DNA from: Chamaelirium japonicum
Taxonomy: Eukaryota; Streptophyta; Magnoliopsida; Liliales; Melanthiaceae
Reading direction: 5' to 3'
NCBI GenBank assembly: GCA_947650365.1
Contig: OX393557.1
Coordinates: forward strand, 46,625,979 to 46,689,978
DNA length: 64,000 nucleotides
Below, in pieces: positions 1-64,000 of this stretch (within the stretch, counting starts at the first letter, position 1; every line of letters begins with the position of its first letter). The notes under the pieces were generated by a model, which saw only the letters and a list, made by a program, of their open reading frames with translations, was not told the origin of the DNA and did no database searches. The translations under genes were made by a program, and so were the position numbers.

Positions 1-3000
1 TCTGGCCGGATCAAGAGGAGGAGGGGGGAGAGGAACATCCATGCGAGCAACAGAGAGGAAGGAGAGGATAGTTCGGAGGAGAGTCTAGATGAGGAAGAGG
101 ACGACGAGGAAGAAGACGCCTCCGTGGCCGTACGACTGCCTCCAGCGCCGTCGCCGAACCTGGTGGCGGCGTCATCTTTTCCTCAGAACCACCACCGGAA
201 AATCTTTCCGGTGACGGCGAAGGTTGCTAGGCCACCGGTGATATGGAAGGCAGGGGATGAGATGATCGGCGTCTCCGTACCACGGAGAGCTCGGTCATGT
301 AAGGCACTAGAGAGTCTTTGGATTTGGGGAATCCCCTTTATCCCATCTCCTTTCTTAATTATCTCTTCAGCTTCTAACTCCTTAAATTCGATTTTTTTTT
401 TCTCCCTCTCTTTGGATTGCAGCATCATCTAAGAGATTACAAGAATTCTCTGGAAGTGGGGTTGGCGGCGGAGAGGCAATTCATCGGCAAGCATCCACAT
501 CTCCGTCGAGGCCGAGTCCTCCATCAACTACACCAATTTCGCCATCGTCGTCGAGCGCCTCCGTCCGGAAGAAGATGGTGCGAGTTTCTTCAGCTCATGT
601 ATTCATCCAATTTTACATTTCCGCCCCATTTTTGGCGTTCTGGGTGAGTGACCAAGGTGGTCTCTTTCTGTTTCAGAAGCCAATTAGCGGAACGAAGCAG
701 CGGCCACTAAAGATGTGTAAATCGTCCTCTGTTTCCGAAGATATCGAGATCGAGGTTGCAGAGGTCCTCTACGGTTTGACAAGGCAGTTCCAGCCTGTGC
801 CGAAGCCGGAGATCAACAGGCTCGATTCGAAGGATGCGAATGGATCGAGCAATGAAGCAAGGTCTAGGGTCTCCTCTCCGATCTCGATCTCCCCGGCCCC
901 TCCAACATCACAGCCATCTTTGCCTCCTCCCAATCTGAGCTCCAACACAGCACTGGTGTCGGCCACCGGTGAGTACTGTGGATCACAGATTCACGAAGGT
1001 ATTTCTGATCTATGATTTTTCCGGTCCAGCTCATGATGAGGTTTCTCCCGTCTGTAGCTCCGAAGAGGAAAAAGCCACGCCCCACGAGCCCAGCAAGCCT
1101 ATTAGCTCTTCCGAGCACATCTGGGTCGTCGGCAGCCAAGATGGACTTGGAGCTACCAGCCAAAACGAGGGCCTCCTCGCCGAGATCAGAGAAGAGCAAG
1201 CCATCTCCGGCCATTGAAAATGGCTGTGGCCAGTATGACCTTGGTATTTCCAAGGTTTCTACTATGCCTGTTGATGTTCAGAAAGATTTGGCGAAGCCGG
1301 AGATCAATCTGGCCGCGGATTCGAAGCTTTTGACAGGACAACCAGATGGTCAATCCGATTGCAGGGAGACCAAAGAACTCTTCTTGCTCCCAAAGGAAAA
1401 CCCTGCAACGGACTTGGGCGTCAATCGTGGTGAAACAACCGCCACAGCCACAAAAGAGTAGGCTTCTTGACGACCTATCCTCTATCCTCTTTCTTTTGAG
1501 ACTTTTGTTTGGGGATTTGGTCAATTTAGGGCTCATCAAGTTTTTGTTTGGCTTTAATTTTTAGTGATAATGCAGCTAATAACTCCCGAGAAATGAAATA
1601 CATCATCGATCTAATGGTGGGTACCCTTTCATTACTCTGATTTTCCTTATCTTTTGGGTGATGATGATGGGTATTGAAGGGATCTCTTATTTTTCTGCAG
1701 GCTCCTCCACCAGGGAAGTCATCTCCAGAGACGGAAGGATTGAGGGATTATGCTGCCGGCCACAAGGCTCCAGACGCAGGGATTGAAATGGTGGCTAATC
1801 TCTCTCTAAACATGGTCAGAATTTTCTCCCATGTTCTTGTTTGAATGTATGTTTCCATAATTTTTTTTTTTTTGGGGTATTTTAGGAGCCAAAAGAGAAC
1901 AGTGTGAAAGGAGGGGAGGAGGTGGGGAAAACAGCAAAGCAGGAGGCAGAGGAGATAACATCTGTAGTGAGGAACGCCGAAAATCCGATGCCTCAAGGCT
2001 GTGAGTTGGAGAAACCGATCGACCTGCAAATCGATTTGGACAAGCAGAGCAAAGACGGCAAGGAGCATGCTCCGAAGCAGCAGTCAAAAGCTCCCAGAAT
2101 TGAGCCTAAACTGGAGAAGGCTGCTGGTAATAAATATATTTTTAATTAACTACAGTCTGGTCATTTTGCCCCAATTCAGTGAGAGACCTGATGAATTTCA
2201 CTTCTGAAATTTTTTCCCCAGCTCAATCTGTATCTTTGCCATTGCCAATGCCGATGGCAGGTTGGCCGCCTAGTTTTCCTTCCTTTGGGTGAGCAGCAAT
2301 CCCCCCCCCCCCTTTTTCTGTTTCGCTTCATGTACAGTGTTTCTGTTGATTAGAAGGTTAATCTTCATTTTCACAATCAGGTATATGGGTCAAGTTCCTT
2401 CTCTACAGACAGTTGTTCCCATAGATGGGAGCTCTGGATCGACCAAGGCTCTACAGGTACCACTCTCTCTTGTCTCTTATGTCTTAAGTCTTTAACTCCA
2501 AATTCTCATCAATGGTTTCCGGCATTGCAGCCACCCAATTTCCTTTCATCGCAGCTCCGCCCGAAGCGCTGCGCGACTCATTGCTACATTGCGCACAACA
2601 TACACTACCATCAGCAGCTCGCACGGATGACTTTCTGGCCTGCGGCCACCGGTGCTGCGCCACTGTACGGGAGCAAGCAGTATAATCTCAATGCGGTTCC
2701 ACCCTTGGAATCAACGATCCTCGGAAACTCATTACAAGGGAGCTTCCCTGGTAGGAACTTGGGCCCCATGCAAGACAAGGGTGGCCCGTTGGTTTCTGCT
2801 GCATACACGGGTCACTCCACCAAGGAGAAGCCCTCGGCAGGGAATACCTTAATGGAAGCTTCACAGCGGAAGCAGCTCATGCTCCAGCAGGCGCCGCAGC
2901 CTGGATCGGCAACCAACATGCTTGTAAGCATGCCTCCTCTTATTTTAGGATTATTCTAGGATTCTTCGTTTTAATTCTGAATGTTTTATGTTTCTGTTGG

Positions 3001-4418
3001 TTCTCTTCTGTCTTCAGCAAGCCCCTGCGTTCATTTTCCCTATTAACCAGCAACAGGCAGCTTCGCCTGCTGCTCGTTCTGGATCGTCAAAATCCACCCC
3101 TGGGGCTGCTGTTGGCAATGCCGCACCACCGTCTAGTTCAGCGGCTGGCTCTGGATCCGGTAATCCAGCTACTACTATGAGCTTCAACTATCCGGGTTTG
3201 CCTCCAAGTGAAGCTCAGTACATGGCTATACTGCAGAACAGTGCATATCCATTTTCTATCCCTACACATGCTGGGGCACCCCCACCCTATAGAGGAGGAA
3301 GTGCAGCTCAAGCAATGCCCTTCTTCAATGGGTCTTTCTACTCCTCCCATATGCTCCATCCTTCACAGCTCCAGCAGCATCCATCCCAGCAGCCTTCTCA
3401 TACCCAACAAGGACACCAGAACACGAGCACGTCGAGTGGCTCATCTTCCTCCCAGAAGCCCCCGCAGCAGTCACAGCGGGCACCGGGCGGTGTTGCTGCT
3501 GCCGCCGTTGGGAGCTCCCACATCTTCCCTGCTTCGAAGCAGCAGCGGCAGCACTTGCCACCCAAATGCGAAGCAGGCTTTGACGACAACCCCTCAAACA
3601 CTGATAGTAGGGTCTCACAAGCTCCAAAGAGCAGCTACAGTCACAACATGGCAATGGCGATTCATCCTCAAAACTTTGCATTGCTCTCCCCAGCAACAGC
3701 AGCATTGGGTGGTGGTGGTGGTGGTGGTCATAGTGAAAAGCAGCATCAGCTGCAACCGCAACACCAGCTCACGACATCTCAAGCATTTGCTATGTCCTTT
3801 GCCTCCTTTGGTGGGGCTGCTGTTGGTGCTCCACATCCGGGGCTCGACTTCTCATCCATGGCTCAGAATCATGCATTGTTCCAGAGCCTCCCGGAAGCCG
3901 CCAGACATGGATACCACCAGATCACTGCCACTGCCGCTGCAGCTGCTCAGACAACACCGCACAAGAAGCCTCAACAGCAGACTGCAGAAGATGGGAAATC
4001 TGCAGGCGATTCAATGAATACTATTGTGATGGGCGAGGAGGAGCGAAAGATCACAGCTGTTAGTAAAGTTCCCGGAAATGTTCCTCAGCACTCCCTCACC
4101 TTCTCTCGCCCAAATACTGGTCCTCCTGTTTCCACTGTTCTTGGCAACAACGTCATCGACAGTTCTTCACGGACCTTGAACCTCATCCAGGCACCTGCTA
4201 ATGGCCCCCGGGTATCCAATAGGCCTGCTAGCGCTGCTTCAACAACCTCCGGCTCTGTGACTGCCACAGCCCTTACTCCCAATCCTCAACTCCTGCTGCT
4301 GCAGCAGCAGCAGCAGCAGCAACAGCATCAACAGCAGCTGATCCAACTCCAGAAGCAGCAGCATTCCAACTCTCAGCTCCTGCAGCAACAGCAGCAGCAG
4401 CAGTTGATCACTCTTCAG

Positions 4419-4451
<33 letters not shown>

Positions 4452-5720
4452 TTACAGCTGCAACAACAACAGCTCTTGAACCGCACAAAGCCGGCCGCCC
4501 CTAACAATAGTGCTCCTATGTACTCTGATCGTCTGCCAGCAGGCCCCACCATGGCGAAGTTCCCTCAAGCTCTGGCAGGGTTTCCTCAAGCTCTCATCCA
4601 AAGCACTGGTTCTACCACCCAATCTCCACAGTGGAAGTCGTCATCTACAAGAGCAGCTATACCCGCCCCTGCTGCTTCTACGGCAACATCCTCCGTGAAG
4701 AACCAACACCAACAGCAGCAGCAGCAGCAGCAGCAGCAGAGCAGGAGCCAACACCAGCAGCAGCCTCTTCTCACCACGAGCCATCAAACGCAGATTTCTT
4801 TCGGGAAAGCGGCAGCGCCCACCATGCAGCAGCACCTCGTCGGAGGGAGCAGTAGCAATCCATCCTTGTCTTCTGCGGCCGCCACTGCTGTCGGATCCCC
4901 ACAAAGTTCAGCCTCTAGAAGTGCCGGTGGCAGCCCACGGGCTTCTCCCGGTGTGAAACCAGGCCAGACAACTGTACTGCCCCTACAGCCGCCACCGCAG
5001 CAGCAGCAGACGGGTAAGAGTTCCCCATCGAGATCAACCCCCAAAACATCACCGATGAGCAATCAGAACGCACCCTCCATCCTCGGGCACCCCCACATGA
5101 CCTCCGCTCCGAGCTCAGGCGCCAAACAGCAGCAGCAGCTACAGAAGCAACCGTTTCCTCAAGCTCAGTTCTTTTTCTCCAATGCCTACTTGCCACCTCA
5201 AACTTCTCAGCCCAATGGTGCCTCGGCTGCTGGTTATTACCAAAGACGCCAATCCGAGCTTGCCCCGCTGCAGCAGGTCCAGCCGAGTTCGAGCCCCGGT
5301 TCCGCCCAGACACGAGCTGGTTCCCCGGCCATGTCCGACCCCGCAAAGGCTGCTGCCGCTGCCGCTGCCGCGGCCAACATCAAGGGTGGGATAGCATCGC
5401 CCGGCCTGCTGCCGCACCCTGTCCAGTTTACATCGGCGGCCCAATCTGCATCCGGTGCCCAGCACCCGCACGTGTCGGCGGCCGCTTCCGCTGCCGCCTA
5501 TCCTTACATGCATACCATGCCGCCCGTTGCGGTGAAGCCCGCCGAGCAGAAACCCGCAGCCGGTAAGCATATCCTTTGAAAAAACAACCCCCCCGTTTCC
5601 ATTGAGATTGTGGAGAATAGTGAAGGTGGGGGATTGGAGGTCTCATTTGTGTCGAAAATAACGGTCTTTTGGCCAGGAAATGACAATTTGCATCCGTGCT
5701 GGCAGCCTGACAAGAGATGA
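1..5720 (+). CDS. TIC: TIME FOR COFFEE (TIC) clock regulator, 5'-partial
   Basis: Large nuclear protein of the plant circadian clock; in Arabidopsis TIC acts with LHY and links the clock to metabolism and jasmonate signalling. Exons: 1-298 (open from base 1, start upstream), 423-577, 677-968, 1058-1457, 1565-1616, 1701-1814, 1886-2126, 2222-2288, 2381-2456, 2531-2923, 3018-5562, 5677-5720. All junctions are GT/AG, phases agree, and the sum is 4677 nt (1558 codons plus TGA). Recognisable TIC blocks: a basic then acidic N-terminal stretch, KAGDEMIGVSVPRRARS, ASVRKKM, EIEVAEVLYGLTRQ, YIIDLMAPPPGKSSPE, RPKRCATHCYIAHNIHYHQQ, FWPAATGAAPLYGSK, and the tail AGNDNLHPCWQPDKR. Exon 11 is one 2.5-kb exon rich in Gln, Ser, Ala and Pro with several poly-Gln runs. 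The length is close to Arabidopsis TIC (about 1550 aa), so probably only a short N-terminal part is missing. No frameshift or internal stop is seen. The exon 4 donor (GTAGGC) is the least certain junction; it is chosen because it alone gives the right phase. Confidence 0.93.
4294..5145 (+). repeat. CAG/CAA runs coding poly-Gln in TIC exon 11
   Basis: Near-pure CAG triplet runs lie at about 4297-4335, 4381-4404, 4418-4452, 4710-4740 and 5128-5140, interrupted by a few CAA, CAT and CTG codons. They code Gln tracts of up to about 12 residues. Being triplet runs they can change length without breaking the frame, so they are likely to be polymorphic. Poly-Gln is a known feature of TIC-family proteins; any effect of length on clock function here is inference. 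Confidence 0.85.
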
Positions 5721-6702
5721 CCGCAGCTGCTGAGGTCGGTGGTGATGCCAAGACAAAGTGGTGACGGGGGATCCCGGGCTACAGCGACTCCCGGAGATGG
5801 GGTCAGAGTCAGAGTCCGGGTCCGGGTTCGCCAGACGCCCACGTTTCCTTTGGATTAGATGGAACGCGGGTGTCCACATCTCCCGGGTGGGGATTGGAGA
5901 GGGGGGAAAAGGCGAAGAAAGAGGGGGAGTGAATGGTGTAGTGGTCGGCCACGATGCCTGATGGGTCGGCGGGGCCTGTATCATGATGTAGCTAGCTAGC
6001 GCTCTGATCGGGGTAAAAACATTTTTAACTTTTTTCTTTCTTTTTTTTTTTTTTGAATTTTTCCCCCTCCTCCGACGCCTACACTACAAGGGTTATCAGC
6101 TGACGTGTACGTATGTGTAAAAAAACTGAAAACAAAATCCTCTCCTCTCTCTCTTTTGGGGTGGAGGAAGTTTTGTGGCGGTCCAAATGTCAACCACCTT
6201 TGGATTTCGTATTCTTAGGAGGAAGTCGGAAGCTGATTGATTCCATTAATTAATTTCTCGCATGCATATTTTATTTGGTATTTAATCCAGTTGCTCAAAC
6301 TATCTGGCGGCGTGCTCGGCTACGGCTACGCTTCCATCCTCATCATCAAGCATCAAGCCTTGTATTTACGACGAGGGAGGAGAGCGGTAGGAGGCGGTGA
6401 TCCACATGGGATTTGGTGGCGACCTGCACAGGAACCGACGGGACTGGTGGCAGAGTCCTGCACAGGCACCGACGATTTGGGAACCAAGAATGAGGGGAAT
6501 TGGATTGAGGTGGGTCCCTAGCTGAAAATACTAAGGATATTGTGGGGGGAAAATGTGTTGAAGTTTGGTGGCTGTCAATAGAATTAGCATAGGGAAACCG
6601 TGAGTAGAGTTTTCGGTTTGTGGGTATCACTCGCATCTTCATACAAGGGTGATCCACATACATGGTTACCATTGAAAACCACTTTTGGGAGGGGCCCAAA
6701 AG
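5721..6702. other. TIC 3' flank, no gene seen
   Basis: Follows the TIC stop codon and probably holds the 3' UTR. Pyrimidine-rich and T-rich runs lie near 6025-6070. I see no coding region, RNA gene or clear transposon ends before the hAT-like element. Confidence 0.5.
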
Positions 6703-7394
6703 TAGGGATATGACAAAGGGTCGGCCTATCCCGACCCCGACCCCATCCCACTAAGGAATGCTTTATCCCAAAGCCGGGTTAGAACGATGAATTTTAAACC
6801 CGTCCCACCAACACAAGTAAAAATCCAAATCCCGATTATGTTTATGCTAAACAAGTTCAAACTAGTTGATTAAATTTTAAACTAAATTTATTTTTGTTAA
6901 AAGAAACAATGGATATATTGAGATCTAAATTCATTATAACATAAAATAACAGTTTTTATGTTTTTGTTAAATATTAAGATCTAAACTCATTGAATGAATA
7001 AAACAGATGTACTACAATGAAAATGTATCTTACTACAAGTCTACAATCAGCTAAACTCTATGAGCATTTTGATAATTAAATAAGATATGTTCTAGAAATT
7101 TTATAAACAAAAGGCATGGGTTGTGTTATCTCTTTAAATATAGTATTGGTACAAAATAAAATACGATACTAAGCTATATTCGAGTAAATTATAAAACGAT
7201 AAAAAAAATAACATATATGTAATCGGGTCTGGTCGGGTCAGGATAGGCTAATCCCTATTCCGTCCCAAACATGATCGGGTTTTATTTCGTAAATACCAAA
7301 CCCACCCAAACCTAACTAGTTCCATCCCAAATTCAGCTCAATAGGGTCGGGTCAGGTCGGGTTTCCTATTTAGCTTGTCCAGTTGCCATCCCTA
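6703..7394 (+). mobile_element. hAT-like non-autonomous element with 8-bp TSD
   Basis: A 692-bp element with ends TAGGGATATGACAAAGGG and TTGCCATCCCTA, flanked by perfect 8-bp duplications CCCAAAAG (6695-6702 and 7395-7402). Both ends carry repeated GGGTCGGG-type sequence and the middle is AT-rich. The ends and the 8-bp duplication fit hAT. No transposase is encoded. A related copy lies in the opposite orientation at 13356-14009. Confidence 0.82.
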
Positions 7395-7564
7395 CCCAAA
7401 AGCGTTGCCAATGCGATTCTTCTCTTGTTGATTTTTCTGCAATTGCTGCGTGCTGCGTGACAAGAACGGAGTTGCACTTGTCAGGTGGTGTGCGCAGTTG
7501 GGATTGAGTGCCATTCGCCTATTTAAAGAGCTCTCCATCGAATGACGATGGCGATGATGATGCT

Positions 7565-7932
7565 AGAGCATCTCCATGGACCTTTCTTAGGATTGGATTA
7601 GCTGAGGTAGCCATTTTCACCACATTAGCCAAACCAGCGAATGGAATTTTTTTTCCACTCCATTAGCCTCCTTCCTCACTCTCTTAGCATTTGCTCAGTT
7701 GGTTTTATCTGTCACATGGCATGAAAATAGATGGCCTCGAATGTATAAATCAACAGTTGTGGATGATTCTTCAAGGTGATGTTTATCTATGGGACCCAGT
7801 CGAGCGAGTGGTGAAGCCTCGCTCCAACGGCGCGCGGAAATCCTTTTGTTGGCTTAAGGGAGGGGTTAAGGGAGTCCCTCACCCGCTCAATTGGGGGTGG
7901 GGGCTAAGCTTGCCTCTTGAAGATGCTCTTAG
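7565..7932. mobile_element. MITE-like element with AGAGCATCTCCA ends
   Basis: Inverted ends AGAGCATCTCCAT (about 7566) and CTTGAAGATGCTCT (ending near 7930) enclose about 365 bp without coding potential. The flanking triplets CTA and TTA suggest a PIF/Harbinger-type MITE, but the duplication is not exact. A similar terminus occurs near 11006. Confidence 0.5.
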
Positions 7933-7970
7933 GACCACATGACTCCTATCCAAAAATGTTTTTAGTAAAG

Positions 7971-8153
7971 AGCAATGCTATTCAGCCATCGGGTTTCCAT
8001 CCGAATGGGGCCATCCTGATGTGTCAAAGTGACAAGAACTGTGACTTTGACCGGTCAATATTTCGAAGCTGGGTGCAATCGGCGGCTGTGATTAGTGCCA
8101 CATCAGGATGACCCGATCTGGATGGAAACCAGGATGGTTGAATAGCATTTTTG
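7971..8153. mobile_element. Mutator-like MITE 1 of a tandem pair
   Basis: A 183-bp palindromic element whose ends contain AATGCTATTCAGCCATC and its near inverse. It is flanked by TTTAGTAAAG at 7961-7970 and 8154-8163. A 9-10 bp duplication is typical of Mutator-like elements. It shares the central flank with a second MITE. Confidence 0.72.
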
Positions 8154-8163
8154 TTTAGTAAAG

Positions 8164-8353
8164 AACAATGTTTTTGAGTCAGCCAGTTTTCCAACTTCCT
8201 CTCTTATTTCCTGATATGACACCAAATCACATTGCATGTTAGGGTTGAAAGTGATTCACGGGTCTGGCCTGAGTGCAATGGATGGTTGTGATCGTGCCAT
8301 TTCAGGTTGTAGGAGAAAAGGTTGGAAAATCAGTTGGCTGACTAGAGTTTTTC
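8164..8353. mobile_element. Mutator-like MITE 2 of a tandem pair
   Basis: A 190-bp palindromic element; its ends share AGTCAGCCA-type inverted repeats (GAGTCAGCCAGTTTTCC at the left, the near inverse at the right). It is bounded by TTTAGTAAAG (8154-8163) and TTTAGTAAAA (8354-8363). Its arms differ in sequence from its neighbour, so it is not a simple tandem duplication. Confidence 0.7.
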
Positions 8354-8363
8354 TTTAGTAAAA

Positions 8364-9573
8364 ATTAGTCGTCTATACATATCAAATTTTTGGGGACATA
8401 TGAGCCAAACTGCATCCAGCCTCGGTTCAGCCCACACCCAGAGTAAATCATCTGAACGAGTGCTCAGACGTCTAACTCCATCCTCCGAACCATTGTTCGG
8501 ACGACGGGCTAAGGAAATACCTGAGAAGGTCTTAGCTGTATGAATCTCTGTTCAGACGGCATGCTTCAAACATCCCAAGTGTTCTAAACAAATAAGAACA
8601 GTTCAAGCTACCTGCTAAACGCCCAAACGAGTGTTCGGACACCCAAACATCAGTGTCCGAACGGGAGTTCAGATGCCAACACTTCGAAAATTCTAATTGT
8701 TGGACTATTCTCGTTCAAAAATCTAAGAATCCAAAAACACTTTTCAAGCATAAAATAGTATTTTATTTTTGAAAACAATAATCCTAAAGTTAAAATAATT
8801 TTTGAAATCATGTCGAATCATCAAAAAGCGTGTTACAAAAAAAATATAAAAACTACGTGGATTGATGCTATTGAGAAAAACTAGGCTACCCTGCAATTCG
8901 GAACATCGCATGTCCTCGGGTGAGCAACTAAGGTCGTGTGATTGACAGTCGAGTCTTCAGATGCTCTTGTAAACACTGTGAAGCACATGATCAATTTTCA
9001 TGAAGGCGAGCATTATCATGACTCAGCATAATCGGATACAATGGCATAAACACACAAATTAAGCGAACAAAGATGCGACTCTGTAAGCAGTAACAATCTC
9101 CCTCTTGGGTTTAATTGTGAGTCAAAATCATACATTTCTCTACTCTCATGAAAGAAAGATAAAATTGCATATCTTTGAATTAAATAAAGTACAACTTCCT
9201 TCACAAAAGATGAGAAGGTTACATTTCCCAATTACAACTCACTCTCTAGACTAAAGCACAAGATCTTCAATGAATTGCTTTGTCTAACTATTTAGTTGAA
9301 TTTTGCACACTTAATGCACAAGTCAAATATCATTTTTTCATGCAAAGTTTTAATAAAACACGAGATAATATTACATTAAGCAAACAAATAGATGTCTCGA
9401 ATACAAGCCAAGCAAACATTCACAACATCCAAGGGACAAAGCCCTAGAAACCATGAGAATGATAAGTAAAAAACACACCATGAAGCAAAAGTAACTTGGA
9501 AGCCTCGACGCTTTCTTTTCTTCTCTTGTGGCTGCCGAGGAGGGGTCTACTACCAATGCGAGGAAGCAGATGG
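8364..9573. mobile_element. LTR-retroelement relic with CGAAC/GTTCGG motifs
   Basis: No intact ORF. Between about 8440 and 8700 are repeated imperfect palindromes of the type CGAACnnTTGTTCGGACG. The same motif recurs at 55.33-55.61 kb and 63.30-63.44 kb in other relics, so it is probably part of an LTR family. The exact ends are not visible. The family (Copia, perhaps SIRE-like) is an inference. Confidence 0.4.
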
Positions 9574-10014
9574 TGTAATGCCCGGTTTTTTGAGTTTATT
9601 TTTTACTAAGGGCACCCCAATTGGTCTTTTATATTAGAGAATTCAATAAATTTATTTTTGTGGCATCTCTATGGTAGGTATTATGAGTCCAATGTGTTTG
9701 TGGACTTGAGTTGGACTGGATCATGGGTCCCAAGTTTGGGTTGTGAGGTGATAGATGATGGTCGAATGATTGTACGCAAGTGTGAAAGTGTGTGTGTGCC
9801 CGCGCGTGTTAAGCGTGCATGGGTGTGTGTGTGGTTTTATTAATAATAGCTATTACTTATGTATGTGGCCAACTAGGTTTGTCCCTGTGGGATGTGGCGA
9901 CCCGCCGCCACGCAGCGCAACTCTCCAGGCCAACTACCTGTTCAACCTATCTTTGGTGAAAGTCTTACGTTACTATAATGGAACACCCCCTTAGTGATAC
10001 TCAAGGGCATTACA
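9574..10014. mobile_element. Possible solo LTR (TGTAATGCCC ... GGGCATTACA)
   Basis: A 441-bp segment bounded by a perfect 10-bp inverted repeat that starts TG and ends CA, as LTRs do. No second copy lies in the window. The flanks GATGG and AGTGA do not match, so either it is an end of a broken element or the TSD has decayed. Confidence 0.42.
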
Positions 10015-10419
10015 AGTGATCCTACACATTGTAATTCTTCATTTATATCACTACCCCACTTAGGGATACTACAGAGGCAAAACAATGTTTAAAGAATTGT
10101 GCCGATCACTAACTTGAATTGGAGCAATTTAATGCATTTATTAGAAATGAATTGGTCATAAAAGTTGTGACACATTTAGGGCCTGCTCCTAAAAGAAAAT
10201 AACATGACTATCTCTGGTAGAAAAATGAGGATTTTGTTACCGTAAGAAAGCGAGAAACCCTTATCTCTCCCTTTGGTAGAAAACCCGTATTAACCACTTA
10301 TCTCCAACTATTACGAGAAAATATGAGACCCATATCTGTAGAGTTCATACCGATTGTACGTACCAAGGGTCGTGTATGTATTTTCCCCAAAAGTATTACG
10401 ATTACCATTTAAGAAGGCA

Positions 10420-10850
10420 TTAGAATTCAGCATCCACATCCAAATATGTCCTATCCCGATTATGTTTTCCCATTGTTTCTTGGAGGTTGCTAGGAATCGC
10501 ATCACTTGCATTCATTATTATCATGAAACTCTTGTTGGAGGCCGTAGAGAGTTGTTTTACCTATTGCTTTGCTTAGAAGTCGTCGAAAACCACATCACTT
10601 ATGTTCCTACTTACCATGGGACACTCATCAGAGGTCGCTGAGGGTTTGCTTTCGCCAATGCTTTATCAAATATCGTCGGAATTCCCACCACTTGGTTCCT
10701 CTTTGCCATGGAACCTTTTATCGGCGGTCTACACAAGTTATTTTCTTTATTGCTTCATTGGAGGTCGCTGGAAACCCCATCTTTACTATTGAACCTTTGT
10801 CAGCCATCGTTAAAGGTTGCCGGAAGTTTACTTTCTCAGTTATATAGCCG
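10420..10850 (+). repeat. Degenerate ~93-bp tandem repeat, about 4-5 units
   Basis: The motif GAGGTCGCTGGAAACC and variants recur at about 10482, 10576, 10671 and 10761. Within each unit is a second block (CTCATCAGAGGTCGC-type). The units are strongly diverged. Small open frames run through it, but no protein family is recognised. Confidence 0.6.
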
Positions 10851-11005
10851 AAAGTCCCTGCAAAATAGTTCGGAAGTCAACACAAAGGACTTGCACATGA
10901 GACTTATTGGTTTAACAAAGGAAGAAAATGAGTACTATGTTAAGATCATTTTTGTTTGAAAAAATATCAGTGATAAAAAAAGTAGGACGTGAATTCTCTA
11001 AGGTT

Positions 11006-11415
11006 AGAGCATCTCCATCGGACTCCTAGGTGCCTTCAATATTTTTGGGACTCCTAGCTACCACGTAGGTAAAGTATGGAGTCTCCTCAAATCTCTCCCT
11101 ATTTTTTGAAAAGATCAAATGTTCCCCAGCATTTCAATTGAAAAGCGAAACTGTTTGGAAAATTAACAATGAAAGTGACTCATTGGCATTTCAAATAGTT
11201 TGTTTTATTCATACCAGGTGTGGGGTCCACGACAAATCTCTTCGATACTCCTCTCATCAGCCCCAATGAGAGGAGTAAGCGAGAGGAGCAGGGAAAACCG
11301 ACTTTGGTGAGACATGGTGGACCCCTTTGCCGTAGCATTTTCAACTTGAGCCAATAATATTTTGCTATAGTTCCCAAGGGACACTTGTATATGAGCCCCG
11401 TTGGAGTGGTCTTAG
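11006..11415. mobile_element. MITE-like element, GAGCATCTCCATCGG terminus
   Basis: The left end GAGCATCTCCATCGGACTCC and a right end inverse to AAGACCACTCCAACGGGG form an imperfect terminal inverted repeat around about 410 bp. No coding capacity. It resembles the element at 7565-7932 in its terminal bases. Confidence 0.45.
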
Positions 11416-11442
11416 ACCTCATAGAATCTATAAGGTTAGAGC

Positions 11443-11604
11443 CAAACTTGAATCACAGCCGTCCTTTTGTATGTTTGTCGTGCGGAGTGTGATTCACCGG
11501 TCGGGGCTTGTTGAACGGACGGTTGTGATTCAATCAGATCCTCTTTGGTGCTGAGTGGATCGGGCCTTGGTTCAACGGACGGTTGTGATTCAGTTTTGGC
11601 TTTA
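11443..11604. mobile_element. Small palindromic MITE (~160 bp)
   Basis: Ends GCCAAACTTGAATCACAGCC and the near inverse of it (GGTTGTGATTCAGTTTTGGC) enclose a short loop holding two further ACGGACGGTTGTGATTC repeats. The host sequence at both sides is TTA/TAA rich. No coding capacity. Confidence 0.62.
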
Positions 11605-11779
11605 ACCTCAGATATTATGTGCGGTAGCAATCTTGGCCCCGTGCCAAAAAGTAATGGGAGGCGGTTTGAGCAAATCAAGAGGAGTTGGGGGTGATTTTAG
11701 TGAAAACTTTATAATTAGCCCGACCACTGGTCCCGCTCGGTTGCCACCAAAAGTACCGGCAACAAAGCCCCCAAAAGAA

Positions 11780-12736
11780 AAAGTTTTTTTTTACTTACAC
11801 CCCAACTTTTATATCAAAAGTTGTGTTACAACCCAACATTTCTAAATATTTAATTGTACCCCCAATCCGTTACTTCACCGTTAGTGATCCATTAAAAGTG
11901 GGGTTGTAACTCAAATTTTGACATAAAAGTATGGGGAAATTTTATTCATACCCCCAAAATATGTAATTAGCCACCATTTTCAACAAACTTGAACGCGCAC
12001 CCGGATTTCTTTTATCATACCCCATTCCTATCCCAAAAATACCCTCTCCCCTTACACCTCACCTTGAATACACCTCAGTTAAATGGTCCATCCCATCTTG
12101 ATTATAACCCAATTAAACACTCACCCTCTTAAATACATCTGATAAGGGTGCCGACTTCTCTTCTTTTTCCATTAGTAGAGGGGTCAGATCTCCTATGAAG
12201 AAATCTGATCGTGAGAATTGGGGGTTGGGTTCGTCGAGTCCTGTTGCCGTTGTTGTTACCGATGATGATGACGTCATATCCATCTCCACCGTTTCCTTCT
12301 CAAATAGACATTCAAAGGGTTCTGTATTTAAGTTGGGTTTTAGTTGATATGTGGGGTACAAGATAAGGGTATAATAGGTATTTAAAAAATTATGAGAAAG
12401 TTATTGAGAAACGAATGGAAGATGAGGGGTAATTACATATTTTTGGGGTATGAAAAAAATTTCCCAAAAGTATGAGAAAAACTTTGGTGTAACCGTGGTA
12501 AGCACTCAACCCCAACTGCACCTCTTTTTTCTTAATGACCGTTTAAATCAGAGTAACTTATGAGGTGCAGAGGTGCAGGTGGGGTTGAGTGTGATGCAAC
12601 TATTGCGATGGGTGCCATCGTGTGGCTCTGATACAGAGTTGGTGATTGGCTTGTTACAAGAGCTGATCGTTTATCAGGTTACACCAAAGTTTCTCTAATA
12701 AAAGTAGGGGTGTAAGTAAAAAAATATCCACATTAA
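11780..12736. mobile_element. ~950-bp MITE with TTTACTTACACCCC ends
   Basis: The left end has TTTTTACTTACACCCC and the right end has the inverse GGGGTGTAAGTAAAAAA. The outer element was split by a Mutator-like insertion (11934-12465). A fragment with the same GGGGTTGTAAGTCAAAAAA end lies at about 14010-14100, just before AXR4. Confidence 0.58.
11934..12465. mobile_element. Mutator-like element with 9-bp TSD and an internal ORF
   Basis: A 532-bp element starting GGGAAATTTTATTCATACCC and ending in its near inverse, flanked by perfect 9-bp duplications AAAAGTATG (11925-11933 and 12466-12474). The 9-bp TSD fits Mutator-like elements. It is nested in the 11780-12736 element. Its middle holds an 82-codon minus-strand open frame (12113-12361) that is Ser/Thr and acid rich and does not look like the arms, so it could be a captured host fragment (Pack-MULE). 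Confidence 0.72.
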
Positions 12737-12748
12737 AAGGGTCGCTTA

Positions 12749-12998
12749 TAGGGTTGTTAATGGACCGGGTTCGAGTCAAGCCGCTGGGCTCAGGGCCGGC
12801 CTAAACTTATGAGTGTGCCCATACTTGGCTCGGGCCAAATTAAAATTTTCGAGTTTGGCCCAAACCCAATCCAAAACTTTTTATGAAGCCGAAGTCCAAA
12901 TCCGGCCCAACTTAAGCCTACATTTCTAGTGCGGTATATGCTTAAATCTTCTTATCTTCTCTTAATCATACGGTAAAAATAGTAAATATAATTAATTA

Positions 12999-13079
<81 letters not shown>

Positions 13080-13337
13080 AAACAATGCTCCTAAAGTCTG
13101 AGGCATTGATTTTGTAAAGTGGACACTTTTAAAATTATGTATTTATCGTATATAAAAACAAATTTCAGGCTTCGGTTCAGGCTAATGGTTGTTCATACTC
13201 GGCCCATAACAATATCGGGCTTGAATGTTCAAGCCCAGCCCAGCCCAACCCAGCCCAAGCTAACTCTACCCAAACTTGGCCAAAATCAGGCCAGACTTGA
13301 TGGGCCTTGGGCTGGCCCGAGCCCGTTAACAGCCCTA
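12749..13337. mobile_element. hAT-like element with internal (TA)n
   Basis: Ends TAGGGTTGTTAATGGACC and CCCGTTAACAGCCCTA; the flanks are GTCGCTTA (12741-12748) and GTCGCTCA (13338-13345), an 8-bp TSD with one change. It contains a (TA)n tract at about 13000-13073. No transposase. Confidence 0.75.
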
Positions 13338-13355
13338 GTCGCTCACCGTCAAGTT

Positions 13356-14009
13356 CGGATGACAATGGGGCAGGCTAAATGGGAAACCCGACCCGACCCT
13401 ATTGAGTTGGGTTTGGGATGAAACAAGTCGGGTTTGTGATTTACAAAATAAAACCCTATCAGATTTAGGACAGGGTTGAGATTAACCTACCCCAACCCGA
13501 CCCGATTATATATATGTTATTTTTTTACCGTTTGATAATATACTCGGATGTAGTTTAGTATCCTATTTTATGTTATACCAATACTATATTTAAGAAAATA
13601 ATACAACTCATGTATTTTGTTTATAAAATTTCTAGAACATATCTGATTTAACTATCAACTTGTTCATGGTAGTTAACTGGTTGTAGACTTATAGTAAGTT
13701 ACACATTTTCATTGTAGTGCAATTGTTTAATTTATTCAATGTATATATTTAATAAAAATATAATTTTTTAAAAAATATTATAATGAATTTAGATCTCAAT
13801 ATGTTCATTATTTTTCTTAACAAAAATAAGTTTAGTTCAAAATACAATTAACTAGTTTGGACTTGTCCAGCATAAACATAATTGGGACAGAGCGAGACGG
13901 ATTTGGGTTCTTACTAGTGTTAGTGGGATGAGTTTGGGATTGATCATTCAAATCCGTCATGGGTTTGCGGAACGAGGTTGGAATGGGCCGACCCGTTGCC
14001 AACCCTATT
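13356..14009 (-). mobile_element. hAT-like element, inverted relative of 6703-7394
   Basis: A 654-bp element flanked by GTCAAGTT and GTCAAGTG (7 of 8 bases match). Its middle aligns by eye along most of its length with the reverse complement of the 6703-7394 element. It sits about 230 bp upstream of the AXR4 start codon, so it may be part of the promoter region. Confidence 0.74.
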
Positions 14010-14240
14010 GTCAAGTGAGGAATAGGGTGTGAATTCAAGTTTTTAGAAAGTGGGGTGTAAATCAAATTTCGACATTATTGTGGGGTTGTAAGTCAAAAAA
14101 AAACCAAAGAAAAAGTGTTTGTCGCTTCAGTGACTTCTATCACTGCACGCTCGCTGCACTGCAGATCCACTGCCTCGGGCGCTCTCTCTCTCTCTCTCTC
14201 TCTCGCTCTCTCTCTCTGTGGAGTCGCTACTCCCGATCCA
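14010..14240 (+). promoter_or_regulatory. AXR4 upstream region and 5' UTR
   Basis: Contains a MITE fragment (GGGGTTGTAAGTCAAAAAA near 14080) and then a (CT)n pyrimidine tract at about 14183-14218 directly before the ATG. CT-rich leaders are common in plant 5' UTRs. No clear TATA box is seen, so the start of transcription cannot be set. Confidence 0.45.
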
Positions 14241-25791
<11,551 letters not shown>

Positions 25792-27180
25792 TTCCTCGTC
25801 TTTAATACCCTTATGTTTGCGTGATCAACTAGACAAGGGGTAAGATCCCGCTTGGTTTCTCCTCGAGTTGACGTACAACTTTGTTTTGCTCTACTAATGG
25901 ATATGTAGCCCCGATGCAGCCTTTCCAGTAAAGAAAGGAGGGATCTGAACTCTGCTGTTTGCGAGCTGCTGGATTCCTGGATTTCGTTTTGTTTCATTTT
26001 GTCAGACGGTAAGAAGCATCGACTGATTGTATCGTCCGGCATTTCTACATGACACCCTTCATTTAGAGTCCGGTCTATTCCACGACTACCGAATTTCTAA
26101 GTTGATTGATTCTTCACCGCCGAGGGCGTGCACGTCTGTTCCAGGGATGTGTAACGAAACGCACGAATTGGAATCCTATCTATGCTTTACATGTTTCGGC
26201 ACCGTTTATGTTCCACATTCTAAACGTTCTCAACCAGGATTGTTTTGGCACACTGTTCCTGAAGAACACGTTCATGTTCCGAACAGGCAAGAAACTGAGA
26301 AACGAAACATTCTGCATGCCAAACACCCACTTAGTACTCACGGGTTGCCTTCTGCTCTCAGGGACTATTATTGGCTAATGTATGCCCTAAGTTTGCTTGT
26401 GTTTTCGTTTTTAAAGATTTTGCTCTACAATTGTGTAAATCTCAAGAACCAATTGAGTAGACCTACTTTTGTCTGTCTTTTATATGCATATGCTAATGTT
26501 ATTTATTGTGTGTTCTGTTTTTGTCTTTACGGTAGGATTCGATCTAGCGGTTGTGATGGAATCATCTCTTCCCTTGTAGTAATGTGGAGCCAGATAGTTT
26601 TTCATGAGTAGTGTATGTGTGTGCCTCCTCATAGAATCACCCCTGTACCATGATCTCCATCAAAGACTACCTTGATCACATGAAGTGGCTGCATGCGGCG
26701 ATATGGTTCTGCGACTGCCTCGCTGAATCGGATTGTCACTCCATCGGGTCTCATCTCGGCTTGTTGAAGGCTTAGTCATGGTATATGGATGCACCCGGAA
26801 TAGACCTATGAAGGAATGGGCAGGTAGAGAAACATATCTTGAGAATACAGGGGAAAAAAAAACGAGTTAGTGATAGGACAAAAGATCACATTAACATTAA
26901 AGATACTCGAATTAGAATCGTAGTGAAAAATCTATGTAACAACCCGCCCTTAAACAACATAGCACCCCAACTACACATTCCTTTTCATTTACCATCTACT
27001 TCTATACACCTAATTTTGAACCCTAACCCTAATGCTATACCCTAAAGAGTGAACCCTATCCGTAAGTCTAATTCTATACCCTAAATAGTGAACCCTAATC
27101 CTTAACAGTCCAGGTAGTATCCGTGGAATTGCATGATAAAAAAGTTTGATGCACTTGAACTAGGCTTACGCAAAAAGAAA
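25792..27180. other. AXR4 3' flank, no gene recognised
   Basis: Probably holds the AXR4 3' UTR. A 194-codon open frame at 26027-26611 has no recognisable domain and unremarkable composition. At about 27013-27115 CCCTAACCCTAA-like and GAACCCTA repeats occur; they are short and degenerate, not a telomeric array. Confidence 0.5.
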
Positions 27181-27399
27181 AAGGGGTGCATAAAATACTC
27201 ACCCCCTCTTGGTGCCTCCATGGGATGGAGGACGAAGGCGGGCTAGCACAACGAAGGCCATCAACACCAAATCAAAGGAGTGGCGAAGGAGGATAAGCTG
27301 TCTGGAGGGCTTGCATGGAAAACAAGCGCAGAGGGCTAGTACGAGTCCCAAGCCATGGCACATGGAGGGATCACACACTCTGGGTCAGCAAGCACACAT

Positions 27400-28188
27400 T
27401 GCCTAGACCAAACAACGCCATGTGGAGGAATCTGTAGCACAAGCCAAGGCACCAACCAATGGGGAGCACCTGTCAATACATAATAGGCTCCTAGCCCAAC
27501 CAATGTAATAGTAACACTTGGGGGGACATGAGGCTTTCCTTCTCCAATTTTCACTATAAAAGGAGAGCTATGGACACTGTTAGAAACCCTCGCACCTCAC
27601 AAAACCGGCTTGTAAGGGGAGGTCCACAGGGGGTATATTAAGCGGGTGATGGGTGCCTCCCTTACCGATGTGGGACTATCCGTTAACATCCCCCCTCACG
27701 CGGAGCACGCGTGAGCACCCGGAGCGGGAGCAGGAGCAGGAGCAGGAGACGGGCTAGCTCTGATACCATGTTAGAAACCCTCGCACCTCACAAAACCGGC
27801 TTGTAAGGGGAGGTCCACAGGGGGTATATTAAGCGGGTGATGGGTGCCTCCCTTACCGATGTGGGACTATCCGTTAACAGACACAAAGGAGGGACTGAAT
27901 CTTTGCTCACTGTAGGCTAGTGAAGAATATTGATATTATAATGAAAGAATTCCCTCTCTAGCCATTATAATGAAAGAATTTTGCTTTGTGCTTCAGATCT
28001 TTTCATAGATACGAGATCGGGAAAAAGATGTTTGGAGGGTACCGACTCCCGTAAGGAGCCGTCATCTCCACTAGCCCGCTCAGGCTAGCCACACTAGCCT
28101 CGGATTAGTAGAAGAAAGGAGGAGTGCGAGTTGCTGCTCCTTAGGCGAGTAATCGACTGAGAGGGTTGGGGTCGTATTCTCAAAATAC
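27400..28188 (+). mobile_element. LTR fragment of a Ty3-like element, host of the TRIM
   Basis: A promoter-like TATAAAAGG lies at about 27555, and the segment ends ACTCCCCCACA followed by ATCTGGCATTGTCTATGGG. That junction resembles the CCCCCCACA plus ATCTTTGGCGCCGTC junction of the young element at 35271. The left end is not visible. A TRIM is inserted inside it. Confidence 0.45.
27578..27879 (-). mobile_element. Complete TRIM retroelement, identical LTRs
   Basis: A 302-bp element with 111-bp direct terminal repeats (27578-27688 and 27769-27879) that I read as identical. The repeat starts TGTTAACGG and ends CTAACA on the minus strand. The 5-bp TSD is GACAC at 27573-27577 and 27880-27884. 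On the minus strand the LTR is directly followed by the tRNA-Met primer site TGGTATCAGAGC (27757-27768), and the other LTR is preceded by the polypurine tract GTGAGGGGGGA (27689-27699). It has no coding capacity, so it must move with enzymes from another element. The identical LTRs imply a recent insertion. Confidence 0.93.
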
Positions 28189-28199
28189 TCCCCCACAAT

Positions 28200-30640
28200 C
28201 TGGCATTGTCTATGGGATCTCCCAAGAAAGGACACCACCCACGAAAATCCACCAGGTGAAAGTCCTCGAGGACTCTAATAAAAAGACGACCAATGCACAG
28301 ACTCTGATTATGATACTGCAACACAGAAGCAATGAAATTTGTGCAAACACCTAGTGTTCAGTTCTATAGGCTGTAGGGTAGAATCATACAAGTCTTTATC
28401 CACACATCCAAAAATACAAAGACAATACACATGGGATTTTTTACGTGGATACCCAACAGGGAAAACCATAGAGCTTTCACACTAGGTTAAGGAAATCAAC
28501 TATAGAACTTAGCATTACACATGATTACAAGCATATATCCTCCAGACAAACTTGGTGCTTCCACAGTCGCTCGCTCTAGACTAGTGCCGCCCTTTCTGCA
28601 CAGGCCACCGCCTATCCTTCGATGTTCCTTGCTGCAACCCTTGTACTGGATGCACCAATATCGACGAAACACACATGCATCACTTCTATCAATGGAATCC
28701 ACACAAATGATGACTCAAACTAATATTAGCTTACCTATCTTGTCAGATGCACCATCGATTAGGGACCTCGAGGTTACGAACACTTCTTAGCTCACTTTGA
28801 ACGAAACTCACCAATCAGTAATGGTCGATGTCTAAACAGATCTCCCAATCGATGCATGTAACAACCTTTAGCATGCACAAAGGTGGTTCTAAAAGAAGAA
28901 GATGTAACTAGCTTCTTAATCAAACTCAAACCACACATGTCCCTAATCTTCTTTCTCATGTTAAGCAAAACGTTCAAATCATTAGAATACTTGATTAAGC
29001 TTTGAATTTTGTTCTTTGTTTCACTTAGAAGTGATAATTTTCAAATTTAGAGAATCAACAATATTCAGAACAACTTTGCCTTTCAAAGGCTCAACAATCT
29101 CAAGAAGCGAAGAATTCTCAATTTTTAGTTGGTTGAAACTTGTTTGAAAATTTTATTTTTAAGTTTAAAATCACTTTCTAAAGTTTAATTTTTTTTTCCA
29201 AAGAAAAAATTTTAAATCGCAGTTCACTAATGATCTTCTCAAAATTAGATTTTTAACCAACCAAACTTTTGAAACTTCTTTACTTTTTGAATCATCAACT
29301 TGTTTTGCAAAGTAGATCGATCATGACAAATATTAGAAAACCTATTGAGTAATTCTTCTTTTTCAAAATTTAATCTTTGAATAGTTTCATGGCAATCAAA
29401 ATTTCTTAATTTAAAAAAACATTTTTCAAACAAAGTTTTTCAAGTTCAACATAGTTCTTTTTATTTTTTACTTTTAGAATTATGAAAATATTTTCAAACT
29501 TTTTATCTCTATTTTTCAAGAAATCTATTAGAAAGATCAGCATCATTATCAAATAGAGAACCGTAAAATGAACGATAATCAAAACAAGAAGTCGTGCTCA
29601 AAACAAACTAGGTCAAACATGATCAACTCTGGGTAATTGATCCCAAAACAAGAGCACGAGGCTCTGATGCTAGTTGAGAGTTAGAACATAGCCCTGGTTA
29701 CCTAGAGGCTAAAATCTTAAGTATCAATAAGGGATAAACTATATTTTTCTTAAAAAAATCCCTAAGGAAAGATCAATGCAAACAATCAAATACATGCTCG
29801 CAAAGCAACCAACAAACCAGAGTACCTTTTTCAAAGTCTCTCTTACAATCACACGATATGCACAATGAAATATAAAACAAGTAGAAATCTATGTGTGATG
29901 CAAAGGCCGTGTATGCTTTATAGGGTATAAACGTACAAGGCTCTATCCTAATGCAAGCAGTAAAGATACAATATTTTTTAGGTAGAAACCCAAACGAAAA
30001 TACCACCCGGAGCATGCTCAGTCACAAAGTGAACCACTATGAGCAAATGATTACAACCAAATGCAAGAGCTTTACCCTTGAAACGAGCGATACCTCCATA
30101 ACCCAATTCTCTTGAGCTTGGCACTGACAATCAGCAACCACGCGACGATCCTCCTTCCGACAACCTCCTTCGAGGCAATGATGTATCGCTTCGCCTAAGT
30201 CCACGAACATCTCCTTGTGCAATCTACTTCACGTGTAGAATCGTCACAATGACTCCGAACCTCGACTCCCCATAGGCAATCTCGAGCAACCATCTCGAAC
30301 ACCTCCGACAGTTCTCATTCTCAACGAGAAGATGCAAATATGTAAATTACAAAACAAATCAAGAAAATATCTTAAAACACTTGTAAGCATATCGAAGAAC
30401 TTCTCTAATGAATTAAGTATGTATAAAATATTCAAAGATCAAAGCTTATATTAGAGAGAAAGAACAAAACCCGGAACAAGCAAAGAAAAAAAAACACGTG
30501 GAGATAAAAACTCAAGAACAAGGCACTCCATCAAAATAATTCTCCATGAAAAACAATATGTTACTATGGTGTGTTTATAGGTAGAAATATAGTAAAAATT
30601 CTTAGAAACCCCTAGGAACAAACATTATTCGTTATGGACT
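28200..30640 (-). mobile_element. Decayed Copia-like retroelement, minus strand
   Basis: A primer-site-like minus-strand motif TAGCATCAGAGCC lies at about 29660-29675. Short minus-strand frames (28792-28977, 29245-29433) look gag-like, with Lys/Glu and coiled-coil composition (NFEKEELLNRF). Blocks such as ATTTTTTACGTGGATACCC (28436) and ATTTTTTAGGTAGAAACCC (29972) recur in other relics here. No intact pol. The SIRE-like assignment is tentative. Confidence 0.4.
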
Positions 30641-31480
30641 CCTAATGAACCCAAATGAGGCAAAAATAACTCATGCACGCAGCCTTCCCCTACCCTACCA
30701 TGGGATAATGCACATTGAGGTACGTACCACCATGACAGAGAGCAACCCTCTTGACCAAGGTGTGGAATGCTGGGTATAGATGCACACCATGACACGAAAA
30801 ACTTGGTTTTTCGTGCCCGGTTCGTAATCGTGCATCCATGAACCTCAATGAACGACCCTAGGGTCGTCCGAAGTCATGGAAATTCATGCACACACTATTA
30901 GGTCTCCTTATGTTACCATTATTTTTTAGAGACTTAAACAAACTTATTTTATCAATGTAGTGAGTAGCTGCGAGCTAAAGTCAAGATGATAGAGTTAGGT
31001 TTGACTCAGCTGCGATAAAGATGTACCGTTACTACCAAAACCACTCCTATCATCCTTTTTTACATACTTATGCATTGAATGTACACCTCTAACTCTTTGG
31101 GAATATACTTGACTCTAGTGGATTGGATCTTTTCGGTGCACGACTAGCTATCGCACACACACGTACCGTTTTTATTTGAATCGCACATATCCCGTTTTCA
31201 TTTGAATATTTGCTCGATTAAGTTGAGTACATACTGTTCATTCCAGACCTTCAAATCAAGATTTATGGGCATCTTTTTAGAATAGGAATGACCACATGAG
31301 CATGCTAGACTTCATCGTCCATTTCTTTCAGAACAAGGGCCAAAGCTCTACATTTAGTGTATGCATAGTAGGCTAGTCGTATGCACGATTTTACAATCAT
31401 ACATATGACTATGCCTTAGTCTTTAGTGGATAAAACGTATTGTCTATAGGACTAAAGTCGTCCGCACGACTTTGCTTTCG
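30641..31480. other. No gene recognised
   Basis: AT-rich intergenic DNA with no convincing ORF or repeat ends. The repeated GTCGTACGCACGACTTT-like phrases from about 31375 onward may belong to the next relic. Confidence 0.4.
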
Positions 31481-31489
31481 TTTTTTCAG

Positions 31490-33561
31490 CATTCAGAAAT
31501 TCTGCATAGAATAGTCGTACGCATGACTTTGTCTTAGTTTTTCAGCACTCAGAATTTTTGCACAGAATAGTATTGCCATACTAAAACTCGTGCACACGAC
31601 TTTTCCAAGTTGTGCGTATGATCCTAGTCGGTAGCACACACGTAGCATCGCAGGAGGCGGAAGCTTTGCCTTTCTCCCCAACTTTGCCTTCTTTTTGTAG
31701 GTATCTGGGTTGGTCAGGGCCGCAGCCATTGCTAGGCAAGCCTTTTCTGGGAGGTGCAATGCTTCGACAAGCAATAGGTGTAAGATTGCCTCGTCATAGG
31801 AAGCAGCACCTTTCTTGTCGGAGCTATCTTCCTTGTCGTCGGAGTCGCTTTCTTCGAGGGAATCGTCTTCATCCTCCTCGTGTGACATCTCGTGCACCTC
31901 TACCATGCAGCATGAGACTTCGTGATGTCATCGGCTTGGAGGAAGCGACCAGGAAAGAACTCCAGCAATGTTGCTGGGTTTGGAAGACATTGCTGGAGAA
32001 GATCATTTGGACTTGCTGGCGGTACTTTGAACGCCTTTCTTCTTGGAGCTTTGTGTTTCTTCATATAGGTTCTTCGTTCAGGGAGCTTTCTTGTCACTCG
32101 ATCTTGCTTGCGACAGTTTGGTTGCCGAGGAAATCATCTTCGAGGTATCATAACCCACGCATCTTCATCGGTAAGCTCTTCATCTCCGAGAGGAGGACTT
32201 GGAGCTGCAATCAGAGGATCTTCACCTAAAGAGTTTTGCTCTTTCAAAGGATTTGCTGGCTCATTCTCTATCCCCCAGCCAATTAGCTCGACCTCCTCCA
32301 TCAAAAATGAAGGGGGCTAGGATTAGAGAACGTAGTTGTCGAATTTGCCCGAGGGCTAGCCCAACATACCGACTTTTGGATTTCATTGCTTGTACCTTGC
32401 TTGGAGGGCACGTTGAGATGTAGCTTCACTCAGGAGAGGTGCGTCGAATACTGTAAAAGCGGTTAAGGAACTCGCTCTCCATCTGATCCCTGCTATTGAT
32501 GGAACCTAGAAGAAGATCAACATACCAGTCGAAGGCTTTTAAGGGTCTGAACGAACGGTTTTACCATCATGTCTTTGTATGTGACGGCATTGTTGCAAGT
32601 TTCGACAAAGAGGGTGATGTGTTGCCTTGGATTCCCTTTCTCGTCGAAGTGCTGAAACTTTGGTGGGTGGAACCCGACAGAAAAACGCAGCTACTGGATC
32701 CCCACGGTATTGGGCTTGGAGTATGCCGTTGTGATTAGAGGAAGACTGCCACCGTGGGAGCGCACCATGTCAACGACCAAAGACTGTATTTACTGGACAG
32801 TCATCATTGCAACTGTTGGTGGTAGTATAGCCATCAGAATTGGTACTAGTGAGACGACCTTTGCAAGAACGAAAGTTGAAGATGGCGTTGGAGTAGCCAT
32901 TGGCATCATCGGGACAACCTCTACTGGAGTGGGAGTTGATAGTATTGGAGTATCCCTCGCACTTAGTCTTTGGAGCAAGGTGTTGATATGACAATCCTTC
33001 TCCTCTATTAGTCGAGTGATTTGCGTTATGTGTTCGCCCATTTGTATGACTTAGAGCTAGAGAGTGGATAGTGGATGATAATGCAAGATGTTTGGGTGTT
33101 GCATGCCAGCAACCTCGATGTCGTTGTCGAAGACGTAGTTGTGACGGTTCGTCTTCGATTCGTGGCGAATATTTGCCCCCTGCATAAGAGGTGCAAGGCT
33201 CATTGGGGAAACTGACTGAGCTCAGAGTTGGGGCTGGACCTCTCCAAATTTTTGGACTTGGATTCCACGATCGAGGCTCATTTCTTCATGCACCAAGACT
33301 TCGTCGAAGCTTTGACAGTAATTTCTGGCGTGAAGACGTCCGCAAGAGTTCGAGTATACCAAGTATAGACACGTACCACCGGCGAAACATCATCCTTCAG
33401 GTTTTTTGGATCCCCATGTCAGAGTAGCAGAGACTCGGCGATGGGTGATAGGCTTGGAACAAATGTATCATCGTTCATCCCGGCTATGGTGAAACTTGAG
33501 GCAACTCCTTCAGACGAACGGATGAAAGGAGAGGATGGTCCCACTGGGCGTGCCAGAAATC
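31490..33561 (-). pseudogene. Decayed Ty3-like gag region, minus strand
   Basis: It follows, on the minus strand, the LTR end at 33562 and a primer-site-like TGGCACGCCCAGTGGGACC (33541-33559). Minus-strand fragments include MGEHITQITRLIEEKD (33041 downward) and an acidic block EEDEDDSLEESDSDDKED (near 31880). These look like gag. Many stops and frame changes are present, and no protease, RT or integrase is seen. Confidence 0.6.
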
Positions 33562-34658
33562 TGTATACGCAAAAAAAAAAAATTTGGTCATATTTATTGC
33601 ACGCATGAAGAATACAAAGCCGAGACCCGGGGGCTCAGAGGTGGTGAGCCGGGTGCGGCAAAAATTTGATCAGGAGATTATGGGAGAGATCCTCTAGAGG
33701 GTTCGCTTGATCCACGTCTCCATGTTACTTCGTACGAGAGCTTTGGAGGGGTTGCCCAAGACAGAGGTCTTTATAAAATTTTGGGTTTCTTGAGAAATCG
33801 AGTGGTTTTGCCTTTGCTTTTGTCTCTTCTGTGCTTCGTACTTTCTAGCCTAGGAGGGCATTCGGCATTGTTTGCTCGATCTTCGCATCTCCCTCAGCTC
33901 TTGCTAGACCTCATGTTCTTGATCGTTGGTTCATGACGTCGATTATGCTTTTAGCATCGTCTTTGTCTTTGGCTTGGCTTGGCTTGCATTTGACGTGGCT
34001 CTGGCTTTTGAGGCACTTTGGCGCTTGCGTTTGAAGATGGGAGGCTTACGGTGCTTTAGTTCTTTCGGACTTCGCATCGTATCGGCTATACATTGCTTTT
34101 GCTCGTATTTGTTATAGTTCGTTGGCTTTGGCACGTGCGTTGCTTTGGCACGGACTTTACCGGTGCTTTTCTTTGGCTTTGACCATGGCTTTGGTTTGAT
34201 CTTCTCCTTGAACGACGATGGCGATGTCTTTAAGACTTCTTTATTCTTTCGGCTTCCTCCTTTTGGGGATGAAACTTTGGCAACGATGACTGTGGCGTCA
34301 GTTTTGGCTTCTCTTCTTCTTCGGATTTTTTTTACTTTTTCGGAGTTGAAGACTTCTTTTGAAGATGGTGGGTGTTGCATTGACCTCCGTGCGATGGGTA
34401 TAGCATTGGCTTTTGTTAATGAAGACGACAGGTATAGCACCGATCTCCGTATGGCGGTTGTAGTGTCAGTTTTTGTTGAAGACAACAGGTGTAGCACCAG
34501 TTTTGGGCCTTCTTCTTCAAGCTTTCTTCTTCGTACGTGGAGTCGGGGCTTTGTTGAAGACAACGGGGTGATGCCAACTTCGATTTTCTTCTCTGGCCTT
34601 TGCTTTTGGCATCTTCGGAGTTGATGATGATCGTTGGAGACAGCATGGTGATGTCAAC
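33562..34658 (-). mobile_element. Old LTR copy 1, first part
   Basis: Ends (minus strand) in TATACA next to the primer site. It aligns by eye over its whole length with 43059-44190, at roughly three quarters identity (shared CTTTCGGACTTCGC, GGCTTTGGCAC). It is cut at 34658 by the young retrotransposon and resumes at 42846 (TSD TCAAC at 34654-34658 and 42846-42850). Confidence 0.68.
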
Positions 34659-35271
34659 TGTGGGTGCAAAAATTGTACCGGACCGGATCAGAGCGGCATG
34701 GGCCCGCGCAACGGTCCAAGTGGGTAAGCCCGCCCGGGTTCATGGGCCCACTCTACGGGGCTCGCAGATCAAGCCCTCCCCCTTATTGGGCCCGAACAAC
34801 GGCCCAATAAGGGCCCAGCAAGGAGGCCCAGAACCAGTGCCACGTCATCAGCGCCACGTCATCACTGCCATATCGGGCACGTGCCTATACTATAAAAGGA
34901 CCCCCAAGGCATCTAGGAACGGGGGTTGGCCATTCAATCAGAGGAGGAGGATCCCAGAGCAAGTGCTAGAGCTCTATTCTCCCCACCTTGTTCTCTTCTA
35001 GTTGCTCCGTGCAACCCCACTGTACGAAGCTTCTCTCGGCCTGTCGAGAGAACACTCAACCCTTTATATTCAAATTATAGTGAAGATCAGGTGGCACCTC
35101 TCGCCCGGAGACGTAGGTCGTAAGGCCAAACTCCGTCACCAATCCTTGTGTCATCGCTCTTTATTCTCTCTATCTATTCTCCCATCTCTTTAACTCTACA
35201 AACCATCCACATTCAATCAAGGCTGTGGGGCGGGGTTCCCGATCAAGGCGGCTCGGAAATTTCCCCCCACA
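34659..35271 (+). repeat. 5' LTR of the young element
   Basis: 613 bp, TG...CA. It has a TATA box (TATAAAAGG at 34891) and several CCACGTCATCA-type repeats just upstream of it (34837-34865), which look like plant ACGT-core regulatory boxes. By eye it differs from the 3' LTR at three positions. Confidence 0.93.
34891..34899 (+). promoter_or_regulatory. TATA box of the 5' LTR
   Basis: CTATACTATAAAAGGACCC, about 30 bp upstream of the likely transcript start. The same box is in the 3' LTR at about 42465. Two ACGTCAT motifs lie just upstream. Confidence 0.7.
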
Positions 35272-35276
35272 ATCTT

Positions 35277-35294
35277 TGGCGCCGTCTGTGGGAT
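35277..35294 (+). other. Primer-binding site
   Basis: TGGCGCCGTCTGTGGG, five bases after the LTR end. TGGCGCC-starting sites are used by some plant Ty3 elements; the exact tRNA was not checked. Confidence 0.7.
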
Positions 35295-35411
35295 ATCGAT
35301 AGAGGTCTTACCCACACCTCTACCGACTCCTATTCAGCTTGTGGTGATGAGCCACAAGTCCTCCTCCAAATCAACCTCAACGCCTTCATCACGCCGACAT
35401 CAACACGCTCG

Positions 35412-35858
35412 ATGGTGAAGGCCAGCACCAACCCACCAAAGGCGGGTGCTGATCGGACAATCGACGTGCTAATCGAAGAAGAACAAGAAGTCTCGGTTGC
35501 AACCAATCGAAGAAATATTTATAAGCGACTGGGGCCAAAAGGAAGTCATCCGGGAAGCCACAGCAATCGGCAGGACCCACCATTCCCGAGGCAACAATCT
35601 GGCAAAGAGCACGCCACCCAAGGGGACAACGATCTAACTACATACGAAATTTCGGCTGCTGATTTCCAGCTGTTGAACCTTCTCAAGAGGAACGCAGCCC
35701 TCGAGCAAGAGAGGGATTCCCTAAAGAAGGTAGCTGGAAGAGCGGGGGTTGTGGCCCATAACTCTCCAACTGCTGATGAAGACCAACCAAAGACCTTCGA
35801 TTCTGCCCATTCAGGTCGGAAGCTCGAAGGCCATTCGGCTACGCCCTCTCGAGGCTAA
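35412..35858 (+). CDS. Short gag-leader-like ORF of the retrotransposon
   Basis: 148 codons from ATG 35412. Polar, Lys/Arg/Glu-rich, with a possible coiled-coil piece (LLNLLKRNAALEQERDSL near residues 85-105). The position just after the primer site and the composition fit the N-terminal leader of a plant Ty3 gag. It has no capsid or zinc-knuckle region. The frame is open upstream into the LTR. The last 25 or so codons already run into repeat array A, so the natural end of the gene is lost. Confidence 0.55.
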   Translation: MVKASTNPPKAGADRTIDVLIEEEQEVSVATNRRNIYKRLGPKGSHPGSHSNRQDPPFPRQQSGKEHATQGDNDLTTYEISAADFQLLNLLKRNAALEQERDSLKKVAGRAGVVAHNSPTADEDQPKTFDSAHSGRKLEGHSATPSRG

Positions 35859-37060
35859 AGTCCGATAAAAAGGCTCCTGGCAACCCAGTTCAATCAAAGA
35901 CCTTCGATTCCGCCCATTCAAGTCGGAAGCTCGAAGGCAATTCGGTTACGCCCTCTCGAGGCTAAAGTCCGACAAAAAGGCTCCTGGCAACCCAGGTCAA
36001 CTAAAGACCTTCGATTCCGCCCATTCGAGTCGGAAGCTCGAAGGCAATTCGGCTACGCCCTCTCGAGGCTAAAGTCCGATAAAAAGGCTCCTGGCAACCC
36101 AGGTCAACTAAAGACCTTTGATTCCGCCCATTCAAGTCGGAAGCTCGAAGGCAATTCGGCTACGCCCTCTCGAGGCTAAAGCCCGATAAAAAGGCTCCTG
36201 GCAACCCAGGTCAACCAAAGACCTTCGATTCCGCCCATTCAAGTCGGAAGCTCGAAGGTAAGTCGGCTACGCCCTCTCGAGGCTAAAGTCCGATAAAAAG
36301 GCTCCTGGCAACCCAGGTCAATCAAAGACCTTCGATTCCGCCCATTCAAGTCGGAAGCTCGAAGGCAATTTGGTTACGCCCTCTCGACGCTAAAGTCCGA
36401 CAAAAAGGCTCCTGGCAACCCAGGTCAACCAAAGACCTTCGATTCCGCCCATTCAAGTCGGAAGCTTGAAGGCAATTCGGCTACGCCCTCTCGAGGCTAA
36501 AGTCCGATAAAAAGGCTCCTGGCAACCCAGGTCAACTAAAGACCTTCGATTCCGCCCATTCAAGTCGGAAGCTCGAAGGCAATTCGGCTACGCCCTCTCG
36601 AGGCTAAAGCCCGATAAAAAGGCTCCTGGCAACCCAGGTCAACCAAAGACCTTCGATTCCGCCCATTCAAGTCGGAAGCTCGAAGGTAAGTCGGCTACGC
36701 CCTCTCGAGGCTAAAGTCCGATAAAAAGGCTCTTGGCAACCTAGGTCAACCAAAGACCTTCAATTCGGCCCGTTCAAGTCGGAAGCTCGAAGGCAATTCG
36801 GCTACGCCCTCTCGAGGCTAAAGACCGATAAAAAGGCTCCTGGCAACCCAGGTCAACCAAAGACCTTCGATTCCGCCCATTCAAGTCGGAAGCTCGAAGG
36901 CAATTCGGCTACGCCCTCTCGAGGCTAAAGTCCGATAAAAAGCTCCTGGTAACCCAGGTCAACCAAAGACCTTCGATTCCACCCATTCAAGTCGGAAGCT
37001 CGAAGGCAATTCGGCTACGCCCTTTCAAGGTGAAAGTCAGATAAAAATGCTCCTAACAAT
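35775..37060 (+). repeat. Tandem array A, 107-bp unit, about 12 copies
   Basis: The marker CTCCTGGCAACCCAGG recurs at 35874, 35981, 36088 and on to about 37050 with 107-bp spacing. Each unit has two inverted repeats: CCTTCGA...TCGAAGG and CCTGG...CCAGG. Copies are very similar, apart from the last two. Confidence 0.92.
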
Positions 37061-37139
37061 CCAGGTCAAGCTAAACTATCAACTATACTTATCCGAGGCA
37101 ATGAGAATAAGTCCAAGGCAGGCGTCGTCGCTTTGACAT

Positions 37140-38260
37140 GCACCAAGTTCAAGGAGACATCCTTGACACTCGAAGACAAAGTCCGAGGCGACCAATGCCT
37201 CGGCACTCTACAAGCCCAAGGCCCGGTCCTTGGCACCCGTAGACAAAGTCCGAGGCGGCCAATGCCTCGGCACTCTACGAGCCCAAGGCCCAGCCCTTGG
37301 CATTCGAAGACAAAGTCCGAGGCGACCAATGCCTCGGCACTCTACAAGCCCAAGGCCCAGCCCTTGGCATTCGAAGACAAAGTCCGAGGCGACCAATGCC
37401 TCGGCACTCTACAAGCCCAAGGCATAGCCCTTGGCATTCGAAGACAAAGTCCGAGGCGACCAATGCCTCGGCACTCTACAAGCCCAAGGCCTAGCCCTTG
37501 GCATTCGAAGACAAAGTCCGAGGCGGCCAATGCCTCGGTACTCTACAAGCCCAAGGCCCAGCCCTTGGCATTCGAACACGAAGTCCGAGGCAACCAATGC
37601 CTCGGCACTCTACAAGCCCAAGGCCTAGCCCTTGGCATTCGAAGACAAAGTCCGAGGCGGCCAATGCCTCGGTACTCTACAAGCCCAAGGCCCAGCCCTT
37701 GGCATTCGAACACGAAGTCCGAGGCGACTAACGCCTCGGCACTCTACAAGCCCAAGGCCCAGCCCTTGGCACCCGAAGACAAAGTCCGAGGCGACCAATG
37801 CCTCGGCACTCTACAAGCCCAAGGCCTAGCCCTTGGCACTCGAAGACCAAGTCTGAGGCGACCAGCGCCTCGGCACTCTACAAGCCCAAGGCCCGGTCCT
37901 TGACACCCGAAGACAAAGTCCGAGGCGACCAATGCCTCGGCACTCTACAAGCCCAAGGCCTAGCCCTTGGCACTAGAAGATAAAGTCCGAGGCGACCAAT
38001 GCCTCGGCACTCTACAAGCCCAAGGCCCAGCCCTTGGCACTCGAAGACAAAGTCCGAGGCGACCAATGCCTCGGCACTCTACAAGCCCAAGGCCCGGTCC
38101 TTGGCACCCGTAGACAAAGACCGAGGCGGCCAATGCCTCGGCACTCTATGAGCCCAAGGCCCAGCCCTTGGCACTCGAAGACAAAGTCCGAGGCGACCAG
38201 CGCCTCGGCACTCTACAAGCCCAAGGCTCAGCTCTTGGCATTCGAAGACAAGGTCCGAGA
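37140..38260 (+). repeat. Tandem array B, 67-bp unit, about 16 copies
   Basis: The unit starts AGTCCGAGGCGACCAATGCC and repeats every 67 bp. Each unit holds CCGAGGC...GCCTCGG and CCAAGG...CCTTGG inverted repeats. Because 67 is not a multiple of 3, all frames are read in turn and long open frames arise by chance. Confidence 0.92.
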
Positions 38261-38755
38261 CGTCGTCGCCGACGTATTGGCATTCGATCAAAAGTCCAAG
38301 CTTAGTCTTGTCACTCAGGTCTAAGCATTAGATTGTCAATGGCCATCACCTTTTCTCGACGACTAACGGTTCCAAACCGGTCAGGGGGTGGTCGGTCTGA
38401 CTCTGTCATTGCGTGTCTCCACACTGGTGCAGTCGACGGTGGGTAACACGGGATAAAATGGTGCTTCCTTGATCCTGGCCAAGTCAACACCCTCGCGTGA
38501 CCGTAGTACCTGGTGAATACAGTAACCAGGTACGGTAATACATTGGGTGAAGACCGGCTGGCCATCATGCGGCGTCATCCTAGATTATCTCTAAGAAACC
38601 CCCTCGAATGTAGCATTGTCCCTCGCCGACATCCTCGCGCACCAGCGTTTTACCGAAAAAGTGTCGGTTTCAAAGGGGGCTAAAATTCGAAAAATACACT
38701 ATTTTCAATACCGACACTTTTTGGTCTTTTCTAAGCAGCCCCAATAATAGGGTGT
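38261..38755 (+). other. Unique spacer between arrays B and C
   Basis: About 500 bp without tandem structure. It contains an imperfect AAAAAGTGTCGGTTTC / GACACTTTTTGG inverted pair near 38655-38725. No coding region recognised. Confidence 0.5.
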
Positions 38756-40260
38756 CGGCACCAACAAGCAGCCCCCCCCCCTCGGTTTCGCACAAAAACC
38801 GAGTAGGGAAGAGGTGACGGCACACCATCAGCAGCACACCCCTCGGTTTCGTCAGAAAACTGAGAGGGGGTATGTGTCGGCATCTACAAGCAGCCCTCCC
38901 TCGGTTTCGCAAAAAAACCGAGTGGGGAGGGGATGACGGCACACCATCAGCACACCCCTCGGTTTCGTCAGAAAACCGAGAGGGGGTGTGTGTCGGCACC
39001 AACAAGCATCCCCCCCTCGGTTTCGCACAAAAACCGAGTGGGGAGGGGGTGACGGCACACCATCAGCACACCCCTCGGTTTCGTCAGAAAACCGAGAGGG
39101 GGTGTGTGTCAGCACCAACAAGCAGCCCCCCCTCGGTTTCGCACAAAAACCGAGTAGGGAAGAGGTGACGGCACACCATCAGCAGCACACCCCTCAGTTT
39201 CGTCAAAAACCGAGAGGGGGTGTGTGTCGGCATCAACAAGCAACCCCCCCTCGGTTTCGCACAACAAACCGAGTGGGGAGGGGATGACGGCCCACCATCA
39301 GCACACCCCTCGGTTTCGTCAGAAAACCGAGAGGGGGTGTGTGTCGGCACCAACAAGCAGCCCCCCCTCGGTTTCGCACAAAAACCGAGTAGGGAAGAGG
39401 TGACGGCACACCATCAGCAGCACACCCCTCGGTTTCGTCAAAAACCGAGAGGGGGTATGTGTCAGCATCTACAAGCAGCCCTCCCTCGGTTTCGCAGAAA
39501 AATCGAGTGGGGAGGGGATGACGGCACACCATCAGCACACCCCTCGGTTTCGTCAAAAAACCGAGAGGGGGGTGTGTCGGCGTCAACAAGCAGCCCACCT
39601 CTCGGTTTCATCAGAAAACCGAGAGGGGGATGTGTCGGCATCAACAAGCAGCCCACCCCTCGGTTTCGTCAGAAAACCGAGCGGGGGGGTGTGGCGGCAT
39701 CAACAAGCAGCCCACCCCTCGGTTTCGTCAGAAAACTGAGAGGGGTGGTGTGTCGGCATCAACAAGCAGCCCATCCCTCGGTTTCATCAGAAAACCGAGA
39801 GGGGGGGTGTGTCGGCGTCAACAAGCAGCCCACCCCTCGGTTTCGTCAGAAAACCGAGAGGGGAGTGTGTCGGCGTCAACAAGCAGCCCACCTCTCGGTT
39901 TCGTCAGAAAACCGAGAGGGGGATGTGTCGGCGTCAACAAGCAGCCCACCCCTCGGTTTCGTCAGAAAACCGAGAGGGAGGTGTGTCGGCATCAACAAGC
40001 AGACCACCTCTCGGTTTCGTCAGAAAACCGAGAGGGGGATGTGTCGGCGTCAACAAGCAGCCCACCCCTCGGTTTCGCCAGGAAACCGAGAGGGGGGTGT
40101 GTCGGCGTCAACAAGCATCCCACCCCTCGGTTTCGCCAGAAAACCAAGAGGGGGGGGTGTGTCGGCGTCAACAACAGTCCACCTCTCGGTTTTGCCAGAA
40201 AACCGAGAAGGAGGACGTATCGACATCAACACGCAAACCCCCCCCCCCTCGGATTTGTCA
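38756..40260 (+). repeat. Tandem array C, ~58-bp hairpin unit
   Basis: Each unit holds CCTCGGTTTCGTCAG followed by AAAACCGAGAGG, a perfect stem with a short loop, and a spacer with GTGTCGGCATCAACAAGCAG. To about 39590 two unit types alternate (a 116-118 bp period, GCACAAA and GTCAGAA loops); after that a single type repeats. About 25 stems in all. Open frames through the array (for example 39220-40296) are by-products of the repeat. Confidence 0.92.
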
Positions 40261-40309
40261 AAACTGAGAAGGGGGGGGGGGTCTTGGATTCAATAGCAAC
40301 TCTGCCGAA

Positions 40310-40660
40310 CCCGTCACGTGTGGAGAAAGGAAGGAGAGAGAGAGGGGAAAAGGCCGGCTCTCTCACCAAAGTCCAAAGCAAAGAGGGAGAGAGAAGCTGC
40401 TCTCTCGGACCGAAAGCAAAGAAAAGAAAGAAAGAGAAGCAGCTCTCTCGGACCGAAAGCAAAGAAAAGGAAAGAGAGAGAGCGCAACTCTCATCAAAGA
40501 AAGGAAAGAGAGAGAGAGAGAGAGAGAGAGCGATCTTCTCTCATCAAAGAAAGGAAAGAGAGAGAGCGCAGCTCTCATCAAAGAGAGAGAGAGCGATCTT
40601 CTCTCATCAAAGAAAGGAAGGTAAGGGGAGTAGAAGGAAAGAGAGGGAGGGCGATCCAGC
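40310..40660 (+). repeat. Purine-rich GAAAGAGAGAG block
   Basis: Repeats of CTCTCATCAAAGAAAGGAAA and AGAGAGAG units at about 40318-40640. Low complexity; it separates array C from the captured gene and could be the decayed 5' UTR of that gene or simple-sequence growth. Confidence 0.65.
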
Positions 40661-40734
40661 CGGGAGGGCCGCCCGCAGCTCCCCTCTCCGATCCGATCGG
40701 GGCCAGCCCCCCCGGCCCACGACCGGTCGCCGAC

Positions 40735-41658
40735 CGCCCTGCTCCACCGACTTCGGCCGCCCTTCTCTCCCCCAACCTCTCCATCCCCACAGTCGACCTC
40801 TCCCTCCCCCGCACCCTCGCCGTCGACCTCGTCCGCGACGCCGCCCGGGACTGGGGCTTCTTCCAGGTCACCAACCACGGGATCCTCCTCCCGGTCATCG
40901 ATGCCACCGTCTCCGCCGTCCGATCGTTCCACAAGCTCCCCACCGCCCACCGTTCCAGCCGCTACTCCCACGTCCTCGCCGGCGGTGTCTCCTATTCGTC
41001 CAACTTCGACCTGTTCCGGTCCGCGGCTGCCAGCTAGCGGGACACGCTGCAGGTCAAGATGGGCCCGATTCGGCCGGACCCGAAGCGGATCCCGGAAGTG
41101 TGCCGAGAGGAGCTGCTGGCGTGGGACGAGCACGTGACCAGTGTGGGGCGGCGAATTTCAGGGATGTTGTCGGAGGGGCTCGGGGTGGACCCGGGCCGAC
41201 TAAAGGGGGCCACCTGTCTGGAGGGGAGGTCGATGGTTTGCCACTATTACCCCCCGCGCCCTGAGCCGGATCTGACGGTGGGGACAGCAGATCACACGGA
41301 CCCTGGTGTGCTAACGGTGCTGATACGGGATCACGTCGGTGGTCTGCAGGTCAAGCGAAGGGGAGACAACGGGGAGACCTCTTGGGTCGATGTCAAGCCC
41401 ATGCCCGGGGCCTTGGTCATCAACGTTGGTGATCTCCTACAGATATTTTTGAATGATGAGTACAAGCGTGTGGACCATCGGGTGGTGGCCAATTCTCGTC
41501 AAGAAGCAAGGGTTTCAATTGCCGTCTTCTTTGTCCTTGGAAATAGGGGGGAGTCTGAATTCTACGGTACTTTGTCGGAGCTTGTTTCACCTGATAAGCC
41601 ATCCTGATATCGGAAGTTCACGATGGAGGAGTTCATGGGTTTCTTCTTCAGCAAGGAG
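40735..41658 (+). pseudogene. Captured 2-oxoglutarate/Fe(II) dioxygenase (ACC-oxidase-homolog type)
   Basis: One continuous frame matches the plant soluble 2-ODD family of ACC-oxidase homologs: NLSIPTVDLS, ARDWGFFQVTNHGI, SYSSNFDLF, KMGPIRPDPKRIPEVC, HTDPGVLT, GALVINVGDLLQI and FTMEEFMGFFFSKE. The iron ligands are kept (His 41293-41295, Asp 41299-41301, His 41476-41478), as is the Arg-x-Ser that binds 2-oxoglutarate (41509-41517). Two stops break it: TAG at 41035-41037, where the family has Trp, and TGA at 41605-41607, where a basic residue is likely. The N-terminal ~45 residues and the start codon are missing, and the tail runs into array D at 41659. There is no intron, although family genes usually have two, so capture through a spliced mRNA is likely. 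Expression could come only from the LTR. Confidence 0.88.
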
Positions 41659-42115
41659 TCTCGGCGTCCTCTCGGTCGGAAAACGCACTGCTTCCTCTGA
41701 AACGCCCACACACAAAACCGAGACTTTTTGGCTCGCACCAAAAGGGTCTCGGTGTTGGCAGAAGGAAAAGGGGTCTCGGCGTCCTCTCGGTCGGGAAATG
41801 TACTGAGTTTTCGGAAACGCCCACTCGCAAAACCGAGACTTTTGGCTCGAACCAAAAGAGTCTCGGCGTCGGCGGAAGGCAAAGGAGTCTCGGCGTCCTC
41901 TCGGTCGGAAAACGCACTGCTTCCTCTGAAACGCCCACACACAAAACCGAGACTTTTTGGCTCGCACCAAAAGGGTCTCGGTGTTGGCAGAAGGAAAAGG
42001 GGTCTCGGCGTCCTCTCGGTCGGGAAATGTACTGAGTTTTCGGAAACGCCCCCTCGCAAAACCGAGACTTTTGGCTCGCGCCAAAAAGGGTCTCGGCATC
42101 GGCGGAAGAAGGCTC
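41656..42115 (+). repeat. Tandem array D, ~115-117-bp unit, 4 copies
   Basis: TCTCGGCGTCCTCTCGGTCG recurs at about 41657, 41774, 41888 and 42003. Each unit holds a long stem: CCGAGACTTTTGG facing CCAAAAGAGTCTCGG. It shares the AAAACCGAGA core with array C, on the other side of the captured gene. Confidence 0.88.
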
Positions 42116-42218
42116 TGCTAATACGAACCGCGGCACCGACAACCCTCGCCAACCGCGCCAGGATCCTAAAGCGTTTGCACCTTGGAATCCCAGCCGACCC
42201 AGGTGGTCTTGACCCGAC

Positions 42219-42229
42219 TGGGAGGGGGT
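42219..42229 (+). other. Polypurine tract
   Basis: GGGAGGGGG directly before the 3' LTR (four bases between), the expected plus-strand primer. Confidence 0.75.
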
Positions 42230-42232
42230 AAC

Positions 42233-42845
42233 TGTGGGTGCAAAAATTGTACCGGACCGGATCAGAGCGGCATGGGCCCGCGCAACGGCCCAAGTGGGTA
42301 AGCCCGCCCGGGTTCATGGGCCCACTCTACGGGGCTCGCAGATCAAGCCCTCCCCCTTATTGGGCCCGAACAACGGCCCAATAAGGGCCCAGCAAGGAGG
42401 CCCAGAACCAGTGCCACGTCATCAGCGCCACGTCATCACTGCCATATCGGGCACGTGCCTATACTATAAAAGGACCCCCAAGGCATCTAGGAACGGGGGT
42501 TGGCCATTCAATCAGAGGAGGAGGATCCCAGAGCAAGTGCTAGAGCTCTATTCTCCCCACCTTGTTCTCTTCTAGTTGCTCCGTGCAACCCCACTGTACG
42601 AAGCTTCTCTCGGCCTGTCGAGAGAACGCTCAACCCTTTATATTCAAATTATAGTGAAGATCAGGTGGCACCTCTCGCCCGGAGACGTAGGTCGTAAGGC
42701 CGAACTCCGTCACCAATCCTTGTGTCATCGCTCTTTATTCTCTCTATCTATTCTCCCATCTCTTTAACTCTACAAACCATCCACATTCAATCAAGGCTGT
42801 GGGGCGGGGTTCCCGATCAAGGCGGCTCGGAAATTTCCCCCCACA
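42233..42845 (+). repeat. 3' LTR of the young element
   Basis: 613 bp. The three differences from the 5' LTR seen by eye are a T/C near 34715/42289, an A/G near 35054/42628 and an A/G near 35128/42702; all are transitions. No indels. Confidence 0.93.
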
Positions 42846-43058
42846 TCAACTCCGAGCCTTCTTCTCCAAGCCTTCTTCTTTGTGCGAGGAGTTGAAAATT
42901 TGATCTTCCTGTGCATGGCCTTTACGTTGATGAGGACTTTGATAAGCTAAGCTGTTCTCTTGGGATGCGCTTGCTCGTGCCTCGTGAAGCCTTTGATCGT
43001 CGAGCGTTGGAGCCTTTTTGTCTTCAAAGCCTCACATTTTCTTCAATCTTCGACCTTT
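42846..43058 (-). mobile_element. Old LTR copy 1, second part
   Basis: Continues copy 1 after the insertion. It aligns with about 44190-44400 of copy 2 (shared GATGAGGACTTTGATAAGC-like and CGTGCCTCGTGAAGCC). At its high-coordinate end it abuts the end of copy 2 and lacks the part matching 44400-45076, so copy 1 is truncated. Confidence 0.62.
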
Positions 43059-45076
43059 GATGTTGTAGCGCTGGAAAAGGTACGAGTCGTCTTTATTGCG
43101 CAAAATCATATTACAAGTGTGGCCGGGACCCGGGTGGCTCGGGTGTAGCGAGTCCGGGTTGCGGCGAGTTTTGATCAGGGGATTGTGGGAAAGATCTTCT
43201 GGAGGATCCCTTTGATCCGCGTCTCCACGTGGTGTTCGTGTGAGAGCTCTGAAGGGGTTGCCCAGGACAGGGGTCTTTACAGGGTGAGGGTTTTGGAGAG
43301 GCTAAGGAATGCCCACCGTTGCTTTGTCCCTTCCGTGCTTCGCGCTTTCTCGACTAGGGGGTTTTTCGGCTTTGTTCCTCGGTCTTCGTGTCTTCCTCGC
43401 TCCTTGCTTGACCTCGGCGTCCTTGATCGTCGGTTCGCGGCGTCGATCGTGCTTTTGGCATCGGCTTTAGCTTCGGCTTTTTTTGGCTTTGGCTTGGCTT
43501 CGGCGTGGCTCTGGCTTTTGCTTTGCTTCGGCGCTTGCAATTGGACATAGCCGGGAGAGACTTGCGATGCTTTCGTTCTTTCGGACTTCGCGTCGTATCG
43601 GCTAGAACGTGCGGTGCTTTTGCTCGTGGTCGGCGTAGTCGCTTGGCTTTGGCACTTGCGTGCTTTGGCGCGGGCTTTACTGGGGCTTTGCTTTGGCTTC
43701 TTGCGTTGGCTTTAGCTTCAGCGTCAACTCGGTCTTCTTCTTTGAACGACATGGGCTACTTCTCCGGTGCTTCGACGGTTTGTGGGTCGGTTGGACTTCT
43801 CTTCTTCTCCGGGCTTCCTTGGCGTGATCGGAGTCGAAGGATGCTTTCAAAGATGGTGGGGGTAGGACCGATATCCGTGCGATGGTTGTAGTGTCGGCTT
43901 TTGTTGGTGAAGACGGCGGGGGTAGCGACGGCCTCCGTGCGATGGTTGTAGCGTCGGTTTTTGTTGGTGAAGACGGCGGGGTAACGACGCTTCAGACGGT
44001 CTGCTCCAGGCTTTCTTCTTCGTGGATTGCACAGGCGTTTGTTGAAGACGACAGGGTGATGACGCTTCGTTTCTCTCCTCCGGGCTTTGGAGCTTGATCG
44101 GGATCGAGGATTTGTTGGAGCCGATGGGGTAGTGCCGCTCCGAGCTTCTTCTCCGGCCTTTGCTTCTGGCGTCTTCGGAGTCGAAGGGTCTTCTTCTTCG
44201 AGCTTTCTTCTTCGTGCACGGAGTCGAAGTCTTGATCTTCGTGTGCAAGGGTCTTCACGTTGATGAGGGCTTTCAGTGGACTAAGCCGATCCCTCGGGAC
44301 AGGCTTGCCCGTGCCTCGTGAAGCCTTGGGTCGATGAGGAAGCGTCTCCTCTTCTGCAGAGCTCCCGCGCTTCGTCTTCAGTCTTCAACCATCGACCCCT
44401 TGAATCTTCCCCCACCCCCTCTATTTATAGGCAAAGGGGAGGGGAGAGATATGGGAACTTTTTAATTTTAAATCCCTTTTGTATCTCTCTCATAATTACC
44501 CAGGATTTATTCATCCATTGATGAGGGGATAACATTTATTTGTTTTCCTTTTCTGGCGAGGCAATTATGGCTGGATTTCGCACACGAAATCGATGGCGAT
44601 CGGGCGCTTATTCTTGTGCGTCGGATCGAGGGATCGGCGCAGATCCGTGTGTGTGCAGACGTCATACGCAGCCTCCCCCCGCGCATGGCGGTAGTTCTTT
44701 CCTTTTCTTTCTTTTCTTTCCTTTTCTTTTCTTTCCTTTTCTTTTTTTTCCTTTCTTTTCTTTCCTTTTCTTTTCTTTCCTTTCTTTTCTTTTTTCTTGC
44801 AGGGCCGGCCGGCCCCCCATGGGGTTCGGGTCCTAGTAGGGCCGGGCCCCCATGGGGTTCGGGTCTTAGTAGGGCCAGCCCCATGGGGTTCGGACCCTAG
44901 TAGGGGCCGACCCCCCCTTTAAGCGTGGGGTCCACTCCTCTTTTGCTGGGTGCGAATCGGGTCCAGGTCCGCACTGGTGCGTGCAAGTCGGGTCCAAGTC
45001 GAAGCGCGCGTCGGGTTCGCATCCGCGTTGGCACACGCAAGTCAGGTCCGGGTCATATGAAATTCGTGTGTCTACA
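43059..45076 (-). mobile_element. Old Ty3-like LTR copy 2 (about 2.0 kb)
   Basis: On the minus strand it starts TGTAGACACACG (45076 downward) after the polypurine tract TTGAGGGGGCATT (about 45077-45089) and ends CGCTACA at 43059. It contains a T-rich (CTTTTC)n run at about 44695-44795 and GGGCC-rich repeats at 44800-44920. Its TATA box is not obvious. Confidence 0.6.
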
Positions 45077-45089
45077 AATGCCCCCTCAA

Positions 45090-46390
45090 GGACGAGTGCG
45101 TCGGTGAGAACGTGTAGGGTTTGGACACGTAGGAATCGTAGAGCGCTTGTCCTTGATTCCTTTTGTGGGCGAGGTTGAGAGTCTATTTAAGGACCCCTAC
45201 CCCCTTCATCCGCCATTGTGCTTCTTTGCGAAGGTTCTGCCGGCTTCTGGAGACCGCCGTCGGAAGAGAGCTGCCTGGGGTTGCACACGACTTGCTCCGT
45301 CTTCCCGGTGTTGCCTCTTTCGTTGGCGGCGATGGTGCGCGATTTGGCGGTCGTTGCGAAGGCGGGCTCGAAGCGACGATGCGGCGAGAACCGAGGCGGG
45401 GAGGATGGAGGAGCGCGACTGAGGTGCGGGTCGCCTTCGCCGCCTCTCTCTTCCTCCTTCTTCTTCTTCTTCTTTTTCTTTTTTTTCTTTTCCTTTTCCT
45501 TTTTCTTTTTCTTTCTTCTTCTTTTTTCTCTTTTCTCTTCTTTTTTTCTCTTCTTTTTTTTTTTTCTTCTTCTTCTTCGGTTCTGGGCTGCGGAGGCAGC
45601 AGCGGCAGTGGCGGCCGGCGGCGGCACGGCGGCGCGGTTGGGCGGCCCGGGGGGCTGCAGCGCAAGGGCCGGAGGCGCGAGGCTGCAGCACGCGGGGCTG
45701 CAGCGCGTGGGGCCGGAGGCGCGGGGCTGCAGCGCGCGGGGCTGCAGCGCGTGGGGCCGGAGGCGCGGGGCTGCGGCGTGCGGGGCCGGAGGCGCGAGGC
45801 CGCGGCGCGCGGGGGCCGGCCGCGTCGAAGTCGGGCGCGGAGGTCGGCGTGCGCAGGTCGGGCGCACGGGGCGGCCGGGTCGGGCTCGGCCGAGAAGGGC
45901 AGCGGCCGGGTAGGGCCCGGGACCGAGAAGGGCGGCGGCCGGGTCGGGCTCGGGACCGAGAAGCCCGCCCCTCTCCTTCCTTGGTCACGCAGGAGAAGGT
46001 GGGGGAGAGCTGCGGGTCCCCCCCCCCCCCCCCCTTTTCCGGTTTTTTTTTTTTTTTTTTTTGAGGCTTCCTCTTTCTTTCCTTTTGCATTTTTTTTTCT
46101 TTCTCCCCTTTTTCTTCTGGTCTCCGAAGGTGCCGATGGTAGCCGCGTCGCCCTGTGGCGTACGTGCTGCGACGCAGGTGCGGGTTGACTGGCGAGTGAC
46201 ACAGTGCCGTGCGGCGGCCGGGTGCGCAGGAGGCTGCGGCCTTGGCTGGGTGGTGCCGGCGTGGTGGGTTGACACGGGTGGTGTCGGCGCAGTGGGGCCG
46301 GCGCGATTGTGTCGGCGAAGTGGAGTCGGCGCGGGTGGTGTGCAGACCCGCGGGAGCGCAGTGCGAAAGGGCCGGACACAACTATTCTGA
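45090..46390. other. GC-rich, pyrimidine-rich region next to the old LTR
   Basis: Long T/C runs at 45450-45580 and 46070-46120, a GC-rich GCTGCAGCGCG/GGGGCCGGAGGCGCG block at 45650-45830, a C run at 46017-46034 and a T run after it. Long open frames on both strands are due to composition. By position it could be the 3' internal part of the old minus-strand element. Confidence 0.45.
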
Positions 46391-46654
46391 GAAAGACACC
46401 TACAGACAGGCTTTATAGTTTTGTCTGACTATCTTTTTATTAAACAAAAACAATAATAAATTTAGGGGTAATGTGGCTAAAGTCCTTGCAGCAAGTACCG
46501 TATTAGACAAATGACAGACTATATTTCGGTTGTGGCTAAGGTCCCTTTGCAACAAATGTGTTTTTTTTTTTTTTTGGAAGATGCAACCCATTTTGCTCCT
46601 TCACGTGACGGTTTCCGACACATGGACACTTCCCATTTTGCCCTACATGTGACT

Positions 46655-47045
46655 GTGCTGGATAGTGTATTGAATCCGTACACATGGACACAATCACTGT
46701 AGCAATGGATACTCTTTTCGAGCAGATTATAACCTCTTGTTATAGTGAAATCGCTATAGCAAATTTTTTTTAGGAATATCACTGAATTTTCTTTTTCTAT
46801 CGTTAAATCACTGTAGCAAATGCTACTCCTTATACCGCAGATTGATACTTTTTGTACCACAAATTGTTACTCTATATACTACAGATTGTTACTCCTTTTG
46901 CTACAGTAAAATCATTGTAGCAAAAATAAATTTTTTTTTTTAAACCTAAAAAAATTGCTACATTGATTTGTTGTAGCAAGAGCAACAATCTGCCCAAAAA
47001 GAGTATCCATTGTTACAGTGATTTGGGTATTAAATCCGGATTCTA
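46655..47045. mobile_element. Palindromic MITE with GTAGCAATGGATACTC arms
   Basis: ATCACTGTAGCAATGGATAC with CTCTTTT near 46692 faces the inverse GAGTATCCATTGTTACAGTG near 47001. In between are several further ATTGTTACTC / GCTACAGTAAAATC repeats. No coding capacity. Confidence 0.6.
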
Positions 47046-47252
47046 TATACTTCCCTGTACTATCACGTGTAGGGGTATTTTTGTCTTTTGAATGGTTTGA
47101 AAAGTCAAACTTGGTTGTTGGAGAGGCTTGTACTATGATTAGTATGATATTTTGAGGAGGTACCGGATGTAATACCGTAATGTTGTCTGTTCTTTAGCCC
47201 AAAAACATTTCCACAAACTCTTGCAGAGATAAATATGTAGAGATAACATTAT

Positions 47253-47253
<1 letters not shown>

Positions 47254-47306
<53 letters not shown>

Positions 47307-48175
47307 AGTCCCAGAGAGAAAATATTTTAAAGAATATTATAGAGGAAATTTTTAGAGAGAAAATAATCAAGAGAATGTTCTAGAGAGAACATATTAGAAA
47401 GAGAAAATGTTCTACATAGACAAATTGTTCTAGAGAGAGAATATCCTAGAGAGAGAAAAATACTCTATAGAGAATGTTCTATAGAGAAAAAACATTTTAG
47501 AGAGAAAATACTCTAGAGAGAGAAGATTATAGAGGCTATATCCTAGGGAGAATTCTAGAGAGGGAATATTGAAGAGAAACAACCCAGAGAGAATATTTTA
47601 GAGCGAATGTTCTAGAGAAAATATTATAGAGAGAATTTCTAAAGTGAAAATATTTTAGAGAATTTTTGTGGGGCGAAAACATTCTAGAAAGAATATCTAG
47701 AGAGAAAATCTTCTAGTGAGAGAAAATTTATAGAGATTGAGAGATATTATGAAGGCAAAAATTATGTTAGAGAGAATATCTAGCGAGAAAATGTTCTAGA
47801 AAAAATATTGTAATGAGATGTTCTAGAAAGAGAGTATTGTAAAAAGAGAATTTGATGTGGATAAAGAAAATATTGTAAAGATTGCTCTGGAGAACCAATG
47901 TGGAAAGTGGCCAACAACTAACCCCCTTTAAGAACACTGAAGTTCTTGTGAGCATTCAGCACATGAACATTGATGTTATCAGGAGTTCTGGAGTGTCCAA
48001 AGAGTCATACAAAGCAAGAACATTGTAGAGAATAAAAAATTATTAAGAGAATATCATCAAGAGCAAAAAAGGATATAAAGAGAATACAGAGACAAAAAGA
48101 ATGAATATTACAGAAAGATAATATTGAAGAAAGAATATTCGAAAGAGGAAAAAGTTATAGAGATAATACCATGTT
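47254..48175. repeat. (GA)n followed by a TCTAGAGAGAAAATATT-type degenerate repeat
   Basis: A pure (AG)n run at 47254-47306 passes into about 860 bp in which TCTAGAGAGA, GAGAGAAAATATT and their variants recur every 12-25 bp. The strand is purine-rich and almost free of C. It is an irregular minisatellite. Confidence 0.78.
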
Positions 48176-48334
48176 TTGTTTTTGTAAACTGTTTTGCAGT
48201 TACCAAACGGATTTTTCTGTTTTTTGCTTTAAAAACAGCCAATAAATTATATTATCAAACATGTTTTTTATTATTTTAAAATAAAAAACTAATAATTATT
48301 TTAATTTATAAAAACAGAAAACGAATGTGATGCC

Positions 48335-48783
48335 TAGGGGTGTAAAACGGGCCGGGTCGGGTCGGGCCAGGCCGGGCCTAAAATACTTCGGTCCAGGCCG
48401 GGCCTAGAGATGTCAAGCCCAGGTGGGTCTGTCAACTTTGTTGGGCCGGGCCGGGCTAAAAGAATGGTTTTTAATACAAAAACTAGTACATAGTCAGGTT
48501 TAAATCCTCCATCTCTAAGGTAATTAGAGGTGCTATAACCAGTGTACCAATTTATTTTTAAAGTTCAATGCATCCAGTTTGTATATATATAATATGTACA
48601 CAGTGATTAATGATTATATCGGGCCAGGCTTTTGGGTTTTCTTTCGGACCGGGTCAGGCAGGGCTTCGGGCTCAAGGTGTCCGCCCGAGCCTAGCCCATG
48701 ATATGTTCGGGCTAGGCCAAGCCGGACTCAGGCGGTTGACTTTCGGGCCGGGTTCGAGCCTATGGGCTTTTTTTACACCACTG
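48335..48783. mobile_element. hAT-like element with perfect 8-bp TSD
   Basis: 449 bp starting TAGGGGTGTAAAACGGGCC and ending TTTTACACCACTG, flanked by GTGATGCC at 48327-48334 and 48784-48791. GGGCCGGGTCGGG repeats lie near both ends. No transposase. Confidence 0.86.
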
Positions 48784-48791
48784 GTGATGCC

Positions 48792-50537
48792 AAACAAACC
48801 CTAAGGTGTTCATCTTTTTATCATCACAAGGTGGATCTATCATCAGCCCACCACCATGCTTGATCTGATGTGCCAGAAAAATCGTGGAAGAGGAGGATCA
48901 GCTTAGCTACCTGTGATATCCTCCTCCCTGTTCATCCTTCCCGATGGTGGGCCAGCTCTCGGTGCGCCGGCCGATGCCCCCACATCAGCAGTATGTCCAC
49001 ATGTATGTCCCGAAGTATGTCAAACAGCAGTGGTTGAACTAAGCAGAGTACAGAATGGGAGTACGACATGAATGGAGGGGAGAGTGAGGGTATACCACAG
49101 CTAATGTATTGTGATGGAGAGAACAGAAGCATAATAAATAACAAAATCGAGATACTTCTCTCTGGGCCGTCGATGAGTTAAAAGTTCCATCAAACACAAA
49201 AATGGGATCTTGGCTCTGCTCCAGTGATGAAAACTGGGCAGTGACAAGCGAGTAGCGTCCAGGCCCGGGCGATGCTGAAACATCAGCCAGCCATGACGCA
49301 CGCACCGCCCGATGATATGTAAATAAACCTGCACATCGCACACGTCTGGGCGCTGTTGGCTTGCCACTGGTCGTTTTCGTCACTGGAGCAGAGTCGATCC
49401 CCCCACGTGTTTGATTCTTGCTAGAACCGTCGAAACAAATACATGTGAAATGGCAGTAGAAGTGTCCAATTATACTTACAATACGGCCAAAGACAACAAT
49501 GATACAAATGTACATGTAAAAGATACACAAAAAAGAACCGGGAATCGTCTACTGAGCTGCAAAATTTGAAGAAAGACGGAAATACATATGGTTTCGTTCG
49601 GATCGCGAGCTTCTGCAATGACAAAACCGTAAAATCTTACTTGTGCAATGACGCCGCCTTATTCTCACACCACCATACATTCTCAACCAATTTCGGAGCC
49701 ACCTTGTGATGTTGAATTCTCTTTCTAGTGTGTACAATTGATGTGGCGGCCTCCAGTATATGATGACAGAAGAAGCAATGAACACGCCATCCTAGGATGG
49801 AGCAAGCAATGAACACAGCCAGAATTTCTTTCTTTTCTTCTGACGATCTAAATATTTATTCTCCACTCAAAAGGCTATCAAGAAGAGGAAGCTCCGGATT
49901 TACATGCCGACCAGCCGATCTTCTATCGAGATATTGAGCTCTGCCAAAACAAGAAAGAAGCATCCCCAATTCAGGACACTACATATGCTGTTCTATCCAC
50001 AACCCCCCTACTTTCCTGCTTTTGCCATCACCAAAGGATGAAGTGAGGAATTACCTCTCAAAAAAAAAAAGATGGAAGTGCAGAATTTTTACACACATCG
50101 ATCCAAGTGTATGGTGGGTTATCCAAATAGATGATCCAAAGAGTCTATAATAACTTAAATAGGGTAAGAACCGCTTATCCAGGCGTAAATATTATGCTAA
50201 AGCATTACTTTGGGATAGGTAAAAGAATTTCCCATCACTTTTTTTCTATCATGTGGTTTTCACTCAACACACCACTCAACCCCCACCCCCAATACCCCCC
50301 CAACACACACATGTCACACAATGGAGGCACCCACATCTCTCCTTCAATGGAGGCACCCACATCATCGACTGACCTTCAACTTCAATGACAGTTGTCCAAC
50401 TCTGACTTCACATTCGTGCCATATATCACCCCACTAGCCTCCATCCGTTACGGCCTCCTTTGAGATGATTTCTATAGAAATCAAGACATGAATGTACATA
50501 ATATTACTGGATTGGAGGCTTTATGGCCGCCCAAGGA
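48792..50537. other. No gene recognised
   Basis: A 163-codon minus-strand open frame (49039-49530) has no recognisable domain and unremarkable composition, so I do not call it. No transposon ends found. Confidence 0.45.
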
Positions 50538-51041
50538 CAATGTTCTAAAAGCACTAGGAGCTAGTCGGGCGATGGGGGACCTTCTAGCGTCTAGACCGTC
50601 TAAGCGGTGTCTAGGCGGCGCCTAGGAGTTTTTGCTTTTTTTAATTATTTTGATATTATATGTAATATATATATTTTTAAACTTACTATAAATTCAAGAT
50701 TATCCTAAATATTACTTTAAAGAGCATGTATCATTTACATAATCACAAATTCAAGATTAACAAGAACAAAAGCAAGCATGATATTATCTCAGATAATATC
50801 ATAATATCCATAATTTAAGAACATTCCAAATCATAAATTTATGATTATCAATAATAGAATAGCATCTATACACGTTCTAGTGCCTAGGCGGCCGCCTAGA
50901 CCCGCCTAGGACCGCTTAGGCGGATGTCAAACCTCGCCTAGAGGCCTAGGCCGCTTTTTCTGCACCGCCTAGGACTAGGCTAGGCGGTGGGGGGGCCTTC
51001 TAGGGCCTAGGCGGCCGCCTAGGCCGCTTTTTAGAACATTG
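50538..51041. mobile_element. MITE with CAATGTTCTAAAA ends and CCTAGGCGG repeats
   Basis: Ends CAATGTTCTAAAAGC and GCTTTTTAGAACATTG are inverse; the arms carry CCTAGGCGGCCGCCTAGG-like repeats and the middle is AT-rich. The flanks CCCAAGGA and TCTAAGGA match at 6 of 8. Probably hAT-related. Confidence 0.66.
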
Positions 51042-52905
51042 TCTAAGGAAGCAAGGTCACACAGAGGGCCTTCATTACCCTATTGATAACATAATGTGCA
51101 TTTTCTGGGGGTTAAAGTTACCATCTAACACAAGAGATTAAGCTGTAGGGAATGGACCGACAATGCATATCAAGCTAAGACTGCATTGTGGAATATAAAC
51201 AGAAAACGTCACCTCCTTACTACTACAAAGTTCAACCTGGCAATAAGAAGAGACATTTGTACAAATGTTATTTTGACCTGACCATCAACACATTAAAAGC
51301 CTTATAAGATAATCCATTGGTTGCTTGAAAACAAGTTAAATACTCCCCCCCCCCCCCCTCTTCCCCTTTAAAATGACAAGTATTTGACAAACCCTACGAG
51401 ATCTTTCTAGTAACGTCAGCATCGAATAGCATGACGACCCCTTCTCCGGCAACATCGATCCCATCTAGTGCCCCCCTCCTAAAACTGCACCTATCCTCAA
51501 ACCCCTCCTTCGACAACCCCAGTCCTTGAATATCATCATCATTGTCTTATAACATCCAAAAAAACATAAACTTTAAAAGGCTGGAGCAGTATATTCCATA
51601 TGAACAGCCAGGATGCATCAATCATTTCATGCGATTTTTTGTTCCTACGGTCAAGATGAAAACTCTTAGAATACACCATGTGTGTATTCATAGTATTATG
51701 ATCAAGCCTAAAAACGTAAGGCACACCATATGCTCTTGACAGGAGGGAAAGGTGACGGTACTTTCTGGATAAAAAAAAATCAAAATTCCAAAATGAATTG
51801 CAATCAAACCATCATTCTCCTAGATTGCAACATCAAAACTCAAACTTAGTTCATGGATCAAATTTTCGCATGGTTAATTGGTACTCTAATTGTTTCAAAG
51901 TAAATTGTGAAATGGTGTTCACTCTATAAATATGCTAAGGAAACTTGTACAAATCTGGATCCCATCACACTATGAAACCATGTTTAATCAAATGAATAAA
52001 AAATTCCACATGGAAACAATCAACAAAAACAGAGCTCATACAATGATAACACACCCATCTAGCTAAAGGAATGGGTTGATGATGTAGGCGTTCCCAGATT
52101 TTCAGGACAACAGATATGTTTTTCACTTCCCCAAGGAGATCACGGGGCTCGATTGAAGATTTGTTTAATTTGTTGGATTGCCCTTTTCATTATGTGACCT
52201 TTTTTTTTATTTTCATGTCAATCCGACTTGTGGATCGAAAGCTATGTAAGTTATTTTTGTTTTCAGTTTAGCCTAGGTGTGAAAGATGCTCGCAACAGAC
52301 TCGAGCCCACGTTGTAAGGCAAGTGGATGGTAGAGATCAAAAGAAGGCAAGTAAGGGCCTTAAACACCCTAGCCACCACCCCTCTCTTTTTCTCTCCACC
52401 ACGTTGTAATCCTTTCCTCGGGCCGCGTGCCACAATCCACCCCTCCATGAGTTTTTCTCACGGCCCCTATTATTCTTTCCTCTCTCTTCTCCTATATAAA
52501 CCCTAGTATGAAACCCTAAAAAGAGATTTGATGGTTGATAAAACACTAATTCGAGAACGAAGCGTGAAAGTTAGTTCATGATACCTCATCGACAGATGGT
52601 CTGGCTTCTTCGTCTCTTCTTCCTTCCGTAAACCTCTACCTCTCCGTATCGAGTTCATCCACATCTTAGCAAGAGATCGGCTGGTGAGGGCACACGCCCT
52701 TCTGCACCCTTTCAACGGGTTTACACGCGTCGTCGTCATGTCAATTATTTGATATTTACATTAGTATTTTACTATTTTCGTTGCATTTAATTAGGCAATT
52801 TAAGACGGCCACCTATAATGTGTTTTTTAGTCCCACATTGCCTGCAGACATTAGTTGATGTAATCCCGCCTCTTATAAGGTATTGGTTCTTTTATTATGA
52901 ACAAT
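51042..52905. other. Intergenic, with an LTR-like piece near 52.26-52.74 kb
   Basis: A C run lies at about 51342-51358. The piece at 52260-52740 has CTATATAAACCCTAG (52491) after a promoter-like stretch and may be an LTR fragment. Nothing coding is recognised. Confidence 0.4.
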
Positions 52906-55900
52906 CAATGTTTTAAAAAGTGCTAAGTGGACCTAAGGCAGTGAGGGAGTTCCAAGGACAGTAAGGCGGAAGGCGGGGACACCTAGGCGGGCACCCAGAG
53001 ATTAAGGCGCCAAAAATATATAGAACATTTTACTTTAGAATTTCTATAACTATTGTTTTTATTGCCATCCATCTTTTAGGAGTTCACAAAGAGCCAATGG
53101 TGTTGCAATCATCATTCTTTCAGGTGATCAGAGTAAGCCAAGGGAGCCACTATATAGTAGCAACACAGTTGTACACTAATTAAAGAAGAAAAAAATAGAA
53201 GATTAACATGAAGAAAATGAAGGAGAAAAAGGAATAAAGGAAATTTTCAGTGATTGCTTCTGACGGTCACGTCAATGGAGTTTCTCCTTGGGACGCTGAG
53301 GAAAGCAGTCCCAACTTATGTGGTGGCCCAAAACACCTAGGAGGGGGACACAAACTACTTTTTAGAATAGTACGAACAATGAAGTTTATTGAACAAAAAT
53401 TATTTCCTACATTGGATGCCATAAGAGGTGGAATCCTTGATCATCTGGTGGACTCCAGATCCCCCCCCCCCCCCCCCCCCCCCCCTCTCCCCCCTTTTCT
53501 CTTGTCCCCCTTTCTCTCTTAAATCCTAAATTTTGGCGTGCAAGCAAAAGTAGAAGAGCAAAAAGAAGACCAAAGGGGAGAAAATCCCATCTTCTCTTTC
53601 TCTCCATTTCTAACCCCCCCCCCCCCAACCCACTCACACCTTTTTTTTTACTCAATTTCTATCAGCACGTGAAGAAGCAAACATCTACCTTTGTTCACAT
53701 TATGCGAGCAGAAGAAAGTATGAGATAAAATCTCATGCCACCTATTTTCCAGGGTACCCCAACCAGTCCGCGTCAACTGCTAGGCACCCCCACGACTACC
53801 GCGCGACACCCTAGGCCCCGATCACCCCTCAGATAATCGTTGGGCACCTCCAAATCACCACAGGGCACCCCCCGTAGTTCCCTGTATACCATGTTCGAAG
53901 CTGTTGTTCACCAAAATTGTTGAGGGCATCCCCAGATTCACTGCGGACACCCACAATCATGTTTCAGAGCGAGTTGTCTGGCTTGTATTGTTTGCTAATT
54001 CGTCTTTAGGAATTGCTAGACGGCACTGAATTCCTCCCGCAAAGCTATCAATCAAAGAATTTCATTTCTTTCCCACCAGTTCTCGAATTGCAAGAGGTTC
54101 TTTCTTGAATTAATTCTCCTGCCTTTCCTACAACAATGCTTAAACTTAGAATTATAGATCTTTAACTAATGTTGTCGGTTTAAGATAGTACCCAAATATT
54201 ACAATACCCTGTGACCTCGAAAACAACCTTGTTTAGCCTTCTTATTATTTATTTCATAGCCTCTAAAGGTAATTAGGACTTTTACGTAAATCTGGTATAA
54301 CCGTAATCTAACTCAGAAGTTCATACTTCGTACAATCTCCCCGACAAGAATTAGCACAACCCAGATGAGAGATTATAGGATCTAGGCCTATAATCTCAAA
54401 TTGAAATTTCCTCAACTCTGGAAGGGGTGATCCGAATGGATAAGTCTCAACACACAAAGCAATGCGTCTACTCTGATAGACAAATGCGGAAGATCTATCA
54501 AAAAACGCTCGCAACTCTCTTTCTCACTTTCTCTCAAGGTTGCATGCAATAGGCCAAGGGTGGAAACATACAAGGCTATATCCTATCATTGCAATCACAG
54601 AAAGTACATGGGAAATTTTTATGAGGAAACCCAACTGAAAAACCTCGTCGAGCAAGCTCGGAGCCCTACGCAAATCCACTATGATTTGAAGTTACAAGAG
54701 TTCAGATACACAACCCTCAAGTCGAGACCAATACACACACACAATCACAGCGCTCCTTCCCCCTCATGCTCTTCCACGACTACATTCTCCCTCTTGCCGA
54801 TCCCTAGTGAACCCCGCTCCACACGAATGTACCCACCGCATGGCCTCATGGCTAACTACAGAAAGAGGGTTGGCAAATTGAAGCTACAACTCCCTTTGTC
54901 TTCAACGAATGAACCATTGAGTCTCTTTTTCAAAATTCCTCACCAAAGAGAGTTCTTCCGCTTGAGAAACAAAAGCAGAATGGAAGAAAGGGCTATGCAA
55001 ACAAATACTAGCTCATTTACATCTTTGGGAGTGAATCCTTAATAAATTTGTAGAGAAATCAAAGACCAATTAAATGAGGAAACATCCATAATAACAGCCT
55101 CCATAACGAGGCATTGATTTAATCCACAAGGAGCTTCTTCAAGAAAATCCCCAATCCCTCTACTAAGCACTCTCAAAAAATTCACTCTTGAAATAAGTGA
55201 GGAAAGGTTTTCTCTGTTGTCCCAAGGCTTTATATACCCCAGATCAATCCTCAATGACTGCAGGCCATTGAATCATGATCCAAGGGCTTAAAACAAGCCA
55301 ATAATGCAAGCAACCCAAAACCAAGTCAAGCATGGCAACTAGGGGTCCGAACGGCTGTTCAGACGGCTAAGCACTGAGGGCGGACCAGTTGTTCGGATAC
55401 CAAACCAAGAAAGTCTACGACCAGCCTTAGGGGTCCAAATAGTTGCTCGAACGACCTATGCCAAATGCACCTAACAGTCCCGACCACTAATGAATGGTTT
55501 GACCCCTAGGTCATCAATCCGAACAGTTGTTCGAACGACCAGGCTAGGGGTTCGAACAGTTGTTCGGACGCCCAAGTCACAAGGTCCGAACAATTGTTCG
55601 GACGTGTGTGGAGTCTCTCCAACACTTAGAAAAATTCTAAGTGTGGAACTCGGTCAACGGCCGAGTGCAACCTGTATACGCGATGGTACATGCACTGGAG
55701 CTCACTGAGACTCGAGGCTCGTGCAAGGATGAACACGGTAAATCTGAATATTCATAAAACCAAAAGTCAAGTCTGAATTCGTGGAAAAACATAAAATGTT
55801 GCGTACTCGAAAAAACCAAAGGAATCGTTCCGGAAAGTGTATAAGTCCGAAATCAAATCAAAGTCGTTCAATATCAAGAAATGAAAAACTCACGAACTTA

Positions 55901-56387
55901 AAAATATTTTGAAACTCAATTTTTACATTTCATGTGAATCGGAAAATCAATGATGCGCGAATAGGTGAATCGGAAAATCAATGATACACTACAGCATTAC
56001 GCTATCATTGTAGTGGGATGAGAAAGGCCATCAATGTGGTAATCCGATGCTATCATTGCAAGTTTCTTTTCTTCCTTCTTCATGTTCTTAAGTTTTATCA
56101 TCGCTTTTTTCTTCTTTAACTAGTACATTAATGTGTTGCTACTATGTAGTGGCTCCCTTGGCCCACCGTAATTACCTGAAAGAATGATGATAGCGGCACT
56201 CTTGGTCCATTGTCAATTCCTACAAAAATGATGGCAATGGAAACATAGTAGATATATAAATTCAAAAGTAAAATATTTTTTGGAATTTCTTATGCCTCAA
56301 TCTGTGGACCCCCGCCTAGGCGTACGCCTTACTGCCTTGGAACCCACCCACCACATTAGGTCTGCCTAATGCTTTTTTTAAACATTG
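52906..56387. mobile_element. 3.5-kb element with ~360-bp terminal inverted repeats
   Basis: The left arm (52906-53270) and the reverse complement of the right arm (56025-56387) align by eye over most of their length: CAATGTTTTAAAAAGTGC, GGAGTTCCAAGGACAGTAAG, CATCATTCTTTCAGGT, CCAAGGGAGCCACTA, TAGTAGCAACACA. The CAATGTTnTAAAA end resembles the 50.5-kb MITE. The interior holds only LTR-retroelement debris; no transposase. No matching TSD seen. Confidence 0.66.
53274..56020. other. Interior of the long-TIR element: LTR debris
   Basis: Contains C runs at 53461-53485 and about 53617-53627, CACCCC-rich DNA at 53760-53900, the block AAATTTTTATGAGGAAACCC (54614) also seen in the 28-30 kb relic, and CGAACnnTTGTTCGGACG palindromes at 55330-55610. 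A 160-codon frame at 54560-55042 has no recognisable domain. Confidence 0.45.
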
Positions 56388-56424
56388 CTAGAGACAATAG
56401 TAACTATTTTATAATAGATGAATT

Positions 56425-56840
56425 CTTGTTTAGGGGAAACAAGCTGTGTATTCCACAAACTTCTTTAAAAGACTTTTTGTCTGGGAACTCCATTCGGGTA
56501 AAATAGCTGACCATTTTGTTAGAAACAAGACCATTGATATAGTAGAGCAAAGATTCTATTAGCCCAGCTTAAAGAGGCATGCTGCGAAAAATTTTAGCCA
56601 GTGTCGTAAATGCCAGCTAGCCAATAAGCGCAAACAAACCATTGGCTTCTACACCCCTCTTCTAGTTCCTGATCGTCCTTGGCAGCGGCAGGACATCAGT
56701 ATGGACTTCGTGCTAGGCTTACTGAGAACTCGAAGCAAGTAAACTCGATCCTCATGGCAATAAACAAGTTTTAAAAAATGACGCATTTCTTTTCCTGTTC
56801 CAAAACTGATGAAGATAAGATCCTCACCAAAAGCTTAATA
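56425..56840 (+). pseudogene. Ty3 integrase fragment
   Basis: The broken frame reads the zinc-binding start of a plant Ty3 integrase: HFVRNKTIDIVEQRFYW, CRKCQLANKRKQ, then the core start YTPLLVPDRPWQ and ISMDFVLGL. Several stops and shifts are present, for example before the FFSCSKT block. No LTRs can be assigned to it. Confidence 0.75.
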
Positions 56841-59043
56841 ATGCTGAAATTACTTATTTTTATTTCTATCCGCTGTGTTTAGGCCTTTTTATGATGTTTT
56901 GGGCCATTTTTAGACTTCATGAATAATGTAGAATGTTCCCTAAGTCGTGGGAGTTGTCTGCAACCTCATTCGAGAGCTTTTCAGACGATTCCGGGCTCTT
57001 TCAGATGTGATTTTTGTTTATTATTAATAAAATCAGCAAACAAGTATTGGCGAGGCGCCGACGGTCGAGATTAAAACCTCGAACCGATGGCCGGATGATC
57101 GTGGCAACCTTTTGGCACCCCCTTAAATGACGTGGCATCCAAGTGGCACCCAAAGGGTCTTAAACCTAACCAAAATACTCTCTCTCTCTTACCCGCCCCC
57201 CTCTCTCTCTTCCCGTCCCTTTCCGCGCGAAACCCGAGCCACCTGACCCCCTTGTCGTCCCCTCTCTTCTCTCTCTCTATCTCCCCCTTGTTTCTCTCTT
57301 TTTCCTTCCTTTCTTGGCCCAATGCATCCCCACCCTTAACCCCTCATTCCCTTTGATCCTTGCCCTCTGTTTGAAACTCTAATCTTATAAAGAGAAGGAC
57401 AAACCCTAGAGAATACAAATTTTTGGGGAAAAGAAACCTCTTCGTGAGAGTTTAGGGTTGACTCGTGTCCCCATCCCTTCTTCCTCGACTTCGCCTCGAG
57501 AAGCGTTGTCTTCAACCTCTGGGAGTGGTACTCAGCTAGCAAACCGAAGGATCCGGTGACATCGTCTCGACGACCTTTTTGCGTGAGCGAATCCCATGGG
57601 AGATTTTCTCGTTTTTACGGCAATCTGATTTATCTTTGTTCTTATTTTCCTTCTTTTTTCCTAAAATTCTGCACATCATATTTTGATTTCTTCACCTCTT
57701 TCGCTTTCCAAAAACCATCCGCTTCGCTTCCATTGCACGCCTACAAGAAGCCTCATTCCCGCCATGATCATCTTGGCTAAATCAGGACTCCGTTGGTTGC
57801 CTTTTTGCTTCATTTTCTGCATTTATTCGTTGCTGAATTTTTATTTTCTGCACCTTATTTTATTATTGCGAATAAGCTTAATTGTTAAAAAAATCATATT
57901 TGCCTCTGCCATCTAGGGAAAATATCGTAGGTTACCTCCCGCCCTTGCCTACATCAAAAACCTTTGATGCCTCCAAGGTTGCTAGCATTGTCTGTAAAGA
58001 GGCTGTGATATAGCTGAATCGTGCTACAAGCAAGAAGTTATGTTTATTTTATTTCTTTAATTTGTATGCATTTTTTTTTTGTGATTTTGTTGCTATCTCC
58101 AGGCGAAGAATGGACGATCGGTTATTTAATTATAACTTTTTGCATGTTGATAGCCTACGGTACGGGGCTGTCACACCGACTCGACTATCGGGCTAGCCTA
58201 TTTATATGTTTTAAGTTATTAATATGATATCACCATGCAGGATGAAGGCATCGGATGATGCATCCAACAGTGGATAAAGCCAAAGCTGAAAAGAATTGTG
58301 CAAGATCGTGCAAAGCTGAAAAGAAGCTCCAGCTGTCTCGATTCTCGTATCGACATGAAGCTCGTCTGCGTCACATATACTTGGGAATTGTAGGTTTCTC
58401 CATTCTGAAATTTAGTGGCTTATAATAAAAAAACATCTTTGGCAAAAACTATAAAATATCTTGCAGTAAATAAATTCAAAACTCCACACCATGTTATGGG
58501 TTACTTGTTTCAAGTTTCCAGACATGTTCTGCAGCTAACGAAATGATTTCTGCCCTCGTAGTACCATTTACACGTATGAATGTTTAGACTCCTTAAACTA
58601 AAATTTTTTAACAAATTTTAGAAGGTACAAATTTTGATTCCTAAAAGCAAAGGTGGTCCCTCAATAAACGGTACTTTAACTAGGTTTCATAGTCTACACA
58701 TCAAATTAAAATCAACCTTAAAACAAACCAAAATTACAGCAATTTGACTGTAAGTCAAGTTTCCTAATTCCCTTGTTCAGCATCCAATCTGCACCCCTAC
58801 TTTTGCAAGAAAAATCACGCACATCAACAGGAGGAGATAGTAGTCAATAGAAAGCTCATCTTTTACGCACAAAGTCCTATCAAGAGAAGAATTTTTAATC
58901 TACTCGAGGTAAAGTGTCTGGAAACTACAAGTTATGTGTACAAGAAGGTTTCCCATTGGAGTGACGGGCAATTAAGATTTATATAGATAATTAACTTAGT
59001 GCTAACTCATGGCATGAGAAAAATTTATATGCTGGAAGATATA
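56841..59043. other. Intergenic; LTR-like leader and CLC-d 3' flank
   Basis: 57160-57360 is (CT)-rich with CTTATAAAGAGAAGG near 57384 and looks like an LTR promoter and leader. From about 58240 on it may include the CLC-d 3' UTR (minus strand). No ORF is recognised. Confidence 0.4.
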
Positions 59044-62000
59044 TTATGTGGGTAAGCAGCAAGACCTTACACTAGTCGATTGCAGCTCTACTGTTGCTGA
59101 TATTTCATTCTCCTACAATACCACAAGCCACTTCCCATTATCAAAATTGTCAATGTAGTTAAAAAAGGAAAGAAAAACATGAGATGAAACAATCCCTAAC
59201 TAATCTTTGTAGTTTTCTGGCACTTTTTTAGCTGAGTACCTCAATTAACAAATCCTTTCTAGTAATCAAACCAATAACACGAGAAGCACGAGGGACGACA
59301 AATATATGCCTCAGTCCTAATTGCCGGAAAAGGTTGTACACCTATGCCATAGATAAGATGGGATGCTGTTAAGCTATGTCACAAACTATCTCACCATATA
59401 AAACAAATTATAGGCAGCAACTTTGGAACAAACAGAAGTATATTCACCTTCGCCAACGACATATCTTCCGGGACAATATATGGGGAAGGGTTTAGAAAGG
59501 GGGCAAGATCTAAGTACATTTCCAGCTCTTCCTCAGTCAGATGAATTTCCTCTATAGACATTCCTTTACTTGAGATAGGTTTCACATAATCACTACAGTT
59601 GTACCTAGTAAGAGAAGAAAGCCACTTCCAGTACCACTTGGTTATGAAATAAAATGATAGAAGATTGACAGGAAAAACCCACGCACCTGTTAGGCGGACC
59701 TCTTAGATCACACGGAAAACAACTGTTTTGAAAATCTACTTTAGACTGTAAAAGTACCAATAAGTGACTGCATCATTGAAAAAATAATAAATTATAAGAT
59801 ATGATATCCAATCTTCTACAAGTAGAACTTTTAGACATCATGAAGCATTATTTTTAAAATTCGTAACTCAAGATAAACAAAGATAGAACTAATCATTGTT
59901 TTAACTTCTAACCTACGAAGTATGAGACCTATCACAAGTGCCTCCCCATTCTGTCCACAATCTACCACCTGGATACCATTAACATATGGAACTTAATACA
60001 GTAACTAGAAACATATAATACAACAATATTTGAATATAAACAACAGTTGTCACTCACTGGGAAACCATTATGCTTGTTGCCTCGTAAAACACAAACTATG
60101 TCCGCAACTTTAACAACACGAGAAAAGTACACAACCTATGATGCATCATAAAAGCAACTACATTGTAGGTTAATCGTTAAAAGAAAGCATAGGTAGATGT
60201 CAATTTGAAAGAATACAATTGAAGAACTGAACCTTTTGATTCTTGCATGCCTCCCTTGCTGTCATATTACGCATGTATAACTTAGGCCTAGATTCAAGCA
60301 AAGGAATGCCTCTCAAGCGGGTTTGCTCTTCATATAACCCTTCATTGAAAAAATCACCAACAGCCTGTGAAAGGGAGTTAGTACATTTATCTCGATGCAG
60401 GTATATCAAAGGTTTAAAGTGAATGGCTACCTTAGATATAAGAAGCACAAGCATGATGAGCGGTAAAAGTTTCAAGTTATTTGTGATCTCAACCATAATA
60501 ACACATAAGGAAACAGTCATTCGCATAGAACCTCCAAGAAATGAAGCAGCACCAAGTAGAGCATACCTGACCAAGAAAAACATAATTTAGGGCAAAGTGA
60601 GCGTACACACATAATGCCTATTTAGGGCAAAGTAAGCATACACACATAATGCCTATTTAACATTTATCCAATGAAAAGTAACAATATAAGCATGATCAAA
60701 GCATGGAATGGAAAACAGCGAGGACATAAGAGCAAATATAGAATTCAACATAACCCAACTAGTCGAAAAGGGGAGGGGGGGGGGGGGGGGGGCGGGGGGG
60801 GGGCTCAAAGCCTAGTTAGGCGAATGCTGGAACAGTTGGAAAGTAGTGCAAACATTAATTCCCGCGGGAAAGAGAATAAAAAAACAATTAACTTACATCA
60901 CAAGGAGAAAGAAGAAAGCAAGGGAAAGAGAAGAAAAAAAAAATTAAGTTACGTCACAAGGACGACGAAGGAAGCAAGGGAAAGAGAAGAAAAAATCAAT
61001 TAAGGTATTGTTTTGCAGAAGTTCTAGGCTTTTGAAGAAGATATGAGTCCCAAAATCAAGGAATTTAAGCAAAGGAGCTAACTAAATTTGGGCTCAGACC
61101 TAACCAAAATAGGTCAATCAAACCGACTGGCCCAAATACTAAAACTGGAGGAACAGGCCACCTGACACTTGGGAAGACCCTACACACCTACCATCATAGC
61201 ATGCTGCCTTGGGGAGGCCACACGTGTTGGTCCATTCCCCAACAGCTTAAGCTTTCGGGTGAGATGGTTAGTTAACAATAATAGATGTATATCAATTCTT
61301 ATACTAACAGTAAATAATACCAGTTTTCATAAATGCCCAAAATAAAAAATGTAACTTCCCTATAATTTTTACAATAACTATGTGAGAAAGGTTTAGGAGC
61401 TTGGAAAGCTGTGCGCAAAATATATCCTTATAACTTACTGCAAGAATAAAACCTACCATATTATCATCCACTTATACTCTTATGAAATCTTCTGATAGAT
61501 CAACCCATAAACATACTAACAAACTTGGACCAGCAACTTCCGGTCAGCCTTTCAGATCCATTTATCTATTTCTTTTAGGTTTATATCACCTATCAATACA
61601 ACCCATTCAAATACTTCCACACAACTTAAATCCATCCTTTGCTAGTTCTTTTGTCCTATATCTTGATCCCTGAAACAAAACTTGATCCATGAAACAAAAC
61701 CGAACACTTAACTTAGCTCTTACTTAGCCTATCCTCAGAACACTGCCCACTTGTCGTATCATCTACATTGATTCAAAACCACCTTTATCCCCAATTGCTG
61801 CAATTCCTACGCTTTTACTCATGAAACTAGTATTTATGATTATTTATATAAAAGTAGCTACTCTAAAAAGAGTAACCATTAACATAAAAACAAAGCCTCA
61901 TTCAATATTTGAGGTAGCTCTTTGATGTAAGTATGATATAAAACTGAAAAACAGCACAATCTAGAAATAATCAAATAAGTACTTGAATATTATCATGTTC

Positions 62001-62197
62001 CAGAAATAAAATGCTTGAAAAATAATTAACAGATAGAGGACTCACGTTCCCTCCTCGACATTTAGCTTCTTGTAAAATCTGACTACAGACATTCCGACAA
62101 GCCGTCCATAGGTTGATCCAATCATTATTCCAGGAACAAACTGACCTGCTGGAACAGCAGTGCCAAATGTCACCACTGCCAAAGAATAGAACAACAC
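59044..62197 (-). CDS. CLC-d: CLC-d type anion/proton exchanger, 5'-partial
   Basis: In Arabidopsis CLC-d works in trans-Golgi membranes, where anion/proton exchange supports lumen pH. Nine exons on the minus strand: 62197-62046, 60566-60431, 60364-60233, 60135-60058, 59968-59913, 59767-59687, 59604-59448, 59341-59240, 59112-59044; sum 963 nt, phases agree, GT/AG throughout, 320 codons plus stop. Seen: the pore motif GQFVPG in exon 1 here, transmembrane segments with [20 protein letters not shown], then two CBS domains (from [12 protein letters not shown] to [11 protein letters not shown], and PEDMSLAKV to ITRKDLLIE). The N-terminal half (about 470 residues in Arabidopsis) lies beyond the window. 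The tail after RKDLLIE is only 22 residues ([22 protein letters not shown]); the family usually has about 39, so the last exon may be mis-ended: AGT/GTAAGG near 59065 could be a donor to an exon I did not find. Confidence 0.9.
60567..62045 (-). other. CLC-d intron with a G run and purine repeats
   Basis: A 1,479-bp intron. It holds a direct repeat AGGGCAAAGT...CACACATAATGCCTATTTA (two copies near 60590 and 60627), a G run (60774-60802, one C) and a GAAAGAGAAGAAAAAA purine stretch at 60900-61005. No coding. Confidence 0.7.
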
Positions 62198-64000
62198 CTG
62201 AAAATATCATATGAAATAAGAAGTGTTACTGTAGCTCCAAAGTGATTTCAATTATTTAATTCATAATAGGAAATGAAATTACTCAGTACATGAATAGGAA
62301 ATACATTGAATTGATAAAAAAAAAGATATATGCAATACTATCATAAAGATTGATCAATTGTATGCAACATTTTGGAAATTATTTTTATACAAAACCTCAT
62401 ATTTCTAGGAATAGAAAAATTACAAGAACATCACTTATTTGGGAGAGGCCATAATCTAATGAGCAGGATTAGTCAATACAAAAGGTTGCAGCTTGTCGGA
62501 AGGGAAACAGATTTAAAGGTTTACAACTGAAATTCAAGGAGTAAAGTTGCATAATATGCAAAGGAACTGGTGCAATAATGTCACCAATGAGGACAATCGC
62601 GAATATACAATTACGTATATGTGTAACTCTGATGAACAAAAGTGTAGCAGTAGATAGTCATAATACATATATTTACATGCATGCACATCTTTCTCTATCG
62701 ATGAACAATTTACTTTTCATGAAAAAATCTATCTTATTAATTTGGAGAGGATAGCAGGAGAGCGGGTCATGATAGTATCCTATATGTCCCCAAGGACTGA
62801 GGGTCCCTGACATAAAAACCTTCAGGTTATGATGCACAAAATGGTTCTCGAGAGGTCATGGAATACAAGATATGTTGCTGCATTGCGAGCAATGCACCTT
62901 TGGTGGCTTAATTTCCGTGGCCAAACCACTTGGGTTGGAAATACAAACGATCCTATAGTCAGGCTGTGTTTGTGCATTCAACGTTGAAGAATTCTCAAGT
63001 GCGACACAGAAAAGAAGAATAGAAGGCCTGACATGTCCATCTTACGGTTGTAGAAATTTATCAGAGTGATGTGAGATAGGTAGGATTAGAACATGGTTGT
63101 TTCGATTCTCAACTGCCTTAATTTATGTGTGAATTCATCGATTTAATCATTATGCACTTTTCAAAGTCCGACTCGTTTTTAAAATGGTTTTATTAAAAGA
63201 CATTGATTTTAAAACAGTTTTTGTCTTTAAAATGTTTCGAAAAGTTGGATTGTGGGTCGTAGGCCATGGTCCAATACTTATAACTTTTCCAAGTGTTGGT
63301 AGACTTGGTTGTCCAAACAGCTAGAGATGATCCAAACAGCACTTCGCTATCATGTCCCCAGTTTTTTTGGCCAAATTGTACTACCTAGCTAGGCAGTCCG
63401 AACAGCATTCCGGACCACATATGGGCAAGTGGTCCGGACAACACTGTTTTAGGTGCAACCAATTTTGATTGTTAACCCTTTGTGCTCGAATGAGCCCAAG
63501 CTCATCTATTTCGGGTTTAATTGGGCCAGACCATATAGGCTTCAAGTCCTAGTTATTAAAGCCCCCATTCCCAATTAGGGTTCTTGGGCTTGGAGAATAA
63601 AGCAGGCTTTGAAGAAAGAGAAGGCTTTGAGCTCAAGAACACCTTGGAACCCATCTCTTCATCCTCCTGCTTGATTGATTTAAGATTGCTTGTAGGTTTG
63701 TTTGCATCAATTTGATTCGTTTGCATATTGTTTTCCGCTTGTGGATTTCGTTGTTTTCTTTTATGAAACTTTTGGGTATGTGTAGGTTCTTAGCCTTTTA
63801 TCCCCTTGCAAAACCCATCGTTACTGAGTTCGTTCGAGGTTTATCAGAAGAGCTGCATGATTGTTGCTTGAGTTCTATCGAGGTTCAAGCATCAATTCCC
63901 CTTGGCAGGTGTTCTCAGGGTTTATCGAGATTGTAATTCCTTTGGTAGGTGGTTTAACCTACGAAGAATCCGTTAAAACGGGTGCTTTTACCATGGGGTA
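62198..64000 (-). other. CLC-d upstream intron with Copia-like DNA
   Basis: No further CLC-d exon is found, so this must be intron if the gene is whole. 63290-63440 has TCCGAACAGCATTCCGGAC-like palindromes as in the relics at 8.5 and 55.4 kb, and 63560-64000 looks like an LTR leader. No complete element is delimited. Confidence 0.45.

Follow-up and report, generated by a model that had tools for sequence, protein, structure and literature searches.

A young LTR retrotransposon copy in Chamaelirium japonicum and its family with host gene pieces between two tandem arrays

The window (the whole stretch of 64,000 nucleotides that was analysed) contains an element with long terminal repeats (LTRs) and a 2-ODD dioxygenase sequence in its interior. 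This raises the questions of how a host gene came to be inside the element and how the element moves. The initial annotation read the element as a LARD-type member of a distinct gene-carrying family that had moved recently by using a Ty3 partner. What it observed was confirmed, and its interpretation was partly supported.

Structure of the element and its family

The window copy has the features of an LTR retrotransposon: its two paired LTRs have TG...CA termini, and it carries a target site duplication (TSD), a PBS-like site and a polypurine tract (PPT, GGGAGGGGG) four bases upstream of the 3' LTR (Table 1). The LTRs align gap-free with 3 mismatches, all transitions. The element is complete, as first described, and is recent; its insertion was dated to approximately 0.19 My ago at a rate of 1.3e-8. 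The PBS-like site is putative, called by its position and its presumed PBS type.

Table 1. Positions of the element's parts in the window.
Feature	Position	Strand	Remarks
TSD, left copy, TCAAC	34654..34658	.	
5' LTR, 613 bp	34659..35271	+	Related LTRs elsewhere in genome
PBS-like site TGGCGCCGTCTGTGGGA	35277..35293	+	24 nt after LTR identical in 12/16 copies
Leader with N-terminal gag part	35272..35783	+	Next ~1442 nt segment absent here, present in 5/16 copies
Array A, 107 bp x 12	35784..37069	+	TRF
Array B, 67 bp x 16.4	37161..38259	+	TRF
Non-repeated B-C segment	38271..38740	+	Present in 16/16 LTR-paired copies
Array C, 58 bp x 25.5, alternatively 116 bp unit	38752..40244	+	TRF
Three purine-rich tracts, left side of slot	40318..40655	+	
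Captured 2-ODD piece (ACC-oxidase-homologue type), spliced	40756..41658	+	Stops TAG 41035-41037, TGA 41605-41607
AAGGAGT at right junction, common to donor gene and array D	41653..41659	+	Micro-homology, by eye
Array D, ~115 bp x 4	41653..42108	+	TRF
Tail segment	42116..42232	+	Contains PPT at 42220-42228; motif GACTGGGAGGGGGTAAC in 16/16 copies
3' LTR, 613 bp	42233..42845	+	
TSD, right copy, TCAAC	42846..42850	.	

The four arrays named initially were all recovered; the hairpins ascribed to them occurred in two-unit folds of each array, though perhaps no more than chance would give. The tRNA scan of the window returned no tRNA. In agreement with the reported lack of pol genes, no pol domain was found in the window ORFs scanned (three ORFs plus two antisense ORFs). 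The leader itself gave no Pfam match, and none of 483 protein candidates qualified as a homologue at E ≤ 0.01. In copy L009 the same frame continues into a 646-codon ORF with Retrotrans_gag (2.7e-8), so the label "gag leader" was right. The rest-of-gag segment was open in L009, L016 and L018, the three copies with ORFs examined.

The genome search with the 613-bp LTR gave 3670 first-look candidates, of which the best 40 were scored, so the copy sample leans toward elements closely related to the window copy. With the window counted, 16 LTR-paired copies were found at different genomic places. L021, whose two LTRs are oppositely oriented, and L022, which overlaps the L013 region, were excluded from the counts, and L026 was included despite an incomplete 3' LTR. 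All 16 copies have the plan LTR-leader-A-B-C-slot-D-LTR, with exact 5-bp TSDs in 13 and LTR mismatches ranging from 0 to 11. Fifteen copies span 7.3-9.2 kb and the sixteenth 18.6 kb. The interiors of the 15 are made up of the slot and the segments common to the family, with gag present in five; full-length copies uniformly carrying gag-pol at this position were thus not what the search returned.

The autonomous Ty3 partner proposed initially was not found: among 40 scored gag places, five were followed past gag, and all five enter array A. Membership in Ty3 is putative, being based on gag and the presumed PBS type, since no reverse transcriptase was found from which the lineage could be placed. 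Searches for the LTR in plasmids, the PBS pattern in viral contigs and the LTR pattern in prokaryote contigs gave no match, as expected for a plant element.

LARDs (Dasheng type) have a PBS and a PPT, lack pol and are mobile only in trans; under the strict definition their LTRs are large and their interior is conserved but holds no coding domain. The window element resembles them in its PBS-like site, its PPT, the lack of any pol found and its presumed movement in trans. It differs from LARDs in its LTRs of 613 bp. The arrays and the B-C segment are common to the copies of the family, and the slot contents are not. In the strict sense the "LARD-type" label fails for the family, because 5/16 copies hold the rest of gag, a segment that the window copy lacks.

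Contents of the slot between arrays C and D

The window 2-ODD piece contains the domains DIOX_N (1e-11) and 2OG-FeII_Oxy (1.6e-29) and aligns gap-free, with two in-frame stops, to residues 49-345 of a 357-aa date-palm homologue. Its donor gene was located in the same genome (C10) at 95% identity. Exon 1 of the donor ends with CTCCTACAG, followed by GTACGG, and exon 2 starts with ATATTTTC, preceded by CTGGCAG. The 3.7-kb intron of the donor is missing from the element precisely at this splice junction; the source of the 2-ODD was therefore spliced RNA. An intron-free host 2-ODD thus lies between LTRs with an intron-bearing donor in the genome, as in a gene-transducing LTR element of the Bs1 type. 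The intron test exists for the 2-ODD only.

Further 2-ODD matches longer than 83 bp were sought (24 of 24 candidates scored). Outside two C10 host genes there were 11 places, the window among them; the 10 checked all adjoin array D, tail and LTR, and the other lies on C2. Seven places retain only 83 bp of the 2-ODD. The sequence is therefore present in other related elements and is not confined to a single copy.

The contents of the slot between arrays C and D vary by subfamily. Seven slot classes were distinguished among the 16 copies: 2-ODD (1 copy), 2-ODD plus IQD (3), GT47-like (4), HD-ZIP (1), t2 (3), t4 (3) and t6 (1). The gene-carrying family first proposed is supported and is multi-copy, with the 2-ODD as one of several cargoes rather than its single one. 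Orientation of the cargo was sense in the named cases.

In L009, L013 and L019, 307 nt of the 2-ODD is replaced by approximately 556 nt of an IQD gene (CDS end and 3'UTR), identified by DUF4005 (4.1e-13). The IQD donor lies on C1 with 98.4% identity across 446 bp. At the joins, the two partners share CACC and GGGG (by eye). 2-ODD and IQD sequences occur together at 8 places, giving pieces from more than one host gene per element. A possible intron in the IQD donor was rejected after the donor sequence was read: the gap is a 111-bp deletion that covers the end of the coding sequence together with a GA/CT hairpin.

Of 1992 candidate proteins, 821 matched the HD-ZIP IV cargo at E ≤ 0.001, the best being date-palm ROC5 (64%, 2.3e-67). 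No HD-ZIP donor above 76% was found in the genome, and the nearest host gene appears intron-free across the HD-ZIP span, judging from match spacing. HD-ZIP copies at 93-96% exist. The GT47-like identity is weakly supported; only 80-87 bp of this piece matches elsewhere, at 100%. The t2, t4 and t6 slot types match many other places in part (71-96%) and may, from these sequence matches, be older repeats rather than genes.

LTR groups were not consistent with slot type throughout, the t4 copies not falling together. Between the window copy and L028, 4 differences were counted in 1476 nt from 2-ODD to PPT (99.7% identical), followed by 38 in the LTR (Fisher p 8e-17). The window copy looks recombinant on this comparison, its stretch from the slot to the PPT being nearly that of L028 and its LTRs different.

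Route of capture and comparison with known systems

The window element is probably a young pol-less copy from a helper-dependent family: mobile in trans, holding pieces of host genes at a single fixed site, the slot between arrays C and D, and reloaded and reshuffled by template switching. This reading is supported by the common architecture, the subfamily-specific slot contents, the spliced origin of the 2-ODD, the IQD replacement and the abrupt break in relatedness where the LTR begins in the window copy and L028. While packaged element RNA is being reverse-transcribed, the enzyme would jump to a co-packaged host mRNA and return to element RNA at short homologies, loading the slot or replacing its contents. 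Switching between element RNAs would exchange LTRs and interiors. An autonomous element would supply pol, plus Gag for gag-less copies. The cargo, with no visible coding role in the window copy, is decaying.

It is also possible, and we put this forward tentatively, that the C-D interval is a true cargo port, with hairpin arrays and purine tracts acting as pausing and landing sites at which reverse transcriptase is made to leave the element RNA and re-enter it, and that the family is thereby a systematic sampler of host mRNAs whose catches spread in recent bursts. Such a port would be the retrotransposon counterpart of Pack-MULEs.

Capture at the DNA level is unlikely. In that case the family would have acquired an existing 2-ODD processed retrogene and gene fragments through insertion, repair or unequal recombination and amplified afterwards, with no mRNA switch. 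The IQD and HD-ZIP pieces, which show no removed intron, could derive from DNA, because the IQD gap is a deletion and the nearest HD-ZIP gene is seemingly intron-free; short shared sequence at joins also arises in DNA repair. Against this, 2-ODD matches beyond the two C10 genes adjoin element sequence in all 10 places checked, the IQD piece replaced 2-ODD sequence and did not merely split it, the named cargoes are in sense, and the window/L028 LTR change points to RNA-level recombination.

Serial loss, in which subfamilies retained different parts of a long ancestral string of host gene pieces, is very improbable: the subfamilies do have short stretches of slot flank in common, and the 83-bp remnants at seven places would fit, but the 2-ODD is interrupted by the IQD piece, and the donor identities (98.4% for IQD, 95% for 2-ODD) indicate that the pieces probably entered at different times.

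Several known systems resemble the template-switching family in part. Bs1 of maize, as described in a review (PMC13317346), is an LTR element that contains parts of three host genes; the window family shares host gene pieces from more than one donor inside an LTR element and differs in being young and multi-copy, its slot between tandem arrays holding different cargoes in different copies. Capture or retroduplication by LTR retrotransposons is described, in the accessible parts of the reports, for pepper NLRs (PMC5664825), rice and sorghum (PMC3726574) and maize (PMC2774510). Approximately 72% of the retroduplicated pepper NLRs are in elements without gag or pol coding (PMC5664825), and captured rice genes often decay (PMC3726574). 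Host sequence within LTR elements is common to these cases and the window family, whereas the fixed slot, cargo-for-cargo replacement and module exchange set the latter apart as far as those parts extend. Retand elements, in the accessible text (PMC11963269), have LTRs of 315-1194 bp and a long 3' interior with tandem arrays in approximately half, and some clusters are non-autonomous. The window element has such arrays in its 3' interior and differs from Retand as described there in its sense host cargo and in that no pol was found. Scans of five antisense ORFs, three from L009 and two from the window, gave no antisense TRP28 (PF04195).

Most descriptions of gene capture by LTR elements treat the events separately, and no literature title on a fixed cargo slot in LTR elements was found in a search that covered subscription papers thinly. 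The young window family offers a time series of captures, because its cargoes alternate at a single position, two of the donors persist in the genome, and the cargoes differ in their likeness to the donors. It is also a natural setting in which to test the sites and the mechanism of template switching in plant elements, and may show how LTR elements pick up and swap host genes.

Coding state of the dioxygenase piece

The initial annotation had the element carrying a host dioxygenase. The captured host sequence is there; an intact gene is not. The 2-ODD has decayed to a fragment that lacks both the start and the stop of the donor, rather than being a working gene. Relative to the donor, 28 non-synonymous and 14 synonymous changes were counted (p 0.21 against neutral), and 15 and 8 on the window branch (p 0.35); the changes are not distinguishable from neutral, and the decay mostly predates insertion of the window copy.

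That the 2-ODD was retained for a benefit which its product or RNA brings to element or plant is most doubtful: the 873 nt compared with the donor contain no indel, and the letters of H-x-D, H and R-x-S, which we take to be the 2-ODD motif, persist (by eye), but the piece has two in-frame stops and neutral-like changes, lacks the donor start codon and the last 13 codons, and is changed at 10/75 near-invariant positions (a weak point, as two divergent real homologues reach 9/78; median 2). An excess of G-to-A changes on the window branch (11 versus 3 C-to-T, p 0.057) was set aside as too weak.

The window element and its LTR-paired relatives

The element was complete from LTR to LTR and bordered by a 5-bp TSD, and its 613-bp LTRs differed by three mismatches, all transitions; LTR alignment thus bore out the structure given in the initial annotation. 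Between the LTRs lay a PBS-like site, the four arrays A-D and a PPT. Hairpins were present in the predicted two-unit folds of every array (native sequence only, no shuffle control). No pol domain was detected in the window ORFs scanned, in line with the earlier claim that pol genes are lacking. The PBS type and the Ty3 assignment are presumed. The element lies between two stretches that are 75% alike, which suggests a possible insertion into an older repeat.

The LTR was searched against the assembly to which the window belongs (1.52 Gb in 3253 contigs), giving at least 42 matches. Totals are lower bounds for the LTR (40 of 3670 first-look candidates scored), gag (40/3195) and tail (40/2167), and for slot types t2 (40/455), t4 (40/734) and t6 (40/213). 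Eighteen stretches fetched around LTR matches yielded 15 LTR-paired copies, making 16 with the window; these were picked for likeness to the window's LTR and include L026 despite its incomplete 3' LTR. The order leader, A, B, B-C segment, C, D, tail was identical in 16/16, so the genome search proposed earlier recovered arrays A-D in every copy. TSDs were exact in 13 (exceptions L011, L018 and L026). LTR mismatches ranged from 0 to 11 per copy, which at 1.3e-8 corresponds to ages between 0 and about 0.7 My. A further segment of ~1442 nt continuing the leader was found in five of the 16 (L009, L013, L016, L018, L019/20) and is missing from the window copy; in L009, leader and segment form a single 646-codon ORF with Retrotrans_gag. 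The L019/L020 copy, 18.6 kb long and carrying 2-ODD (dioxygenase) plus IQD, contains a long additional sequence between C and D that is probably a nested insertion.

Contents of the slot between arrays C and D

Slot content varied among subfamilies and was 98-99.8% alike inside each, where full slots were compared. The window slot holds 2-ODD. In L009, L013 and L019, 307 nt of the 2-ODD are exchanged for ~556 nt of an IQD gene (DUF4005 match, E 4.1e-13). L018 carries an HD-ZIP IV piece aligning to residues 186-384 of date-palm ROC5. The piece in L014, L023, L025 and L026 is called GT47-like, a weak name because its Pfam match (E 0.0028) falls under the cut-off. Types t2 (L010-L012), t4 (L015, L017, L024) and t6 (L016) contain no named gene; parts of them match many other genome places at 71-96% among the matches listed, and they may be repeats. 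In the LTR tree, 2-ODD, t2 and GT47-like copies grouped by type and t4 copies did not.

The 2-ODD query returned 32 matches (24/24 candidates scored): contiguous copies in the window and on C9, a C12 copy whose parts lie 13 kb apart, eight places together with the IQD piece, two host genes on C10, and short matches of 83 bp only (seven places, maybe a further slot type) or 56 bp (one). Array D, tail and LTR adjoined 10 of 11 2-ODD element places (window, L009, L013, L028, L031-L036); the eleventh, on C2, was left out of this comparison. The IQD query gave 22 matches (21/21 scored), namely the same eight places, the C1 donor and weaker paralogues. HD-ZIP gave 13 (11/11 scored): identity was 100% in four copies, 93-96% in another four and 76% in one, and the two host-like places on C19 matched at 69-72%; D, tail and LTR stood alongside in 3/3 checked of the four 100% copies. 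GT47-like gave 39 (35/35 scored), of which 13 showed 98-100% and nine 87-89% identity, again with D, tail and LTR alongside in 3/3 checked.

Capture, decay and replacement of cargo

The 2-ODD piece carries both Pfam domains of its family; its catalytic motif is presumed. Over residues 49-345 of an ACC-oxidase homologue from date palm it aligned without gaps, at 73% identity and with two in-frame stops; date palm and other monocots supplied its closest relatives. The piece is 95% identical to its donor gene, which lies on C10. Donor exon 1 ends CTCCTACAG/GTACGG, exon 2 starts CTGGCAG/ATATTTTC and the element reads CTCCTACAG/ATATTTTT; the donor's 3.7-kb intron is therefore absent at the exact splice junction. 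The piece begins at about donor residue 46 and stops 13 codons short of the donor's end, at AAGGAGT, which is common to donor and array D.

Element and donor differed at 42 of 873 nt with no indels (14 synonymous, 28 not, including the two stops). A paralogue served as outgroup over 660 nt, assigning 23 changes to the element branch and 4 to that of the donor. The mix of changes was no different from neutral, either on the element branch (p 0.35) or overall (p 0.21). Since about two changes are expected after insertion of the window copy, most of the decay predates it and took place either in the element lineage or in a precursor. At 1.3e-8, the branch length equals 2.7 My, which would be an overestimate if copying errors contributed.

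The 2-ODD sequences of the window and L009 have 8 differences from the donor in common at 563 comparable sites, of which, with no outgroup, about three could be donor changes; 13 and 12, respectively, are private. The right-hand array join is also in common (FFFSKESRRPL, window; FFFSEESRYPL, L009). The simplest reading of these likenesses is a single 2-ODD capture followed by an IQD swap in one line. The IQD piece is probably younger, as it and its donor share 98.4% identity over 446 bp. At its joins, CACC (left) and GGGG (right) are present in both partners. The piece continues from the coding sequence into the 3'UTR and shows a 111-bp deletion spanning a hairpin; it crosses no intron and therefore does not distinguish RNA from DNA origin.

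That LTR elements can capture spliced host mRNA was described earlier, in passages of PMC13317346, PMC5664825 and PMC4717578. None of 425 maize elements with gene fragments held two donor genes, according to a passage of PMC2774510, although Bs1 is mentioned as an older case of more than one donor gene in one LTR element (PMC13317346). Unusual here are a young family with one slot for alternative and replaceable cargoes, pieces of two donor genes within one element, and the survival of donors from which captures could be dated.

Probable recombination between copies

From 2-ODD to PPT, the window and L028 differed at 4/1476 positions, against 38 differences in the adjoining LTR. The window LTRs were 99.5% like those of L019. 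Among the other 15 copies, L010 came closest to the window's B-C segment (97.2%), and none exceeded 91.2% likeness to its leader. Because the likenesses of interior (L028), LTRs (L019) and B-C segment (L010) conflict, one of the pair, judged by sequence, is a mosaic, probably the window rather than L028. Template switching between packaged RNAs would produce such elements. With mosaic copies, LTR trees are therefore not readable as whole-element trees. L045 has HD-ZIP cargo 100% like that of L018, but compared with the window its LTR reached 92.6% likeness, where L044 and L046 reached about 97%; this may be a second LTR exchange.

Locations of the features described (window positions, or contig:position in assembly G000)
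Location	Feature	Observation
2988-5579	863-codon ORF	glutamine-rich, no Pfam match; putatively similar to plant clock gene TIME FOR COFFEE
14115-15455	ORF	alpha/beta hydrolase domain, Abhydrolase_1 1.4e-7
19164-24343	clustered long pure TA runs	longest 131 bp; also repeats at 79-86%, both direct and inverted, and a 167-bp unit x 2.6
33619-34179, 43122-43699	enclosing stretches	
34659-42845	LTR element	
40783-41442	2-ODD, element branch	G-to-A 11 vs C-to-T 3, p 0.057
C3:50350532-50369171	L019/L020	
C9:22.5 Mb	contiguous 2-ODD copy	
C9:45214956	L045	
C56:734063	83-bp 2-ODD place	95-96%, assembly search
C12:22039123	83-bp 2-ODD place	95-96%, assembly search
C10:8673536	83-bp 2-ODD place	95-96%, assembly search
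C9:18353546	83-bp 2-ODD place	95-96%, assembly search
C3:53366754	83-bp 2-ODD place	95-96%, assembly search
C1:43893921	83-bp 2-ODD place	95-96%, assembly search
C7:11549773	83-bp 2-ODD place	95-96%, assembly search
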